Below are positions 1 to 64,000 of a DNA stretch of 64,000 bases, piece by piece. This DNA comes from Spirochaetia bacterium (GTDB taxonomy: Bacteria > Spirochaetota > Spirochaetia > Sphaerochaetales > Sphaerochaetaceae), in contig JAKVOU010000001.1 in NCBI GenBank assembly GCA_022482625.1, positions 434,001 through 498,000 on the forward strand. The letters are read 5' to 3'. A program made the position numbers and the translations under genes. Below the pieces are notes generated by a model. The model saw only the letters and a list, made by a program, of their open reading frames with translations. It was not told the origin of the DNA and made no database searches. Numbering within the stretch: position 1 is the first letter of the stretch; each line of letters starts with the position of its first letter.

Positions 1-337
1 CCTGGATCTCACGGCCAAATGCCTTGTCAAACAAGGGTCTCATTGGACGGTCAATCAGACGGCTTACCAAAATCTCCTTGTCTTTCGGTCTAGCTTCTCT
101 CTTGAGATAACCTCCGGGAATTTTCCCGGCAGCATAGAATTTTTCATTGTATTCCACGGAAAGGGGAACATAATCGAGAGCCTCTGTAGGAGCTGGGCCA
201 CAGCAGACCGTTGCAACGACTGCGCTTCCTGCATAGCGTGCATAGACTGCACCATTGGCTTGCTTGGCAATTTTTCCCGTTTCAAAGATCAGTTCGTCAT
301 TACCGATGCGAACACGTGAAGTCTTTGTTTCAAACAT
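1..337 (-). CDS. pnp: Polyribonucleotide nucleotidyltransferase (PNPase), 5' part only
   Basis: Phosphorolytic 3'-5' exoribonuclease of the RNA degradosome. Only the first ~112 codons are present; the gene runs off the left edge. The translation begins [20 protein letters not shown] and contains the first RNase PH-like domain hallmarks, including [10 protein letters not shown] and the [12 protein letters not shown] stretch that is highly conserved in PNPases. The ATG at 337 is preceded by an AAGGAA ribosome-binding site. It lies downstream of rpsO behind that gene's terminator, the same rpsO-pnp order as in many bacteria. Family identity is certain from these motifs; the rest of the protein (second RNase PH domain, KH, S1) cannot be seen. 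Confidence 0.95.
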
Positions 338-610
338 GTATTGTTCCTTTGCCTTTCCAATAGTTTCTTTCAACCCTATTATAATTTTCCATAGCAGGCT
401 TCCTCACAGCGAAAAACTCCTAAAGAAAATCCAATAGGAAGGAACTATCAGAAAGTAATTGAGATTATGCAATTTTCATTGCAGACCTAATTATCACAGA
501 ATCCTTTGTTTCATGCAAGGTCTGAAACATGTTTTCAACAACATTCCACAGGGAGTCCTTGCTATCAGGAAATAAAATGACCGATATATTTCTTTGGAAA
601 GGCTAAAGCC
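338..610. other. pnp leader region between rpsO terminator and pnp
   Basis: With the rpsO terminator this forms a 323-base gap between rpsO and pnp. It is A/T-rich and has no coding signal. A 7-bp perfect inverted repeat (TGTTTCA at 507-513, TGAAACA at 523-529, 9-nt loop) could be a leader stem-loop. PNPase leaders in other bacteria are cut by RNase III and autoregulated, but nothing here proves that. No convincing consensus promoter was found. Confidence 0.35.
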
Positions 611-641
611 AAAAAAGAGACACCTGTATAAAGCAGGTGTC
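611..641 (-). terminator. Rho-independent terminator after rpsO
   Basis: Perfect 8-bp stem (GACACCTG at 619-626, CAGGTGTC at 634-641) with a 7-nt loop. On the minus strand it is followed by TCTCTTTTTT. It lies 20 nt past the rpsO stop codon and would end the rimP-to-rpsO transcript before pnp. Confidence 0.9.
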
Positions 642-660
642 ATGCAATTTACAGAAGAAA

Positions 661-927
661 CTATTTTCTGAGGTTCAGTTCCTGCAGAAGAGCCCTGTAA
701 GCAGTAATATCCGTTTTGTTGAGATAGCGCAACAGCCTTCTTCGCTGACCAACCATCTGCAACAGACCTCTTCTGCTGGCGTGGTCTTTCGGATTCTGCT
801 TGAAATGGCCTTGCAAATCATTGATACGGGCTGTCAACAATGCAATCTGGACCCTTGTACTGCCGGTATTAGTGGCAGATTCACCGAACTTGGCTATGAT
901 TTCAGCCTTCTGTTCCTTTGTAATCAT
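661..927 (-). CDS. rpsO: 30S ribosomal protein S15
   Basis: Primary 16S rRNA-binding protein of the small subunit platform. It is 88 residues, the usual S15 length. It carries the conserved [13 protein letters not shown] helix, the central [22 protein letters not shown] signature region and the [13 protein letters not shown]-terminus. It is the last gene of the translation operon, starts 4 nt after the ribF stop, and is followed by a strong terminator. Confidence 0.97.
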
Positions 928-931
928 CTTG

Positions 932-1738
932 TTACCCCTTCGGCTGGATTAATTCCAGTCCATTTTTTTGCAAGAGAAACGTATCCTCAGTGTCAACTTC
1001 AAGCACATGGGCATCAATTCTGACGCTTACAGGCTCGCTGTTTCCTGCTACCCTGGCATCATACAGACCCTGCCGGGGAAGCAACTGTTTCAACTCTTCT
1101 CTTTTATAATACAGACAGCTACCGGAAACATGGGAGGGTGTTGACCCCAAGTCCAGCAAATACGGTCTGCCGAGCAATTCCCGGACAATGTCCAGTCTGC
1201 CCTCGACAAGTTGTTTTCTGACCATGCTGCTGCTGATGACCTTTCCCTTGCAATCAAGGACTGCAGGAGGAACAACCAGAACAGTAGCAGGATACTTTCG
1301 AAGCAGATATTCCCGCAGCTGAGAAGCCCCATAAGACGTAGTGGGTTCACCGCATCGGAAATCCTCTCCGACGATCACCTTGTCCACCTTTACCGAAGCA
1401 AAAACTGAATCAAGGAACCTGTCTGCGCTAAGTTTACTGAATTCAGGAGAAAAGTCAATTACTATCTCCTTATCAAAACCAAGTTTCTCAAATATCCGGC
1501 TACGTTGTTCCTGTGTCGTCAACGGTAAACGTCTTTTCATCGTACCACACAGCATCTTGGGATTGACATTGAAAGTCATGACAAGTGCCAATGTATCCTT
1601 CCTTCGATTTTCAAGGCAATGTGAAAGGATAGAAATATGTCCTCGGTGCACTCCGTCAAACACACCGATGGTAAGATTGGCATGGAAGGATTCCAATGGT
1701 CTGCCCGCTGTAAATTCAGTAAAAGAAATCCTCTCCAT
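932..1738 (-). CDS. ribF: FMN adenylyltransferase (RibF family) with degenerate flavokinase domain
   Basis: RibF proteins normally phosphorylate riboflavin to FMN (C-terminal domain) and adenylate FMN to FAD (N-terminal domain). The N-terminal nucleotidyltransferase is intact: [10 protein letters not shown] carries the HxGH-type motif and [10 protein letters not shown] is the counterpart of the ISSTxIR motif. The C-terminal part (about residues 185-268) is shorter than the usual ~125-residue flavokinase. It lacks the glycine/arginine-rich loop and the PTAN motif that bind the kinase substrates. Length is 268 versus about 300-315 in the family. FAD synthesis is therefore well supported, riboflavin kinase activity is not. 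It sits between truB and rpsO with 2-4-nt gaps. Confidence 0.85.
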
Positions 1739-1740
1739 TG

Positions 1741-2646
1741 CTAGTTCTCCTGCGGTATACGGGCAATAACCTTAGTACAGTTGCCTCCTGCATCAAATTC
1801 AATGACAGCCTTCAGCAACCCATCTGAAGTATACAGCAATCCATAACGGAAATCACAGGCAGAAGTGCAATCAACTGTAAGTTCTGATTTGTCGGGCCTT
1901 TTTCCACTGGACATCAACGAAAGGAAGGCCTTGTCAGGAATCGTACAGGAAACTACTCCCTTGAGCCTCAGCAACAAAGAATCCCTCTGAGATGCAAGAC
2001 GGGAAATACCTTCATCATCATCTCCAGCTACAGCTTCATCAACCGTATAGGGACCTATGGAAGTCCGCCGCAATGCAACCAGATGCCCTCTGCTTCCACA
2101 GCTGAGGGCAAGGTCCCGTGCAATGGAACGGATATAGGTCCCTTTTGAAACCTCGAGATGGCAGGAAAGGTCCTTTCCGTCCCAAGACAAAATCTCAAAG
2201 GAACGGATATAGACCGGCCTCTGCTTCATTTCAACCTGTTTGCCTTCCCTTGCCAATGCGTAAGCACGCCTGCCATTGACATGGATGGCAGAATACTGCG
2301 GCGGAGCCTGAAGAATGGAACCAGAAAAATGTTCCTGAATTGCCTGCTTTATGCAGGACAGCTGAGGAACAGGTGCTGTTGCCACGACCTCGCCTTCGGG
2401 ATCAAGCGTATCAGTCTCTTCTCCGAATCTGATCGTAGCCGTATACCCCTTGTCCAAACCAGAGAAAAGCCCGTTAAGTTTCGTCAACGGTCCGGTGAGT
2501 ACGATCATAAGCCCTTCGGCAAATTTGTCCAGCGTCCCGCAATGCCCTACCTTGCCGCCAGTTTTCCTTTTTATTGCTCCCAACGACTGAAAACTGGTCA
2601 AGCCACATTTCTTGTCAATCAGGAGCACAGAAGCCCTATTTCCCAT
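1741..2646 (-). CDS. truB: tRNA pseudouridine-55 synthase
   Basis: Isomerises U55 to pseudouridine in the T-loop of tRNAs. The catalytic aspartate lies in GHCGTLDKFAEGL (GTLDxxAxG motif), and KGTYIRSIARDL is the second conserved block. The ATG at 2646 is chosen; it overlaps the rbfA end by 11 nt, the same overlap seen at rimP/nusA. A TTG six codons upstream (2664) is also in frame. The C-terminal ~80 residues after the catalytic domain are divergent. About 301 residues, normal for TruB. Confidence 0.93.
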   Translation of the reverse strand: MGNRASVLLIDKKCGLTSFQSLGAIKRKTGGKVGHCGTLDKFAEGLMIVLTGPLTKLNGLFSGLDKGYTATIRFGEETDTLDPEGEVVATAPVPQLSCIKQAIQEHFSGSILQAPPQYSAIHVNGRRAYALAREGKQVEMKQRPVYIRSFEILSWDGKDLSCHLEVSKGTYIRSIARDLALSCGSRGHLVALRRTSIGPYTVDEAVAGDDDEGISRLASQRDSLLLRLKGVVSCTIPDKAFLSLMSSGKRPDKSELTVDCTSACDFRYGLLYTSDGLLKAVIEFDAGGNCTKVIARIPQEN

Positions 2647-2992
2647 CTTGGACCAAAGAGTCAATCAAATTGTTGATTTTCTGGGCATCCCGATAGGACG
2701 TATCCATCTTGAATGTCAGTCTGGGAGTATTCTTCGTACCAAGCAGATGGCCCAGCTTTCCCTGGATAAAGGGTGCTGCACTCTGCAATCCCTCAACACT
2801 TTTCTTGAGCACAGAGTCCTCAAGAAAAGAAGAAATATACACCGTGGCATAGGAATTGTCATGGGATAAGGAAACCTTGCTTACAGAACAAAGGGAATTT
2901 ACCTTTCTGTTCTTGATCTCACCATTGACGATAAGGGTACTGATTACCTGAGAAATCTTAGTTTCAATCCTGTCCTGACTGTACTGACTCAT
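2636..2992 (-). CDS. rbfA: Ribosome-binding factor A
   Basis: 30S maturation factor that assists 5' end processing of 16S rRNA. 118 residues, typical. It has the KH-like RbfA pattern: an N-terminal [14 protein letters not shown] helix, then SVSKVSLSHDNSYATVYIS, and the PRLTFKMDTS strand near the end. It overlaps the infB end by 29 nt and the truB start by 11 nt, so translation is probably coupled. Confidence 0.93.
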   Translation of the reverse strand: MSQYSQDRIETKISQVISTLIVNGEIKNRKVNSLCSVSKVSLSHDNSYATVYISSFLEDSVLKKSVEGLQSAAPFIQGKLGHLLGTKNTPRLTFKMDTSYRDAQKINNLIDSLVQDGK

Positions 2993-5723
2993 CCTGCTTT
3001 ACCTCTTCCAGATTCCTGGCGACTTCCTGGGTTTCTACAATCTCAAATATATCTCCGACCTTGATGTCCTGGAAATTCTCAAGTCCGATACCACATTCAA
3101 ATCCAACGGCAACTTCCTTGGCATCATCCTTGAAACGCTTGAGACTGGTCAACTTGATCAGATCCTTTGAAATCTGGATATTGTCTCTGATGACCCTGAC
3201 CAAACTATTGCGTTTTACCTTGCCTTCCGTGACATAACAACCGGCAATTATACCGATCTTAGGCACCTTGAAGGTATCCCGTACTTCAACCTTACCGATA
3301 TCAACTTCCTTGATGACAGGCGAAAGCAGGCCGGCCATTGCAGCGGTCACGTCATCCACGACATCATAGATGATGTTATACTTGCGGATTTCAACCTTTT
3401 CCTGGTCTGCCAAAGCCTGTGCTCGAGGCGTAGGCCGTACATTGAAGCCAATGACCAAAGCATCGGAAGCAGATGCAAGCGTAATATCACTTTCAATGAT
3501 AGCGCCGGCACTTGCACGTATGACATTCAGCTTGATTTCATTGTTGGACAGTTTTTCCAAAGATCCCTGAAGAGCTTCAACGGAACCCTGTACGTCACCT
3601 TTGATTATGACGTTGAATTCCTTCATGTTGCCTTCCTTGATCTTCGAGTACATATTCTGCAAGGTAAACTTGTTCTCACTTGCCATGGTGCCGAGCTTCT
3701 GCAGTTCCTGCCTCTTGGCTCCTACCATCCTTGCCTGTCTTTCATCTTCCGTCACCTGGAAGGGATCACCAGCACTTGGAATATTGCTCAGGCCGATGAT
3801 TTCGACAGGAGAGGAAGGTCCTGCTTCTGAAATCTTCTTGCCGGTATCATTGAACATGGCTCGTACTCGCCCAGGATAGATACCTGCGACGTAGTAATCA
3901 CCTTGATGCAACGTACCACGTTGGATCAATACCGTAGCTACTGTACCACGCCCCTGGTCAATCCTTGACTCAAGGACTTTACCTTCTGCCCTGCAATCAG
4001 GGTTTGCCTTCAGTTCCAGAATCTCACTTTCCAGCAGGATGGTATCAAGCAATTCATCAATACCTTGCTTCTTCAAGGCAGAAATCTTGCAGTACAGTGT
4101 CTGGCCACCCCACTCTTCCGGCATCAGTCCAAGATCGGAAAGCTGCTGCATGACCCTCTCAGGATTAGCCTCGGGAAGGTCGCATTTGTTGATTGCAACG
4201 ATGATAGGTACTTTTGCGGCCCTGGCATGATCGATTGCCTCACGTGTCTGCGGCATGACGCCGTCATTTGCGGCTACGACGAGGACGACAATGTCAGTAA
4301 CCTGTGCACCACGGGCCCTCATCATCGTGAAAGCAGCATGTCCGGGAGTATCCAGGAATACGATATTGCCCCTGTCCTTGAGGTTGACCTTATATGCACC
4401 GATATGCTGGGTGATTCCTCCGAATTCGCCTCCGGCAACATTGGTAGACCGTATTGCATCGAGCAATTTCGTTTTACCATGGTCAACGTGACCCATTATG
4501 GTTACGATCGGTGCTCTGGGCTTAAGATCTTCCTTCGTATCCTTATCCGATTCAATGATTGTCTCATCGTACAAGGAAACAAGATGGACTTCACAATTAT
4601 ACTCACTTGCAATAATCTCTGCAGTCTCATGGTCAATCATCTGGTTGATCGTTACCATCTGTCCCATTGAAAAGAGCTTGGAAATGATATCCGTAGCCTT
4701 GAGATTCATTTTCTTTGCAAGGTCAGCAACAGTGATGGATTCCATCATGTCAATGGATTTTGGAACTGCTGCAAGCTTGGCTGCAACCTGTTCCCGCTTC
4801 CTCTGGATCTGGAACTCCTTCTCCATCTTGGCATCACGCTTCTGATAGTTTTTCTTGCTGTTACGGTTCTGGGAACGCTTTTGGGTCTTCCCTGTGTCAA
4901 CCATAGGCCGGTCAGACGTACCATTGTTACTGCCTCCAGTCCGAGGCCTGAAACCGCCACCCGGTCTATTATTGGAACCAGGTCTGCCACCAGCATATCC
5001 TCCGCCAGGTCTGCCGGCATATCCCCCACCGGACCTGCCAGCGTATCCTCCGCCGGGCCTGTTATTGGAACCAAAGCCTGTAGATGGACGTCCGCCGGCA
5101 TTATAGCCTCCACGGTTGTTGTAACCACCGCTCCTGCTGTTACCTGAAAAATTACGGCCGCCACCATTGTAATTGTTATTACGGTTATATGTACGGGTAG
5201 GCCGTGAACCCGGTGCAGGTTTGCCACCTACGGTCCCAGCAATCCTAGGACCTTGGGAAGGAACCGGCATTTCCTGTTCAATGACTCCAGGATTCTTGCT
5301 TTGCCATTCGGCATGGTCCTTTGCAGTCTGGCCTTGGTTCGGCACAGGAGGCAGATTCTTGGACCGAATGATGACTGGCCCATTGTGAAGAGGTGAAATA
5401 CCTTTTCTCGTAATTGGTTTGCCCAATCCAGGTCTGACGACACTGTTGCCGGCTATGGTCTTTCCTTCAAATTCCTTGGCTGCCTTGTCTTTCTGTTTCT
5501 TAGGTTCAGACTCCGTCACATTCCTCTGCTGCGAAGTAGCAGCAGTCCCCGTGCCGGTATCCGGTTGCACAAATTTGGAAGGTTTGACAGGTTGTGACTT
5601 GACTATGATTACTTTTTTCTTGACCCTCACAACCTTCTTGCGTTCCGGCCGTGACTTTGCTTCATCATTGGCTGTAGTAGTTTTTGGTTGTTTGATCAAT
5701 GTTGGTTTTTTTACTTCACTCAT
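2964..5723 (-). CDS. infB: Translation initiation factor IF-2 with RGG-like repeat N-domain
   Basis: GTPase that places initiator tRNA on the 30S subunit and drives subunit joining. 919 residues. The G1 motif GHVDHGKT is at about residues 411-418, followed by the switch-I threonine in [18 protein letters not shown] and NKCDLP. The IF2 N2-type fold [20 protein letters not shown] is at about 331-350. Residues about 185-265 form an unusual repeat region rich in Gly, Arg, Asn and Tyr ([18 protein letters not shown]-like units). The first 60 residues are Lys/Arg/Pro-rich. The DNA of the repeat region is itself tandemly repetitive. Confidence 0.96.
4929..5171 (-). repeat. Tandem Gly/Arg/Asn-coding repeats inside infB
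   Basis: Short imperfect repeats encode [15 protein letters not shown] and NNRGGYN units in the IF-2 N-domain. On the plus strand they read as repeated blocks such as ccgccaggtctgccggcata. Such tracts expand and contract by slippage, so length variation between strains is expected. Confidence 0.8.
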
Positions 5724-5732
5724 TTATTTCGC

Positions 5733-7337
5733 TTATTCCTCATCTTCGGTCTCAGTATCATGGTCCACCGCTTCATCTTCTTCCTTGGTGTCCTCAATGG
5801 TTTCAAAGGCAAGTCCAGTACCACAATTGGGGCATTCGGTCATGTCAGGGGTAATGGTATAACCGCAATTCGGGCACTTGTATTCGACCTGTTCGGTTTC
5901 CTCTTCTTCATCGACGATATCTACATATTGTTCAATCACAGACTGGATGCTATCCAAATCCTCCTGTGTAAAATCACCGAACTGTGCAAAGTCATTCGGT
6001 GTAAGATTGACATACTCTTCTACTGTATATATATCATGGAACTGCAGCTTCATCACAAGATTCTTATCAATCGGAAGTGATGCAAGTTCGAGCTCATCCT
6101 CATCGATACCGCTTTCCTGACCTTCCTCAACCCTACCGGCAGGGACAAGATCATCAGTTTCTCCGACTTCTTGTTTTTCTTCCTGAGGTTGCTGCTCCAT
6201 CTGTTCATCGCCGGCAACAAGCTGTTCATCATCAAAGGCCGGTGCAAACAAGGATTCTGCCTTCTGCCTTGCGACATCGGTCAACTCCAAGTCATTGAAC
6301 TGTTCCGGAGTCTTGACATCAATCTTCCAATCACACAGTTTCTTTGCCAGCTTGACATTGGTTCCGCCTCTGCCGATAGCAAGGGACAGCTGGCTTTCAT
6401 CTACGATTGCTACAGCACTGTAGGTCAATCGGTCAAGGATGATCACATCCTGGACCTGTGCAGGAGAAAGGGCATTCTTGATGAAATTCACTGGGTTCGG
6501 ATCAAAATGAAGAATGTCAATCTTTTCCCCTTCCAGTTCATTGATGACTGTCTGGATCCTGTTGCCTTTCAGTCCGACGCAGGCTCCTACCGGGTCAATA
6601 TCAATATTGTTTGAAGCAACGGCAACCTTACATCGGATTCCGGCTTCCCTGGCAATTGCCTTGATCTCAATCTGATGATTGGCAATTTCCGGGACTTCAA
6701 GTTCAAAAAGCTGACGGACAAGTTCAGGGCTTGTCCTGGAAAGGATGACCCTGACACCTCTGTCCCCTTTCTCGACTTTTTCTACATAGCACTTTATCTT
6801 CTCATCCTGCTGGTAACTTTCACGCGGAGATTGGAACCGCCTGGGAAGTATGCCTTCAGTGCTGCCGATATCCACAAAGATATCACCTCTGACCTGTCTG
6901 TTGAAATAGCCAATGATCAGCTGGCCTTCCTTTGTCTTGAATTCACTGTAGATGGCATCCTTCTGGATATCACGGAAATCCTGGTGTGCTTTCTGCTTTG
7001 CACTCTGTACACTGATTCTGTCAAATTCCCTGTCGATATCAATGGGAATGAGGAGCACATCACCTACTTCACAGTCTGCATCAAGTTTCTTTGCTTCTTC
7101 AATAGGGATTTCAAACATTTCCTCATAGTAGTTGTCGTCATCAACTATTTCTTTCCGTGCAAACAATTCAACAGTATTCAAGTCATCACTGAACTTGACG
7201 ACTGCATTTTCATCAGTTCCATATTTACGTTTATATGCAGCCTTGAGAAAGTTTTCTATGGTTGCCAGAACCAGATCCTTCGAGATCCCTTTCTCTTCTA
7301 TCATCGAATTGATGGCATTGCTCAGATCAGTTCCCAT
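5733..7337 (-). CDS. nusA: Transcription factor NusA with C-terminal zinc ribbon
   Basis: RNA polymerase-associated elongation, pausing and termination factor. The usual N-terminal domain (residues ~1-130) is followed by S1 (~135-200, GYFNRQVRGDIFVDIGSTEGI) and two KH domains (~200-345; GACVGLKGNRIQTVINEL and SLAIGRGGTNVKLAKKL). After an acidic linker and a helical repeat-like segment (~410-475) there is an extra module: C488, C491, C502 and C505 in a CPNCG-x10-CPNCG zinc ribbon, then an acidic tail. Classical NusA lacks this ribbon. The ATG at 7337 overlaps the rimP end by 11 nt. Confidence 0.95.
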   Translation of the reverse strand: MGTDLSNAINSMIEEKGISKDLVLATIENFLKAAYKRKYGTDENAVVKFSDDLNTVELFARKEIVDDDNYYEEMFEIPIEEAKKLDADCEVGDVLLIPIDIDREFDRISVQSAKQKAHQDFRDIQKDAIYSEFKTKEGQLIIGYFNRQVRGDIFVDIGSTEGILPRRFQSPRESYQQDEKIKCYVEKVEKGDRGVRVILSRTSPELVRQLFELEVPEIANHQIEIKAIAREAGIRCKVAVASNNIDIDPVGACVGLKGNRIQTVINELEGEKIDILHFDPNPVNFIKNALSPAQVQDVIILDRLTYSAVAIVDESQLSLAIGRGGTNVKLAKKLCDWKIDVKTPEQFNDLELTDVARQKAESLFAPAFDDEQLVAGDEQMEQQPQEEKQEVGETDDLVPAGRVEEGQESGIDEDELELASLPIDKNLVMKLQFHDIYTVEEYVNLTPNDFAQFGDFTQEDLDSIQSVIEQYVDIVDEEEETEQVEYKCPNCGYTITPDMTECPNCGTGLAFETIEDTKEEDEAVDHDTETEDEE

Positions 7338-7842
7338 GTGATCTATCCTCCCAAATATATTCTAACTTAGCTTTCTGGATTGAGTCAAAGAAGATTTCCA
7401 TATCATCAGAATCATCATCAGACTTCATTGGCTGTCCATCACTTGTCCTGCAATCGGTCAAAATTACTTTTTTTTCTTCCGTTGCAAGTATAATGCCGGA
7501 CAGCCACACCTTGCCGGCAGGAAGAAAAACACGTACCCTTTTCCCTTTGAACAGAGAAAATTCATGGGCATCATGCAATACTCGCTGCAAGCCTGGAGTT
7601 GATACTTCAAGCTGCAGGTCCTTACCGGAAGGAAGTTTTGCTTCCATCCGCGTCTTGATCAGGTTATGCACCGTGGCACAATCATCAACGCCGGTTTCGC
7701 CGGCCTTCAAAATGATGGTGACATGCATGCTATAAGCAACCGGAGTATCTGAGGCATTGATATCAACTATCTCCATGCCCAATTGTTCAACCATCGGCTG
7801 AAACTCCTGATAAAGTGGTGTTGTCGTTATACTATTTCTCAA
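7327..7842 (-). CDS. rimP: Ribosome maturation factor RimP
   Basis: Needed for 30S assembly, normally encoded just upstream of nusA, as here. 171 residues. The N-terminal domain has GMEIVDI, and the core has the conserved LQLEVSTPGLQRVL motif and FKGKRVRVFL. The best start is a TTG at 7842 with GGAAAGG five bases upstream; no in-frame ATG is suitably placed. First gene of the operon running to rpsO. Confidence 0.92.
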   Translation of the reverse strand: MRNSITTTPLYQEFQPMVEQLGMEIVDINASDTPVAYSMHVTIILKAGETGVDDCATVHNLIKTRMEAKLPSGKDLQLEVSTPGLQRVLHDAHEFSLFKGKRVRVFLPAGKVWLSGIILATEEKKVILTDCRTSDGQPMKSDDDSDDMEIFFDSIQKAKLEYIWEDRSHGN

Positions 7843-7869
7843 TGATACCTTTCCTCATAAAAAAAGACC

Positions 7870-7898
7870 AATAATAAGGGGACCTTTCGGAGGTCCCC
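7870..7898 (-). terminator. Terminator after the mutS-comF transcript
   Basis: Perfect 8-bp G/C-rich stem (GGGGACCT at 7878-7885, AGGTCCCC at 7891-7898) with a 5-nt loop. On the minus strand it is followed by TTATTATTGG and then a seven-T run further on. It lies between the comF region and rimP, separating the two transcripts. Confidence 0.75.
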
Positions 7899-7904
7899 AA
7901 ACAG

Positions 7905-8033
7905 TTAATCTTCATTAACGCGCTCAGAGTAGACGATTGACAGTTCCTTGTCAAGTGGTATTGCACAGAAATCATGGCCCCCTGGTTCCTGCAATTCAAT
8001 TCCCAGCCAGGCAGACACATTCCGGCAACTCAT
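7905..8033 (-). CDS. Possible 42-residue small ORF overlapping the comF end
   Basis: Unrecognised. In a different frame from comF, an ATG at 8033 opens a 42-codon reading frame beginning MSCRNVSAWLGIELQEPGGH and ending SIVYSERVNED before a TAA at 7905-7907. The stop falls only 6 nt before the terminator hairpin, which is where a real gene end would be expected; the comF stop at 7996 is about 98 nt short of it. It could be a small coupled gene or the displaced C-terminus of a frameshifted comF. No clear ribosome-binding site is present. Confidence 0.35.
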   Translation of the reverse strand: MSCRNVSAWLGIELQEPGGHDFCAIPLDKELSIVYSERVNED

Positions 8034-8604
8034 GCAACTGTGCTGCAACCAATGTGCGTGCCTGGACACAGGATGTACCTGTGACTACGATATCGTCAAC
8101 AAGGATAGCTTTCCATCCAAGCCTGGACAATGTATCGGCCTTTCCTACTTTTCTCAGTTCAAACAAATCAACCGTATCATCATGATTCTTTCCACCAAAG
8201 CGTTCGGGTCGGCATTTCCTTCTCAGCAGATGCACTGCTGCAAAATGATTGCCATCCGCCTTTTCAAGCAAGCCTGCAATATCTGCCATCTGGTCAAAGC
8301 CCCTTTTCCGTCGTCCTGCCCTGCTGCAGGGAATCGGAATGATCATCCAGCCTGGATGTGGGGAACTTTCCGCAGGAAGGGCTTCAAGCAGTCGGCGTAA
8401 TGCAGAAACAAAAACAGAAGAAAGGTTCCTGTTGCCTCCTGATTTCCATGCTGTCATCAGAATGCTGACAAGACCTTCATAGTGCCAACCATAGTATATG
8501 CCATCTTCCTCACGGAGAGTAAAATCCGAAAAAAGCCTGGCATTGCATTCCCTGCACAGCAGCTGGTCACAAGGTCTTTTACAGAGGCTGCATCCCCAAT
8601 CCAT
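7996..8604 (-). CDS. ComF family phosphoribosyltransferase-like protein
   Basis: ComF proteins pair an N-terminal zinc finger with a PRTase-like domain and are implicated in DNA uptake and recombination, although activity is rarely shown. Here CSLCKRPCDQLLCREC forms the finger, and KAILVDDIVVTGTSC is the PRPP-binding loop near the C-terminus; RRKRGFDQMADIA is the conserved central motif. About 202 residues. The ATG at 8604 is chosen (AGGAGG 12 nt upstream). An ATG at 8634 would add ten basic residues and overlap mutS more. It overlaps the mutS end by 26 nt. Confidence 0.8.
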   Translation of the reverse strand: MDWGCSLCKRPCDQLLCRECNARLFSDFTLREEDGIYYGWHYEGLVSILMTAWKSGGNRNLSSVFVSALRRLLEALPAESSPHPGWMIIPIPCSRAGRRKRGFDQMADIAGLLEKADGNHFAAVHLLRRKCRPERFGGKNHDDTVDLFELRKVGKADTLSRLGWKAILVDDIVVTGTSCVQARTLVAAQLHELPECVCLAGN

Positions 8605-11266
8605 CCTTTTCTCTTTCCTCCTTGCCGATCTCATCCTTCAGCTTCTGCACAAAGAGCATTGCCTGCATCGGTGTGGCATGTTCCAAGTCGAAGGAAGCAA
8701 TCTCATCAAGTATTGGAGAAAAATCAGGAATATCAGTTTCCTGTACCTGTTCCTTCTTGTCCATTTCATCAAGCAGGAAACTCGAAAAAAGGTCCATATC
8801 CATTGAACCCATCACATAGCTGCTGAAATATTTCCTCTGGAAACGGGAAGCGTCCTTCAAGATCGAAGCCGGGACACCGGCAAGCTTGGCCACATGAAGT
8901 CCATAGGAAGATGTAGCGATGCCATCGATGACCTTTCGGACAAAGATTACCTGCTTACCCTGTTCCTCTACCTGCAGGGTCTTCAGCTGCACCTTCGAGG
9001 TATCGAGAAGTGTCAGCTCATGGTAGTGCGTAGCAAACAGGCACTTTGCCCCGAGTCCTACCAGATAATTCATGAAAGCAAATGCAAGGCTCATGCCATC
9101 CTGCGTACTTGTACCCCGCCCTATCTCATCCATGATGACGAAGGATTTCCTGGTAGCAGTCCGCAATATGCGGGCAGCTTCCTGCATCTCTACCATGAAC
9201 GTAGATTCACCTCTTGCAAGGTTGTCTGAAGCTCCTACCCTACAGAACAGCTTGTCTACCAATGACAGGCTACAGGCAGCAGCAGGGACAAAGCTGCCGA
9301 CTTGTGCCAGTATGATGATCAGGGCACATTGTCTCAGATAGGTCGATTTACCTGCCATGTTCGGTCCGGTAATCAGTGCAAAACGCTTTGAATCTTCTGT
9401 AAACTCCAGGGAATTTGCAACGAATACTCCTGGTCCAAGTTGTTTTTCCACTACGGCATGCCGTCCGTCCTTGATACAGAGGGAATCTTCTTCCGCAAAA
9501 ACCGGCCTGCAGTAATTGAGTTCAACGGCAACCGTGGCCAAGGCCTGCAGCACGTCTATCCGGCTGAGCGTATTGCCCAAGGCAAGAAGCAGGTCGTGGG
9601 CATCGGCACATCGTTCGACAAGAGCTTTGTATACCTGCTTTTCCCTTTCTTCGGCAGCAAAGCTTCCCTGAAGGATCTGCTGATCCATTTCCATAAGTTC
9701 CCTGCTGGTATATCGTTCTGCATTTACAAGGGTCTGCTTACGTATCAGGTCATCGGGAACCTTTGATACATTTGCCTTGCTTATCTCAACATAATGTCCG
9801 ATAATCCGGTTCTGCCCAAGCTTGACTTTTTCTATGCCCATCTGCTCTTTGAGCCTGTCCATATACTCATCAAGCACATGGGCACTGTTTCCCCTGATAT
9901 GCCTCAGTTCGTCCAACTTGCCGTCATAACCATCCTTGATAACCAGACCTTCCTGGAACAGTCCTTGGACGTCTTCCCTTATCGCCCGGTTGATTTCGTC
10001 TACCAAGGCAAGCAGCTGCTCCAGGCCCTGCTCCCCTATGCTGGAAAGGCCACTTGTCTCATCTGTTTCCAATCTGCTGGCATCTACAAGCTTGCCATAA
10101 GTAGTCCAATCTTTCGTAATGAGGTCAAAGAATGCCGATGCAGTACGGCTTATGCCAAGCAGATCAGCAGGACTGTTCCGCCGCATCGTAATGCGGGAAG
10201 TAAGGCGCACCAGATCCAAGACTTTTGACAATATGGTACGTATACGTTCCCTTTCTTCCTTATGTTCAACAAAATATTGCACCCAATCCTGACGTTCTTC
10301 CAATCTTCCTTTGTCACGCAATGGATTTGCAAGCCACTTCTTCAACAGACGTGAGCCTCCGCTGGTAAGCGTCCTGTCAACCGTTGCAAAAAGCGTATTG
10401 GATTTTCCACCATCCTGGGTATTCTGGAGTATCTCAAGGCTTCGGAAACTGGATGCATCGATTTTAAGTGAAGAAGAATTGGTTTTCAGCGTATATCCTG
10501 CTATCTGCTTGAGGGAACTCATGGCTGTCTGCTGCAGGTAGTACAGCAATGCTCCTGCGACGCCGATTGCAGGTTCAGCATCTTCAATTCCGAACACCGT
10601 CAGATTCGAGATTCCGAATTGGTCGCATAGGAGCTTGAATGAACGACGGTGCTGAAACTGCTGGGAAGAAAGCTTGGTTACCATCTTCTGGGTTTCGTCA
10701 ATGACTTTGGCAAATTCAGGATATACGAAATAGTCATCATCATCTACAAGTATTTCCTTGGGAGCCAGCGAAGCAAGAAAAGACCTCAAAGAGGCATAGT
10801 CACTTTCACAGCCAATGCTCTGGAGACAGAATTCACCGCTGGTGATATCACTATAGGCAAGCCGTATGTAACGGCGGTCAAGCTTTATGCAGGCAAGATA
10901 ACTGCTTTCCTTCGAATTGAGGAAATCATCATCAACTACCGTTGCAGGTGTAATTACTTGGATAACTTCCCTTTTTGCCAATTGCCGTGCATCATTTGAC
11001 AATTCCAATTGCTCACATATTGCAATTTTTTTTCCTTCATCCAGCAAGCGCTTTATATAGGACTTTGCAGCATGGTAAGGGATGCCGCACATAGGTACCT
11101 GAGCCCTACTCGTCAACGTCAGATTGAGCAATCTTGATACTTCAATTGCATCATCCTCAAACATTTCGTAGAAATCACCAAGACGGAAAAAAAGTATCTT
11201 GTCCTTGTTCTGTTCCTTGATTGTCCTGTATTGGACCATCATGGGTGTTTCTTTCTCTTTAGCCAT
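8579..11266 (-). CDS. mutS: DNA mismatch repair protein MutS
   Basis: Mismatch-recognition ATPase. The mismatch-binding F32-x-E34 sits in RLGDFYEMFEDDA. The ABC-type ATPase has Walker A GPNMAGKST (preceded by FALIT), Walker B VIMDEIGRGTSTQDG and the ATHYHEL switch. The last ~100 residues include the dimerisation/MutL region and a charged tail. 895 residues from the ATG at 11266; an in-frame TTG two codons earlier is less likely. No mutL is in the window. It heads a two-gene unit with comF. Confidence 0.97.
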   Translation of the reverse strand: MAKEKETPMMVQYRTIKEQNKDKILFFRLGDFYEMFEDDAIEVSRLLNLTLTSRAQVPMCGIPYHAAKSYIKRLLDEGKKIAICEQLELSNDARQLAKREVIQVITPATVVDDDFLNSKESSYLACIKLDRRYIRLAYSDITSGEFCLQSIGCESDYASLRSFLASLAPKEILVDDDDYFVYPEFAKVIDETQKMVTKLSSQQFQHRRSFKLLCDQFGISNLTVFGIEDAEPAIGVAGALLYYLQQTAMSSLKQIAGYTLKTNSSSLKIDASSFRSLEILQNTQDGGKSNTLFATVDRTLTSGGSRLLKKWLANPLRDKGRLEERQDWVQYFVEHKEERERIRTILSKVLDLVRLTSRITMRRNSPADLLGISRTASAFFDLITKDWTTYGKLVDASRLETDETSGLSSIGEQGLEQLLALVDEINRAIREDVQGLFQEGLVIKDGYDGKLDELRHIRGNSAHVLDEYMDRLKEQMGIEKVKLGQNRIIGHYVEISKANVSKVPDDLIRKQTLVNAERYTSRELMEMDQQILQGSFAAEEREKQVYKALVERCADAHDLLLALGNTLSRIDVLQALATVAVELNYCRPVFAEEDSLCIKDGRHAVVEKQLGPGVFVANSLEFTEDSKRFALITGPNMAGKSTYLRQCALIIILAQVGSFVPAAACSLSLVDKLFCRVGASDNLARGESTFMVEMQEAARILRTATRKSFVIMDEIGRGTSTQDGMSLAFAFMNYLVGLGAKCLFATHYHELTLLDTSKVQLKTLQVEEQGKQVIFVRKVIDGIATSSYGLHVAKLAGVPASILKDASRFQRKYFSSYVMGSMDMDLFSSFLLDEMDKKEQVQETDIPDFSPILDEIASFDLEHATPMQAMLFVQKLKDEIGKEEREKDGLGMQPL

Positions 11267-11310
11267 GTGCAAAGTATAGCAACTTCAGTGGATTTTTCCT
11301 ACAACTATCA

Positions 11311-11345
11311 CAAAAAACAAAAAGGACCTGCCCGCAGGCAGATCC
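11311..11345 (-). terminator. Terminator after bamA
   Basis: Nine-pair stem with one G-U pair (11324-11332 with 11337-11345) and a 4-nt loop, followed on the minus strand by TTTTTGTTTTTTG. It lies 22 nt past the bamA stop and upstream of mutS. Confidence 0.9.
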
Positions 11346-11367
11346 CTCGGTCCCGATCCTTTGCAGG

Positions 11368-13887
11368 TCAGAACAGATTCGTCGAAATCGAAAGGACGAT
11401 CTTCATACCATTGAATATGCCGCTTCCGAAATCGAAGAGAGAACCATCATCCCATGAGAAACCATCCGATGCAGTCCATGTGGCATCCTTGACAAGATAC
11501 AACCCTATGGGAAGACTTGGAATCTTGACCTTGACGCCGGTTCCTGCAGCCAAATACCAGGTGTAATCGGAAGGGTCTCCAGTCATTTCAGAAAGATATT
11601 CCTTTACCGTAGTAGCGCTGACGAATGTATCCCATGCAACCATCTTGTCAACCAAAGTGGTCTCAACCGACAACTTGTTGTCAAACAGGAAAGCCTGGTC
11701 CGTAAGTACATCATGGCCCAAGGCAATGGTCATACCATCGATATAGAGCATTTCACTGCTTGTTGCACCGCTCTGGGCATCTTCTTCCCAACTGCCGTCA
11801 CTCAGCACGTACTGCGGGAACATGAAACTGATTGAAGATGCAAAAGATGCAACTGTCTTCTGTTTCTTGCCGTTGATTTTCATCGCACCGATCTGCCTGA
11901 AGATCGAGAATGAGGTTGCACTCTTGATATAGTTTGAAATACCACCCAGCACACCTCCGGCATAGGTAATGGTCTGGGTAAGCAAATAGCCCTTCGTAGT
12001 CTGCTGGACCAAGTCCCTGCCATCCCAGCTCAGACCGATCGAAAGCAGATTGGAGAACTGCCACTGGTCAGCATAGAGTTTGATCAGATAGTTATACGGA
12101 TCGTATTGTTCATCATATGAGGCCCTGTTCACGCCGATGGAAAGCCCTGTACTTGCTTTGAGGGAACCGGCATCATACCGCCAAGTATATCCGGTATTGT
12201 AACCGACAGCCACTCTCCAGCTTTCATATTCCATGAGCTCGTCTGCAGCAGGGGTAGCCTTGCCTGCAGCAACATATGCCTCATAGCTGCTATAGCCACT
12301 TGGATAGGCTTTTGCTGATGCATGGCCTCTATAGTACGGACTGTTTGCTCCGCGTTGGAGGATATCTGTCTCATCTGCATGCCTGAAGGTAAGCGTAAAA
12401 CCATTGGACCAAGGTATGTCTCCGAACCACTCATCAGTATAGCCCAGTACTACCTTTTGGGTTGACGGACTCAAGGTAAGGGAAAGCGAAAGATCATTGC
12501 CGGTTCCTGAGAAGTTGTTGTCGGTCCATGTAAGGAATCCGCTTATCGGGAACTCGGTGACCGTACCGCCGAAGGTTGCACCGAACTGTACGTTCTTCTG
12601 TCCTCCCTCGGTCAGGTTGAAGATGACGTCGACCTGCTTCATGTCTTCAGTATTCTTTATGTCATAGTTCAGATCGGAAAGCAAAAGTGTATTCTGCAGA
12701 TTCTGCATTGACTTGATCAAGGCTGCCCTTGAGAATATATCGCCCTCGTGAATCGTCAGCTCACGTCTATAGACTTCTTTCTGGGTAGAACCAGTTCCGT
12801 TGAGTATGATCTTGCGGATGGTAGCCTGCGGTCCTTCAGTTATTTTCAGATTGAAATTGATGACATGGTTATCCTCATCCTTGGTACGTTCAGGAATGAT
12901 ATTGAAATAGATGTATCCATTGTCGTAGTAAAGCGATGCAATCTGCTGAAGTTGTTCATTGAACTTGGTAAAGTCCATCTCATCACCCTTCTGCATCGTA
13001 ATCTTGCTGCGCAAGGTTTCGGTAGGATACACGGTGTTGCCTGCAAAGGTAATGGAACCAAGTTTCCAGACTTCGCCCTCTTCGACGGGGAATACAGCCT
13101 TGACCCGTTCAAACGTATCATCTGGCTTCGAAATATCGACAAGTTCAGGAGTACTGACCCTGGCAAAGGCATAGCCTCGGCTCTGATAGTAATCCATCAA
13201 TGTCTGGACATCCCTTGCAATGGTGGTAGGATCATAATACCCGTTGTTGAAGAAAGACCGGGTCTTGGAAGAAACCTTGGCAGAAAGCACATCACTGGGA
13301 ATCTTTTCATTTCCACTGAATGCAATCTCTCCGATGACAACCTGCCGTCCTTCGTCGATGGTAAACTTCAGGGATACCGTGGAAGTCTTGTCATCAGAAG
13401 TCAACGAAGACTCTATCTTAGCATTTATATATCCCTTGCTCTTGTAATAGTCTTCCAGCTTTTTCTTTGCAAGGGACATTTCCGTACCTTTGTAAAAAGT
13501 CCCAACCTGAAGGCCCGAAGTATCCAGCAAGTCCGAATCCTTTATCTTTTTGTTGCCCTCGAACACAACATCCCTAAGCAAAGGAATCTCATAGAAATGG
13601 AACTTGATTATCATTCCCATGGAATCATTGGGATTTTTCGTAGCTTCAGGATAAAAATAAGTAAAGCACCCCAAATCCTGCAGTTTCTTCTGCAGCTCAG
13701 TGAGCAGAGCATCACTGTAATTGTCGCCCTTATACTGATAGAGGATATCCTTTATCGAATCGACAGGTGCATTGATAATCCCGTCATAGGTGATGTCATC
13801 TATCTTCAGCCCATCATACCAAGCAGAAAATGCACTTGTAGAAACAATAGACAGAAGAAGCAGTAGAGCCAGTATCTTCCTTTTCAT
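11368..13887 (-). CDS. bamA: Outer membrane protein assembly factor BamA (Omp85)
   Basis: Inserts beta-barrel proteins into the outer membrane. From the ATG at 13887 (GGGAG upstream) there are 839 residues. A signal peptide (MKRKILALLLLLSIVSTSAFS) is followed by repeated POTRA domains to about residue 420. The later ones show GEVWKLGSITFAGNTVYPTETL and EGPQATIRKIILNGTGSTQKEV. The rest is a 16-strand-type surface-antigen barrel ending in phenylalanine (STNLF), the usual C-terminal barrel signature. Residues 1-11 of the longer upstream frame are not needed. tamB lies directly upstream, 38 nt away, matching the known BamA/TamB partnership. Confidence 0.95.
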   Translation of the reverse strand: MKRKILALLLLLSIVSTSAFSAWYDGLKIDDITYDGIINAPVDSIKDILYQYKGDNYSDALLTELQKKLQDLGCFTYFYPEATKNPNDSMGMIIKFHFYEIPLLRDVVFEGNKKIKDSDLLDTSGLQVGTFYKGTEMSLAKKKLEDYYKSKGYINAKIESSLTSDDKTSTVSLKFTIDEGRQVVIGEIAFSGNEKIPSDVLSAKVSSKTRSFFNNGYYDPTTIARDVQTLMDYYQSRGYAFARVSTPELVDISKPDDTFERVKAVFPVEEGEVWKLGSITFAGNTVYPTETLRSKITMQKGDEMDFTKFNEQLQQIASLYYDNGYIYFNIIPERTKDEDNHVINFNLKITEGPQATIRKIILNGTGSTQKEVYRRELTIHEGDIFSRAALIKSMQNLQNTLLLSDLNYDIKNTEDMKQVDVIFNLTEGGQKNVQFGATFGGTVTEFPISGFLTWTDNNFSGTGNDLSLSLTLSPSTQKVVLGYTDEWFGDIPWSNGFTLTFRHADETDILQRGANSPYYRGHASAKAYPSGYSSYEAYVAAGKATPAADELMEYESWRVAVGYNTGYTWRYDAGSLKASTGLSIGVNRASYDEQYDPYNYLIKLYADQWQFSNLLSIGLSWDGRDLVQQTTKGYLLTQTITYAGGVLGGISNYIKSATSFSIFRQIGAMKINGKKQKTVASFASSISFMFPQYVLSDGSWEEDAQSGATSSEMLYIDGMTIALGHDVLTDQAFLFDNKLSVETTLVDKMVAWDTFVSATTVKEYLSEMTGDPSDYTWYLAAGTGVKVKIPSLPIGLYLVKDATWTASDGFSWDDGSLFDFGSGIFNGMKIVLSISTNLF

Positions 13888-13925
13888 AGGTTCTCCCTGA
13901 AAGCTATAAATCATTATCATGTATG

Positions 13926-16900
13926 TTAACGAAACTCAATCGTCTTGGTTACACTAAAACCCATAGTATCCAAAACATCCGGTATGGACAACTGCTGGGG
14001 ATTGGTAAAAACAGAAATCCTGCCAAGTGGAGTGGTTTCTTCAAAACTGATCCGAAGATCCATCACCAGATCGTCGGCAAGGAATTTCAATTTATTCTTT
14101 TTCTTGCTGGCCATCAAGTTGAACAATATCTGCAGATAAGCATCACTGGAAAGGTACTTTCCCATGTTTATCGTCGTGTTATTCAAATAAAAAGACATCG
14201 GTGAATATGTAGTTTCTGTGTTGTCAAAGCTTATGGCACGTACCAAGAGGTTTTCTACTATGTTGCTTCTGATCGAGAAGTTGTCAAGGTTCAATATCTT
14301 GGCAATGTTCCTGTTAAGTTCACTTAAACCGTTGATATCAAAGAAGCCAAGGCTTGTAATCATGCTGGTAGCAGCACCTGCAAGAGATGCAACGGAATTG
14401 TTTTCTGTAAGGCTTTGCCCTAGAAGAGCCATGATCTGTGCCTGCGCAAGTGAGGGGCTGCTCGTAAATTTCATGGTAAGGTCATTCAGCGGTGACTTTG
14501 GCACTGAAAGTGTAATGTTTACTATGTTACTGTCCTCATCAAGGGCCCTGTATGTAGCGGTAAACTGCAGTTGGGGTACAAAAGCACCGGTCTGTGGGTC
14601 CGTTGCAAATGCAAAGGAACCATCATCAATATAGAAATTGTTCTTGAAATAGAAGAACTCTCCCTGGGCAATGTCAATCTTTCCTTTTCCGCTCAATTTC
14701 TTTGAAGAAGATGCAAAGGAAAAGCTGAACTGCTGGTTCTGTGCAAATGTAGCCTGCATGATCGGAGATGCAGAATTCGGATAGGTGAAGCTTACGCTTG
14801 GTCCTAGGGTAATATCAAAGTCAAAGTTTCCTTTCTTACTTGGTACGATGTAACTCGGATATGATTCAAGTCCATACGTAGCCACGGTATTGCTGATCTT
14901 GAGCTTTCCTCTTGTCCAATAGTCATCATCGGCAGCATGATAGCTGAAGTTCCCTTTGAATTGTCCGCGGACGTTGATATTCTGCTGGATAAGCGGAAGG
15001 AAGAAAGGTACGTAGTCAGCAATATCAAGATCCATGTCCAGTGACTTCATCGCCCATCCATCCATTTCTATCGAAAAGCTTCCCGAAATGGCTACAGGCT
15101 GATGTGTATCAGCCCTCTGTACGTTTCCGTTGACGGATGAAGCAGCAATGCGCGTCCCATTGGCAACGAAGATAAGGTTGTTGAACAGGAACAGGCTGTT
15201 TTCTGTCCAAAAAGTCCTTGCACTGAAATCATCAAGGAAGAGGGTTCCGTAATATCTGGGCGAAGTCTTGAAATCCTTGATCCTGAGTTCTCCTGTAATG
15301 CCGGAACCTTCAAAAGCAAAAACAGGATTATGCATGAGCAACTGGCCCAGATTGACGGGAACATCAATATCTGTCAGCAGCAAATTTCCTTTTCCTTTGA
15401 AGTCTGCTTTCCCTTCCATGCTGATGGAAGCAAAATCCTTAAGACTGAATTGCATGGTCTCAGAAGCAAGATGATAGGTACCATTCAGATATGTACTGCT
15501 GACCTGCATGGAATCGGCAGAAAAATCTATATCCAGGGTATTGTCAGGGATATGCACCTTGTCTTCTGCACGTAGCTTGAACTGACGGTCAAAAGGCTTG
15601 GCATCTTCAAGCAGGTGTACGTTACGAATCGATATCTTTGCCGTCATGCCGGACAAATCCGAAAGAGACAGCTTCCTGATATGCCCTACAAGGGATTTCA
15701 TGTCCACTTTTCCGAATTCGGCAGAAAAGCCAAGGTCAGCACTGGTTTTTTGATCAACAGGGAAATCCTTGCGCACCGAAGCAAAGTTCATTTTCCCTGC
15801 TGCTGTCCTGCCCTTCAAATCAATGCTTATGTTTCCATCCGAAATCGTACTGTTGCCCTTTGCAAATGAAAGGGAACTGAGCGTACATTGCTCTGCCTTG
15901 AGGCTCAGGTTGCTTTTCATGCTCAGGCCTTGTCCAGGATTGCTGAGATCAACGATACCATTCAGTGAATTTTCCGTACGGAAATCAGTTTCTCCAGCTA
16001 TCCTGAGGTTGAGCGAGGTCCCCCCAAGAGAAGGAAACAATGTTCCCAATGACAGCATGGATGCGTCAAGCAGCAGTTTGGTATGGATGGTATCAGTATT
16101 GTCCATGACCAGTTCAAGAGTCTGGCTGCGTCCATCTCCCAGACTAAGCAAGAAGGAATATGGGACTTGAAGCCGCGTAGAAATCAATTTATAGAAAGGA
16201 CTGCCATGGTAAGAAGCTGTCCCGTTATAGGAAACAAGTTTTCCGTCTGCCTGTTTCCTACCAAAGGAAATGGAACTGAAATCGAGACTGTCCGCTGTAA
16301 GTTTTCCTGAACAGCCGAACGTATAGTCTCCACCGTTATAGGAAAATACAAAATCCTGCAAACCGGCATACCAGGTATCCTTGTCCGTGTAATCGGCCAG
16401 GAATGCTCCGCTGATCGAAGTAGTCGGCAGGAAAGGCAACGGAAGCTTGTCCATGGACAAGGACAAATGGGTCTTGCCCATGAAGGAAGCATAAAGGTTC
16501 AGCTGTGCCCCTGAGATGATTGAAAGGGAAAGCCTGTCCATATTGAATTTGATCGACATCGGATAAGTAATGGTATCCAACGTCAGGTCAAGCGAGGAAG
16601 TGACCGTCCGTGCAGTACTTGTATCAACGATGCCTTTGATCAACAGGCTCGGGACCGGAGGTGCCACGACCTGATAGCTATACTGCCCGCTTCTGCTTGA
16701 ATCGAAAGAAACAGACATGATATTCTTGCCGTCCTTGACAGTATCCAGCCTAAGTTCGCCCCTAGGCAGCATTGGATCAAATCCTATCGAACCCTTGTAG
16801 CTGAAGCGGTAGCCGAGTACGCCCAGGCTGAATGTATTTACCGTCAGGGTATCTGATTTCATGTAAGCATCCAACGTCATGCCGATATTGAAATGCGACG

Positions 16901-18689
16901 AAGCAAAGGCAACTGAATTGAAGACCAGCTGCCCGTTGATCCTACCATCGATCGGAACGACTTTGCCTTGTGAAAGCGAACCCTGGATATTCAGGGTTCC
17001 CCACATCACCGTAGAATCGGTGATGAACGGATGCAAGGCCGGTGCATAGGTTGCAAGGAAGGGACCGAAAGACATAGGCTTGAAATCGTCAAGGGAAACA
17101 ACTCCGGAGAAAGATGAGTCCTTGATGGATTTTCCAGAGATGCTGTAGACGCCTTTGATATGAAGGGAATCACCATAGGCAAAATCAGCTTCAACCATCT
17201 GCAGCTTGTCTGATTCAAGAGGCAATGTCCCCTGGTAGCCGAGGGAAAGTCCTGCATCCTGGGAGAAAGTCGGCACGCTGATATCCGATACCTTGAGCTG
17301 TACGCTCGTCGCCGTAAGGTTATTCCGGCTGCTTGCTTTCAGGTTGACCTTGCAGGTTCCTTTTTGCCCAAGCAAAGGAATGGTACCGGCCGCCTGACCA
17401 GAAAGTTGAAGTGAAAGGTCATGGTAATTTTTCCGTAATGTCTCCAGCAGGGATCCATCTCCCATCACAGGTTTGTCCGAAACAGGCGTCCCGGCCACCT
17501 CAAGGCCGAGATTGCCGGCAGTGCCATCATATTTGCTGCCTGCAAACGTAAGCTTTTCAAGGGTTCCCTTCAAGGAAGTCGGCAAAGTCCCATTGCAGAG
17601 CAGGACCAGCTGCAGGTCTTCCGTACCAAGTTCCAGATGTTCTTTCCCCAACAATGTACAGGAAGCTTTGTTTCCCTTGTGCACGACCAGCTGCAGCTGT
17701 TTGTCTACATAGGAAACTGCCAGATCCAAGTCAGTCATCGTAGCATTCGCCTGACTGCTTGTGAACGCAATGTCATCCATCTTCAGATGGACGGAAAAAT
17801 CCCTCAGGTTGGTAACCAGGCCGGCAGAAAAAGAAGAAACATCAATATTGCCACCAGCGGCGGATGCGACTGCACCTGTCCCTTCTACCGTGACATTGCC
17901 AGGTTGAGCCAGGCCATAGGCAATATGTAGCTTTTTCAGGCTTCCTGCATAGGAAGTACCAGCAAAAGAAATATTCTGAAGATACAGGGAAAGTTTGTCA
18001 TTTTCCCAAAGCAGGTTGAAGGAATCCAACTTTGCCCGCCCGTCTTTGACCCCAATGATACCCTCGTTTCCCTTTACCTGGACATTTGTTATATCTCCAG
18101 TCTCATTTAAAAAGAATACAAGGGAAGAAAGATGGATTCGGGAGTGGTAGCCTGTCCCCTTGATTTCTACTTGTCCATCGGCAAGTCCTATACGGAAAGA
18201 TGAGCCAAGCAGCTTCTGTGGCAAAACGGAAGCGATATTGAAGTGACCGGAAGCAATGAATCCCTCGATCTTTGACAATATCCAGTCCATCTGCACCTGG
18301 GATGAACCGTCATTTGCTTCCCCCTGCTCCAGATTCAAGGTAACGCCATCAAGCACAAGGTCCACTTGGGCCTTATGACCGAAGAAAACAGCTATATTGT
18401 CCACAAGGGAATGGGAAGCTTCCATAGTAGTCACATGGAGAAGTGTCTTACCTTGATGGGTAAGCGTAATATCATGGAAAACCTGATGGGAAAGGAAGGA
18501 CGAATTCATCTGTCCTATGCTGAGTTGGAAATCATCGGGCAGCTGAATAGGATCAAGGAGGGCATCGGTAGTGATTTCAATAGGTGAATATAGACGGGCA
18601 TACCTCTGGCCACAATAGACCAAGGCTAGGACAACGCAAAGAATCATGGTCATTACCCAGACCGTCTGCCTGTTGCTATGGTATTTCAC
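13926..18689 (-). CDS. tamB: TamB-like inner-membrane/periplasmic bridge protein (DUF490)
   Basis: AsmA/TamB family proteins span the periplasm as long beta-rich grooves that move phospholipids and assist outer-membrane protein export. 1587 residues. A single N-terminal membrane segment is at about residues 10-27 (TVWVMTMILCVVLALVYCG), followed by a long beta-repeat body. The C-terminal DUF490 region has SPPL-type strands and MALLGQSL; the protein ends TKTIEFR. It is cotranscribed with bamA; no TamA homologue is visible, so BamA is the likely barrel partner (inference). Confidence 0.85.
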   Translation of the reverse strand: MKYHSNRQTVWVMTMILCVVLALVYCGQRYARLYSPIEITTDALLDPIQLPDDFQLSIGQMNSSFLSHQVFHDITLTHQGKTLLHVTTMEASHSLVDNIAVFFGHKAQVDLVLDGVTLNLEQGEANDGSSQVQMDWILSKIEGFIASGHFNIASVLPQKLLGSSFRIGLADGQVEIKGTGYHSRIHLSSLVFFLNETGDITNVQVKGNEGIIGVKDGRAKLDSFNLLWENDKLSLYLQNISFAGTSYAGSLKKLHIAYGLAQPGNVTVEGTGAVASAAGGNIDVSSFSAGLVTNLRDFSVHLKMDDIAFTSSQANATMTDLDLAVSYVDKQLQLVVHKGNKASCTLLGKEHLELGTEDLQLVLLCNGTLPTSLKGTLEKLTFAGSKYDGTAGNLGLEVAGTPVSDKPVMGDGSLLETLRKNYHDLSLQLSGQAAGTIPLLGQKGTCKVNLKASSRNNLTATSVQLKVSDISVPTFSQDAGLSLGYQGTLPLESDKLQMVEADFAYGDSLHIKGVYSISGKSIKDSSFSGVVSLDDFKPMSFGPFLATYAPALHPFITDSTVMWGTLNIQGSLSQGKVVPIDGRINGQLVFNSVAFASSHFNIGMTLDAYMKSDTLTVNTFSLGVLGYRFSYKGSIGFDPMLPRGELRLDTVKDGKNIMSVSFDSSRSGQYSYQVVAPPVPSLLIKGIVDTSTARTVTSSLDLTLDTITYPMSIKFNMDRLSLSIISGAQLNLYASFMGKTHLSLSMDKLPLPFLPTTSISGAFLADYTDKDTWYAGLQDFVFSYNGGDYTFGCSGKLTADSLDFSSISFGRKQADGKLVSYNGTASYHGSPFYKLISTRLQVPYSFLLSLGDGRSQTLELVMDNTDTIHTKLLLDASMLSLGTLFPSLGGTSLNLRIAGETDFRTENSLNGIVDLSNPGQGLSMKSNLSLKAEQCTLSSLSFAKGNSTISDGNISIDLKGRTAAGKMNFASVRKDFPVDQKTSADLGFSAEFGKVDMKSLVGHIRKLSLSDLSGMTAKISIRNVHLLEDAKPFDRQFKLRAEDKVHIPDNTLDIDFSADSMQVSSTYLNGTYHLASETMQFSLKDFASISMEGKADFKGKGNLLLTDIDVPVNLGQLLMHNPVFAFEGSGITGELRIKDFKTSPRYYGTLFLDDFSARTFWTENSLFLFNNLIFVANGTRIAASSVNGNVQRADTHQPVAISGSFSIEMDGWAMKSLDMDLDIADYVPFFLPLIQQNINVRGQFKGNFSYHAADDDYWTRGKLKISNTVATYGLESYPSYIVPSKKGNFDFDITLGPSVSFTYPNSASPIMQATFAQNQQFSFSFASSSKKLSGKGKIDIAQGEFFYFKNNFYIDDGSFAFATDPQTGAFVPQLQFTATYRALDEDSNIVNITLSVPKSPLNDLTMKFTSSPSLAQAQIMALLGQSLTENNSVASLAGAATSMITSLGFFDINGLSELNRNIAKILNLDNFSIRSNIVENLLVRAISFDNTETTYSPMSFYLNNTTINMGKYLSSDAYLQILFNLMASKKKNKLKFLADDLVMDLRISFEETTPLGRISVFTNPQQLSIPDVLDTMGFSVTKTIEFR

Positions 18690-18779
18690 GTTCCGTTTCC
18701 TCTGTCGCCAGTATACTTCATGATTACCTTTTTATGTATCTTTTTCAACCGACTGCAGGAGAAAAAAGAGACCGATAGG

Positions 18780-18808
18780 TTTACATCGGGCGGTGTCCCC
18801 GATAAAAT
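18780..18808 (+). promoter_or_regulatory. Predicted sigma-70 promoter for tmk
   Basis: TTTACA (18780-18785), 17-bp spacer, TAAAAT (18803-18808), about 55 nt upstream of the tmk ATG. The spacer contains a short G/C-rich inverted repeat. On the minus strand the same segment gives a 5-bp stem followed by TCTCTTTTTT (toward 18761), a weak terminator that could stop antisense transcription coming from queA. Confidence 0.6.
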
Positions 18809-18863
18809 CAGGGTGTTTCCTGCCTGCCGGAACCGGTCGACATGAATCAGACAAGGAAGGAAC

Positions 18864-19490
18864 ATGCCAACCATACTAAAGAATTTTGTGGTCATTGAAG
18901 GCCTGGATGGGTCAGGTACCACAACACAGCTCAAGGCACTGGATAAAATCCTCACAGATGAGGGTAAAAAGACTTTCATCACCTGTGAGCCTACTACGGG
19001 TCCCATAGGTTGCCTTATCCGTCAGTTTCTCAGCGGTCAGATCAAGACGACGCCCGGTGCGCTGGCAAGACTCTACAGTGCTGACAGAGAAGACCATCTT
19101 TTTCATGAAAATGATGGAATCATAGCAAGATTGAAAGAAGGCTATACCGTACTGAGTGACCGTTATCTTTTTTCTTCCCTTGCCTACCAGAGCATCGGAA
19201 TCGGCTATGCACAGGTAGCATTGCTCAACCGTTTTCCACTTCCTGAAAAGCTTATATTCATAGATACACCGGTAGCAGTATGCATGCAGAGAATAGAGAA
19301 GCGCGGCAATTGCAAGGAAATATTTGAAAAGCAGGCTTTTCTTGAAAAAGTCGAGGCAAACTACAGGAAAATACTTTCAGAGCTCGACTCCGGCATATGC
19401 CTGATCAAGATCGACGGTACCTTGGGCCCCGATGCCATCACCGCAGAGATCCTGCAGCAATGGCACAGGGCTGTACCGCTTTCTACATAA
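18864..19490 (+). CDS. tmk: Thymidylate kinase (dTMP kinase)
   Basis: Phosphorylates dTMP to dTDP. P-loop GLDGSGTTTQ at residues ~14-23, the CEPTTGPIGCLIR block, the DRE motif in YSADREDHLF, and DRYLFSSLAYQ (DR(Y/H) motif). 208 residues. It is monocistronic on the plus strand, divergent from tamB. Its last 8 nt overlap the 3' end of queA on the other strand. Confidence 0.93.
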   Translation: MPTILKNFVVIEGLDGSGTTTQLKALDKILTDEGKKTFITCEPTTGPIGCLIRQFLSGQIKTTPGALARLYSADREDHLFHENDGIIARLKEGYTVLSDRYLFSSLAYQSIGIGYAQVALLNRFPLPEKLIFIDTPVAVCMQRIEKRGNCKEIFEKQAFLEKVEANYRKILSELDSGICLIKIDGTLGPDAITAEILQQWHRAVPLST

Positions 19491-20532
19491 GGAACATTGC
19501 GTCCCCGTAACTGAAGAAATGGTACTGCTGCTCTACGGCATGGGCATAGGCATCAAGGATATGCTTCCTTCCTGCAAAGACGGACACAAGAACCAGCAAG
19601 GTGGATTCAGGAGTATGGAAATTAGTCAGCAACTGGTTCACTACCCGATAAGCAAAACCTGGCTTTATGAACAGATTTGTCCTATTCATGCCACTTCGCA
19701 CACTGTCGGTTGCCGGATCATAGGCACTTTCCAGTGTCCTGACGCTGGTCGTACCGACTGCGACGATCTTCCGGCCTTCCTTTCTTGCCTGATTGATGGT
19801 TGCTGCGGCTTCCTCACTTATCGTGTACCGTTCAAAATGCATTTGGTGGTCCCCTACCTGCTTGGTGCGCATCGGTATGAATGTCCCCATGCCGACATGC
19901 AGGGTGACCTCTACGATTTCAATTCCCTTTTTCCTGATTTCATCCAGCAAGCCGTCAGTAAAATGCAGTCCGGCAGTCGGGGCAGCAACACTTCCCTCAT
20001 GTGAGGCATAGACCGTCTGGTAACGTTTCGTATCCCAGGAATCATCCTTTCTCTTGATATAGGGAGGAAGCGGTACATGTCCATATTGCAAGAAGAAATC
20101 TTCGCCAACGTGCCTGTCAAAGGAAACGATCTTCGTCCCATCGTCAAGTTCCTCGGCTATCGTTCCCTGCATGCCGTTTCCAAAGACAAAGGTCTTGCCT
20201 ACCTTTTGTTTCTTGCTTTTTGTAACCATGCAGTTCCAGCTATGGTCTTCCCGTTCCTCAAGGAACAGGAATTCCACCTTTCCTCCATATTGGCTGTTGC
20301 CGTATACCCTTGCCTTCCTTACTTTGGAATTGTTGATTACCATCACGCTGCCGGGGGTAAGAAGCGATGGGAAATCGCTGATCATGAGGTCCCTGTACGC
20401 ACCGGTCTGTCTGTCCATTGCAAGAAGCCTGTCCTCACCCCTGCGCTCGGCAGGGACCTGGGCAATAAGTTCTGGCGGCAGGTAAAAATCATAGTCCTCC
20501 GTCAGGAGGCCTGTCTGTGTTTCATCAGTCAT
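19483..20532 (-). CDS. queA: S-adenosylmethionine:tRNA ribosyltransferase-isomerase
   Basis: Transfers and isomerises the ribosyl group of SAM onto 7-aminomethyl-7-deazaguanine in tRNA, the penultimate queuosine step. 349 residues from the ATG at 20532, one base after the ruvB stop. Motifs: YDFYLPPELIAQ-PAERR near the N-terminus, APTAGLHFT, GMGTF-PMR and the NFHTPESTLLVLVSVF region. The longer upstream frame overlaps ruvB and is not family-like. It is the last gene of the yebC-ruvCAB-queA cluster, with a tail-to-tail 8-nt overlap with tmk. Confidence 0.95.
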   Translation of the reverse strand: MTDETQTGLLTEDYDFYLPPELIAQVPAERRGEDRLLAMDRQTGAYRDLMISDFPSLLTPGSVMVINNSKVRKARVYGNSQYGGKVEFLFLEEREDHSWNCMVTKSKKQKVGKTFVFGNGMQGTIAEELDDGTKIVSFDRHVGEDFFLQYGHVPLPPYIKRKDDSWDTKRYQTVYASHEGSVAAPTAGLHFTDGLLDEIRKKGIEIVEVTLHVGMGTFIPMRTKQVGDHQMHFERYTISEEAAATINQARKEGRKIVAVGTTSVRTLESAYDPATDSVRSGMNRTNLFIKPGFAYRVVNQLLTNFHTPESTLLVLVSVFAGRKHILDAYAHAVEQQYHFFSYGDAMFLM

Positions 20533-20533
20533 G

Positions 20534-21622
20534 TTATCTATCCTGTTCCTCAGTAAAAAGATTATTCCGGCAATCATCGGAAGGAATTGGTTTTCCCAAC
20601 AGTTCATAGGCCTTGTGCGTGACACAACGGCCTCTTGGCGTCCTGACGAGATAGCCTTGCTGGATAAGGTAAGGTTCGTAGAAATCTTCCAAGGATTCCA
20701 CAGCCTCGCCGACACTTATGCAAAGGGTTGAGCCACCGACAGGGCCTCCGCCATAATAGTTGATGATTGTCGAAAGTATGTTACGGTCCTGGCTTTCCAG
20801 TCCGTTGGGATCGATGCCAAGGCGTTTGAGACTCTCCTTCACTACATCCCTGTTCACTGTCCCGTCACCGATTATTGCCGCAAAGTCCCTCATACGTCTG
20901 AGAAGACGGTTTGCTATCCTTGGTGTACCACGTGAACATTTTGCCAGCATCCTTGTTGCCTCAGCATCAATTTTACAGCCGATCAGCTTTGCCGAACGGG
21001 TAATGATGTTCGAAAGGTCATCTTCCTGATAATAGCTCAGATGACAGGTAATACCGAAACGGGAATGGAGCGGGGAAGATACCTGCCCTGCCTTGGTCGT
21101 TGCCCCGACAAGCGTAAAATGAGGCAGTGGGATCCTCATGGTCCGTGCAGCAGGTCCCTGGCCTATTACCCAGTCTATCTCAAAGTCTTCCATGGCAATG
21201 TAGAGCATTTCCTCCAGGACGGGCTTGAGCCTATGGATTTCATCTATGAAGAATATGGACCCCTCGCTGACATTTGTCAGTATGCCTGCCAGATCCTTCG
21301 GCTTTTCAAGTGCCGGGGCACTGGTCATTCGGATTTCCGTACCCATTTCATTGGCAATGATCGAGGCAAGTGTCGTCTTGCCGAGCCCCGGAGGCCCGAT
21401 GAGAAAAGTATGGTCCAAAGCTTCACCACGTTGCCGTGCGGCCTTGATGAATACGGAAAGATTGTCCTTTATCTGCTGCTGTCCCTGGAAATCCGAAAGC
21501 TTTTTCGGACGAAGTATGTTTTCCTGTTCATCTGCATCCTGCTGGAATGAGGACGAAACAGGAGAATTGGCCTGCAGCTGTGCCACGTTTTCAAGATTGT
21601 CTTCAATAGTATGATCTTCCAC
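20534..21622 (-). CDS. ruvB: Holliday junction branch migration helicase RuvB
   Basis: Hexameric AAA+ motor of RuvAB. Start codon is GTG at 21622 with AGGAGG upstream. Walker [12 protein letters not shown], Walker [10 protein letters not shown], sensor 1 LVGATTKAG, sensor 2 [12 protein letters not shown], and the C-terminal winged helix with TPRGR. 362 residues; the ~25 N-terminal residues before [13 protein letters not shown] extend beyond the minimal family start. Confidence 0.97.
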
Positions 21623-21631
21623 TCGTTCCTC

Positions 21632-22270
21632 CTAGCTCAGACTGAACATGAGATCCTTGAAGATTTTCTGTTCTGCCTTGTCCCTGTCCAGCGACTTCAG
21701 TACTTCTTCGTCCTTTGTCAGTATGGCCTTGAGTCCTGTCTCAATTCTTTTCCTGTCATACCCCATTTCCAAGAAGGCATCAATGAGCTCATGGTACGGG
21801 CGAAGGGATGAGTCCGTAAGGAGAGCAACACCGCCGTCTGCTGCAGTTTCATCTTCGATTACCAGACGATTGCGCAGGGCAAGTACAAGACGCTGGGCAG
21901 TCTTTGCACCCACGCCAGGAAGCTTGGACAATGCCTTGACATTGCCTTCATCCAAGTCATGCACAAAAGATTTGACTTGGGTACCGCCGAGGATTTTCAG
22001 GGCACCTCTCGCACCGATCCCCTGTACCGAAAGAAGCTGCAGGAATATTTCCCTGGTCTTCTCATCAAGGAAACCATAGAGAAGCATTGCATCTTCCCTA
22101 TGGACCAGATACGTTACCAGCCTCACTGCCAGCCGGTCTTCTCCTTTCAGCATGCTTAGTTTCGAGGATGTCTGACCATCTATCAGAATCTGATATTCAA
22201 TGGCTCCGGCCTTGAGGATAACCATATCCTGGCTTACGTTTACGATATCACCCGTCACTGCGTTGATCAT
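21632..22270 (-). CDS. ruvA: Holliday junction DNA helicase subunit RuvA
   Basis: Tetrameric junction-binding protein that loads RuvB. 212 residues. An OB-fold N-domain (MINAVTGDIVNVS) is followed by tandem helix-hairpin-helix motifs in SVQGIGARGALKILGG and LSKLPGVGAKTAQRL, and a C-terminal RuvB-binding helix bundle. It overlaps the ruvC end by 4 nt (ATGA). Confidence 0.96.
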   Translation of the reverse strand: MINAVTGDIVNVSQDMVILKAGAIEYQILIDGQTSSKLSMLKGEDRLAVRLVTYLVHREDAMLLYGFLDEKTREIFLQLLSVQGIGARGALKILGGTQVKSFVHDLDEGNVKALSKLPGVGAKTAQRLVLALRNRLVIEDETAADGGVALLTDSSLRPYHELIDAFLEMGYDRKRIETGLKAILTKDEEVLKSLDRDKAEQKIFKDLMFSLS

Positions 22271-22764
22271 ATTCTTTTTCCCATCCTTATACGACTGGAC
22301 TCCAAGGTAGCAAGGCAGATGGCAACGGAAAGTGCATCGGCTGCATGGTCCGGCTTCGGTACTTCCTTGAGTCCGAGATGAAGCCTGACCATTTCCTGCA
22401 TCTGTTTCTTGTCTGCTCCGCCATATCCGGTAATGGTTGATTTTATCTGTACGGGCGAGTACAGCCTGATCGGCAATTCCTGTCCTGCAAGTTCATGGCA
22501 GACAGCACCGATTACCTTTGCCACCGAAATGGCCGAGGAGATATTTCTGGTAAAGTATATATCCTCGATACCGACTGTTTCAACAGCATACTTTTGTGCA
22601 ATGTCCCCGATTTTCACTGCTATGTCATGAATCCTAAGCGGTTCTTTTTCATCACCGCTTGTCCTTATGACACCAAAAGAAACAGGCCGGAAACGCTGGC
22701 CGATGCCGTCGACCACGCCCCAGCCTGTATTGGCCAGCCCAGGATCAATCCCAAGGATCCTCAC
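22267..22764 (-). CDS. ruvC: Crossover junction endodeoxyribonuclease RuvC
   Basis: Resolves Holliday junctions. 165 residues from a GTG at 22764. The RNase H-like acidic residues are in RILGIDPGLANTGW (Asp), GIEDIYFTRN (Glu) and KPDHAADALSVAIC (HxxD). Two bases separate the yebC stop from the start. The order ruvC-ruvA-ruvB gives a complete RuvABC resolvasome. Confidence 0.95.
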   Translation of the reverse strand: MRILGIDPGLANTGWGVVDGIGQRFRPVSFGVIRTSGDEKEPLRIHDIAVKIGDIAQKYAVETVGIEDIYFTRNISSAISVAKVIGAVCHELAGQELPIRLYSPVQIKSTITGYGGADKKQMQEMVRLHLGLKEVPKPDHAADALSVAICLATLESSRIRMGKRI

Positions 22765-22766
22765 AG

Positions 22767-23510
22767 TTATTCTTCGTCTTCGTAGTCATCAGGCAATTCA
22801 AGGTTCGTAGAGACCATCTGAACGTCCTCAAGATCCTCAAGCCTGTCGACTATCTTCATGATCTTCTGGGCCTTTTCCTTGTCCAGCTGGATCATCTGGT
22901 CTGCAATTTTGTTGATCTCTGCACTTTCCTGATCGAAACCTGCATTCTGCATACCTTCAAGGACATTTGCAAAATCAGCTGGCTGACAGGTAACCTCGAT
23001 GGTTCCGTCACTTGTTTCGACATCCTCTGCACCAAGATCCAAAGCTTTTTCAAAGATTGCATCTTCTGTATATTTTTCTGCATCGTAGTCGATGACACCT
23101 TTGGTCTGGAACATATACGAGACGCATCCTGTCGTCCCAAGGGAGCCGCCAAGCTTGGTCAGTGTCGAACGGACGTCGGCAGCAGTACGGTTCTTGTTGT
23201 CCGTAAGCGTATCGACGATGATTGCAATCCCTCCTGGTGCATACCCTTCATAGGTAAGTTCGTAATAGGTGGATGTATCTGAATCACCTGAACCTTTCTT
23301 GATCGCCCTTTCAATGTTATCTTTCGGCATGTTTTCTGCTTTTGCCTTAAGGACAGCAGTCCTGAGCGCAGCATTGGATTCAGGATCAGGACCGCCCGTT
23401 TTGGCTGCAACTGTGATCTCTTTGATCAGTTTCGTAAACTTCTGGCCACGCTTTGCATCTGCGACGCCTTTCTTGTGTTTGATTGTCGACCATTTGCTAT
23501 GTCCTGACAT
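22767..23510 (-). CDS. yebC: YebC/TACO1 family protein
   Basis: Members act as DNA-binding regulators or as translation factors that relieve stalling; which applies here is not visible. 247 residues. Starts MSGHSKWSTIKHKKGVADAK, the canonical YebC N-terminus, followed by GRIRTAADVRS-type sequence (KNRTAADVRSTLTKLGG) and an acidic C-terminus. It begins a cluster with ruvCAB, a very common association. Confidence 0.95.
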   Translation of the reverse strand: MSGHSKWSTIKHKKGVADAKRGQKFTKLIKEITVAAKTGGPDPESNAALRTAVLKAKAENMPKDNIERAIKKGSGDSDTSTYYELTYEGYAPGGIAIIVDTLTDNKNRTAADVRSTLTKLGGSLGTTGCVSYMFQTKGVIDYDAEKYTEDAIFEKALDLGAEDVETSDGTIEVTCQPADFANVLEGMQNAGFDQESAEINKIADQMIQLDKEKAQKIMKIVDRLEDLEDVQMVSTNLELPDDYEDEE

Positions 23511-23560
23511 ATATACCTCTTGTATCTCTTAAGTAGAATAATCGGAACTTTAAAAAAATT

Positions 23561-23588
23561 CCATAAAAATCTAGCATATTGGCTAGAT
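23561..23588 (-). terminator. Terminator overlapping the hemW stop codon
   Basis: Perfect 7-bp stem (ATCTAGC at 23569-23575, GCTAGAT at 23582-23588) with a 6-nt loop, followed on the minus strand by TTTTATGGAATTTTTTT. The 3' arm contains the hemW TAG. It separates lepB-hemW from yebC. Confidence 0.7.
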
Positions 23589-24746
23589 ACGGTCAAGGGC
23601 AAGGGCAAGGGTCAGGATGACTGCATCACTGACAAGAAGTCCTTCCCTTGTCAGGGAAAAAGTATTTTTCCCTTCAGTGTACCAAGATGGATTGATATAG
23701 GCTGCCCGCTCCAGCAAGTCGGAAAAAGAGAATCCGAAACGTTCCTTGAACTGTTTCCGATCAATACCCTCTGCTGTCCGGAGCTTGACCAGCAGATATT
23801 CTTCTGCTTCCTTTTTCCGATCAAGTTCTTCAAGTTCAAAACCACTGAAAGCAGCCCCTTCGAGATATTCCGGCAACTGTTGCCTGACAGTCAGCCGCAG
23901 CAGGTTGCCGCTTTTTTCCCTCAGGGTCGATGCAGCACTGCAGCCCAATCCCAGATAAGGCTGAAGTCTCCAGTACCTTTGGTTATGGAAACAGGCTGCT
24001 CCCTCTTTTGCAAAGTTGGACACTTCATATTGATGGAAACCTTTGGAAGCCAGATATTGCCACAGTTGCCCAAGGTTATCTGCCATCTGGTCATCATCAG
24101 GTACAGAAAGTTCATGGCCCCGTACCTGAGCTGTCAGTCTTGTGCCTTCCTCAAGTGTCAGGCAATAGAGAGAAAGATGAGTCGGATGAGCAATGTCCAC
24201 TACTTCATCGATATCAGCCTTGGCGCCCTCAGGCGTCTGCCCTGGAAGGCCTTCCATCAGATCAAAGGAAAGCCTGCAGTCCGTCGGAAGTTGACAAGCA
24301 AGCCTGAGAGCCCGAAGATTGTCATTCCGCCTGGCATGACGGCCAAGCAGGGAAAGCGTAGCATTGTCCATGCTTTGGATACCCATGGACAGACGATTGG
24401 CCAAGCCACTGGAAAAAAGATCCAGATGTTTCTCTGTAAAACTTTCAGGATTGATCTCAAAGGTCGTCTCCTTGCTAGGGCCAGCAGACCTAAGCAAATG
24501 AGCCAATTGGGCGACAGTCAGGTTACCGGGATTGCCTCCACCGACAAATATCGTTTCAAAAGGCTTCCCGTAAGCATTCCGGGCCATAATGATTTCTTTT
24601 TCCAGCCTGTCCAGATATGGCTGTATCCTTGCCTGCCAAGCTGGCATTTCTTCACTGTAGAAGGCACAGTAACCACATCTTTTTCCGCAGAAAGGCAAAT
24701 GTATATACAGTGAAAGGTCTTCCTGTCCATGGATGCATGCCAACAA
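23583..24746 (-). CDS. hemW: HemW-like radical SAM protein
   Basis: HemW binds haem and acts as a chaperone; it is often misannotated as coproporphyrinogen oxidase. The [4Fe-4S] motif CGKRCGYC (CxxxCxxC) is near the N-terminus, then FVGGGNPGNL (usually GGGTPS), FEINPES, SMGIQSM and the C-terminal HemN-like domain. The start is uncertain. TTG codons at 24746 and 24743 fit best just after the lepB stop, giving about 387 residues; the longer open frame would run over 200 nt into lepB. The GGGNPG variant replaces the usual threonine. Confidence 0.8.
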   Translation of the reverse strand: MLACIHGQEDLSLYIHLPFCGKRCGYCAFYSEEMPAWQARIQPYLDRLEKEIIMARNAYGKPFETIFVGGGNPGNLTVAQLAHLLRSAGPSKETTFEINPESFTEKHLDLFSSGLANRLSMGIQSMDNATLSLLGRHARRNDNLRALRLACQLPTDCRLSFDLMEGLPGQTPEGAKADIDEVVDIAHPTHLSLYCLTLEEGTRLTAQVRGHELSVPDDDQMADNLGQLWQYLASKGFHQYEVSNFAKEGAACFHNQRYWRLQPYLGLGCSAASTLREKSGNLLRLTVRQQLPEYLEGAAFSGFELEELDRKKEAEEYLLVKLRTAEGIDRKQFKERFGFSFSDLLERAAYINPSWYTEGKNTFSLTREGLLVSDAVILTLALALDRI

Positions 24747-24774
24747 ACCGGAAGCTGCAGATTGTAAACCGAGG

Positions 24775-25782
24775 CTACTTGTTCCCAAGATAGGCAATCC
24801 TGTTGAGCGGCCAGAAGCGTGCCAAGACCCTTCCGTTGACTTTTTCCTGGGAAATCGGGCCGAAATACCTGCCGTCTGAACTGTCGTCCCTGTTGTCACC
24901 CAGCGGCAATACGCAACCTTCCGGTACCGTGACACCCAGTTGATATTTTGCCGCATCGCTGCGGAACGTAAAATCATCTGGACGGAGCAGGCTCTTTGAC
25001 AAAGTCCGTGATGCTTCGAACTGATACATGTCCCTGGGATACTTGTTGTCCTTCAGCTGTGTATAGGCACTGAGCAGGTATGAAGGTGCCTGGTTGGAGG
25101 AATACTTGAGGTCCTGATAACCTATCAGGCTTCCCCATGCCCTCAGACCCGTATAGTAACTGGAATCAAGTGTACGGTTCGGTCCGTCGCTCAGTCCATT
25201 CTTGCTTCTAAAAGCAGTTTCTTTCTGGAAATCAGCACTGCCGGCAGGACGGATGAGGACGTTGCCGTCCACGAATCTGACCGTATCTCCTTCCAAGGCT
25301 GCACAGCGTTTTACCAAAAGACGCTCTGCAGGCGTACCATCAGCATTCTTATCGATGTTGACCAAGGAAAAGGTAGCGGAAAACAGCAATTGGCTGAGCG
25401 TATCAAAAAGCGGTCCCTTGATATGGTAGTCAGGGTTATAGAACGTGATGATATCATCCCTGTGTACCCGTCTGTTTGCCGTGAATATCTTCTTGCTGTC
25501 AGGATAGAGTTCCATACCATAGATATTCTTGTTGACGAATACCCTGTCGCCGATAAGCAAGGTCTTCTCCATTGACGGACTGGGGATGACGAACAGCTGG
25601 AAAAGATAGAGGTTGATGATGAAGATGACGACAACTGCAAAAAGTATTGCATCAACCCATCCTTTCAGTTCACCCAAGAACGTACGCTTGGGCGCATGCT
25701 GGCGCTCATAGAGCTTCAGGGCCTTTCGTTTGGTCAGATACCGGCTGGCATAGCCTTCCACTTTGGTTAGAAACGCATCCAT
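24775..25782 (-). CDS. lepB: Signal peptidase I with large insert
   Basis: Membrane protease that removes signal peptides. From the ATG at 25782 there are 335 residues. One clear membrane segment (~44-64) precedes the catalytic serine in IPSPSM (S70); the general-base lysine is in LLVKRCAALEGD (K158). GDNRDDSSDGRYFGPI near the C-terminus is conserved box E. About 100 residues inserted between boxes D and E (roughly 185-285) carry no recognised motif. A basic N-terminal segment of ~40 residues is cytoplasmic. Divergent from the PEGA/SUMF1 gene. Confidence 0.92.
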   Translation of the reverse strand: MDAFLTKVEGYASRYLTKRKALKLYERQHAPKRTFLGELKGWVDAILFAVVVIFIINLYLFQLFVIPSPSMEKTLLIGDRVFVNKNIYGMELYPDSKKIFTANRRVHRDDIITFYNPDYHIKGPLFDTLSQLLFSATFSLVNIDKNADGTPAERLLVKRCAALEGDTVRFVDGNVLIRPAGSADFQKETAFRSKNGLSDGPNRTLDSSYYTGLRAWGSLIGYQDLKYSSNQAPSYLLSAYTQLKDNKYPRDMYQFEASRTLSKSLLRPDDFTFRSDAAKYQLGVTVPEGCVLPLGDNRDDSSDGRYFGPISQEKVNGRVLARFWPLNRIAYLGNK

Positions 25783-25847
25783 ATGGGCAACTGTACACCA
25801 AACAGGCCGCAGTTGACAAGGATGTTGCGAAAAGATACCTTTCACCT

Positions 25848-27290
25848 ATGAAACAAAAGATCGAATTGCCAAAGATTGAGCCGGTAAAACTGAAGCCGTG
25901 GGGGCCGATCCGGCCCGGTATATACGTGCTTGTCCTCTTCATCCTGGCTGTGGCATTGATCCTCTTTCTTGTCGGTTTCCTGCCCGGTATCCTGCACGGA
26001 GGCAGAACCGTCAACTTTACAAGTGAACTGCAGGATGTGGGTGTAAGCGTCGATGGTACCTACATAAGCGGTACACCGGCACAGTCATTCATTTCATCAG
26101 GTGACCATGAGGTTACTTTTTCAAAGGGTGGCATCGCCCTTTCTACCCAGAACATACATATCGATCATCCCGTTTTCTTTACTTGGCTGGTATTCCGCTA
26201 TAAAAAAGTCGCAATGGAACAGCCTCAGCTAGATGCAAGCCAGCAACTTGACCTCAGGAATTTCGACCTGCAGCAGATCATCGACCAGAGTGCTGTCCTT
26301 GATTTCGACAGGGTCAACAACTACATCCCATATTTCTTAGGTTATGCAAAGGATGCCGTCAGACTTTCCTTTTCAAAGGAAGACATAAAGCAGGACATGG
26401 AAATCGCCTGTGCTTTCATCAGCAGCCGTCAGATGCTTGACGACGCAAAGAATGCCTTTGATTATCTCGGCATAGACGGCAATGCATATTTTTCTGCAGC
26501 TCAATCCCTCTTCAACGGCAAGGACGGTATGAAGATGGGCAAGGCTGCCGATGAAAGTTTTGTGCCACAGGCAACCGATGACAAGCTTTCCCTCGGCAAT
26601 GGAGTCACCATCACAGGTTCAAGACTTGCAGCTGCTTCATATCTGATGGGAGACAAAGTATCAGCTTCCTATCCGACTACAAATTCTTTGGGCATGGAAA
26701 CACAGGTCCCGGCCTTTTCCCTTGCACAGCTCCCGGTAAGCGAATACCAATATGCACTGTTCGTCCAGGACAATCCGGAGTGGGCAAAGGAAAACAGGAC
26801 GAAGCTCATGGAAGAAGAATTGGTAGACGAAAATTATCTTGCAGGAATCTCACTGTCAGTCTCCCAACCGAATCTGACGGCAATACGCAATATCAGCTTC
26901 AAGGCTGCAAAGGCATTCTGTGCTTGGGCAAGCAAGAAAAGCGGCCGTACCTGTTTCCTTCCTACGGAAGAAATGTGGGAGGAAGCCTCTTATCTCAATC
27001 AGAGTAATTTTGCCCTTTCCTTGGTCAACCTTGATGATTCGAACGCACGTTTCAAGATGATGATGGGCGGTGTATGGGAAATGACTTCAACTCCCTACGT
27101 GCCGCTTGCACGTCTGGTCCCTGCGAACAAATCAACTCTTGAAGGAGAACTTGCAGACAGAAGCCTGGCCTGTGACTACATCGTAAAGGGTGGTTCAGTA
27201 CTCGATGACTCCGTTTCCCGACATACCGTCGGTGCCGTTGGTCCCACAAGGCTGAATCCTACGCTGGGCTTCCGTCTTGCCTGGCAATAG
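25848..27290 (+). CDS. Membrane-anchored PEGA and SUMF1 (formylglycine-generating-enzyme-like) protein
   Basis: Starts at the ATG at 25848 and has 480 residues. A transmembrane segment (about 26-50, YVLVLFILAVALILFLVGFL) is followed by a PEGA-like domain (QDVGVSVDGTYISGTP) and a helical middle part. The C-terminal SUMF1-like fold has PVSEYQYALFVQDNPEW, FKAAKAFCAWASKKSGRTCFLPTEEMWEEAS, GGVWEMTS and GFRLAW. The residues that make a true sulfatase-modifying oxidase (a paired-cysteine copper site) are not evident, so a binding or structural role is more likely. Function unknown. Confidence 0.75.
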   Translation: MKQKIELPKIEPVKLKPWGPIRPGIYVLVLFILAVALILFLVGFLPGILHGGRTVNFTSELQDVGVSVDGTYISGTPAQSFISSGDHEVTFSKGGIALSTQNIHIDHPVFFTWLVFRYKKVAMEQPQLDASQQLDLRNFDLQQIIDQSAVLDFDRVNNYIPYFLGYAKDAVRLSFSKEDIKQDMEIACAFISSRQMLDDAKNAFDYLGIDGNAYFSAAQSLFNGKDGMKMGKAADESFVPQATDDKLSLGNGVTITGSRLAAASYLMGDKVSASYPTTNSLGMETQVPAFSLAQLPVSEYQYALFVQDNPEWAKENRTKLMEEELVDENYLAGISLSVSQPNLTAIRNISFKAAKAFCAWASKKSGRTCFLPTEEMWEEASYLNQSNFALSLVNLDDSNARFKMMMGGVWEMTSTPYVPLARLVPANKSTLEGELADRSLACDYIVKGGSVLDDSVSRHTVGAVGPTRLNPTLGFRLAWQ

Positions 27291-27383
27291 GCTGCTGCAG
27301 ATCCTTCCCACCTACCCCCTTTGTCTTGGAATGTTTTTTGCAGTATACTGCCCCTTGTCCATTTTATGAGTGAGGTGAGCAGC

Positions 27384-27857
27384 ATGTCCAAGACAGGCAA
27401 ACAGGATATCAAAGTACTGCAGCGAAACAAGAAAGCATTCTTCAATTATGAGATACTTGAAACCCTCGAATGCGGCATGAGCCTTTCCGGAACAGAAGTG
27501 AAGAGCATGCGTGAGGGTCGTTTTTCTTTCACTGACAGCTATGTGACAATTGAAAACGGACAGCTTAGGCTTCTGCAATTTACCATACAGCCTTACAAAC
27601 AGGGGTCCATTTTCAATCATATACCTTCAGGGCCAAGGGTCCTGCTTGCGCACAAGCAGGAAATCAAGCGGCTGAAGAGAAAAACAGAAGAAAAGGGACT
27701 GACGCTCGTTCCTATCCGCGTCTATCTGAAGGGCAACCTTGTCAAGATGGAGATCGGCCTTGCAAGAGGCAAGGCGTTGCATGACAAACGGGATGCAATC
27801 AAGGAACGCGACATGAAACGGGATGCAAAAAGGGAACTGAAGCGCCTGAACTATTAG
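27384..27857 (+). CDS. smpB: SsrA-binding protein
   Basis: Binds tmRNA in trans-translation ribosome rescue. 157 residues from the ATG at 27384 (AGGTGAG 4 nt upstream). Contains NKKAFFNYEILETLECGMSL, GTEVKSMREGR, IPVRVYLKGN-like IPIRVYLKGNLVKMEIGLARGK and a basic C-terminal tail KRDAIKERDMKRD. The tmRNA gene itself is not in the window. Confidence 0.96.
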   Translation: MSKTGKQDIKVLQRNKKAFFNYEILETLECGMSLSGTEVKSMREGRFSFTDSYVTIENGQLRLLQFTIQPYKQGSIFNHIPSGPRVLLAHKQEIKRLKRKTEEKGLTLVPIRVYLKGNLVKMEIGLARGKALHDKRDAIKERDMKRDAKRELKRLNY

Positions 27858-27871
27858 AAGGAGGAAATCCT

Positions 27872-29110
27872 GTGAGGGTCTTGCATACCAGCGACTGGCA
27901 CATAGGCAAGCAGATAGGAAACATGAGGATTCCTGATGTGCATGAAGCCTTCATGGGATTTCTGCGACAGATAGTCATTGACCGCCAGGTCGATGTCCTG
28001 CTGATAAGCGGTGATGTCTTTGACACCAGGTCTCCTTCCGCACAAAGTCAGAAAATGTTCTACGGGCATATGTTTGACCTGCTCCAGACCACAGGCCTTT
28101 CTCACATCGTCGTAACCAGCGGCAACCATGACAGTCCCGCAGTATTGTCCATGCTTGCCCGGATTTTCTCACCTTATGGCCTGCACATCGTCACTTCCTG
28201 CAATCCTGCTGATGAACTGCTCACACTCACAGACCGCAACGGAAAGCCGGCTCTTCAAGTACTGGCAGCCCCATTCCTGCGGGAAAGGGAAATACGGAAC
28301 AGCCAGGGAGAAGCCAGCACACAGGACCTGAGGGCTGCCCTGTCAAATGCCATTGCCGCACATTTCCGGCATGCACAGGAGCTGATGGAAGCAAAGTTTG
28401 ATCCTCTTTTGCCTACCATAGGCATGGCACATCTCTCTGCTGCAGGCTCCTCTGCAGAAAGCATAGACAAAGGCGCCGGGGTAAGGGATTTGTATATCGG
28501 AGGCCTGGATACGGTCAATCCTTCCATTTTCCCTGCCTTCTGCGATTATATGGCCCTCGGGCATATCCACCTTCCCCATGTGGTCGCACAAAATGAAGCC
28601 ATCCGATACTGCGGCAGCCCTATCAGCCTTGGGTTCGGTGAACATGGCAGAAAACAGATGCTGCTGATAGACTTCGACGGCAAAACACCAAAGGTCTCCC
28701 CAGTTGCCATACCTTGTTTCCTTTCCCTGCTGCAGGCAACAGGTACCGGACTGGATGAAATACTTACAAAGATCGACACCTATGCCAAAGAAAGAAAAAA
28801 CCTGACGGACCTGGTCAGACCGACCACCTATGTTGAAATCATCTACAAAGGTGAGAAACCGCTTCCCTCCCTCAAGAAAGACGTACAGGATCATCTGTCC
28901 GCATTGGATGGGGAATGGGTACTCAGCCAAATAAAGTCCTTGCGTTCCCTTGGCAAATTGACCGCACAAGATGCTTCGATACGTTTGGATGAACTGACAC
29001 CGGAAATTGTATTCGAGCAGATCGTAGGCAAAGACAATGCGTTACGCTATAAACCGCTGTTCGATCTTGCATATGCCGCAGCTCTTGCTGCGAAGGCTGA
29101 GGAAACATGA
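27872..29110 (+). CDS. sbcD: Exonuclease subunit SbcD (Mre11-like nuclease)
   Basis: Manganese-dependent nuclease that with SbcC cleaves DNA hairpins and ends. GTG start at 27872 with GAAGGAGG upstream. The metallophosphoesterase motifs are present: SDWHIGK, SGDVFD, SGNHDSPA, and the GHIHLPH metal ligands. 412 residues. It overlaps sbcC by 4 nt (ATGA). Confidence 0.95.
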   Translation: MRVLHTSDWHIGKQIGNMRIPDVHEAFMGFLRQIVIDRQVDVLLISGDVFDTRSPSAQSQKMFYGHMFDLLQTTGLSHIVVTSGNHDSPAVLSMLARIFSPYGLHIVTSCNPADELLTLTDRNGKPALQVLAAPFLREREIRNSQGEASTQDLRAALSNAIAAHFRHAQELMEAKFDPLLPTIGMAHLSAAGSSAESIDKGAGVRDLYIGGLDTVNPSIFPAFCDYMALGHIHLPHVVAQNEAIRYCGSPISLGFGEHGRKQMLLIDFDGKTPKVSPVAIPCFLSLLQATGTGLDEILTKIDTYAKERKNLTDLVRPTTYVEIIYKGEKPLPSLKKDVQDHLSALDGEWVLSQIKSLRSLGKLTAQDASIRLDELTPEIVFEQIVGKDNALRYKPLFDLAYAAALAAKAEET

Positions 29111-32100
29111 GAATCCAGAGCATCGAAGGAGAAAACATCAACTCCTTGAAAGGAAAGTGGAAAATTGACTTTACTGATCCATCCTTGGTACAGGACGGGC
29201 TTTTCCTCATCACCGGCGATACAGGAAGCGGCAAGACAAGCATTTTTGATGCCATCTGCCTTGCCCTCTTTGCAAGGACTCCGAGGATTGCCAACGTTTC
29301 TGCGACTTCCAATGAACTTATGAACAGGGACAGCGGTTCCTGCTATGCCAAGTTGACCTTTGCAAAGGGCAACAACGTCTATGTATCGCTTTTTTCACAG
29401 CATAGAGGCAGGTATGCTTCCTCAGGAAAGCTACAAGCCCCAAAAAGGGAACTCTCATTGCTGACAGGAAAGATACTTTATGACAGGGTATCGGGATACA
29501 ATGACCAGATAAGTAGGCTCATCGGCATGGATTTTGACCAGTTTACCCGTTCCATGCTGCTTTCCCAAGGAGAATTCAGCAAGTTCCTGCTCTGTGACGA
29601 AAAAGACCGGGCCACTATCCTGGAACAAATCACAGGAACTGACATCTACTCAAAGATAGGAAGCCAGATCTATGCCCTGTATAAGGATGAAGAAGCAAAG
29701 CTTGACAAGCTCAGGGAAGGCTTGGGCCAGATAATCCTTCTGGATGACCAGCAACTTGCAGCATTACAGTCTAAAAAGAGTCAGGCAGCTGATAGGCTCT
29801 TGCAGTTGTCTGCTGAAGAAAAAGGACTGCAGCAGATACTTGCCTGGTACGCTTCAATGCAGAAACAGGCCGAAAAAGAAAAAGACTTGGAAGAACTTGC
29901 CCTCCAGATTGACACTGGAAAAGACAACTATGGCAAGCAGAAAGAAAGACTTGGTTGGCATCAGGAAGCTGTCGGGTGCCTACCAAGCTATACCTTGCTG
30001 GACCTTTGCAATACCCAACTTCAAGAACTGTCAGCAAAAAGAGAAACGGCCGAAAAGAAGCTGGAAGCCTTGACCAGCGATCTTGCACACTATGAAACCG
30101 AGTCCAGTCAGGCAACCTCTGCCTTCAGCAAAGAAAAGGAATCCAATGAAAAGCTCAATGAGCTGACTGCCAAAATACGCCCCATCGACAGCAAAATAAC
30201 TTCCTTGACAGACTCGTCGACCATGTTGACAGGTTTGGTAGAAAAAGAAACCGACGAAGCGGAGAGCCAGCGCGAACAGGTGGAAAAACTGAAAGAAAGA
30301 ATTGCAGAACAAACAAAAAAGGTTGAATTTGCAAAACATTACTTGAAAGAACATGAAGCAGATGTACTGCTGGTAGAAGAACTTTCGCTCTACCTTGACG
30401 CCCGCACACGAAGAGATGAGTTTTTAAAAAATCTGGCTGTTACAAAAAAACAGATCCAGAACGCTGCACAGGAACAGGTCGAAATCTCAAAAGAATTGAC
30501 AGAGAAATCAGACAGCAAGGAAACCCTTGCACTGGAGTCTGCCGCAGCAACGTCAGAACTTGATGAAGCCACACATCGCCTTGCAACATTTCCTGATGCC
30601 GAAACACTGGAACAGCAAAGGCAGGAAGTTGGCCGTCTGCAGAAACTGGTCGAGGATGCTTCAGCCTTTTCCTCGCAAATGGAATCCCTTGAAGAAAAAA
30701 TCACTTCCCTTACGGTGCAAGAAGAACAGGAAGAAAATGAACAGCAACATTGCAGCCGACTCTATGAGAAACAGAAAGAGCTTGTAGCAGGATACAAGGA
30801 AAACCTTGGCATGGCGGAGAAACTTGCCGGACTCTCCGGCTATGTTTCATTGCTGCAAGAAGGACACCCTTGCCCTCTCTGCGGTTCAGTTTCCCACCCG
30901 AAGCCCGTTGCTTCTCCTGCAGAAGATCTCATGGCAATCAGAAAGAAGGTTTCAGTTGCCGAAACACAACTGGAAAAGCTTCAGGAAAGCCTGCATGAGG
31001 CAAAAGGAAAGCTGTCTTTGACACAAGCCCTTCTCAGTGCTGACAAAAAGACACGGACAGCGCTCTCTGACAGCATCAACCATGAATTCGGGATTGTCCC
31101 GGCACGGCTGCCTGAAAAGCAGGAAGTGCTGGAAAAAGAGTACGGCAGCCTTGCACTAAAGGTGAAAAGGCTCAATAAGGATAAGGAAGCAGCAAACCAA
31201 GCTATTTCAAAGCTGACAAAAGCTCAGCAGACTGCACAGAAGGCCCTTGCTGATTCTCAGAAGGAAACAGATAAACTTCGCCAGCAGCTGGAATCTCTAG
31301 GAAAAGACGAAGAGCGATCAAGAAAAGATGCTGATGCCATAGAAAGCAAGCTGAAACGTACAGAAGATGCACTCCTTCCCTTTGCTACATATGACAAGTT
31401 GGATGCAGCAAGCCTGAAAGGCCTGCGTGCTGCTTTCCAAGAACAAACTGCGACACTTGCAAAGATTGACCTCGCAGAACTTGAAGATCGACTTCAGCAT
31501 GCTACACTGAATCTCACGGCACAGCTTACAAGGCTTGGATCAGACAGGAATCAACTGGCAGCACTGCAGCAAAAACTTGCTGGACTGCGGACGGAAAGAA
31601 CGGAACTTTTTGGCAACCGTAACTGTGAAGCAGAACAGAAAGCTGCAGAAGAACGATTGGAAAAACGACGTACAGAAGAAAGAGAAGTACAGGCAAGACT
31701 CGCAACCTGCAAGGAAGAGATTGCTTCCCAGACAGCCCTGCTTGCATCTCTTGCTACATCACGGGATGAACAGCTGGATCTGCAGTCGACCTATAGGAAA
31801 AATTTGGAAGAGAAGCTTTCGGCACATGGTTTTTCAGATATCGCAACAATGCTTGCAGCAAAATTGGATGAAAGCCAACTTTCTGCAATAACGGAAGAGA
31901 CAAAGTCCTTTGAAACACAACAGCAGGAATATCAGACCAGGAAGCAACTGCATCTGCAGGCCCTTGATGAACTGGAACAGACAAGGCCGAAACAGGAAGA
32001 AGAGTCTGTACGTGACAGATCTGAAACCATAGCACAGGAAATCACGGCCCTGACAGAGCAGCAGGGAGCCATCGGCGCCCAGCTGGAAACCGATCGGCAA

Positions 32101-32676
32101 AACAGGCAAAGATACAGGACGAAGTTTACTCAGGTAACAGACCAGGAACAGATCACAGAAAAATGGAAACAGTTCAATTCCCTTTTGGGAAGCAGTGACG
32201 GTACCAAGTTCAGGAAACTTGCCCAAGGTATCACGCTTTCTGCATTGCTCAAGTCCGCAAATACAAAGCTTGAATTGCTCAATGACAGATACCAGCTTGC
32301 CGACGATACCGAATCCGACAGCCTTGATATCTCAGTCGTCGACAGCTACATGGGTGGAATCGTGCGCCCGGCCAGCAATCTTTCCGGCGGGGAAACCTTC
32401 CTGGTTTCACTCGCCCTTGCCCTCGCCCTGAGCCAGATGATGTCAAAGGAAGACGGCATTGATACTTTATTCCTTGATGAAGGCTTCGGCACCTTGGATG
32501 ATGAATTGCTCGATACCGCCATGAATGCCCTGGGAAACTTTGCCCAAGGCGGCAAGCTTATCGGTATCATCAGCCATGTTGACAAGCTCAGGGAAGTAAT
32601 CAACATCCAACTGCTTCTCCGTAGGAAAGGCGAAGGCTCTTCACGTATCGAAGGCCCCGGTGTTTCATACCTGTAA
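29107..32676 (+). CDS. sbcC: Exonuclease subunit SbcC (Rad50-like ATPase)
   Basis: ABC/SMC-type ATPase. 1189 residues. Walker A GDTGSGKTS at residues 37-45; long coiled coils on each side of a zinc hook CPLCGSVSHP at about 588; the C-terminal half has the LSGGETFLVSLALALALS signature (~1092) and Walker B DTLFLDEGFGTLDDE. The coiled-coil part is very rich in Glu, Gln, Lys and Ala. Last gene before the A/T-rich block. Confidence 0.96.
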   Translation: MRIQSIEGENINSLKGKWKIDFTDPSLVQDGLFLITGDTGSGKTSIFDAICLALFARTPRIANVSATSNELMNRDSGSCYAKLTFAKGNNVYVSLFSQHRGRYASSGKLQAPKRELSLLTGKILYDRVSGYNDQISRLIGMDFDQFTRSMLLSQGEFSKFLLCDEKDRATILEQITGTDIYSKIGSQIYALYKDEEAKLDKLREGLGQIILLDDQQLAALQSKKSQAADRLLQLSAEEKGLQQILAWYASMQKQAEKEKDLEELALQIDTGKDNYGKQKERLGWHQEAVGCLPSYTLLDLCNTQLQELSAKRETAEKKLEALTSDLAHYETESSQATSAFSKEKESNEKLNELTAKIRPIDSKITSLTDSSTMLTGLVEKETDEAESQREQVEKLKERIAEQTKKVEFAKHYLKEHEADVLLVEELSLYLDARTRRDEFLKNLAVTKKQIQNAAQEQVEISKELTEKSDSKETLALESAAATSELDEATHRLATFPDAETLEQQRQEVGRLQKLVEDASAFSSQMESLEEKITSLTVQEEQEENEQQHCSRLYEKQKELVAGYKENLGMAEKLAGLSGYVSLLQEGHPCPLCGSVSHPKPVASPAEDLMAIRKKVSVAETQLEKLQESLHEAKGKLSLTQALLSADKKTRTALSDSINHEFGIVPARLPEKQEVLEKEYGSLALKVKRLNKDKEAANQAISKLTKAQQTAQKALADSQKETDKLRQQLESLGKDEERSRKDADAIESKLKRTEDALLPFATYDKLDAASLKGLRAAFQEQTATLAKIDLAELEDRLQHATLNLTAQLTRLGSDRNQLAALQQKLAGLRTERTELFGNRNCEAEQKAAEERLEKRRTEEREVQARLATCKEEIASQTALLASLATSRDEQLDLQSTYRKNLEEKLSAHGFSDIATMLAAKLDESQLSAITEETKSFETQQQEYQTRKQLHLQALDELEQTRPKQEEESVRDRSETIAQEITALTEQQGAIGAQLETDRQNRQRYRTKFTQVTDQEQITEKWKQFNSLLGSSDGTKFRKLAQGITLSALLKSANTKLELLNDRYQLADDTESDSLDISVVDSYMGGIVRPASNLSGGETFLVSLALALALSQMMSKEDGIDTLFLDEGFGTLDDELLDTAMNALGNFAQGGKLIGIISHVDKLREVINIQLLLRRKGEGSSRIEGPGVSYL

Positions 32677-33176
32677 CTACAGGAGCATTTTCCCCCATCG
32701 TCCATTTTTCTTTACACCTTCCTTTACATATCTACCCACACTGGACAGTCAGCGTTACAGGACTTTGCCCTTTCCTTTTTGACGTCATCAAGACCTATGT
32801 ACCTATAGATTGAATTCACCTTTTTAGATAAGTACACTATCAAAAACAACAGTATTTAAAATGTGTTAGTAAAAATATACATAGTATATAAAATTAATTA
32901 GAAACATTAAATTTATGTATAAATTATAGAATATTAAATATTTTAATAATTTTATGTATACAAATAAAAATAATTATATCAATTAAATTTCAAAAAATAA
33001 GGAAATTTTTTTAAATATTTATTTTCAAAGTCAAAATAAATACACAATATTAGTCATAAATTAGACAATTATTCTTAAATAAAATTATTATTTATATATA
33101 ACAATATTGCATAAAATAAGAATATTTTATGTATATTTATTTTTTATACATATCAAAAATATTATATATTCATTTT

Positions 33177-33205
33177 TAGTACTTACTTATATTCAGTAAG
33201 TACTA
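33177..33205. repeat. Perfect 11-bp inverted repeat in the A/T-rich block
   Basis: TAGTACTTACT at 33177-33187 and AGTAAGTACTA at 33195-33205 around the 7-nt centre TATATTC. It lies just upstream of the predicted integrase promoter. It may be an operator, a weak terminator or a recombinase site. It stands out because the surrounding DNA has hardly any G or C. Confidence 0.8.
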
Positions 33206-33216
33206 GATTTTATTAA

Positions 33217-33246
33217 TTGACATAAAAAATGAATATAATATATTAT
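33217..33246 (+). promoter_or_regulatory. Predicted sigma-70 promoter for the integrase
   Basis: Perfect -35 TTGACA (33217-33222), 18-bp spacer, TATTAT (33241-33246, 5 of 6). It leaves a leader of about 100 nt before the integrase ATG at 33351. Confidence 0.6.
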
Positions 33247-33350
33247 AAATAAAGAATTAATAATAATTATAAAACATAGGAATTTTTCTCTATTATTCCA
33301 ATATTGAGCAAATTATTGAGCATTTATCCAGACGGAGGATACACGTAAAA

Positions 33351-34574
33351 ATGAGCAATCCAGCACCATTCACCATCTGCAAACTGAAGCAAAGGGACAA
33401 TGCCTACTTCTACGTGACATTCAGGGATGCTGCAACAGGCAGACGTGGTACGAAAAAAAGCATAGACAAGCTCAAAGCCAAGTCGGGCTTGGGCTTTGCC
33501 CACGTGACAAGGAAAGAAGAAGCAGTGCTCATTGCCAATACGCTGCTTGAACAGAAACAGGCTATGCTAGGAAAGCCTGAAACAACTTCCCTGCGTTCTT
33601 TTTTGCTTGAGTTCTTTGATTGGGATCACAGTCCCTACTATGTCCGACGCAGGATGCTTGATGCTGACAGTGTCTCACCTGATTATGTTTCTACAAGAAG
33701 AAACCTAATTGCCAATCATCTCATTCCATTGATTGACAGGAATATGTCCGTACAGCAGGTTACTACTCCATATCTCGAGCAACTCCAGCAAAAGCTTGCT
33801 GATGACGGCAAGCTTGCCCATGCAACAATCAATCTGATCATGGGAGCCCTTGGACAGGCACTAGGATATGCCCAGAAACTTTCACTGCTTCCTGCCGATG
33901 TCATCATACGCATTGAGAATCTCAGCGCGGGGCACAAAATACGGGGCATATTGGATCAGAGTGAAACACAACGGCTCATTGCCTATCTGGACGGACTCTC
34001 CGATCGACGTCCCTATCTCTCCTGCTGCCTTTCACTGTTGACAGGCATGCGTTCAGGGGAACTGCGCGCACTGCGCACTTCCCAGATACATGATGGCATG
34101 ATTGCCGTAGATGCTGCATATGCCAATATTGCCGGAATGAAACTCCCCAAAGGGAAAAAGGCAAGGACCGTCCCCTGCCCTTCATGGCTTTGTGAACAGT
34201 TGGTTTCCTTTGCAAAGCAAAATCCGTATGCCACAGGATTGGTCTTCTGGAGCAGAAAATCCGGAGGACCGGTTTCAAGCCATTACTTCTCTACGCAACT
34301 CCACAAGGCATTGTCAAAAGCAGACATCCTTACTGCAGAGGAAATTGAGACCAGAAATATAAGTTTCCATAGCCTAAGGCATATGGCAAATACCCTGCTG
34401 CGTGGTTCTGTCGATGAATATCTGCTGCGTCTCACCATCGGGCACAGCAGCGAAGCACTTTCTGATATGTATACACATATCAGCGACAATGCCCTTGCAA
34501 GTCTCAGAACAGCTCAGGAACAGCAGATCATGCCTTTCCTTTCAGTTTCTTCCACTGTAGATGGCAAGGAGTGA
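33351..34574 (+). CDS. Tyrosine-type site-specific recombinase
   Basis: 407 residues. All catalytic positions are visible: Arg (~233) in GMRSGELRAL, Lys (~270) in LPKGKKARTVP, His and Arg (~340, 343) in FHSLRHMANTLL, His (~365) in IGHSSEA and the nucleophile Tyr (~374) in MYTHIS. The N-terminal ~75 residues look like an arm-binding domain, followed by a SAM-like core-binding domain (~75-190). GGAGGATACACGTAAAA precedes the ATG. No excisionase, phage or conjugation gene is nearby, so it is a solitary integrase; no matching attL/attR was found. Confidence 0.92.
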   Translation: MSNPAPFTICKLKQRDNAYFYVTFRDAATGRRGTKKSIDKLKAKSGLGFAHVTRKEEAVLIANTLLEQKQAMLGKPETTSLRSFLLEFFDWDHSPYYVRRRMLDADSVSPDYVSTRRNLIANHLIPLIDRNMSVQQVTTPYLEQLQQKLADDGKLAHATINLIMGALGQALGYAQKLSLLPADVIIRIENLSAGHKIRGILDQSETQRLIAYLDGLSDRRPYLSCCLSLLTGMRSGELRALRTSQIHDGMIAVDAAYANIAGMKLPKGKKARTVPCPSWLCEQLVSFAKQNPYATGLVFWSRKSGGPVSSHYFSTQLHKALSKADILTAEEIETRNISFHSLRHMANTLLRGSVDEYLLRLTIGHSSEALSDMYTHISDNALASLRTAQEQQIMPFLSVSSTVDGKE

Positions 34575-34630
34575 CTGGCCATAAAACTAGTTTAGAAAAA
34601 TCATTTACCTTTTGCCTTTTTTGCCATCAA

Positions 34631-34654
34631 GGGGTATAGTGATACATATACCCC
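34631..34654. repeat. Inverted repeat between integrase and metY
   Basis: GGGGTAT (34631-34637) and ATACCCC (34648-34654), perfect 7 bp with a 10-nt loop. It precedes the terminator. It may add to termination or be part of a recombination site; role unknown. Confidence 0.5.
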
Positions 34655-34669
34655 ACTGCAAGGGGATAT

Positions 34670-34696
34670 TCCGGTATAGAAACCGGACTTTTTTTT
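34670..34696 (+). terminator. Terminator after the integrase gene
   Basis: TCCGGT (34670-34675) pairs with ACCGGA (34682-34687), followed by C and eight T residues. It separates the integrase from metY. Confidence 0.85.
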
Positions 34697-34721
34697 GGCA
34701 ATATGGTTGCAAGTCTGCCAT

Positions 34722-34751
34722 TTGCCATGGTATTTTTCAGTATTACATTAT
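34722..34751 (+). promoter_or_regulatory. Possible promoter for metY-metA
   Basis: TTGCCA (34722-34727), 18-bp spacer, CATTAT (34746-34751), just after the integrase terminator. The match is modest. I saw no SAM-I riboswitch or T-box features in this short leader. Confidence 0.3.
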
Positions 34752-34771
34752 CTTAGGAGTTTACACATAGA

Positions 34772-36064
34772 ATGAGTAGATACAAGTTGGCTACCAAATG
34801 CATCCAAAGCGGTTATGTTCCGAAAAACGGAGAGCCAAGGGTTCTACCTATCTGCCAGAGCACGACATACAGGTATACCAGTTCCACACAGTTGGCAAAA
34901 CTGTTTGACCTGGAAGAGCCGGGACATATGTATTCAAGGATTTCCAACCCTACCGTGGCATGTGTCGAAAGTAAAATCGCAGACCTTGAGGGTGGCGTCG
35001 GTGCCTTATGTACTTCCAGCGGACAAGCAGCTACGCTCATTGCAGTCCTCAATATCACGGAAGCAGGAGATAATGTAGTCTGCATGAACGATGTCTATGG
35101 CGGGACGACCAACCTTCTTGCAGTGACGCTGAAAAAGCTTGGTATCGAAACACGTTTCATTTCATCTGAAATGACAGATCTGCAGATAAGTACCTGCTTT
35201 GACACCCATACACGGCTGCTTTTCGGGGAAACACTATCCAATCCGGACTTAGTCGTATTGGATATCGAACGTTTTGCTACCATTGCCCATGGACACGGAG
35301 TCCCTCTGATCGTCGACAATACATTCGCTACACCCATCCTCTGCAATCCCTTCCACTGGGGTGCCGATATCGTCATCCATTCCACCACAAAGTACATGGA
35401 CGGACATGCGACAGTTGTCGGCGGCGTCGTCGTAGACAGCGGCAACTTCGATTGGGAAAAGGATGGCAGGTTCCCACAACTTTCCCAGCCGGATCCTTCC
35501 TACCACGGCGTAGTCTATACAAGCAAGTTCGGCAAGGAAGCATATATTGTCAAGGCAAGGACTCAACTTCTTCGTGATTTAGGCTGCAGCCCTCAACCGA
35601 CAGCAGCTTTTCTACTCAATCTGGGACTTGAAACATTGCATCTGAGGATGCCCCGTCATTGTGAAAATGCCTTTGCTGTTGCCACTTTCCTACAAACCTG
35701 TCCGCAGATTGAAAGCGTCGATTATCCAGGTCTCAAGGAAAGCAAAGATTATCGCCTGGCTCAGAAGTACCTGCGCGGCGGTATGGCCGGTGGTGTCGTT
35801 TCCTTTGTCATGGCTGGCGGTAGGAAAGCTGCGACCGTATTCATGGATTCGCTTGAACTGGCCGAAATCGTCGTCCATGTTGCCGATGCACGGACCTCGG
35901 TCCTGCATCCTGCTTCTACTACCCATCGTCAGCTGACCGATGAACAGCTTGAAGCTGCCGGCATCAGTCCTGGTTTCATCCGACTCAGTGTCGGTATCGA
36001 AGATATCGATGATATCATTGCAGATCTGCGGCAGGCACTGGACAAGGTAGCTACATGCCGATAA
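34772..36064 (+). CDS. metY: O-acetylhomoserine sulfhydrylase (Cys/Met metabolism PLP enzyme)
   Basis: Converts O-acetylhomoserine and sulfide to homocysteine. 430 residues, the length of MetY rather than the ~390 of MetB/MetC. The PLP lysine is in [10 protein letters not shown], preceded by [31 protein letters not shown] and the SGQAATL phosphate-binding turn are typical. [16 protein letters not shown] near the C-terminus is the family signature. It overlaps metA by 10 nt. The neighbouring MetA appears to make the acetylated substrate, which supports MetY over a cystathionine gamma-synthase or methionine gamma-lyase. Confidence 0.88.
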
Positions 36065-37008
36065 AAATTCCCAATGATCTGCCAGCAAAAGTTGTACTTG
36101 AGCGCGAGAATATATTTACCATGGAAGAAGGACGGGCCTATAGCCAGGACATCCGTCCGCTTCGTATTGCAATCGTCAACCTGATGCCTACAAAGATCAG
36201 TACGGAAACACAGTTGGCCAGACTGCTGGGCAACAGTCCTCTGCAAGTTGAAGTCGACCTCATCCAAATGAGCACACATGAAAGCAAGAACACCAGTGCC
36301 GAACATATGCTTGCTTTCTACAAGACTTTTGCTGATATCAAGAAAAACCACTATGACGGGATGATCATAACAGGAGCTCCTGTCGAACAGCTACCCTTCG
36401 AGCAAGTGGAATATTGGGGCGAGCTGTGCAAGATCATGGAATGGAGCAAGACACATGTGCATTCCACTTTCCATATCTGCTGGGGAGCCCAGGCAGGGTT
36501 GTATTATCACTATGGAATTCACAAAGTACCGTTGAAAAAGAAGCTGTTCGGGGTCTATAAGCATAAGGTTACCTACGACCATCCGATTCTCCTGCGTGGT
36601 TTCGATGAAGTCTTCCTTGTGCCCCATTCCCGTTATACGACGGTACTCCGTTCAGATATCGAGCATGTGCATGAACTGAAGATCCTCGCAGCATCGGAGG
36701 AGGCAGGTCCATATGCAATCTCCAATGACAAGGGGAAACAGATTTTCATAACCGGACACAGTGAATACGACAGGCTGACATTGAGCGATGAATATTTCCG
36801 TGACAAAGAAAAGGGACTTCCTATCCAGGTACCGTACAATTATTTCCCAGATGATGACGATACGAAGACGCCCATCATGACCTGGCGAGGACATGCCAAT
36901 CTTCTATTCTCCAACTGGTTGAATTATTTTGTCTACCAGACTACACCGTTCGAGCTCAAGCTTGCAGGAACAAGCAAGGACCAGCATAAGATATTTTATG
37001 CCGAATGA
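36055..37008 (+). CDS. metA: Homoserine O-acetyltransferase, MetA type
   Basis: Acylates homoserine in the first committed step of methionine synthesis. 317 residues. Catalytic Cys142 is in [13 protein letters not shown], and the catalytic His/Glu are in ITGHSEYDR. Residue 111 is Glu ([16 protein letters not shown]). In this family Glu111 goes with acetyl-CoA and Gly111, as in E. coli, with succinyl-CoA, so acetyl transfer is predicted. Translation is probably coupled to metY through the 10-nt overlap. Confidence 0.93.
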
Positions 37009-37090
37009 TATAAAATGCGAGGCTTTCACCTACGGGAAACGGGCCTTGGAACCTATCAATATGTATAAGATGTTGTAAAAGAGGAACCGA

Positions 37091-39616
37091 ATGTTTACTG
37101 AATCCCTAGTGTATCAGAACCAAGACAGTCTGCTTACATTCATTGCTTCCCATGGTTTGGCTGACAAGGCACATATGTTTGTCCAGGTATTTTTTCCACC
37201 TGCGTACCTCCGAAACCAAATCGAGGCAGTGATGCAGGAGATTACACAAGTCCTACCCAAGGCAAGTATTGCCGGTTGTACTGCTGCCTATAGTTTCTCT
37301 GCAGGCAAGAAGGAAAACTTCGAAGGTCATGTACTGCTCGTCTTCCACAGCTTTGAATCAACTGACATGCGGACAAAATTGGTTGACCTGAGCCATAACG
37401 CTGTTTCCAGTTTTTCGGAAATGGTAAAAGAAGCTGCCAGTGCAATCTCAACACCAGGAACAAAGGGCTTTCTTGTCTTATCTACAAATCCTGATATCGA
37501 CGGAGAAAAAGTAATCTCCGCAATTGAATCAGTCTCACCGCAGAAAACGGAGATATTCGGCAGTGTTGCAGCAGCTTCAAATCAGGACCAACATGGTTTT
37601 GTCTGCAATGAGGAGGCATTGACCGACGAAGGCCTCCTCCTTTGTTCTTTTTCTTCTGAAATTCTCCAGATACATCATCTGTCTTCCAGCAATTGGTCAC
37701 CGATCGGAAAAAAATTCCAGGTGACAAGATGCAACGGACGGGAGTTGGTCGAACTTGACCATCGGGAAGCCAAACAGATCATCATGGCCCATCTTGGCAT
37801 ACAGGATGCCACCAATCTGCTGGATATCAGCTGGCTGTATCCTCTTATGCATATCAATGAGAAAGGACAATGCTATACCTACACCTACCATACACGTACA
37901 GACAGCGGCAGTCTTTTCATGAACAGCGAGTTACCTGTCGGTTCCTTTGTCCAGCTGAGCTATGAGAATCTTACGGATGTGCTCCAAGGTATCCAGCAGG
38001 GGTATGACAAGCTACGGGGCATTGATACAGAATCAGTAATGCTTGTTGCCTGTGTAAGCCGCTATATGCTCCTTGATGACCTCAATTGGCAACTCATATG
38101 GGGATATGGAGGACGGGTTCCCATTACAGGAATGTTCGGTTGGGGTGAATTCAGCAAAATTGACGGAACCAATATGTTTTCAAGTGAGATGCTCGATATA
38201 ATTTCCTTCAGTGAGCACACAGAAAAACCTTTTTCCTATGATTTCATCAAAGATGAAATTTCGCTTGACAAGAGAAAATATGATATGGTGCTCCATCATC
38301 TCATTATGTATTCTGCCAGGGAAATGCAGGATATAAATGACAGGCTCGAGCTTTCAATTGAAGACAAGACCTCACAGCTACGTGAGAACTACTATAGGGA
38401 TCTGGTATCAGGCTTTCCAAATAAAAACAGGCTGTTACGTGATATTGCTCTCAAAAAGGTTGACAAAGTTGCCTATATTGTGTTGCCCTTGCTTCAGCGC
38501 TATGCATCCTACTATGGATTGGAACTTATCCGCAGGCTTGAACGGGCCTTCGGATCTTTCACCAAGTTCTGCTTTGAGAAGGAAAACGGATATTTCTACC
38601 AGATAAGCAGCGAGAGCTATGCAATAGGATGCAGCAACCGGATCAGCTTCCATGATTTTGTTTCAAAGCTGCAGTGGTACCTCGAACTGCTGAAAAAGCA
38701 TATTTTCAGCATCGGTGGAGCCGATATCTATCTTGATGCAACATTGGGCATAGCAGACAGCAACAGCGACAATATCTGTGAAAATGCAAACACTGCCTTA
38801 GTCATTGCCATCAACGAACACCGCCAATACGTCATTTATGATCCGGATTCTGTCTCTGTCACAAAAATGAAGGCAAACATGGAAATGGTATCAAAGATCC
38901 GGTCTGCAATCGAAGAAGATAGGATATTCCCTGTCTTTCAGCCGATTTATGACAATTCAAAACATACGATAACAAAATATGAAGCCCTTGCACGCATGGA
39001 AGATACCGATGGGAGCATAATACCGCCCCTTTCCTTCATAGAAGTAGCAAAACTTTCAGGGCAATATAGTGCAATCACCACAGTCATGATGAAAAAAGCC
39101 TTTGAATTTTTCAAGGAAAGCAAGTATGAATTTTCACTTAATCTCTCAATCTCGGACATCAAGAACGCTGAAAGCAATGCTGCCATCCTTTCCCGTCTGT
39201 CTTCTTTCCCAAAACCTCAGCACGTCGTATTCGAAATCCTTGAAACGGAAAAAATCGAGGAATTTGAAGAAGTTCAGCAATTCATCAGCAGAGTAAAGCA
39301 ACTGGGAGGACATATTGCACTCGATGATTTTGGAAACGGATATTCGAACATGATGTATCTTACACGCCTGGATATCGATTATATCAAGTTGGACGGTTCA
39401 ATAGTCAAAGATGCCGCGACTGACAAAGTTGCCGAGAATGCAGTAAAGACAATGTTGAACTTTGTAAAGATCACAGGCCAGAAGGTTATAGCGGAATATG
39501 TCAGTGACCAGGCAATCCAACAGAAAATACAAGAACTTGGTGTCGATTACTCACAAGGATATTACATAGGCCGCCCCGCAAAGATGCTGCTGCCGGATGA
39601 TTTCTCATTGGCTTGA
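37091..39616 (+). CDS. FIST-sensor protein with degenerate GGDEF and intact EAL domain
   Basis: Probable c-di-GMP phosphodiesterase. 841 residues. FIST N and C sensory domains span about 1-380 (ASIAGCTAAYSF, FGSVAAASNQDQHG, FGWGEFS). A coiled segment leads to a GGDEF-like domain (~430-590) whose signature loop reads SSESYAIG, so cyclase activity is unlikely. The EAL domain (~605-835) keeps YEALARM, LNLSISD, ALDDFGNGYSN, YIKLDGSIV and QGYYIGRP. No membrane segment is seen, so it is cytoplasmic. FIST domains are thought to bind small ligands such as amino acids; its place 82 nt after metA is suggestive only. Confidence 0.88.
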   Translation: MFTESLVYQNQDSLLTFIASHGLADKAHMFVQVFFPPAYLRNQIEAVMQEITQVLPKASIAGCTAAYSFSAGKKENFEGHVLLVFHSFESTDMRTKLVDLSHNAVSSFSEMVKEAASAISTPGTKGFLVLSTNPDIDGEKVISAIESVSPQKTEIFGSVAAASNQDQHGFVCNEEALTDEGLLLCSFSSEILQIHHLSSSNWSPIGKKFQVTRCNGRELVELDHREAKQIIMAHLGIQDATNLLDISWLYPLMHINEKGQCYTYTYHTRTDSGSLFMNSELPVGSFVQLSYENLTDVLQGIQQGYDKLRGIDTESVMLVACVSRYMLLDDLNWQLIWGYGGRVPITGMFGWGEFSKIDGTNMFSSEMLDIISFSEHTEKPFSYDFIKDEISLDKRKYDMVLHHLIMYSAREMQDINDRLELSIEDKTSQLRENYYRDLVSGFPNKNRLLRDIALKKVDKVAYIVLPLLQRYASYYGLELIRRLERAFGSFTKFCFEKENGYFYQISSESYAIGCSNRISFHDFVSKLQWYLELLKKHIFSIGGADIYLDATLGIADSNSDNICENANTALVIAINEHRQYVIYDPDSVSVTKMKANMEMVSKIRSAIEEDRIFPVFQPIYDNSKHTITKYEALARMEDTDGSIIPPLSFIEVAKLSGQYSAITTVMMKKAFEFFKESKYEFSLNLSISDIKNAESNAAILSRLSSFPKPQHVVFEILETEKIEEFEEVQQFISRVKQLGGHIALDDFGNGYSNMMYLTRLDIDYIKLDGSIVKDAATDKVAENAVKTMLNFVKITGQKVIAEYVSDQAIQQKIQELGVDYSQGYYIGRPAKMLLPDDFSLA

Positions 39617-39653
39617 GAAACATGGTGCAGCATTCTGGGATAAGGCCTGTCCG

Positions 39654-40337
39654 TCACCCAATCAGATAGCCGCAGTCGACACAGATTGTCTGTCCCGTGA
39701 CGGCAGTGTTCCTCGCCAAGAACAGTACGGCAGAAGCAATGTCTTCCGGTTCCACAAGACGCTTTATGACTGCGCGGGCAAGGAATTTACCCTTAGTGGG
39801 GTTTTCCGGCCGATCAAGATAAGGAGCGTTGATAAGTCCTGGAGCTACTGCATTTACCCGTATTGACTGAGGACCGAGTTCTGCTGCCAGGCTTCGTGTA
39901 TATGATACGACAGCACCTTTGGAAGCATCGTAATGGACTGTCTTTCCGAAGCCAGGATGAAATGCATTGGAAGAAGCAATGTTGATGATGCTACCATGAT
40001 GCAGTGCAAGAAGAGGAATTGCATGTTTGCAACAAAGAAACATGCCTTTGACATTGACATCAAAGACGTTGGTAAAATCATGGATATCCAATTCCTGTTG
40101 CAGGCTTTCAGTAAAAACACCACTTACATTGACCAGAAGGTCAAGGGCAGTGAAGCTGGAAAAGAACTTGCTTACCTGTACCTCATCGACATTGTTCAAT
40201 TGCCTGAAAGTACATCCCTGCATAGCATTGGGTGCATGTGCACAGTAGGTACCGATTACGGTATAGCCTTCCTTCACCAACTGCGCACAGATACTGCGAC
40301 CTATATTGCTGCTTCCTCCGACTACCACAGCTTGCAT
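39654..40337 (-). CDS. Short-chain dehydrogenase/reductase
   Basis: Classical SDR of 227 residues. Nucleotide-binding VVGGSSNIGRSI at the N-terminus, the NVSG strand (NNAG equivalent), catalytic Ser in INIASSNA and YxxxK in HYDASKGAVV. The C-terminus has VTGQTICVDCG. Substrate unknown. The ATG at 40337 has GGAAGGAGG upstream and lies 2 nt after the cupin stop. Last gene of the phosphorylase-cupin-SDR cluster. Confidence 0.87.
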   Translation of the reverse strand: MQAVVVGGSSNIGRSICAQLVKEGYTVIGTYCAHAPNAMQGCTFRQLNNVDEVQVSKFFSSFTALDLLVNVSGVFTESLQQELDIHDFTNVFDVNVKGMFLCCKHAIPLLALHHGSIINIASSNAFHPGFGKTVHYDASKGAVVSYTRSLAAELGPQSIRVNAVAPGLINAPYLDRPENPTKGKFLARAVIKRLVEPEDIASAVLFLARNTAVTGQTICVDCGYLIG

Positions 40338-40339
40338 CA

Positions 40340-40819
40340 CTAAGCCTCCTTCCCTGCAAGGAAATCTCCAAGAAAAGCTACACCTGGATACATTTCAAGC
40401 AATTCCCTTCCTCCCAGTTCAAAGGCATCGTACCGGAAAGCAGGAACAAGGACACAGGCAACCAAAGCCCAATGGCCGCCGTGCTTCAGACGGGTTCCCT
40501 GCCAGCAATCATTCTCCACCAAAGCATAAGGGGCATATCCCTCACCAGCCTTTCCCAAGATGGTCAAGCTGTGGGTACCGTCCGGCAACAACTGAAGCTG
40601 TTCGACAGGATCCCCATCAAGGAACAACCAAGATTCATCATGGGCAAGGCGATGCAATGCTGAAAAACTGTTTTCCGTCATAAGATAGTAAATGATAGAA
40701 CCAGCTTCCTTTTCCTTGCCGTCCTTGAAAGTCATGACCCTATGGAAATAACCACCTTCTTTCTCAAGGGGAACCAGATGCAACTGTTCAATAAGTTGCG
40801 TTGCATCTAGCGTGGCCAT
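40340..40819 (-). CDS. Cupin-type DUF985 protein
   Basis: 159 residues matching the DUF985/cupin_5 pattern: LVPLEKEGGYFHRV, SIIYYLMTENSFSALHRLAHDESWLFLDGDPV, and GTRLKHGGHWALVACVLVPAFRYDAFEL. The family is a small beta-barrel; biochemical role unknown. It overlaps the phosphorylase end by 13 nt and precedes the SDR. Confidence 0.85.
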   Translation of the reverse strand: MATLDATQLIEQLHLVPLEKEGGYFHRVMTFKDGKEKEAGSIIYYLMTENSFSALHRLAHDESWLFLDGDPVEQLQLLPDGTHSLTILGKAGEGYAPYALVENDCWQGTRLKHGGHWALVACVLVPAFRYDAFELGGRELLEMYPGVAFLGDFLAGKEA

Positions 40820-41640
40820 TCTGTTACCAACTGTTTCATGTAAGCGGTAAACGTATCTTTTACCTTCATGCTGGTCTCAAGTACGTCGTTGCCGTCAATG
40901 GCTTTCTTGGTCATGCCCGCACCCATGTTGGTCAGACAGCTTAGGCCAAGCGTCCGAAGTCCCAGATAGGCTGCAGTTATGGCTTCAGGGACGGTAGACA
41001 TACCCACAGCATCAGCACCCAATAGCCTTGCTGCCCTGATTTCAGCCGGTGTTTCAAAATTCGGACCGGTAAAGTATTGGTAGACCCCTTCCTTGATGGC
41101 AATATGCTGCCTGCTGGCAATTTCCCGGGCATATTTCCTAAGCTCTGCATCATAGGCATTTGACATATCAAAGAAACGGGGGCCAAGAAGCCCATCCTGC
41201 TGTTGCCCGGTAAGCGGAGACTCTGCCTGCAGCTTGATATGGTCACTTATGACCATCAAGTCTCCCGGCTGCCATTTTTCGTTGAGACACCCCGCCGCAT
41301 TGGTAAGAATCAAATACTTGACACCGAGCAATTTCAGGACTTTGATCGGATATGCAATGGTCTGCATGGAATATCCTTCATAATGATGGAATCGTCCTTG
41401 CATACAGATTATATGACGGCCACCTAGATCGCCGGTAAGCAACTTTCCTGTATGTCCAGGAGCCGTGGAAACCGGAAAATATGGTATCTCCTTGTAAGGA
41501 ATGGCAATGGTTTCTGATAATTCTTCGCCGAACTGTCCCAGTCCACTTCCAAGTATCAAGGCAATGTCAGCGACCTGTGTCCCGAATATTTCAGAAAGGT
41601 ATGCTACGGATTCTTCCAATTGTTCTCGTTCTGTCATCAT
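40807..41640 (-). CDS. Trimeric purine nucleoside phosphorylase (inosine/guanosine type)
   Basis: Splits purine ribonucleosides with phosphate. 277 residues. LILGSGLGQF phosphate loop, the APGHTGKLL motif, MQGRFHHYEGY, and TGPNFETPAEIRAARLLGADAVGMSTVPE. The Glu of FETPAE and Asn of LTNMGAGM are the pair that bind 6-oxopurines in the low-molecular-weight class. A second, hexamer-type phosphorylase is encoded at 62,971. Two tandem ATG codons (41640, 41637) are equally good. Confidence 0.92.
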   Translation of the reverse strand: MMTEREQLEESVAYLSEIFGTQVADIALILGSGLGQFGEELSETIAIPYKEIPYFPVSTAPGHTGKLLTGDLGGRHIICMQGRFHHYEGYSMQTIAYPIKVLKLLGVKYLILTNAAGCLNEKWQPGDLMVISDHIKLQAESPLTGQQQDGLLGPRFFDMSNAYDAELRKYAREIASRQHIAIKEGVYQYFTGPNFETPAEIRAARLLGADAVGMSTVPEAITAAYLGLRTLGLSCLTNMGAGMTKKAIDGNDVLETSMKVKDTFTAYMKQLVTEWPR

Positions 41641-41785
41641 ATCAAACGAGGATATCCTCTATCCTCTTCTCCTACTCTTAAAGGCTTCGCTATACCCTGA
41701 TGACAAGCAAGCCATCAGTATGGCAACGCAGAAACTCTGCAAGGGAATGATAAAGGATACGGCACGGTGTTGCAATATATCCTGT

Positions 41786-42244
41786 TTATGTGGCCTGCCA
41801 GCCTTCAAGGTCCAACAACCACTTCTTCTTTTCCAATCCGCCGCCATAACCTGTCAAGGATCCATCTGCACCGATTACCCTGTGGCACGGATAGATGATT
41901 GCCAGTGGATTGCGATGTATGGCCTGCCCTGCTCCCCTGCAGGCATTGGGACTGCCTGCCATACCTGCTATGGCTCCATAGGTCAGTGTCTGACCATAAG
42001 GTATCTGCAGCAAGGCTTGCCAGACGCGTTTTTGGAAATCCGTACCTTCCAGGCAACATTCCACCTTGAAGTCTTTCAATTTCCCGGCAAAGTAGTCGTC
42101 AAGTTGCCTGAATACCTCACACGAGAACAACGAAGAAGAAGCCCCTGGATCCTCTCCGTCACAATAATTGAGACGATAGGCAACCTCATGTTGATATTCC
42201 AGGCGAACCCAACCGATTGGGGTAAGATGAAATGCATGTTCCAT
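41786..42244 (-). CDS. ogt: Methylated-DNA--protein-cysteine methyltransferase
   Basis: Suicide repair of O6-alkylguanine. 152 residues. The acceptor cysteine is in IIYPCHRVIGADGSLTGYGGG; TDFQKRVWQALLQIPYGQTLTYGAIA is the helix-turn-helix region with the arginine finger side in ACRGAGQAIHRNP. AGGAGG precedes the ATG. Divergent from the TIGR00300 gene. Confidence 0.94.
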   Translation of the reverse strand: MEHAFHLTPIGWVRLEYQHEVAYRLNYCDGEDPGASSSLFSCEVFRQLDDYFAGKLKDFKVECCLEGTDFQKRVWQALLQIPYGQTLTYGAIAGMAGSPNACRGAGQAIHRNPLAIIYPCHRVIGADGSLTGYGGGLEKKKWLLDLEGWQAT

Positions 42245-42265
42245 TATGGATTTCCTCCTGTACCA

Positions 42266-42294
42266 ATGATACGATATCAGGATAACACCTGCAA
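42266..42294 (-). promoter_or_regulatory. Possible promoter for the alkyltransferase gene
   Basis: On the minus strand: TTGCAG, 17-bp spacer, TATCAT, about 22 nt before the ATG at 42244. The -10 is 5 of 6, the -35 is weak. Confidence 0.35.
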
Positions 42295-42342
42295 CACAAA
42301 CCGGCTCTTTACAGCTTATTCCGATAGCAGCATACTATATGT

Positions 42343-43632
42343 ATGGAAAAACGACTATTCAGATGCGAAGGACACTTGATCGATTCCGGTCTGCTTTCCA
42401 AAGTACTCAATACGATACTGGAAGCAGGATCTGATTACCATATTACTGATTTTGTCATCGGAAAGACACCGGATCAGACTTCTTCCGTAAAAATCGCTGT
42501 CATGTCCAAAGATAGCCACAGCCTGAAGGAACTGACGGTACGGCTCGGAAAACTCGGAGCCTATGAGGAAGAAGTCCCGCCGGCAATATTCAAGGCGGCA
42601 GACAGGGACAAACATGCTCCCGAAGATTTCTATTCTACGACAAACCACCGCAGTGAAGTCTTTACCGAGGGGACTTGGCATAAAGTGCTGGACCAAAGGA
42701 TGGACGCAGTCATCGTCAGGGCTGCCGATGGACTGCTCCGCTGTACAAAGCTGAGAAACATAAAGGCAGGCGACATGATACTTTGCAACGGAGAATCGGT
42801 AAGAGTATTTCCTCCTCAGGCAAGCAGACGGAAAAGCAACGGCTTTGCATTCATGGACAATGCAGTATCAAGCGAACGAAGCGGTGAAACAGCCATACGC
42901 GGTGTTGCAGACATGATGAGTACGATCAGGCACGACCATGGCAGAATCATCGTTGTCTGCGGACCGGTAGTCGTACATACCGGAGGTGCCGATGCCTTGG
43001 CATCCTTGATTCGCAAAGGCTATGTCCAAGGCTTCCTCGGAGGCAATGCAGTTGCAGTACATGACCTGGAATATCGTTTTTTCGGCACCAGCCTCGGCAT
43101 AGATCTCAAGACAGGGAAACAGACAGAACACGGCCATGACCACCACATGAAGGCAATCAACAGGATCTACGGCTATGGTTCGATAAGGAATGCCATTGCC
43201 AGCGGTGCGCTGAAGGAAGGGCTGATGTTTGAAGTCCTCACCAACGGCATACCCTACTGCCTGGCCGGTTCCATACGTGACGACGGACCTCTTCCTGAAA
43301 CGGTCAATGACATGATCGAAGCCCAAAGACAATATGCCTCCATCATCAAGGATGCCGATATGATACTGATGCTTTCCACCATGCTCCATTCAATCGGCAC
43401 AGGCAATATGACACCTTCGCATGTACACACCATCTGTGTGGATATCAATCCGGCCGTCGTGACAAAGCTATCCGACAGAGGTACAGGACAAGCCGTCGGC
43501 ATCGTCAGTGATGTCGGACTTTTCCTGCGCGAGCTTGATGCCAGTCTCAGACCCCTACCAGGTTCCGCCGCCGCCGCCGCCGAAACCGCCGCCGGAGAAG
43601 CCACCGCCGCCGCCTCCGATACCACCACCTGA
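42343..43632 (+). CDS. Ornithine cyclodeaminase / LOR-SDH domain protein (TIGR00300 family)
   Basis: The family includes archaeal-type ornithine cyclodeaminase and the C-terminal part of the ArgZ/AgrE arginine enzymes. 429 residues. Starts RCEGHLIDSGLLSKVLNTILEAG (the family N-terminus). The NAD-binding Rossmann part has IIVVCGPVVVHTGGADAL, FLGGNAVAVHDLE and the GSIRDDGPLPE loop. From about residue 404 the protein ends in an Ala/Thr-rich low-complexity tail that exists only because the frame runs antisense through the Gly-rich tail of the DUF2207 gene (78-nt overlap). No Shine-Dalgarno sequence is evident. Confidence 0.8.
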   Translation: MEKRLFRCEGHLIDSGLLSKVLNTILEAGSDYHITDFVIGKTPDQTSSVKIAVMSKDSHSLKELTVRLGKLGAYEEEVPPAIFKAADRDKHAPEDFYSTTNHRSEVFTEGTWHKVLDQRMDAVIVRAADGLLRCTKLRNIKAGDMILCNGESVRVFPPQASRRKSNGFAFMDNAVSSERSGETAIRGVADMMSTIRHDHGRIIVVCGPVVVHTGGADALASLIRKGYVQGFLGGNAVAVHDLEYRFFGTSLGIDLKTGKQTEHGHDHHMKAINRIYGYGSIRNAIASGALKEGLMFEVLTNGIPYCLAGSIRDDGPLPETVNDMIEAQRQYASIIKDADMILMLSTMLHSIGTGNMTPSHVHTICVDINPAVVTKLSDRGTGQAVGIVSDVGLFLRELDASLRPLPGSAAAAAETAAGEATAAASDTTT

Positions 43633-45445
43633 ATGGGCAGCCTGTGCACGCATTGTCTCAGAAATTGTATGCTGCAATGAAGAAGAAAGTCCCATATAGA
43701 GCCCCGAATACATGAAAATTCCCGGTCCTGTGTACCATACAGGATTATCGAGATGGAAAGTCTCGAATTTCTTCGACCACTTTTTTCTCAAGCCCCAGCA
43801 CAATGGCATACGACAGAAGATGATAGTAGAGCATCGGCTGCTCATCGATCAGACGCTTCAGCTTGTCAAGCTCCACATACTCAATGAAAGACTTGAATCC
43901 AAGGGCCTGCTGCAATATCTGCTGCGCATATGGACTACGCTTTTCAATGGCCGCTGTAAGGATTGACAGCAGCAGACTGAAGATGCCGGTCCCCAATGCA
44001 TATCGGAAGGAAAGCGCCGTAGGAAATGCCAATAAGAATTCTATGATCAGAAAATCTGCAGCACAGACGATAAGAAACAGCAATGAAATTCCTACGATCT
44101 TTCCTGCCTTGCTGAATATCTTCTTGCCTGCACTGTGGTTGATGAGCCTGTCAGTAGGGACATAGAGAACCAGGAAAAGCAAGAAGCAAAGAAGAGAAGG
44201 AGCTATGGCAGCTGCCGGTATGCCTTTTCCCAAGGCAATGCTGAGCACAACAAAGGCTACAGCTCCAAGGAGGATGGCAAGCAGCTTTGCTCTTTTGCTC
44301 TTCTTGTTCTTCAGGCTATGTTCACCTTCAAAGTAACTTGCACATTCGGTTTCAGCCCTACGCAAGCCCTCCACGAAGGAACTGCCGAACTGCGATGGGT
44401 CATGGCTCATGCCTACCACAGGTGTCGCACCGAGGAACACATGGTACAGCTGTTCCTCTGCCGTACTTGTAAATTTCGGGGCAGCTGCAAGACAGGTATA
44501 GGTATAGCTCTTCTTGGCAAACATCCCTTTTCCCGTCTCTTCTTCCTGTATGGAAATGTAACCTTTGTCGGCCCAATAGAAAAGCATGGCAACGGCATCA
44601 CTGTCATTCGCCGAGCCTTTGAGCAAATGAGCCAGCAACATCGGAGAAAGATCATCAGGAGGATCAAAGGTCTCTACATCAATCAGTTTTTCATCCTTTC
44701 CATATTTCAGATACAAGGCAAAAACCAATCCCAGCAACAGGACAAGCAGGGCTAGGTACGGAACAAAAAACCCTCTTGCTATACCTATTGGATCCCTTGC
44801 TCCGACAAATGAACCGTCAGGAAGCCTGACGTTGACAGTAAGTCCCTCACCGGGTGCAAAACCGTAAGCAGTTCCAGAAATCGTCTTGCCATCATCAGAA
44901 AGCGTATAGTTGACATTGCCACCGACACTGCCATAGGCACCCCGGCTGAAGACAATCCTGTCATTACGCAGATCAAACGGTGTCTGGATTGTAAAATCAA
45001 GCCGGTCAAAAGGCAGTTGCCAGCCAGTACCGAGTATATTGTAATACAGCTGGTCATAGCCGTCATTCTGGTCTGCACCGATATCATAGGAATAACTGAG
45101 TGTGTAATGCTGCACACCACTGACAAGCCTGTCAGGATCCCCTACCTTCACCATGACGTTTCCACTTTGCCTGTCAACGGAAAACTTTTCCGAACATCGG
45201 ATATCGGAGACCCTGACCATATAATCATTCGAGGAATTTGTAGGAATGACCCTGTAGAATCCATGTCGAGGACTGTCGAAGAATAACTGATAATTTTCCT
45301 GTACATCAAGTACATTGTTCTTGTTGGCAACGACCTTGACAGCAATTTCATTGCCACTGTCTACGGCAAACAACGGCAACAGGACAAAGCAACCTAAGAA
45401 AAGCAAAAAGCTTCTTTTCATCTGCAACTTGCTGGAATTTAGCAT
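43555..45445 (-). pseudogene. DUF2207 membrane protein, frameshifted at an A6 run
   Basis: DUF2207 proteins have a signal peptide, an N-terminal beta domain, membrane segments and a Gly-rich C-terminus; function unknown. The first frame (45445-43745) gives 566 residues: a signal-like N-terminus (MKRSFLLFLGCFVLLPLFA from residue 9), extracellular NSSNDYMVRVSDI, a membrane helix VPYLALLVLLLGLVFALYL, and further helices at ~385-500. At 43781-43786 (six A on the coding strand, after LGLEKK) it runs into an early stop at 43745. The next frame continues WSKKFETFHLDNPVWYTG and ends in SGGGIGGGGGGFSGGGFG, the expected family tail, at 43555. One inserted A explains it. True mutation, slippage or a read error are all possible. 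Confidence 0.8.
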
Positions 45446-45567
45446 CAGGACCTTCCTTCGGATGTTATTTTGGTTACAGTATTTTGCTTACAGGTCCCTA
45501 CTTGTCAAGGAGGAACCTTCTTCCCTGTCCGTACCCTTTTGCTATATCCTTCGTGAAAGGAGAACTC

Positions 45568-46605
45568 ATGATACTCAGTTGCAGCAGGCGATGCGACATC
45601 CCTTCATTTTTCCCCAGATGGCTTGTTTCCAGACTTGAAGCCGGTTATGTCCTTGTCCGAAATCCCTATGACAGGCATAAGGTCAGCAGAATAAGCCTGC
45701 AACCTGAAGTTGTAGATGCCATGATATTCTGGTCAAAGAATCCCCAACCGCTTTTCCCTTATCTGGACCGTATCCCCTATCCATATTACTTCCAGTTTAC
45801 CCTGACGCCTTACGGCAAGGAACTTGAACCGAATCTCCCGGACAAGAAAAGTTATCTGGTCCCTGCCTTCAAAAATCTGGTAGAGCTTCTGGAACATGAC
45901 CGCTGGGGACAGGGTCGTTCCAGAGTACTTTGGCGATGGGACCCGATCATATTGACCGATAAGATGGATGAAAACTTCCACCTGGAACAGTTTGAAATCT
46001 ATTGTCAGCTGCTTGAAGGATATACCGGACGGTGTACCATAAGCATTCTCGATGCCTACACAAGGACAAAGAAGAATCTAAGAGGCCTTCCCGTACAGTA
46101 TCGTTCACCGAAGGACCTTTCCCAACTGGCAGTTTCAATGGTCGATATCGGCAAAGAACATGGAATTGATGTGGTAAGCTGCTGTGAAGACGAACTTGGC
46201 ATCAGGAAGGGAGCCTGCATTGATGCCGCCTTGCTTGACGGGTTGTTTTCCTTGGGACTGACCGTGCAGAAAGACAAAGGCCAACGGCCCGGATGCAGAT
46301 GTTGCAACAGCATCGACATAGGAAGCTATGACTGCTGTCTCTGGGGCTGCAGATACTGTTATGCAACAGGAAGTCTTGCTGCAGCACAGCAAAATGTAAG
46401 CCTGCATGACGAGAAAAGTCCTCTTCTCTATGGAAACATAGACAAGGCTGACATCATCACAGAACGGAAGATGTGCAGCCTTGTGTCCGGTTTGCCTTCA
46501 CTGAAAACTAGAAATGTGACAACTGCTGTATTACGAAAACAGAGAGATGCTTCAGCCCCCTCGCTCCACCCATCAATACGGGGCAAGCCCCAAGGTATTT
46601 CTTAG
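45568..46605 (+). CDS. DUF1848 protein with C-terminal CxxxCxxC cluster
   Basis: 345 residues from the ATG at 45568 (AAAGGAGA upstream). The N-terminus MILSCSRRCDIPSFFPRWL and VVDAMIFWSKNPQP are the DUF1848 hallmarks. SILDAYTRTKKN and a run of cysteines follow (CCEDELGI, GCRCCNSIDIGSYDCC), then CLWGCRYCYAT, a probable [4Fe-4S] site. The fold is TIM-barrel-like and radical-SAM related, but the reaction is unknown. The last ~30 residues, after ITERKMCSLVSG, look like a non-family extension. Divergent from the DUF2207 gene. Confidence 0.85.
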   Translation: MILSCSRRCDIPSFFPRWLVSRLEAGYVLVRNPYDRHKVSRISLQPEVVDAMIFWSKNPQPLFPYLDRIPYPYYFQFTLTPYGKELEPNLPDKKSYLVPAFKNLVELLEHDRWGQGRSRVLWRWDPIILTDKMDENFHLEQFEIYCQLLEGYTGRCTISILDAYTRTKKNLRGLPVQYRSPKDLSQLAVSMVDIGKEHGIDVVSCCEDELGIRKGACIDAALLDGLFSLGLTVQKDKGQRPGCRCCNSIDIGSYDCCLWGCRYCYATGSLAAAQQNVSLHDEKSPLLYGNIDKADIITERKMCSLVSGLPSLKTRNVTTAVLRKQRDASAPSLHPSIRGKPQGIS

Positions 46606-46900
46606 ACATCAGGGCATGCGCTTCTAAGATGAATTATAATTGTCCATAGTCATTCTTTTCACTTTAATTCTCTATACAACTCCGCCATTACGTTCTTGTT
46701 TGTATAATTTTATATATTCACTATAAGATGAAATATCAAATTCGACATACTGTGCAATAAGTACCAATATTTGATTTTCTGATTTCTAATACTTACATAA
46801 CTTATTCAAGCCATAGATTTTCACATGGCAAACAACGGCGAATTCAGATCCTTTAGTTCCAAAAGATATGCTATATCGTTTGGAACACATAAAATTGTAA
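46606..46900. other. A/T-rich spacer downstream of the protease gene
   Basis: 295 bases without a gene, marking the change from host-like composition to the A/T-rich island. The only clear structure is the hairpin at 46856-46886. Confidence 0.5.
46856..46886. repeat. Strong stem-loop just 3' of the protease gene
   Basis: GTTCCAAA (46856-46863) pairs with TTTGGAAC (46879-46886). One mismatch inside, GATAT (46865-46869) pairs with ATATC (46873-46877) around a 3-nt loop GCT. It begins 15 nt past the protease stop. No T-run follows on the minus strand, so it is an mRNA 3' stem or an element boundary rather than a classical terminator. Confidence 0.7.
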
Positions 46901-49135
46901 TTATTTCAAAGAAAGATCTTCCTCAGACTTGTTATAGATATCAAATCTATTCTTTATGTCAATCTGATTCACAATCCAACCACGAACCATACAAAGTTTG
47001 ATAAAATCGTCTATTCGATTTTCACCAGACATTTCTTTAAGTGTAACGACAACGCCGAATGGTAATCTCCTACCATTTTTGACACGCAGTCTTTCTTTTA
47101 CTTTAATACTAAGACCCCAAGTACCTACGCCATAAACTTTTCGTGGTTTTGGTCTATTTGTAATGATGTCACTTACAAGTTTTATATTGTCCCACTTGCG
47201 ATATAATTTTCGAGCTTCTTCTTCAAAAAGTGGATTAACTCCCATGTCACCTTGCCTGTTTGCATTTATCGATTTAATTGTTGCTTTGCCGTTATCTTCT
47301 TTTACACGTCCAAAGTGAACATCCATTTCTGTACTGGTATAATCAACGCCTTGAGTTCTAAGACACTTTGGAAAATAACAAAGTGTTGCCCTTGCAAAAA
47401 ATGGCTGTTTATTTTTATAAATCGGAATAGGAATGTTATAGGTAAATGTTTCATAAGCATCGCATGTTCCAGTCAGAATAAATCTAATTTCATCATTTGG
47501 AGTTTGGATAATATTTTCAATTCGTTGTGGAACAACACCATAACCAATAGAATGTGACAAAGTATTCATATCCATTCTATTCCATCCTGCAGCTGCATCA
47601 ATAAGTAACGCTTTGGCAACTTCTCTGGTAAAACCCATGTTATATATCAAATATGCCATTTTTCTTGAAATCCAAGGTGCTGAAAACGAAGTGCCCATAA
47701 CGAACCCTTCACCACAAGGAGTGCAGACTTTCATTGGCTGTCCTATGTCTCCTCCATAATAACTGATATCTGGCTTATGAAAGAAAGAAAGAACAGGACC
47801 GACACGATGATATGAGGCAGGTTTATTAGTTAAGTTTACTGAATTAACCACAATAGCATTCAATGAATCCGCAGGAGCACCTATTGGCATCTTCTCTGGG
47901 GAATCATTTCTTTTGTTAGTTCCGGCAATAACAAAAATAATATCGTAATCACTTTGGATCTTATCAAGCTCTGCAGCTTCGGGGGATATAAAGTTCCTAT
48001 TGATCGGCATATCAGAACCAAGTGATAAATTCCAAACCTTTATGTCCTGATTCCTAGCAACAATTTCACGTATTGCTTTCAAAATACTGAAGGAACTAAA
48101 ACGTCCTGCTTTCGCGACACCAAAGTGTTTGACTTTAAACCTACCACAACCATCATCTAATTCAGGATTAATAGTTGGTCCATCAACAATAATAGATGTC
48201 ACCTCTGTTCCATGATTGTAATCTCGAGGCTCAAGTTCAATGCCCTCATCTATCATAGAAACATAAGTAACCCATTCATTGAAATATACTTTTTTATCGA
48301 AAGGTGTATCAATAACACCAACTGTCGGTTCCTGATGGGGCGCTGGAATATCAACGATTTTTGTATTGCTATTACGTGCTTCTTCTGGAGTCACTTCCCT
48401 TAAATCTCGAACTTTCATAGCAATCAGGTAGGGGGCATTTTCTTCTAACAGCTTAATTTCATCCGGCTCCAAACGGATTGTAGTATCATCAATAACTTTT
48501 GCATTTATCATATCAATTCCCAGCTTACTAAGTAAATCTTTAGTGGCAACATCTGTTTTGTAAATGGTTATAATTGAGCGGTCTTCTATGCCCTCAACAT
48601 CCTGGTCAACATCGAATCTTTGCACATAGTAAGCATCCTTAACGACCCTTAAAAAATTAGTCTTTGCAAGTTTTGTGTTTCTGTAGGCTTTGCGTTTTTT
48701 ATTGAGTGATTCAATATCTTCTTGCGTTATCTTTCCTTTGTATTCAGTTTTTACGACATCAATACAGACACTTAACCGATCAATAGACTCTTGCAAATCA
48801 TCTAGCATTACATAATGCGTAAAGACATGTTTTATCGGGTTCTCGCCATCAAATTTTGACCCTCTGATTGAATCGTTTGGATCAGAGGAGCCTTTACATA
48901 ATAAACCTCGAATTCTATTGCTCTTTGCAACAACGTGTTTATAATGTACACTTACAAGAGCACCTTTTATCAATGTATTTTCCTGCCAAAAACGTAGTAT
49001 ATGTTGCAGTTGATTTCTTAAATCCTCAAGATGATTTGATTCAACAAAACCATTTGTAGGCAAACTTGGAGAGCCAGCTTTACTTTGGTTATTTTGCTGT
49101 TGAAATTGACCTTTTAATTGTAATATGTTATTCAC
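46901..49135 (-). CDS. Subtilisin-like (S8) serine protease, IetS-type
   Basis: 744 residues. Catalytic triad: Asp276 (TVGVIDTPFD), His308 (DYNHGTEV), Ser483 (GTSFSAPW); IAGTN (~403-407) is the probable oxyanion region. There is no signal peptide or membrane segment, so it is intracellular. The N-terminal ~270 residues and C-terminal ~200 are not protease fold and are unassigned. The GTG at 49135 abuts the TAA of the AAA+ gene, with AAAGGGG upstream. An AAA+ ATPase followed directly by such a protease matches the ietA-ietS pair, a plasmid-stability module later shown to defend against phage. That this copy is functional is inference. Confidence 0.85.
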   Translation of the reverse strand: MNNILQLKGQFQQQNNQSKAGSPSLPTNGFVESNHLEDLRNQLQHILRFWQENTLIKGALVSVHYKHVVAKSNRIRGLLCKGSSDPNDSIRGSKFDGENPIKHVFTHYVMLDDLQESIDRLSVCIDVVKTEYKGKITQEDIESLNKKRKAYRNTKLAKTNFLRVVKDAYYVQRFDVDQDVEGIEDRSIITIYKTDVATKDLLSKLGIDMINAKVIDDTTIRLEPDEIKLLEENAPYLIAMKVRDLREVTPEEARNSNTKIVDIPAPHQEPTVGVIDTPFDKKVYFNEWVTYVSMIDEGIELEPRDYNHGTEVTSIIVDGPTINPELDDGCGRFKVKHFGVAKAGRFSSFSILKAIREIVARNQDIKVWNLSLGSDMPINRNFISPEAAELDKIQSDYDIIFVIAGTNKRNDSPEKMPIGAPADSLNAIVVNSVNLTNKPASYHRVGPVLSFFHKPDISYYGGDIGQPMKVCTPCGEGFVMGTSFSAPWISRKMAYLIYNMGFTREVAKALLIDAAAGWNRMDMNTLSHSIGYGVVPQRIENIIQTPNDEIRFILTGTCDAYETFTYNIPIPIYKNKQPFFARATLCYFPKCLRTQGVDYTSTEMDVHFGRVKEDNGKATIKSINANRQGDMGVNPLFEEEARKLYRKWDNIKLVSDIITNRPKPRKVYGVGTWGLSIKVKERLRVKNGRRLPFGVVVTLKEMSGENRIDDFIKLCMVRGWIVNQIDIKNRFDIYNKSEEDLSLK

Positions 49136-50176
49136 TTAATTTTTCCCCTTTAAATCTCTGGAAACTTGGCTTTTTGAGACTCCTGTCAGAATCTCTATTT
49201 CTCTCACCGTAAAACCTTGTTTCTGAAGCTTTTTTAGATTGGCTGTTTGCTCTCTGTTTACGGCATAATACAGACGTTTCAGATAATCAAATCCATCGCT
49301 AGGATTACTAAAAGCAATTGCTGTACGAATAATATTCTTTAAATCTCCCGGATACGGAAGAGGATCCAGTAAATTTATTATCTTTCTAAAAAGCCGAACA
49401 TTTCTACCAACACATTTAAATTTGTTTAAAAAGTCATTCATTAGAATTTCGGCAATTTCCAATAGATCTTCTCTGCTATACCGATTAAAGTCTATTGTTG
49501 AATCAAACCGCCTTATCAAGGCTTTATCGAAATGTTCGAATAGATTTGTTGTTGCAATTAAAACAATCCGATCATCCAAACGATCAAGTCCTTTCAAAAT
49601 TGTAGAAGTAGCTCTACCCATTTCACGTAAATCGTTGGAATTAGTACGATCCATTGCAATCGAATCGATTTCATCAAACAGGATAAGTACTTTTTCAGGG
49701 TGAGCAAAGCTGTTAATCTCCTTAAAGAGTGAATCAATGTTTTTTTGCGTTTGGCCAAGTTTGCTATCGATTACAATGGAAAAATTCACAGAATATAATT
49801 CTCGTTCCAAAATACGAGCAACTTGTTTTGCTGTTTCAGTCTTTCCGGTTCCTGGAGCACCTTGGAATAGAAATTTATTAATTCCCAAATTACGTCCTAC
49901 GGCATTTACCAAGCCAATTATATCTTTTTCAAGAGAATCAGGTAACGGGAGCGGTGTGTTACTAACATTTAATTTTTCAAAAAAGCCAGAAGGACTCTCG
50001 CTCATTTGAGGAATGAATGTATTTGCATCTGACAACAGAGCCATAATATATTCGGCTAACTGAGAATCTCCTGCAGAATCAAAGTCTTTAGCAATTTCAT
50101 ATGCTTCACTCCTAAAACCTGCATCATTTTCTTCTGCATGGTACTTTATTAAATTAATTATGTTCTTCTTTTTCAT
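49136..50176 (-). CDS. AAA+ ATPase, IetA-type, with C-terminal helix-turn-helix
   Basis: 346 residues. Walker A GAPGTGKT (106-113), Walker B LILFDE (164-169), sensor-1 Asn211 in IATTN, arginine finger RRFD (222-225). Residues ~319-341 (GFTVREIEILTGVSKSQVSR) read as a helix-turn-helix at the very C-terminus. It is the first gene of a two-gene operon with the S8 protease. In the ietAS pair the ATPase restrains the protease; here that is inferred from the arrangement. Base composition is clearly more A/T-rich than the flanking core genes. AAGGGGCG precedes the ATG. Confidence 0.87.
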   Translation of the reverse strand: MKKKNIINLIKYHAEENDAGFRSEAYEIAKDFDSAGDSQLAEYIMALLSDANTFIPQMSESPSGFFEKLNVSNTPLPLPDSLEKDIIGLVNAVGRNLGINKFLFQGAPGTGKTETAKQVARILERELYSVNFSIVIDSKLGQTQKNIDSLFKEINSFAHPEKVLILFDEIDSIAMDRTNSNDLREMGRATSTILKGLDRLDDRIVLIATTNLFEHFDKALIRRFDSTIDFNRYSREDLLEIAEILMNDFLNKFKCVGRNVRLFRKIINLLDPLPYPGDLKNIIRTAIAFSNPSDGFDYLKRLYYAVNREQTANLKKLQKQGFTVREIEILTGVSKSQVSRDLKGKN

Positions 50177-50206
50177 ATAGAGACGCCCCTTGTAAAATTC
50201 AATCTC

Positions 50207-50247
50207 AGTATATCACATATGGGACAAAAGTCAATATATTGGGACAA
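50207..50247 (-). promoter_or_regulatory. Promoter with two direct-repeat operators for the AAA+/S8 operon
   Basis: On the minus strand: TTGACT (50234-50229), 16-bp spacer, TATACT (50212-50207). The 8-mer TTGTCCCA occurs twice, at 50227-50220 inside the spacer and at 50247-50240 just upstream of the -35, exactly 20 bp apart. Repeats on one helix face across a promoter suggest repressor binding; the HTH of the AAA+ protein is a candidate. Confidence 0.7.
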
Positions 50248-51035
50248 TTTTTCAATTTATTCAGCTTGACTTTCTGCATCATCTATCAAAACAGCTTATA
50301 TAGTCTACACTAATTTTTATAGCTGAAATGACTACCCACGACAAAGCTTCAAAACGCTTTAGCTTGACTCGAAAAGAACATCTGTTTTCTTACTATGTAT
50401 TAAGATAATGTCATTAGTGCTCTATAGTTTTCATTGCACAAAACATACATGAGGACTTCTCTCATAACTACAATAGCCAAAAACGACATTGATTGCGAGC
50501 CCTACAACTCATATAGCGAGAAACTTATCAAATTTTAAGGTATTACCAGAATAGTAGTTCTCCAAGAACTTCAGTCAGCAGACATAGTTGTGGAACGACA
50601 GAACGAGTATAGCAGCAGCAAACAAGGTTATTCTCAACTCACAAAACAGGAGAAATGCCCAATGGAATTGCTGATCAGTTCATAGAGACCTTCGTTCCCA
50701 GAAAGTAAACAAAAAAAGTGATTGACAAAAACAAATAGGTAAAAAAAATCATAAGACGGTCTGGATATACTTGTATTGGCAAAAAGCTACTCAACCAGCT
50801 GCAAAACTTCAGTTATTTTGATAAAAACGTTCTTGCTAATTTATTACTGAGGTTGCAAGCAAAAAGGGCTCATTACCCATAATCATTGTAATAAATAGTA
50901 AAATCATTTGGAGCATCTTATACCGGATATTACAAACATATAAAACGGAGAAATCGCACCGTCATACAAAAATTGACGTATAACCAATGACAGGCAATGC
51001 AAAACACCATACAATTTTTCCGATTCGGCATTGCA
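50248..51035. other. Non-coding A/T-rich stretch between island modules
   Basis: About 790 bases. I see no open frame of protein-like composition, no tRNA and no strong hairpin. It probably consists of decayed sequence between the ietAS-like operon and the toxin-antitoxin remnant. Confidence 0.5.
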
Positions 51036-51242
51036 TTATTTACTGAACAAAACGCTGTGAGTCCCGATGCGTGCCAGTATCAGTACAAGAATATCATTCC
51101 CTACACGATACACAAGCAACCAGTCGCTTTGAATATGATATTTCCGACGCTCTATCGATTTAATAGTGCGTGATTGCGGTTTGTTTCGGGAAGCGACTCG
51201 CCTTTGGCAAGCAGGCAAATGCTATTGTCCAGCAGATCCATG
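51036..51242 (-). pseudogene. YafQ/RelE-type toxin remnant
   Basis: Two frames make up the C-terminal two thirds of a YafQ-like mRNA interferase. MDLLDNSICLLAKGESLPET then NRNHALLN lies in one frame from 51242 and meets a stop. YHIQSDWLLVYRVGNDILVL then ILARIGTHSVLF lies in another and ends at 51036. Real YafQ toxins are ~90 residues with the same HxxPDWLLIY...RTGTHSDLF order. The N-terminal part and the middle glycine-rich link are missing or frameshifted. Not functional. Confidence 0.7.
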
Positions 51243-51283
51243 CTTCACCCACGCCTCATCTCCAGCTTGTAATCCTTCTTGAA

Positions 51284-51472
51284 TCATGAAGTCAAAACAA
51301 TTCCAACTTCATTTTTAAGTTCCCGCAACGATTCTTCTACATCGCTGTAGTGCTTTACATTGGAATCTCGGACAGTACATTCAGCTTCTTGCATAGTGTC
51401 AATGGTAACAGCATTCGGTGTGTTGAGCACCACATCAAACGGAAAAACACCCAATCGAAGCGACTGTATCAA
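51284..51472 (-). pseudogene. DinJ/RelB-type antitoxin remnant
   Basis: QSLRLGVFPFDV, then NTPNAVTIDTMQEAE and NVKHYSDVEESLRELK, is the C-terminal half of a DinJ/RelB antitoxin, just upstream of the YafQ remnant as expected. The N-terminal ribbon-helix-helix DNA-binding part is gone; sequence similarity stops right beside the TetR operator at 51488, pointing to a deletion or replacement junction near 51,475. Confidence 0.65.
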
Positions 51473-51487
51473 GATATAAAAAACTAT

Positions 51488-51513
51488 ATTAATGACTGAC
51501 GTCAGTCATTAAT
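51488..51513. promoter_or_regulatory. Perfect 26-bp palindromic operator for the TetR regulator
   Basis: ATTAATGACTGAC followed by its exact reverse complement, 16 bp before the tetR ATG at 51530. Long perfect palindromes in this position are typical TetR operators, so autorepression of tetR and the cotranscribed hydrolase is expected. Confidence 0.85.
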
Positions 51514-51529
51514 TATATGGAGGATTTGT

Positions 51530-52177
51530 ATGTCTAGACCGGCAGTAACCAAAAAGGAAGATATCATTGCAGCAGCACTGGCAATGTTCAGAAAAAAAGG
51601 AGTGAACAATACCACTGTGAGCGATATTGCAAAGGAAGCTCATGTCGCACAAGGCACATTCTATAACTACTTCCGGTCAAAAGACGACATATTTGCAGAA
51701 GTATTGGAAAAAGCTACGGAACATACCCTTGAGGAAACACAGAAAACAGTACAGAAAGAAGATATCGGCCCTGTTGAAAAACTGAAGCTTCTGGTACAAC
51801 AGGATTTCATGATGAACCGTCGGAATGACAGTCTGTTCGATGTACTGCATGAACCCAGGTATGCCTATGCCCATCAGAAATATATCGTAAACCGTATACT
51901 GAAGCTGAAACCGATCTGTGCAGGGCTGATCAGGCAAAGCGTTGATGCAGGATACTTCGACACACCTTATCCTGAAGAAACGGCTTTGCTTCTGCTGACA
52001 ACCCAGAAATTTGTATTTGACCCGGCTTTTTTCCATTTGGATGGAACTGAAATACTTAAGATGATAGCACCTTTCGGAAATTTTGTAGAACGTGTCCTCG
52101 GCGCAAAACATGATCCAACTATGGAAAAGGACTGGAAACAGAATATCTTACAATATTTTGGAGATGGCATAAAATGA
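51530..52177 (+). CDS. TetR/AcrR family transcriptional regulator
   Basis: 215 residues. N-terminal HTH about residues 10-56: KKEDIIAAALAMFRKKGVNN, TTVSDIAKEAHVAQGTFYNYF. The ligand-binding C-domain is all helical and unassigned. TGGAGG precedes the ATG. It overlaps the alpha/beta hydrolase by 4 nt, so the hydrolase is very likely its target and the hydrolase substrate a possible inducer. Confidence 0.93.
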   Translation: MSRPAVTKKEDIIAAALAMFRKKGVNNTTVSDIAKEAHVAQGTFYNYFRSKDDIFAEVLEKATEHTLEETQKTVQKEDIGPVEKLKLLVQQDFMMNRRNDSLFDVLHEPRYAYAHQKYIVNRILKLKPICAGLIRQSVDAGYFDTPYPEETALLLLTTQKFVFDPAFFHLDGTEILKMIAPFGNFVERVLGAKHDPTMEKDWKQNILQYFGDGIK

Positions 52178-53415
52178 AATTCGATATCAAGGATGAACAA
52201 TTGGCATTCCAGGCACTCAGGATGTTAAGTGAAGTCTCCTCAGGACAGGCCGATGTGAACGAAGTCATGGATACTGCACAAGAAATCGAAGGTGGCAACT
52301 ATGAAAGCTGGTACCAGGAATGGACAAAAACAGCAGACAGAGTACGGAATATTGCCGACGTTTTTCTAGCCCAAGGCCATTATGTCAGTGCTGCCGAAAC
52401 CTATTTACGGGCTTCCAACTATTACCGTGCCGCTGGCTTTTACCGTGGCGTGCTGATTGTTGAAGGATGCAACGCTGAAACGAAGCACAGACTTGAACAA
52501 CTGGATATTTTGGCTTTGGATTGCTTTTCACAAGTAATCCGATACGGAAACACAGCGATTGAGCCAGTAGAAGTTCCCTATGGGAACACGACACTTCCCG
52601 GTCATTTTTACAGGGTTCCGGCAAAAGAAGACAGCAAATCCGCCCCTACCCTCATCATGATGAATGGCTATGACGGTACAAAGGAAGAACTATATGGCTT
52701 CGCGCTTGCAGCGCTTAAGCGTGGCATGAACTGTTTCACGTTCGAAGGTCCGGGTCAAGGGGAAATGATCCGTAAAAAAGGCATCCCGTTCCGTCCTGAC
52801 TGGGAAAATGTCGTAACACCTGTCATTGATCATCTGATTGTAAAGTTAGGTGTCAACCCAGACAATATCATACTCTGGGGAGAAAGCATGGGAGGCTATC
52901 TTGCTCCCAGGGCAGCTGCCTTTGACCATCGGATAGCAGCCTGTGTTGCAAACAGCGGAATCTATGATTTCATAGGGTGCCATGCACCGGAGGGAATGGG
53001 CCGGCATACCTTTTTTGAGGCAATTTCCCACGCATCAGAGACGGAAATAGAGACCGCCCTGCAAGTACCCCTGTCCCATCCACAGGTCGACTGGGCATTC
53101 AAGCATGGAATGTACGTATTTGGTGCAACAAACCTGAAAGACTTTCTGTTGAAAGCAAAGGAGTATTATCTTGAGGGAAGTGCATCGCAAATAAAATGCC
53201 CGACACTTGTAACGGACAGTAAAAATGAAACCAATTTCCCAGGAGAGGCCAAGAAACTCTACGCATCACTACGTTGTCCGAAGGATTATCTGCTTTTTAC
53301 AAAGCAACAAGGTACTGCCGAACACTGTCAGCAAGGCGCAAAGATCTATGCAACAGGCTGTATCTTCAACTGGATTGAAGACCATCTTCCGAAGAGTTGC
53401 GAGCAACAAGCTTGA
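52174..53415 (+). CDS. FrsA/DUF1100-like alpha/beta hydrolase
   Basis: 413 residues. A helical N-terminal domain (~1-120) is followed by an alpha/beta-hydrolase core resembling 2,6-dihydroxypseudo-oxynicotine hydrolase and acyl-peptidase relatives. It has PTLIMMNGYDGTKEE (oxyanion hole), FEGPGQGEM and nucleophile Ser in WGESMGGYL. The acidic residue lies in VTDSKNE and His in GTAEHCQ near the C-terminus. Substrate unknown. Cytoplasmic; controlled with tetR. Confidence 0.87.
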   Translation: MKFDIKDEQLAFQALRMLSEVSSGQADVNEVMDTAQEIEGGNYESWYQEWTKTADRVRNIADVFLAQGHYVSAAETYLRASNYYRAAGFYRGVLIVEGCNAETKHRLEQLDILALDCFSQVIRYGNTAIEPVEVPYGNTTLPGHFYRVPAKEDSKSAPTLIMMNGYDGTKEELYGFALAALKRGMNCFTFEGPGQGEMIRKKGIPFRPDWENVVTPVIDHLIVKLGVNPDNIILWGESMGGYLAPRAAAFDHRIAACVANSGIYDFIGCHAPEGMGRHTFFEAISHASETEIETALQVPLSHPQVDWAFKHGMYVFGATNLKDFLLKAKEYYLEGSASQIKCPTLVTDSKNETNFPGEAKKLYASLRCPKDYLLFTKQQGTAEHCQQGAKIYATGCIFNWIEDHLPKSCEQQA

Positions 53416-53497
53416 CAACGGATGGCCTTTGATGGGATTGTTGGAACATATGGTGATTGCACGCATCAAAAGTGATGTTACAGAGAGGAACACGTAA

Positions 53498-53906
53498 ATG
53501 AAAAATGAAAGCATAGACCATGGCAAAGCTTTTGACTGGGGTAATACATCAAAGGATTACGCAAAATACCGTGATATCTACCCAAAAGAATTTTACAAGA
53601 AGATAGTTGACTTAGGTCTTTGTATTTCCGGGCAAAGTGTCCTTGACCTCGGCACAGGCACCGGAGGGAGCATCAGACTACCTGGACTGCGTGGATTGCC
53701 ATGCATGTGACCTGGAACTCCCGTTCACACGTGAGAGTTGGCATGGCCGGATCGTGGCCTGCCGTGGCATAGGAGCTTCTTCATTGCCTCAGGATAAAAT
53801 CAATGCCTTCAAGAAAGAGCATCTCGAGTATATGCAGACTGTACCGGAATGTTTTACCATTCCGCACTATGTGACAATGCTGGATTTCAAGGCAAAGGCT
53901 CTTTGA
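53498..53906 (+). pseudogene. Class I SAM methyltransferase with internal deletion
   Basis: The N-terminal part (DWGNTSKDYAKYRDIYPKEF, then VLDLGTGTGG, the SAM-binding motif I) is in one frame from the ATG at 53498. It then switches near 53,665 to another frame that carries the C-terminal part, LPFTRESWHGRIVACRGIGA to HYVTMLDFKAKAL. The ~130 residues that should lie between, holding the rest of the Rossmann fold, are absent. The gene is therefore inactive. Confidence 0.8.
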
Positions 53907-54087
53907 TTATCCTAGCATGAGAAAATCTCTATATGCATAGGCAGATGTTTCAAGAACTCAAGCCAGCATCGGCAGTAAAAGGCTCGTCCGTGTTACAAGT
54001 CAAGCCGGCTGAGACAGAATGGGACCATCTCCTGGCATATCGATCGATCAATGATGGAAAAAACAGATCAATAGGAAGGACCATATC

Positions 54088-54792
54088 ATGAAAATTGGAA
54101 TGATCGGAGGAATCGGGCCAGAATCGACCGTGGATTACTATCAGCGCCTCATAAGACTCTATCAGAAAAACATAAGCAGCAACGAGTATCCTGGAATCAT
54201 CATCAACAGCATCAATATGACGGCTATGTTGAAATTCATTTCAGATGACGATCGGAAGGGGTTGATCACTATGCTGTCCGATGCTGTCCATTCGCTGTAC
54301 AAAGCCGGTGCAGATCTCGCGTTCATTGCGTCCAATACACCGCATATTGTCTTTGATGAAGTCCAGAGGATATCTCCTATTCCACTCGTCAGCATCGTAG
54401 AAGCAACAAGAATGAAGGCTGAGCAGCTCAGTCTGAAGAAGATAGGTCTGCTTGGAACGCTGTTTACCATGCAAAGCAGTTATTATCAGGATGAATTCAA
54501 CCACAGCAACATTGAGGTCATAGTCCCTGATGAAGTTGAAAAGCAATACATCCAGCAGAAGTTGTTTTCGGAAATTGAACAAGGCGTATTTCTGGAAGAA
54601 ACGAAAAATGGCCTTCTGAAAATCATCAGGAGGTTGATAGCCGAAAAATCAATAGACGGTGTGGTATTGGGATGTACGGAACTTCCGCTGATTCTGACGG
54701 AAAGTGAATATGGTATTCCTTTCCTGAATACGACTGAGATCCATGCACAACAGATTTTTGAAAAATACATGGAATTGAGCAGGAAAGCATAA
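54088..54792 (+). CDS. Aspartate/glutamate racemase family protein lacking the first catalytic Cys
   Basis: PLP-independent racemases use two cysteines. Here the second is present (VVLGCTELPL) but the first site reads IASNTPH, with Ser82 replacing the usual Cys. Similar single-Cys members, such as E. coli YgeA, have a Thr there and a restricted specificity. 234 residues, starting MKIGMIGGIGPESTVDYY. AAGGACC lies upstream. Whether it racemises aspartate, glutamate or another amino acid cannot be told. Confidence 0.85.
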   Translation: MKIGMIGGIGPESTVDYYQRLIRLYQKNISSNEYPGIIINSINMTAMLKFISDDDRKGLITMLSDAVHSLYKAGADLAFIASNTPHIVFDEVQRISPIPLVSIVEATRMKAEQLSLKKIGLLGTLFTMQSSYYQDEFNHSNIEVIVPDEVEKQYIQQKLFSEIEQGVFLEETKNGLLKIIRRLIAEKSIDGVVLGCTELPLILTESEYGIPFLNTTEIHAQQIFEKYMELSRKA

Positions 54793-54948
54793 CAGAAGGC
54801 AAATCACACCTACGCCTTTCCATAGCAGACAAGTCAATTCTTATCAAAAAGACAAGCTTACTCAGATAAGAGCTCCTTTCAACATCGGTATGCATATTCT
54901 TTTTTTTCTGCTATACTTGGTGCAATCTAATCAAAGCTGGAGGACCGC

Positions 54949-55467
54949 ATGTCAAAGATTCTCTTCGTAGTGGATATGCAGAATGATTTCATCGACGGGG
55001 TTCTCGGAAGCCCTGCCGCCGTCGCTATCATCAAACCGATGGCACAGTTTCTTGCAACATTCCAAGGGACTGTCTACTTTACCCAGGACACACATCCGAA
55101 GGATTGCTACGGCACTACGCTGGAAGGCAAAACCCTTCCACTTCATTGTGAACCTACAAGCAATGGCTGGCAGATTGCATCCCAACTGGCACCATATGTC
55201 CAGAAAGATCATACCATAGAAAAAAACACCTTCGGAAGTCTGGAACTGCCCGATTATATCACAAAGGAAACCGACGAAGTCTTTTTCTGCGGTGTCTGTA
55301 CCGATATCTGTGTAGTCAGCAATGCATTGCTTCTCAGGGCAACATATCCTGACCTTCCTATTACGGTCTATGGTGATCTTTGCGCAGGTAGCAGCGAGGC
55401 AAGGCATCAGGCAGCTCTTTCCGTGATGGCCAGCTGCATGATCAGCATCAGGCAGGCAGGAAAATGA
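54949..55467 (+). CDS. pncA: Nicotinamidase / isochorismatase-family hydrolase
   Basis: Deamidates nicotinamide to nicotinate for NAD salvage if the assignment is right. 172 residues. Catalytic Asp in VVDMQNDF, metal ligands in DTHPKD, Lys in IEKNTFGS and nucleophile Cys in GVCTDICVVSNALL. TGGAGG precedes the ATG, and a TATACT -10-like box lies at 54912-54917. The stop overlaps hydF by 4 nt. Confidence 0.82.
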   Translation: MSKILFVVDMQNDFIDGVLGSPAAVAIIKPMAQFLATFQGTVYFTQDTHPKDCYGTTLEGKTLPLHCEPTSNGWQIASQLAPYVQKDHTIEKNTFGSLELPDYITKETDEVFFCGVCTDICVVSNALLLRATYPDLPITVYGDLCAGSSEARHQAALSVMASCMISIRQAGK

Positions 55468-56681
55468 GCCTGAACAGTACGCCTTCTGCAAATCGCATCC
55501 ATATCGGTTTTTTCGGCAGGCGCAATGCTGGCAAATCAAGCTTGGTAAACGCCGTGACAGGACAGGACCTTGCCATTGTCTCAGACATCAAAGGTACAAC
55601 GACAGATCCTGTATTCAAGTCAATGGAACTGCTTCCTCTCGGCCCTGTCGTCATCATAGACACACCGGGTTTCGATGATGAAGGGGCTTTGGGGAAACTG
55701 AGGATTGAAAAGACACGGCATGTACTGGCCAAGACAGATGTTGCTGTCCTTGTCACCGATGCTACCGTCCCCTTAGGAGAGGGAGAACTGGCCCTTGTTG
55801 ATCTGTTCAAGGCAAGGAACCTCCCTTATATAATCGCTGCCAACAAATGTGACCTGCTCGAAAACCAGCCACAGCCAGACGAACATACCATGTATGTCAG
55901 TGCCTTGAAAGGTACGAATATCAAGGAACTCAAGAATACCATCTCCCATCTGACGATTGCAGACCAAAGCAATCTGAGAATCGTAGGAGACCTTATCCAT
56001 CCTTCTGATTTCGTCGTATTGGTCACTCCGATCGACAAGGCCGCACCAAAAGGCAGGCTCATCCTTCCCCAGCAGCAGACAATACGGGATATACTTGAAG
56101 CAGACGCAACGGCAGTGGTCGTCAAAGAGTTCGAACTCAAGGAAACGCTGCAGGATCTGGGCAAGAAACCGACAATGGTAATTACGGACAGCCAAGTGTT
56201 TTCAAAAGTATCTGCAGATACCCCCGAAGATATTCCCCTTACCTCTTTTTCAATCCTGCTTGCCAGATACAAAGGTCTGCTTGAGCCGGCAGTAGACGGA
56301 ATCAAGGCAATCGAGCATCTTAAGGATGGGGATAAGATACTTATTGCAGAGGGCTGTACCCATCATCGGCAGTGCGATGATATCGGAAGCGTCAAGATTC
56401 CCCGTTGGCTCAAGAACTATACAGGAAAAAAACTGACGATTGAAACTTCTTCAGGCACAGGATTCCCCGATGACCTGTCCCCTTATGCGGTGATAATCCA
56501 TTGCGGAGGTTGCATGCTGACGGAAAGGGAAATGCGCTATCGCACCGAATGTGCAAGGCGACAGGGAATCCCCATCACGAATTATGGCCTTGTCATCGCT
56601 TACATGCAGGGAATACTGAAACGGAGTCTGGAGGTATTCCCCTACCTGTTGGAAAAACTGGAGGATGACAATGAGGAGTGA
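55464..56681 (+). CDS. hydF: [FeFe]-hydrogenase maturation GTPase HydF
   Basis: Scaffold on which the 2Fe subcluster of the H-cluster is assembled. 405 residues. GTPase motifs GRRNAGKSS, DTPGFDD and NKCD in the N-half. C-terminal cluster ligands C298 and H300 (GCTHH), C347 and C350 (HCGGC), the defining HydF pattern. hydE, hydG and the hydrogenase are not in this window. It overlaps aspA by 11 nt. Confidence 0.95.
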   Translation: MSLNSTPSANRIHIGFFGRRNAGKSSLVNAVTGQDLAIVSDIKGTTTDPVFKSMELLPLGPVVIIDTPGFDDEGALGKLRIEKTRHVLAKTDVAVLVTDATVPLGEGELALVDLFKARNLPYIIAANKCDLLENQPQPDEHTMYVSALKGTNIKELKNTISHLTIADQSNLRIVGDLIHPSDFVVLVTPIDKAAPKGRLILPQQQTIRDILEADATAVVVKEFELKETLQDLGKKPTMVITDSQVFSKVSADTPEDIPLTSFSILLARYKGLLEPAVDGIKAIEHLKDGDKILIAEGCTHHRQCDDIGSVKIPRWLKNYTGKKLTIETSSGTGFPDDLSPYAVIIHCGGCMLTEREMRYRTECARRQGIPITNYGLVIAYMQGILKRSLEVFPYLLEKLEDDNEE

Positions 56682-58008
56682 AACTGACAACCTCGGTACG
56701 GTCGAACTTCCTGACGATGCCTTATACGGCATCAATACCTACAGGGCAATGCAGAATTTCTCACTGGATAGCAAACCTACCAGTCTGGTGCTGATTCATG
56801 CCATGGCAATGGTAAAGAAAGCTGCTGCATTGGTATATGCAAGGTTGCATGTACGGGAAGAAGGCATCTATGAGGCAATTGTCTCTGCCTGTGACCAAGT
56901 CATCAGAGGAGAAGTTGATTCAGTCTTCAAGCTGGATGCACTGCAGGGAGGAGCCGGCACTTCGACAAACATGTGTGTCAATGAGGTAATTGCCAATTTG
57001 GCATTGCTCAGATTGGGTAAGGAATGCGGTCAGTACAGTATCATCCACCCCCTTGATGACGTCAACAGGGGCCAGTCAACCAACGACGTCTACCCTACAG
57101 CCTTGCGCATTGCTGCCATCACTCAGCTGAGGATCCTCAGTGACGCCTGTGCAAAATTGCAGGAAGCCCTTCAGGAAAAAGAAAACGCCTTCCAGGATAT
57201 CGACAAGCTGGGCAGGACGGAGCTTATGGATGCCGTAAGCATTACGCTGGGAGAAGAGTTCGGCAGCTATGCCCAGGCAATTGCCAGGGACAGATGGAGA
57301 TTGTACAAGATCGAGGAAAGGCTCCGTCAGGTAAACCTGGGAGGCACTGCAGTAGGTCTGAGCGACAATGCAAGCCGAAAGTACCGTTTCGGAGTCATTG
57401 AAGAAATAAGAAAACTGACATCAATCGGCCTGGCCGCAGCAGAATATCCTATGGATGTCACCCAGAACAATGACGTCTTCGTTGAAGCTTCAGGTCTCCT
57501 CAAAGCCCTGGCAGTAAACCTGAGCAAGATTGCAGGCGACCTGCGCCTGATGAACAGCGGGCCTTACGGAGGCTTCGGTGAAATCAGACTGAAAGCCGTA
57601 CAGCAGGGAAGTACCATCATGCCGGGAAAGGTAAATCCGGTCATCCCAGAAATGGTCATGCAATGTTCGATGCGTGTCCTTGCCAATGACAGTGCCATAA
57701 GCCAGGCAGCCAGCCATGGTGAGTTCGAGCTCAATGCTTTCCTGCCGCTTATTGCAGACAGCCTGCTCGAAAGCCTGAACCTGCTGATCAAGGCAACGGA
57801 CTTGTTCAGGACAAAGGCAATCGAACCTTTGGAGGCAGACAAGGATGCCTGTCATAGGCATCTGAGTGATTCCTACGCTTTTGCAACCTCCTTTACCCCC
57901 AAATTGGGGTATGAGACTGTAAGTCATATAGTCAGGGATCATAATCCAAAGGAAGCTTATGAAATACTTCAGAAAATGAATGAAAAATTGCAGGATGCCA
58001 CAACTTAA
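56671..58008 (+). CDS. aspA: Aspartate ammonia-lyase
   Basis: Converts aspartate to fumarate and ammonia. 445 residues from the ATG at 56671, which has GGAGG six bases upstream; an ATG two codons earlier sits on that site. Family signature GSTIMPGKVNPVIPE, plus GAGTSTNMCVNEVIAN and NNDVFVEASGLL. AspA genes are often found beside hydF/hydE/hydG; the reason is not settled, possibly ammonia supply or removal. Confidence 0.92.
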   Translation: MRSETDNLGTVELPDDALYGINTYRAMQNFSLDSKPTSLVLIHAMAMVKKAAALVYARLHVREEGIYEAIVSACDQVIRGEVDSVFKLDALQGGAGTSTNMCVNEVIANLALLRLGKECGQYSIIHPLDDVNRGQSTNDVYPTALRIAAITQLRILSDACAKLQEALQEKENAFQDIDKLGRTELMDAVSITLGEEFGSYAQAIARDRWRLYKIEERLRQVNLGGTAVGLSDNASRKYRFGVIEEIRKLTSIGLAAAEYPMDVTQNNDVFVEASGLLKALAVNLSKIAGDLRLMNSGPYGGFGEIRLKAVQQGSTIMPGKVNPVIPEMVMQCSMRVLANDSAISQAASHGEFELNAFLPLIADSLLESLNLLIKATDLFRTKAIEPLEADKDACHRHLSDSYAFATSFTPKLGYETVSHIVRDHNPKEAYEILQKMNEKLQDATT

Positions 58009-58131
58009 TTTTCGTTTTACTACTTTTTCTTCAAAATAGCCCTTTTTGTGTATTTTTAATTTCTTTCAGCTTCAGGAACCGTTTTTTCTTGCTAAATCAG
58101 CAATGATTTTTGATTTTTCTGGTAATTATGC

Positions 58132-58162
58132 TTGCAAATTCGATGTCCGATGCTACTATATA
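58132..58162 (+). promoter_or_regulatory. Possible promoter of the nucleoside-uptake operon
   Basis: TTGCAA (58132-58137) with TACTAT (58154-58159, 16-bp spacer) or TATATA (58157-58162, 19-bp spacer). A 5-bp stem CCACC/GGTGG follows in the leader (58167-58184). No purine riboswitch motif was found. Confidence 0.35.
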
Positions 58163-58205
58163 AACACCACCAGGAGAGCGGTGGAATTAATCTGGAGGTC
58201 TTTTT

Positions 58206-59327
58206 ATGAAAAGAACACTCATTTCACTATTGTTGATCGGTGCCGTATCCGTAGCAGCTTTTGCCAACGGGAATGCGGAATCCAGTACTACAGCTACAAA
58301 AACAGAAACTGCATCCAAGCCAAGTGTACGACTCTTGACTGATGCAACCGGTATTGATGACAAATCATTCAATGCAGCTGCCTGGCGTGGCATACTCAAG
58401 TTCTATGGTGAGACCTGGGACAACACCCCTTCAAGAGGCAGTTTGTATGATGTCGTCACTGCAGCTTCACAGGATATGTATATCCCGAATCTCAAGAATG
58501 CCGCAGATGCCGGCTATGACTTGATCATTACCACAGGTTTCACCTGGGCTGATGCACTTGGAGAAGTTGCCAAGCAGTATCCTGACCAGAAATTCATGAT
58601 TGTCGATGTCAACTGGGTCAACCAACCGAATGTAAGGGAATATGTCTATACGGAAGAACAGGGTTCATATCTTGTCGGTGTCGTTGCTGCCTCACAGGCA
58701 ATCCACGACGGCATCCAGAATCCTAGGTTCGGCTTCATCGGCGGAGTTCCTGGAGCAACTATCACGAAGTTTGAAATGGGTTATATCCAGGGTATCAAGT
58801 CAATCCTTCCCAATGCACAGGTAGTCGATTACTATGCAAACAGCTGGGGAGCCCCGGAACTTGCAAAGGCACAGGCAAAGAGCTGGTATGACAATGGTGT
58901 GTACTGCATCTTCAGTGCCGCAGGCGGCACGGGCAACGGTACTATTTCCCAAGCCAAGGAAATGCGTCTTGCAGGTAAGAACGTATGGGCAATCGGTGTT
59001 GATTCCGACCAATATGAAGACGGCATCTATGCAGATGGCAAAAGCGCAGTCCTTACTTCAATGCTGAAACTTGTTGAAAATTCCACTCTTGATGCACTCA
59101 ACAGAATTTCAAACAACACTTGGGCTGCTGGTCAAATCGTCATGTCCATGAAAGACGGTGGTGTCGGTTACTCCCAGGCCAACAAAAAATTGGACAAGGA
59201 TGCAATTGATGCAGCTGAAAAAGCAAAGGCCGCAATCATCAAGGGCGATATCAAAGTCTATGGTGTCTACAAGGATGCCTTGGCCGCCGGAGCTGTTCCT
59301 GCTGGTCTCCATGCGCTTGATGACTGA
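58206..59327 (+). CDS. BMP-family purine nucleoside-binding protein
   Basis: Substrate-binding component of an ABC nucleoside importer, PnrA/BmpA family. 373 residues. The signal peptide ends AFANG with no cysteine lipobox, so type I cleavage is likely and the protein is periplasmic rather than lipid-anchored. DDKSFNAAAWRG and GFTWADALGEVAKQYPDQKF are family motifs, and IGVDSDQYEDG near the C-terminus is the conserved ligand-binding region. GGAGG precedes the ATG. Confidence 0.92.
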   Translation: MKRTLISLLLIGAVSVAAFANGNAESSTTATKTETASKPSVRLLTDATGIDDKSFNAAAWRGILKFYGETWDNTPSRGSLYDVVTAASQDMYIPNLKNAADAGYDLIITTGFTWADALGEVAKQYPDQKFMIVDVNWVNQPNVREYVYTEEQGSYLVGVVAASQAIHDGIQNPRFGFIGGVPGATITKFEMGYIQGIKSILPNAQVVDYYANSWGAPELAKAQAKSWYDNGVYCIFSAAGGTGNGTISQAKEMRLAGKNVWAIGVDSDQYEDGIYADGKSAVLTSMLKLVENSTLDALNRISNNTWAAGQIVMSMKDGGVGYSQANKKLDKDAIDAAEKAKAAIIKGDIKVYGVYKDALAAGAVPAGLHALDD

Positions 59328-59349
59328 TTAATTTCCTGATATGGAATAA

Positions 59350-59384
59350 AGTCCGGGTGACTTCAGTCCCCGGACTACTTTTGT
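59350..59384 (+). terminator. Intra-operon attenuating hairpin
   Basis: AGTCCGGG (59350-59357) and CCCGGACT (59369-59376), perfect 8 bp with an 11-nt loop, followed by ACTTTTGTTC. It lies between the binding protein and the ATPase gene. Partial termination would give more binding protein than membrane components. Confidence 0.75.
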
Positions 59385-59434
59385 TCAAGCAAACTTTCTG
59401 GTTGGACCCGCTTCCAGATAGACAGGAGGCTCCC

Positions 59435-60967
59435 GTGAGTGAATATGCTATTGAAATGCTTGGCATCACCAAGACTTTTCCTGGTATCATAGCAAATGAC
59501 AACGTCACCATACGTGTAAGAGATAATGAAGTACATGCCTTGTTAGGAGAAAACGGTGCAGGAAAATCAACCCTGATGTCCATCCTCTTCGGTGCATACA
59601 GCGCAGACAGTGGCATGATTCGGATATTCGGAAAGGAAGAGCACATCAAGAATCCGAATATAGCAACGGAACTTGGTATCGGTATGGTACACCAGCATTT
59701 CAAACTGGTACACAACTATACCGTAACCGAAAATATCGTACTGGGAAGGGAACCGAGAAATCGCTTCGGCATACTGAACCTCAGCATAGCAGAAAAGAAA
59801 GTCCAAGAACTGTCTGACCATTATGGTCTCATGGTAGACCCACGGGCAAAAATTGACGATATCACCGTCGGGCAGCAACAGCGGGTCGAAATTCTCAAGA
59901 CATTGTATTCTGATTCAAAAATCATCATCTTCGATGAACCTACCGCAGTGCTTACGCCACAGGAAATCGACGAACTGATGGAAATTATCCGAAAGCTCAA
60001 GCAGGAAGGCAAGACCATCATCCTCATCACGCATAAGCTCAAGGAAATCAAGGCAGTCAGCGACCGCTGCAGTGTACTGCGCAGAGGGAAATACATAGGG
60101 ACAGTAAATGTAGCTGATGTTACCGAAGATGAATTGGCTTCGATGATGGTCGGACATGCCGTCAAGTTCCAGATAGAAAAGAATCCGCTCCATATGGGAA
60201 AGAAAATGCTGGAAATAAAAAATGTCAGCATCAATGACCATAATGGGCTGCAGAAAGTCACAGACCTGAGTCTTGATATCCATTCAGGCGAAATACTGGG
60301 TATTGCCGGCGTCGATGGCAATGGACAGAATGAGCTGTTGATGGGCCTTTGCGGCATGCTGCCTATCACAGAGGGAACAGTTACCCTTGACGGAACTGAC
60401 ATCACCCACATGACAATCCTTGACAGGATAAAGAACGGACTGGGCTACGTACCGGAAGACCGACAGAAGTATGGGTTGGTCAAGGAATTTTCACTCAGTG
60501 AAAATGCAGTCCTCAAAGATTTCTACAAAAAAAAGTATGCGGGTCCGCTACATACCTTGAACCAAGCAAGATTCCAGCCGGTTGCAGATAAACAAATCAA
60601 GGAATTCGACATACGTGCAGCATTGGGACCGGCAACAAAAGCAGGTTCGCTTTCAGGTGGAAACCAGCAGAAGGCAATAATTGCACGGGAAATCTCATTG
60701 GACCCGAAAGTCCTGCTGGTCGCACAGCCTACCAGAGGACTGGACGTAGGTGCCATAGAATTCATAAGGAAGAGACTGCTTCAGGAACGTGACAGCGGAC
60801 AGGCAATCCTCCTCATTTCCTTCGAACTGGATGAAATCATGAATCTCTGTGATACAATCGCAACAATCAGCAAAGGCCAGATCGTCGGTATATTCAAGGA
60901 AGGTGAAGTCAATGAAAGGCAGATAGGCCTGATGATGGCTTCCAGCGGCAGGGAGGAAAAGAAATGA
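59435..60967 (+). CDS. Nucleoside ABC transporter ATPase (two ABC domains)
   Basis: 510 residues from a GTG at 59435 with AGGAGG five bases upstream. First ABC: Walker A GENGAGKST, signature-like VGQQQRVEI, Walker B IIIFDEPTAVLT. Second ABC: Walker A replaced by GVDGNGQNE, signature LSGGNQQKA, Walker B-like LLVAQPTRGLD. This asymmetric layout is typical of the YufO/RbsA-like CUT2 family, where one site is catalytic. 4-nt overlap with the permease. Confidence 0.93.
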   Translation: MSEYAIEMLGITKTFPGIIANDNVTIRVRDNEVHALLGENGAGKSTLMSILFGAYSADSGMIRIFGKEEHIKNPNIATELGIGMVHQHFKLVHNYTVTENIVLGREPRNRFGILNLSIAEKKVQELSDHYGLMVDPRAKIDDITVGQQQRVEILKTLYSDSKIIIFDEPTAVLTPQEIDELMEIIRKLKQEGKTIILITHKLKEIKAVSDRCSVLRRGKYIGTVNVADVTEDELASMMVGHAVKFQIEKNPLHMGKKMLEIKNVSINDHNGLQKVTDLSLDIHSGEILGIAGVDGNGQNELLMGLCGMLPITEGTVTLDGTDITHMTILDRIKNGLGYVPEDRQKYGLVKEFSLSENAVLKDFYKKKYAGPLHTLNQARFQPVADKQIKEFDIRAALGPATKAGSLSGGNQQKAIIAREISLDPKVLLVAQPTRGLDVGAIEFIRKRLLQERDSGQAILLISFELDEIMNLCDTIATISKGQIVGIFKEGEVNERQIGLMMASSGREEKK

Positions 60968-62067
60968 AAACAGAAGAAAAACGTTCATTCATTGACTGGA
61001 TGCTGGACAATGAGGTGATGATTTCCCTCCTGGTCGTCCTCTTGGGTTTCCTCTGCGGAACCATACTGGTACTGGCAGTCGGCAAGAATCCTGCAAACAT
61101 GTTCAGTTCCATCTTTGACTCGATGGTCGGTATCCCGAAAAGGGACGGTACATGGAATTTCCGATACATCGGAGAAACCCTGGCTTATTCCATGCCCTAC
61201 ATTCTCTGTGGGCTTTCCATGGGACTGCCATGCAGGGTCGGCCTATTCAATATCGGAGCTGAAGGACAGTATATCATGGGAATGACAGCTGCCCAGTCCC
61301 TTGCACTCTTCATCTCTCCGTTTCCCGGACAATGGTTCTTCTGCCTCTTGGTTGCTTTCATTGCAGGAGCCTTGTGGGGCGGCATCGTAGGTTTGCTCAA
61401 GGCAAAGTACAACGTAAGTGAAGTCGTCGCGACCATCATGCTCAACTATATTGCCCTCTATGCAAGCCGGTTGATCTGTTTCCATCAGCCTGGTGCAACC
61501 ACCTATAACACTGATCCCCTACCCGCTACTGCATTGCTTTCCAAGTTCCTGATCAAGACATCAAACCTGAACATAGGTATTTTCTTCGTACTGCTTTCAG
61601 TACTGCTTTACTGGTTTGTCGTCAACAAAACCAAGTTGGGATACAGCATGAGGGCAACAGGCTATAACAAGAATGCTGCAAAATGCTGTGGCATATCAAC
61701 GGTACGGTCAATTGCAGCCAGCATGGCTCTGGCGGGTGCCTTCGCCGGACTTGCCGGCGCAATAGTCCTGCAGGGAGGAGCTTTTCCGAAAGGAAGGATC
61801 ATCACTGGAATGGACAACTATGGTTTCATGGGAATCGCAGTTTCCTTGGTAGGTAACAACACGGCTATCGGCAACCTGCTTGCAGGATTGCTTTTCGGCG
61901 TACTGAAACAAAGCCAGTCCCTTATGCAAAGCAGGAATATTCCCAAGGAAATTACTTTTATCATCCAGGGTCTGATCGTTGTCTTCATCTCACTGCGCAG
62001 TGGATTGGAACTTGTCAAGCTCTATAGGAACAAGAAAAAACTCCAGAAGGAGGTACTGCACAAATGA
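60964..62067 (+). CDS. Nucleoside ABC transporter permease, YufP-type
   Basis: 367 residues with about ten membrane helices. The conserved FNIGAEGQYIMGM motif and YNKNAAKCCGISTVRSIAASMALAGAFAGLAGA identify the BPD_transp_2 family. It pairs with the next permease; 4-nt overlaps on both sides. Confidence 0.93.
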   Translation: MKTEEKRSFIDWMLDNEVMISLLVVLLGFLCGTILVLAVGKNPANMFSSIFDSMVGIPKRDGTWNFRYIGETLAYSMPYILCGLSMGLPCRVGLFNIGAEGQYIMGMTAAQSLALFISPFPGQWFFCLLVAFIAGALWGGIVGLLKAKYNVSEVVATIMLNYIALYASRLICFHQPGATTYNTDPLPATALLSKFLIKTSNLNIGIFFVLLSVLLYWFVVNKTKLGYSMRATGYNKNAAKCCGISTVRSIAASMALAGAFAGLAGAIVLQGGAFPKGRIITGMDNYGFMGIAVSLVGNNTAIGNLLAGLLFGVLKQSQSLMQSRNIPKEITFIIQGLIVVFISLRSGLELVKLYRNKKKLQKEVLHK

Positions 62068-62969
62068 ACATATTGCTGCAGATTCCGACCATACTTATGA
62101 TCGTAGCTCCTATACTCATCACTGCCATAGGCGGTATGTTTACTGAACGAAGCGGAGTGGTCAACATTGCTTTGGAAGGTCTGATGGGGCTCGGTGCCTG
62201 CGCAGCCGCATGCTGCCATTACCTCATGGAAGCTGCCGGCTATGGACGCTATTCACTCGTGCTTGCGCTTCTTCTGGGTGCATTCGTCGGCTGGGCTTTC
62301 TCCCTTATCCATGCAGTGGCCTCCATTGACCTGAAGGCAGACCAGACGATCAGCGGCACAGGCATAAACCTGCTTGCTGACGGCCTGACCATCTTCGTAG
62401 CACAGATACTGTTCCATGCAGACCGTACAAAAGAATATAAGATCGGCATGTTACCTGACAAAATAGGTATGTATCCTACTGTCTATATTGCAGTTGCCGT
62501 CGTCATCATTGCCTGGTTTGTCATGTTCAAGACTCCTTTCGGCATGCATCTGAGAGCCTGTGGCGAGCACCCTGCTGCTGCGGATTCAGTCGGTATAAAT
62601 GTACGTCTGATGCGATACAGCGGTGTCATGATATCAGGAGCACTCGCAGGATTGTCCGGCGGTTGTATCGTCCTGACGCAGACCATCCAGTACACTTCAG
62701 GTACCATCGGAGGCCGAGGCTTCATTGCCCTTGCAGCCGTATCCTTCGGCAGATGGACACCGCTTGGGGTAACAGGCGCTGCAATCCTGTTCGGCGGCAT
62801 GCAGGCTATGGGAGTAATCGCAACGAATATCACCAGTCTCAGGGGCATACCTTCCGAATACTTCAACATACTGCCATACTTCGTGACCCTTGTCGCCTTG
62901 ATACTCACCAGCGGAAAGGATTATGCTCCGCAGGCCAACGGCATTCCATATGAAAAAGGAGCATCATGA
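62064..62969 (+). CDS. Nucleoside ABC transporter permease, YufQ-type
   Basis: 301 residues, multiple membrane helices. ERSGVVNIALEGLMGLGACAA near the N-terminus and GGRGFIALAAVSFGRWTPLGV near the C-terminus are typical of the second permease of these importers. It overlaps the first permease by 4 nt; deoD follows one base after the stop. Confidence 0.93.
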   Translation: MNILLQIPTILMIVAPILITAIGGMFTERSGVVNIALEGLMGLGACAAACCHYLMEAAGYGRYSLVLALLLGAFVGWAFSLIHAVASIDLKADQTISGTGINLLADGLTIFVAQILFHADRTKEYKIGMLPDKIGMYPTVYIAVAVVIIAWFVMFKTPFGMHLRACGEHPAAADSVGINVRLMRYSGVMISGALAGLSGGCIVLTQTIQYTSGTIGGRGFIALAAVSFGRWTPLGVTGAAILFGGMQAMGVIATNITSLRGIPSEYFNILPYFVTLVALILTSGKDYAPQANGIPYEKGAS

Positions 62970-62970
62970 T

Positions 62971-63696
62971 ATGACGCCTCATAATGCTGCTGAAGTCGGA
63001 ATGATTGCAAAGGATGTACTGCTTCCAGGAGATCCTGCAAGAGCTCGTTTCGTAGCTGAAAATTTCCTGGACAATGCATCCCTTGTTTCTGAAATACGTG
63101 GAATCCCATGCTTTACAGGAACTTACAAGGGAAAACGCATGAGCGTCATGGCTTCCGGCATGGGAGGGCCTTCCGTAGGTATCTACTCATGGGAACTGTT
63201 TGCTGCATATAAAGTTGACAACATAGTAAGAATAGGTACCTGCGGAGGCTATCAGCCGTCTCTTGAAGTAGGAGATCTTGTCTTTGCCTTGACGGCTTCT
63301 ACCGATTCTGCATGGGCACATCAATATGGGCTGAAAGGAACCTTCAGCCCTGTCTGCTCTCCTTCCTTGCTTGGTTGCATGCATACGGCTGTTGAAAGAC
63401 TTGGTTACCGTTATACCATGGGCATGGTACTTTCCAGTGACCTGTTCAGCAGTTACAATGCACTTGGTGCCGATTCTTGGAAAGCTTGGGCTGATATGGG
63501 TGCCTTGGCACAGGACATGGAAACCTATGCGCTCTATTGCAATGCCATGAGAGCCGGAAAACATGCTTTTTCCATCCTCACCATGACCGACAACTGTGCG
63601 ACGGGAAAAAGTTTTGCAGACGCTGACCGTATGAAGGGAAATGAAAAGATGATCAAGGTCGCTTTGGAAGGATTGTACCTGAGAGGAAAAGACTGA
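62971..63696 (+). CDS. deoD: Purine nucleoside phosphorylase DeoD-type
   Basis: 241 residues from the ATG at 62971. MTPHNAAEVGMIAKDVLLPGDPARARFVAE is the DeoD N-terminus (phosphate loop PGDPxRA), followed by MASGMGGPSVGIYSWEL, RIGTCGG and AQDMETYALY (purine/ribose-binding ME). The usual SD motif at the catalytic Asp appears as TMTDNCAT. Transport genes upstream indicate it acts on imported nucleosides. It differs from the trimeric enzyme at 40.8 kb. Confidence 0.93.
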   Translation: MTPHNAAEVGMIAKDVLLPGDPARARFVAENFLDNASLVSEIRGIPCFTGTYKGKRMSVMASGMGGPSVGIYSWELFAAYKVDNIVRIGTCGGYQPSLEVGDLVFALTASTDSAWAHQYGLKGTFSPVCSPSLLGCMHTAVERLGYRYTMGMVLSSDLFSSYNALGADSWKAWADMGALAQDMETYALYCNAMRAGKHAFSILTMTDNCATGKSFADADRMKGNEKMIKVALEGLYLRGKD

Positions 63697-63697
63697 T

Positions 63698-64000
63698 ATG
63701 AAAGAAAGGATACTTATTGACTGTGACACAGGTCAGGATGATGCTGTGGCAATCCTGCTGGCAGCAGGTTCCGACAAACTGCAGATAGAAGGAATCATTG
63801 CCGTCGCCGGCAACGTCAGCCTAGCCCATACCTTGGAAAACAATTTGCATCTGGTAGAAGCAATGGGAAAAGACATTCCTGTTTTTCGTGGAGCGGAAAA
63901 ACCCCTGGTAAGAGAACCGATCAAAGCAGGACATGTCCATGGTACAAATGGTCTGGCCGGCTATACATTTCCTCCTGACTGCAGCCGCCGTTGCAGTGGA
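63698..64000 (+). CDS. Inosine/uridine-preferring nucleoside hydrolase, partial
   Basis: Only the first 101 codons are present; the gene runs off the right edge. MKERILIDCDTGQDDAVAI carries the DxDxxxDD calcium-binding motif of the IunH/Rih family (here DCDTGQDD), followed by GIIAVAGNVSLAHTLENNL and VHGTNGLAGY. One base after the deoD stop, so the same operon. It would give ribose plus free base, in parallel with DeoD. Confidence 0.9.
   Translation, partial: MKERILIDCDTGQDDAVAILLAAGSDKLQIEGIIAVAGNVSLAHTLENNLHLVEAMGKDIPVFRGAEKPLVREPIKAGHVHGTNGLAGYTFPPDCSRRCSG

Follow-up and report, generated by a model that had tools for sequence, protein, structure and literature searches.

The gene pair and its surroundings

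The window, a stretch of 64,000 nucleotides from a Spirochaetia genome, holds on its minus strand two genes that meet stop against start: an ietA-like gene (49136..50176; 346 aa, ATG start), the TAA of which directly abuts the GTG of an ietS-like gene (46901..49135; 744 aa). By the ORF list and the sequence both frames are uninterrupted, as had been said in an earlier note made from the letters alone. The first gene encodes an AAA+ ATPase and the second a protease of the S8 (subtilisin) family. These assignments come from Pfam (PF00004 at 1.5e-25; PF00082 at 1.2e-33), from the PADLOC profiles for IetA (PDLC02196, 3.6e-39, residues 100-345) and IetS (PDLC02197, 4.9e-64, residues 227-731), and from structural models (AlphaFold pLDDT 85.6 for IetA; model pLDDT 83.0 for IetS).

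IetA consists of an N-terminal helical region (residues ~1-50), an AAA+ domain (residues ~60-309) and a predicted C-terminal helix-turn-helix (helices 314-319, 324-331 and 335-343). Its core has the classical AAA fold; the best VIA match is NVL (Z 19.9, rmsd 2.6, 225 residues), with proteasomal ATPases, FtsH, Vps4 and TRIP13 close by, a fold missing among the matches listed not being counted as lack of relation. The intact AAA+ motifs that the earlier note had read are invariant in 46/46 IetA homologues (Walker A K112/T113, Walker B D168/E169, sensor-1 N211 and R222/R223). The C-terminus carries the conserved motif GFTVREIEILTGxSKSQVSRELK and is modelled by AlphaFold as a three-helix unit; it matches several helix-turn-helix Pfam families weakly (E ~0.003-0.1), all under the curated cut-offs. 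The earlier note mentions neither this element nor the toxin-antitoxin evidence that the available text of two papers gives for relatives of the pair (PMC8562856, PMC5006074).

IetS comprises an N-terminal part (residues 1-265), an S8 catalytic domain (residues ~268-545) and a C-terminal beta-rich part (residues ~549-740). The catalytic Asp276, His308 and Ser483, already recognized as intact, and the oxyanion Asn407 are invariant in 50/50 IetS homologues. The core is a subtilase/S8 fold (VIA, Z about 27), the beta-rich part aligns to KP-43/SubHal at 3.0-3.1 Angstrom over ~357 residues, and the structural alignment to ProN-Tk-SP (3afg) extends back to residue 94. A subtilisin propeptide (I9-like) in the N-terminus finds no support from Pfam or from a profile of residues 162-262 compared with the PDB, and Pfam detects no DNA-binding domain in the protein. 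For neither protein is the best structural match a single housekeeping protease system; what matches best is the generic AAA+ or S8 fold.

A sigma-70 promoter is predicted ahead of ietA (50207..50234, minus strand), its -35 element (TTGACT, 50234-50229) being separated by a 16-nt spacer from its -10 element (TATACT, 50212-50207). Two identical boxes, TGTCCCA, flank the -35 element in the same orientation: box 1 (50240..50246, minus strand) lies upstream of it, and box 2 (50220..50226, minus strand), 20 bp from box 1, lies in the spacer. Together they form a 27-bp direct repeat, TGTCCCA-N13-TGTCCCA, so placed that a bound repressor would block the promoter. Immediately downstream of ietS lies a dyad (46856..46886, assigned to neither strand) with two 14-nt arms, 93% complementary, and a 3-nt loop. 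It is a possible transcript-end stem-loop, one that has no clear T run; terminator prediction did not call it, and it falls outside the DNA that is conserved in the relative L041 (blastn).

The A/T-rich island of the earlier note is borne out, G+C being 0.34-0.38 across ~46.5-51 kb against 0.43-0.52 on both sides. The decay that it saw in the surrounding accessory genes holds for a dinJ/yafQ remnant near the pair but not for the closest flanking genes (DUF1848, DUF2207, TetR and a hydrolase), which appear intact. The genome has a second IetAS-like locus, with a broken protease. An empty-site comparison found neither flank of the window's ietAS in three other genomes of the genus.

Family, tested relatives and origin

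The gene pair itself is of a known kind. By sequence it belongs to the wider IetAS family in the PADLOC sense, as a divergent subfamily: the NCBIfam equivalog profiles of the tested anti-phage pair score it far under their cut-offs (IteA NF042959, 102.5 against 510 bits, match spanning residues 100-250; IteS NF042956, 156.6 against 900 bits, match spanning residues 247-728), and it is therefore not taken as an equivalog of that pair. The description IetAS-like thus stands for the wider family and not for the narrower one. The pair shares with PADLOC's IetAS an AAA+ ATPase and an S8 protease encoded in a single operon with the ATPase gene first; the PADLOC profiles are protein-only, however, and do not include the operator.

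Relatives from elsewhere have been tested as toxin-antitoxin systems. In the Mycoplasma mycoides AAA-ATPase/subtilisin pair TA132/3 the toxin kills and the ATPase neutralizes it; gene order is the same as in the window and the sizes are similar (353 and 757 aa), but the available text of the report describes no operator or autoregulation for that pair (PMC8562856). An IetA relative from M. hyorhinis is 51% identical to the window's IetA. The sgiAT system of SGI1, an AAA-ATPase antitoxin with an S8 toxin, has been shown to be a toxin-antitoxin system that stabilizes its element, and was compared by its authors with IetA/IetS of pTiC58, a pair that likewise acts in element stability (PMC5006074, available text). 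Both resemble the window's pair in protein class, AAA-ATPase and S8, a comparison made by description. Since the promoter of the SGI1 system is reported, in the available text, to be strongly active in Salmonella without treatment (PMC9927553), regulation may differ among subfamilies.

Co-occurrence as an adjacent pair is the rule: in almost every full-length homologue ietS comes immediately after ietA, and it was not found adjoining ietA at L037, L038, L120 and L192. Within the same spirochaete family, some 16 further genomes encode a full-length IetA homologue (54-69% identity) with IetS after it. Among GTDB representatives a scan left 80 loci at 64-92% identity, whose record names cover Bacillota, Fibrobacterota, Spirochaetota, Mycoplasmatota, Sumerlaeota, Campylobacterota, Actinomycetota, Pseudomonadota, Melainabacteria and Patescibacteria. 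Complete pairs are also carried by a Carnobacterium plasmid, a Macrococcoides plasmid and, in an alignment query, six viral contigs (L121-L126); a scan of viral contigs with a single protein gave no close relatives. Beside homologues of the pair, the survey of their neighbours noted AriA, DolA-, Druantia- and methylase-like genes and Fic, all of defence type, as well as mobility genes, a record of presence at those loci and not of enrichment.

The earlier note took the pair to be a chromosomal spirochaetal member kept functional. Tree and blastn speak instead for a recently acquired, Bacillota-like mobile copy, and intact frames are no proof of function. In the maximum-likelihood tree the window's IetA is sister to that of a Megasphaera contig (100/99), inside a mostly-Bacillota group (100/98) and apart from the other spirochaete sequences. 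Blastn aligns a single unbroken stretch in each of the four closest relatives (46899-50261 at 86% for L041, 46898-50258 for L042, 46917-50251 for L043 and 46899-50247 for L044), so that DNA conservation runs from box 1 to the ietS stop; the conserved unit is thus the operator, ietA and ietS only. From sequence comparison, the window's copy looks to have been acquired horizontally, recently and from Bacillota, with the caveat that many of the tree's records are binned metagenome contigs.

The operator and the predicted helix-turn-helix of IetA

Within the window alone the two boxes could be a chance occurrence (the pattern with at most two mismatches is expected 0.58 times, on average, in shuffled sequence of 64 kb). 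Their significance lies in conservation. The operator that the earlier note had ascribed to the module lies upstream of ietA in 118/123 homologues with upstream DNA, at a spacing of 20 or 21 bp and in many phyla; the count is made up of 117 loci with both helix-turn-helix and operator by automatic score and of L182, the gene of which is read with code 4. In the first set, 102/106 upstream regions had at least 12/14 matches at a spacing of 20 or 21, a score reached by 0.04% of shuffled upstream regions, none of which reached 13/14. Dropping homologues with similar flanks left 94 operators, across which information content peaks at the two boxes only. TTGNN stands between the boxes in 73/94 of them, against 18% when shuffled, and the -10 element is mostly at 17 nt.

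The exact operator occurs once in its own 3.47 Mb genome and in 9/138 genomes of the family, at ietA in 4 of the 9. No regulon was seen among these 138 genomes, the occurrences away from ietA matching the small background of a backward-pattern control, and a literature search for TGTCCCA returned only chance matches in unrelated papers.

The exceptions connect the boxes with one part of IetA. L035 (M. hyorhinis) has a degenerate recognition helix and no operator. L037 and L038 (Ligilactobacillus salivarius plasmids) and L192 have lost the recognition helix and the operator, and no IetS adjoins them. L036 (Macrococcoides), with an altered recognition helix, has a different repeat, 41 bp apart. 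Helix-turn-helix and operator were thus lost jointly in L035, L037/L038 and L192, which are few losses, in three or four independent lineages. In more distant IetA subfamilies that bear a C-terminal helix-turn-helix of their own, other upstream repeats of conserved geometry appear: L022 and L217 have three copies of TGTCCAA, and L023 and L025 have TTTAATAAC with a spacing of 42 bp. No such repeats are seen in most of the subfamilies that do not bear the element. This by-eye comparison is no more than suggestive.

Because the two-box switch precedes nearly every relative's ietA, the comparison suggests that IetA controls its own genes, and we infer from it that IetA itself would bind the boxes and that binding would repress its operon. 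It is very doubtful, by our estimate, that a host factor or another regulator binds there while the C-terminal helices of IetA serve in ring assembly or in contact with IetS. The weak helix-turn-helix profile scores leave room for such an arrangement, but the same boxes accompany ietAS across phyla despite unrelated flanks, so that whatever binds them should move along with the two genes, and the protease offers no DNA-binding domain by Pfam; in addition, the boxes are absent where the recognition helix is lost, and the other subfamilies with a helix-turn-helix have different repeats with conserved geometry.

A proposed mechanism, its alternatives and its meaning

We put at about three in four the probability that the window holds a horizontally acquired toxin-antitoxin/defence operon of the IetAS type, in which IetA restrains IetS and represses its own operon. 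IetS, a cytoplasmic S8 protease, would be the toxic effector, and IetA, the AAA+ ATPase, would restrain it. The predicted C-terminal helix-turn-helix of IetA would bind the pair of direct TGTCCCA boxes, which lie two helical turns from each other and to either side of the -35 element, and IetA bound there would repress the ietAS promoter; that the repeats are direct and not inverted fits AAA+ subunits arranged head to tail along a single face of the DNA. If IetA were removed, by phage infection or because the element is lost, IetS would be released and the promoter opened simultaneously. The weak helix-turn-helix scores, the distance of the tested anti-phage equivalogs, the active promoter of the SGI1 system and the small number of operator losses count against this reading. 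The sequence shows the family, the intact active sites, the pairing, a predicted helix-turn-helix and the operator with its conservation and its joint loss with that element; the toxicity and neutralization of the window's own copy, and any role in defence, we infer.

Type II toxin-antitoxin operons with DNA-binding antitoxins have the antitoxin gene first, couple it to the toxin gene and place an operator over the promoter. The window's operon resembles them in antitoxin-first order, in the coupling of its genes and in an operator that overlaps the promoter. It differs in that its putative antitoxin, of 346 aa, is an AAA+ ATPase, and in that its operator is a direct repeat, not a palindrome.

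The pair may also be a plain toxin-antitoxin stabilizer of islands, plasmids and prophages, the operator keeping both proteins low and balanced and phage defence being incidental; we consider this quite possible, if short of probable. It is how the tested relatives of pTiC58 and SGI1 act, in element stability (PMC5006074, available text), and it agrees with the complete pairs on the two plasmids and the viral contigs and with the setting of the window's copy, an A/T-rich island, and its nesting within Bacillota sequences. Against it stand the anti-phage label that PADLOC and NCBIfam attach to distant relatives, and the association with phage resistance of Pf phage carrying IetAS (PMC11878078, available text). 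Stabilization of an element and defence are, moreover, not mutually exclusive.

A more elaborate version of the toxin-antitoxin/defence operon, which we regard as unlikely, is a DnaA-like switch: one IetA ring, dependent on its nucleotide state, would both hold the protease and sit head-to-tail on the operator repeats. A single event, infection or extra operator DNA titrating IetA, would then free the protease and open the promoter, and orphan IetA that has no protease or recognition helix (L037/L038, L192) would be a stolen antidote that disarms IetS. That the pair is instead an inactive remnant, with intact frames but unexpressed or non-functional here, is very improbable, for although the adjoining dinJ/yafQ is decayed and the genome's second IetAS-like locus has a broken protease, catalytic residues, promoter and both boxes are all intact and the closest relative retains both proteins (89-92% identical to the window's).

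The literature on IetAS, as far as its available text goes, describes neither the operator nor its link to the helix-turn-helix of IetA, an earlier report for the pTiC58 subfamily being possible. The pair is widespread, yet the mechanisms of sgiAT regulation, according to that system's authors, have still to be identified (PMC5006074), and the mechanism of action of IetAS was called unknown in 2025 (PMC11878078), both as given in the available text. A conserved 27-bp operator tied to the helix-turn-helix of IetA bears on this directly: it predicts what IetA would bind and where, and what removing the helix or the boxes would do. If the proposal is true, this AAA+ ATPase would be antitoxin and repressor in one.

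Extent of the conserved unit

The closest relative of the window pair, in locus L041 on a Megasphaera MAG contig, has an IetA 92% identical and an IetS 89% identical to their window counterparts, and conservation ends at the operator on one side and at the ietS stop on the other. This confinement suggests that the operator-ietA-ietS unit may move as a cassette of 3.3 kb, or else that the L041 contig is misbinned. Among homologues, IetS is strongly conserved in the first residues of its unassigned N-terminal domain, MNxILQLKGxF (window 49135-49103, minus strand); the acidic tail at its C-terminus is conserved too.

Adjoining ietAS is a remnant of a dinJ/yafQ toxin-antitoxin pair (51036-51472, minus strand), in which only the last part of YafQ is left (PF15738, 4e-10), together with what by eye is a RelB/DinJ-like tail. 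A perfect 26-bp palindrome, ATTAATGACTGACGTCAGTCATTAAT (51488-51513), lies shortly ahead of a TetR-family gene that starts at 51530 and is perhaps the operator of that regulator itself; a scan of the window also scored it as terminator-like on the minus strand.

ATPases without an intact protease

A divergent second IetAS-like locus in the same genome (L173, 7999-11631; about 1617998-1621630 of C1) has an intact ATPase with a C-terminal helix-turn-helix (HTH) of its own. Its protease is broken across two frames, with the catalytic Asp on one and His and Ser on the other; the putative antitoxin is retained and the putative toxin broken. Full-length IetA stands without IetS in L037 and L038 (each 6001-7005; Ligilactobacillus salivarius plasmids) and in L192. 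Operator and recognition helix are both missing at these three loci, whose orphan proteins are possibly stolen antidotes against IetS.

Upstream repeats in other subfamilies

Other IetA subfamilies with a C-terminal HTH have upstream repeats that differ from the window's operator: three direct TGTCCAA repeats ahead of ietA in L022 and L217, and in L023 and L025 the direct repeat TTTAATAAC, its copies 42 bp apart. These differing repeats hint that self-regulation is general.
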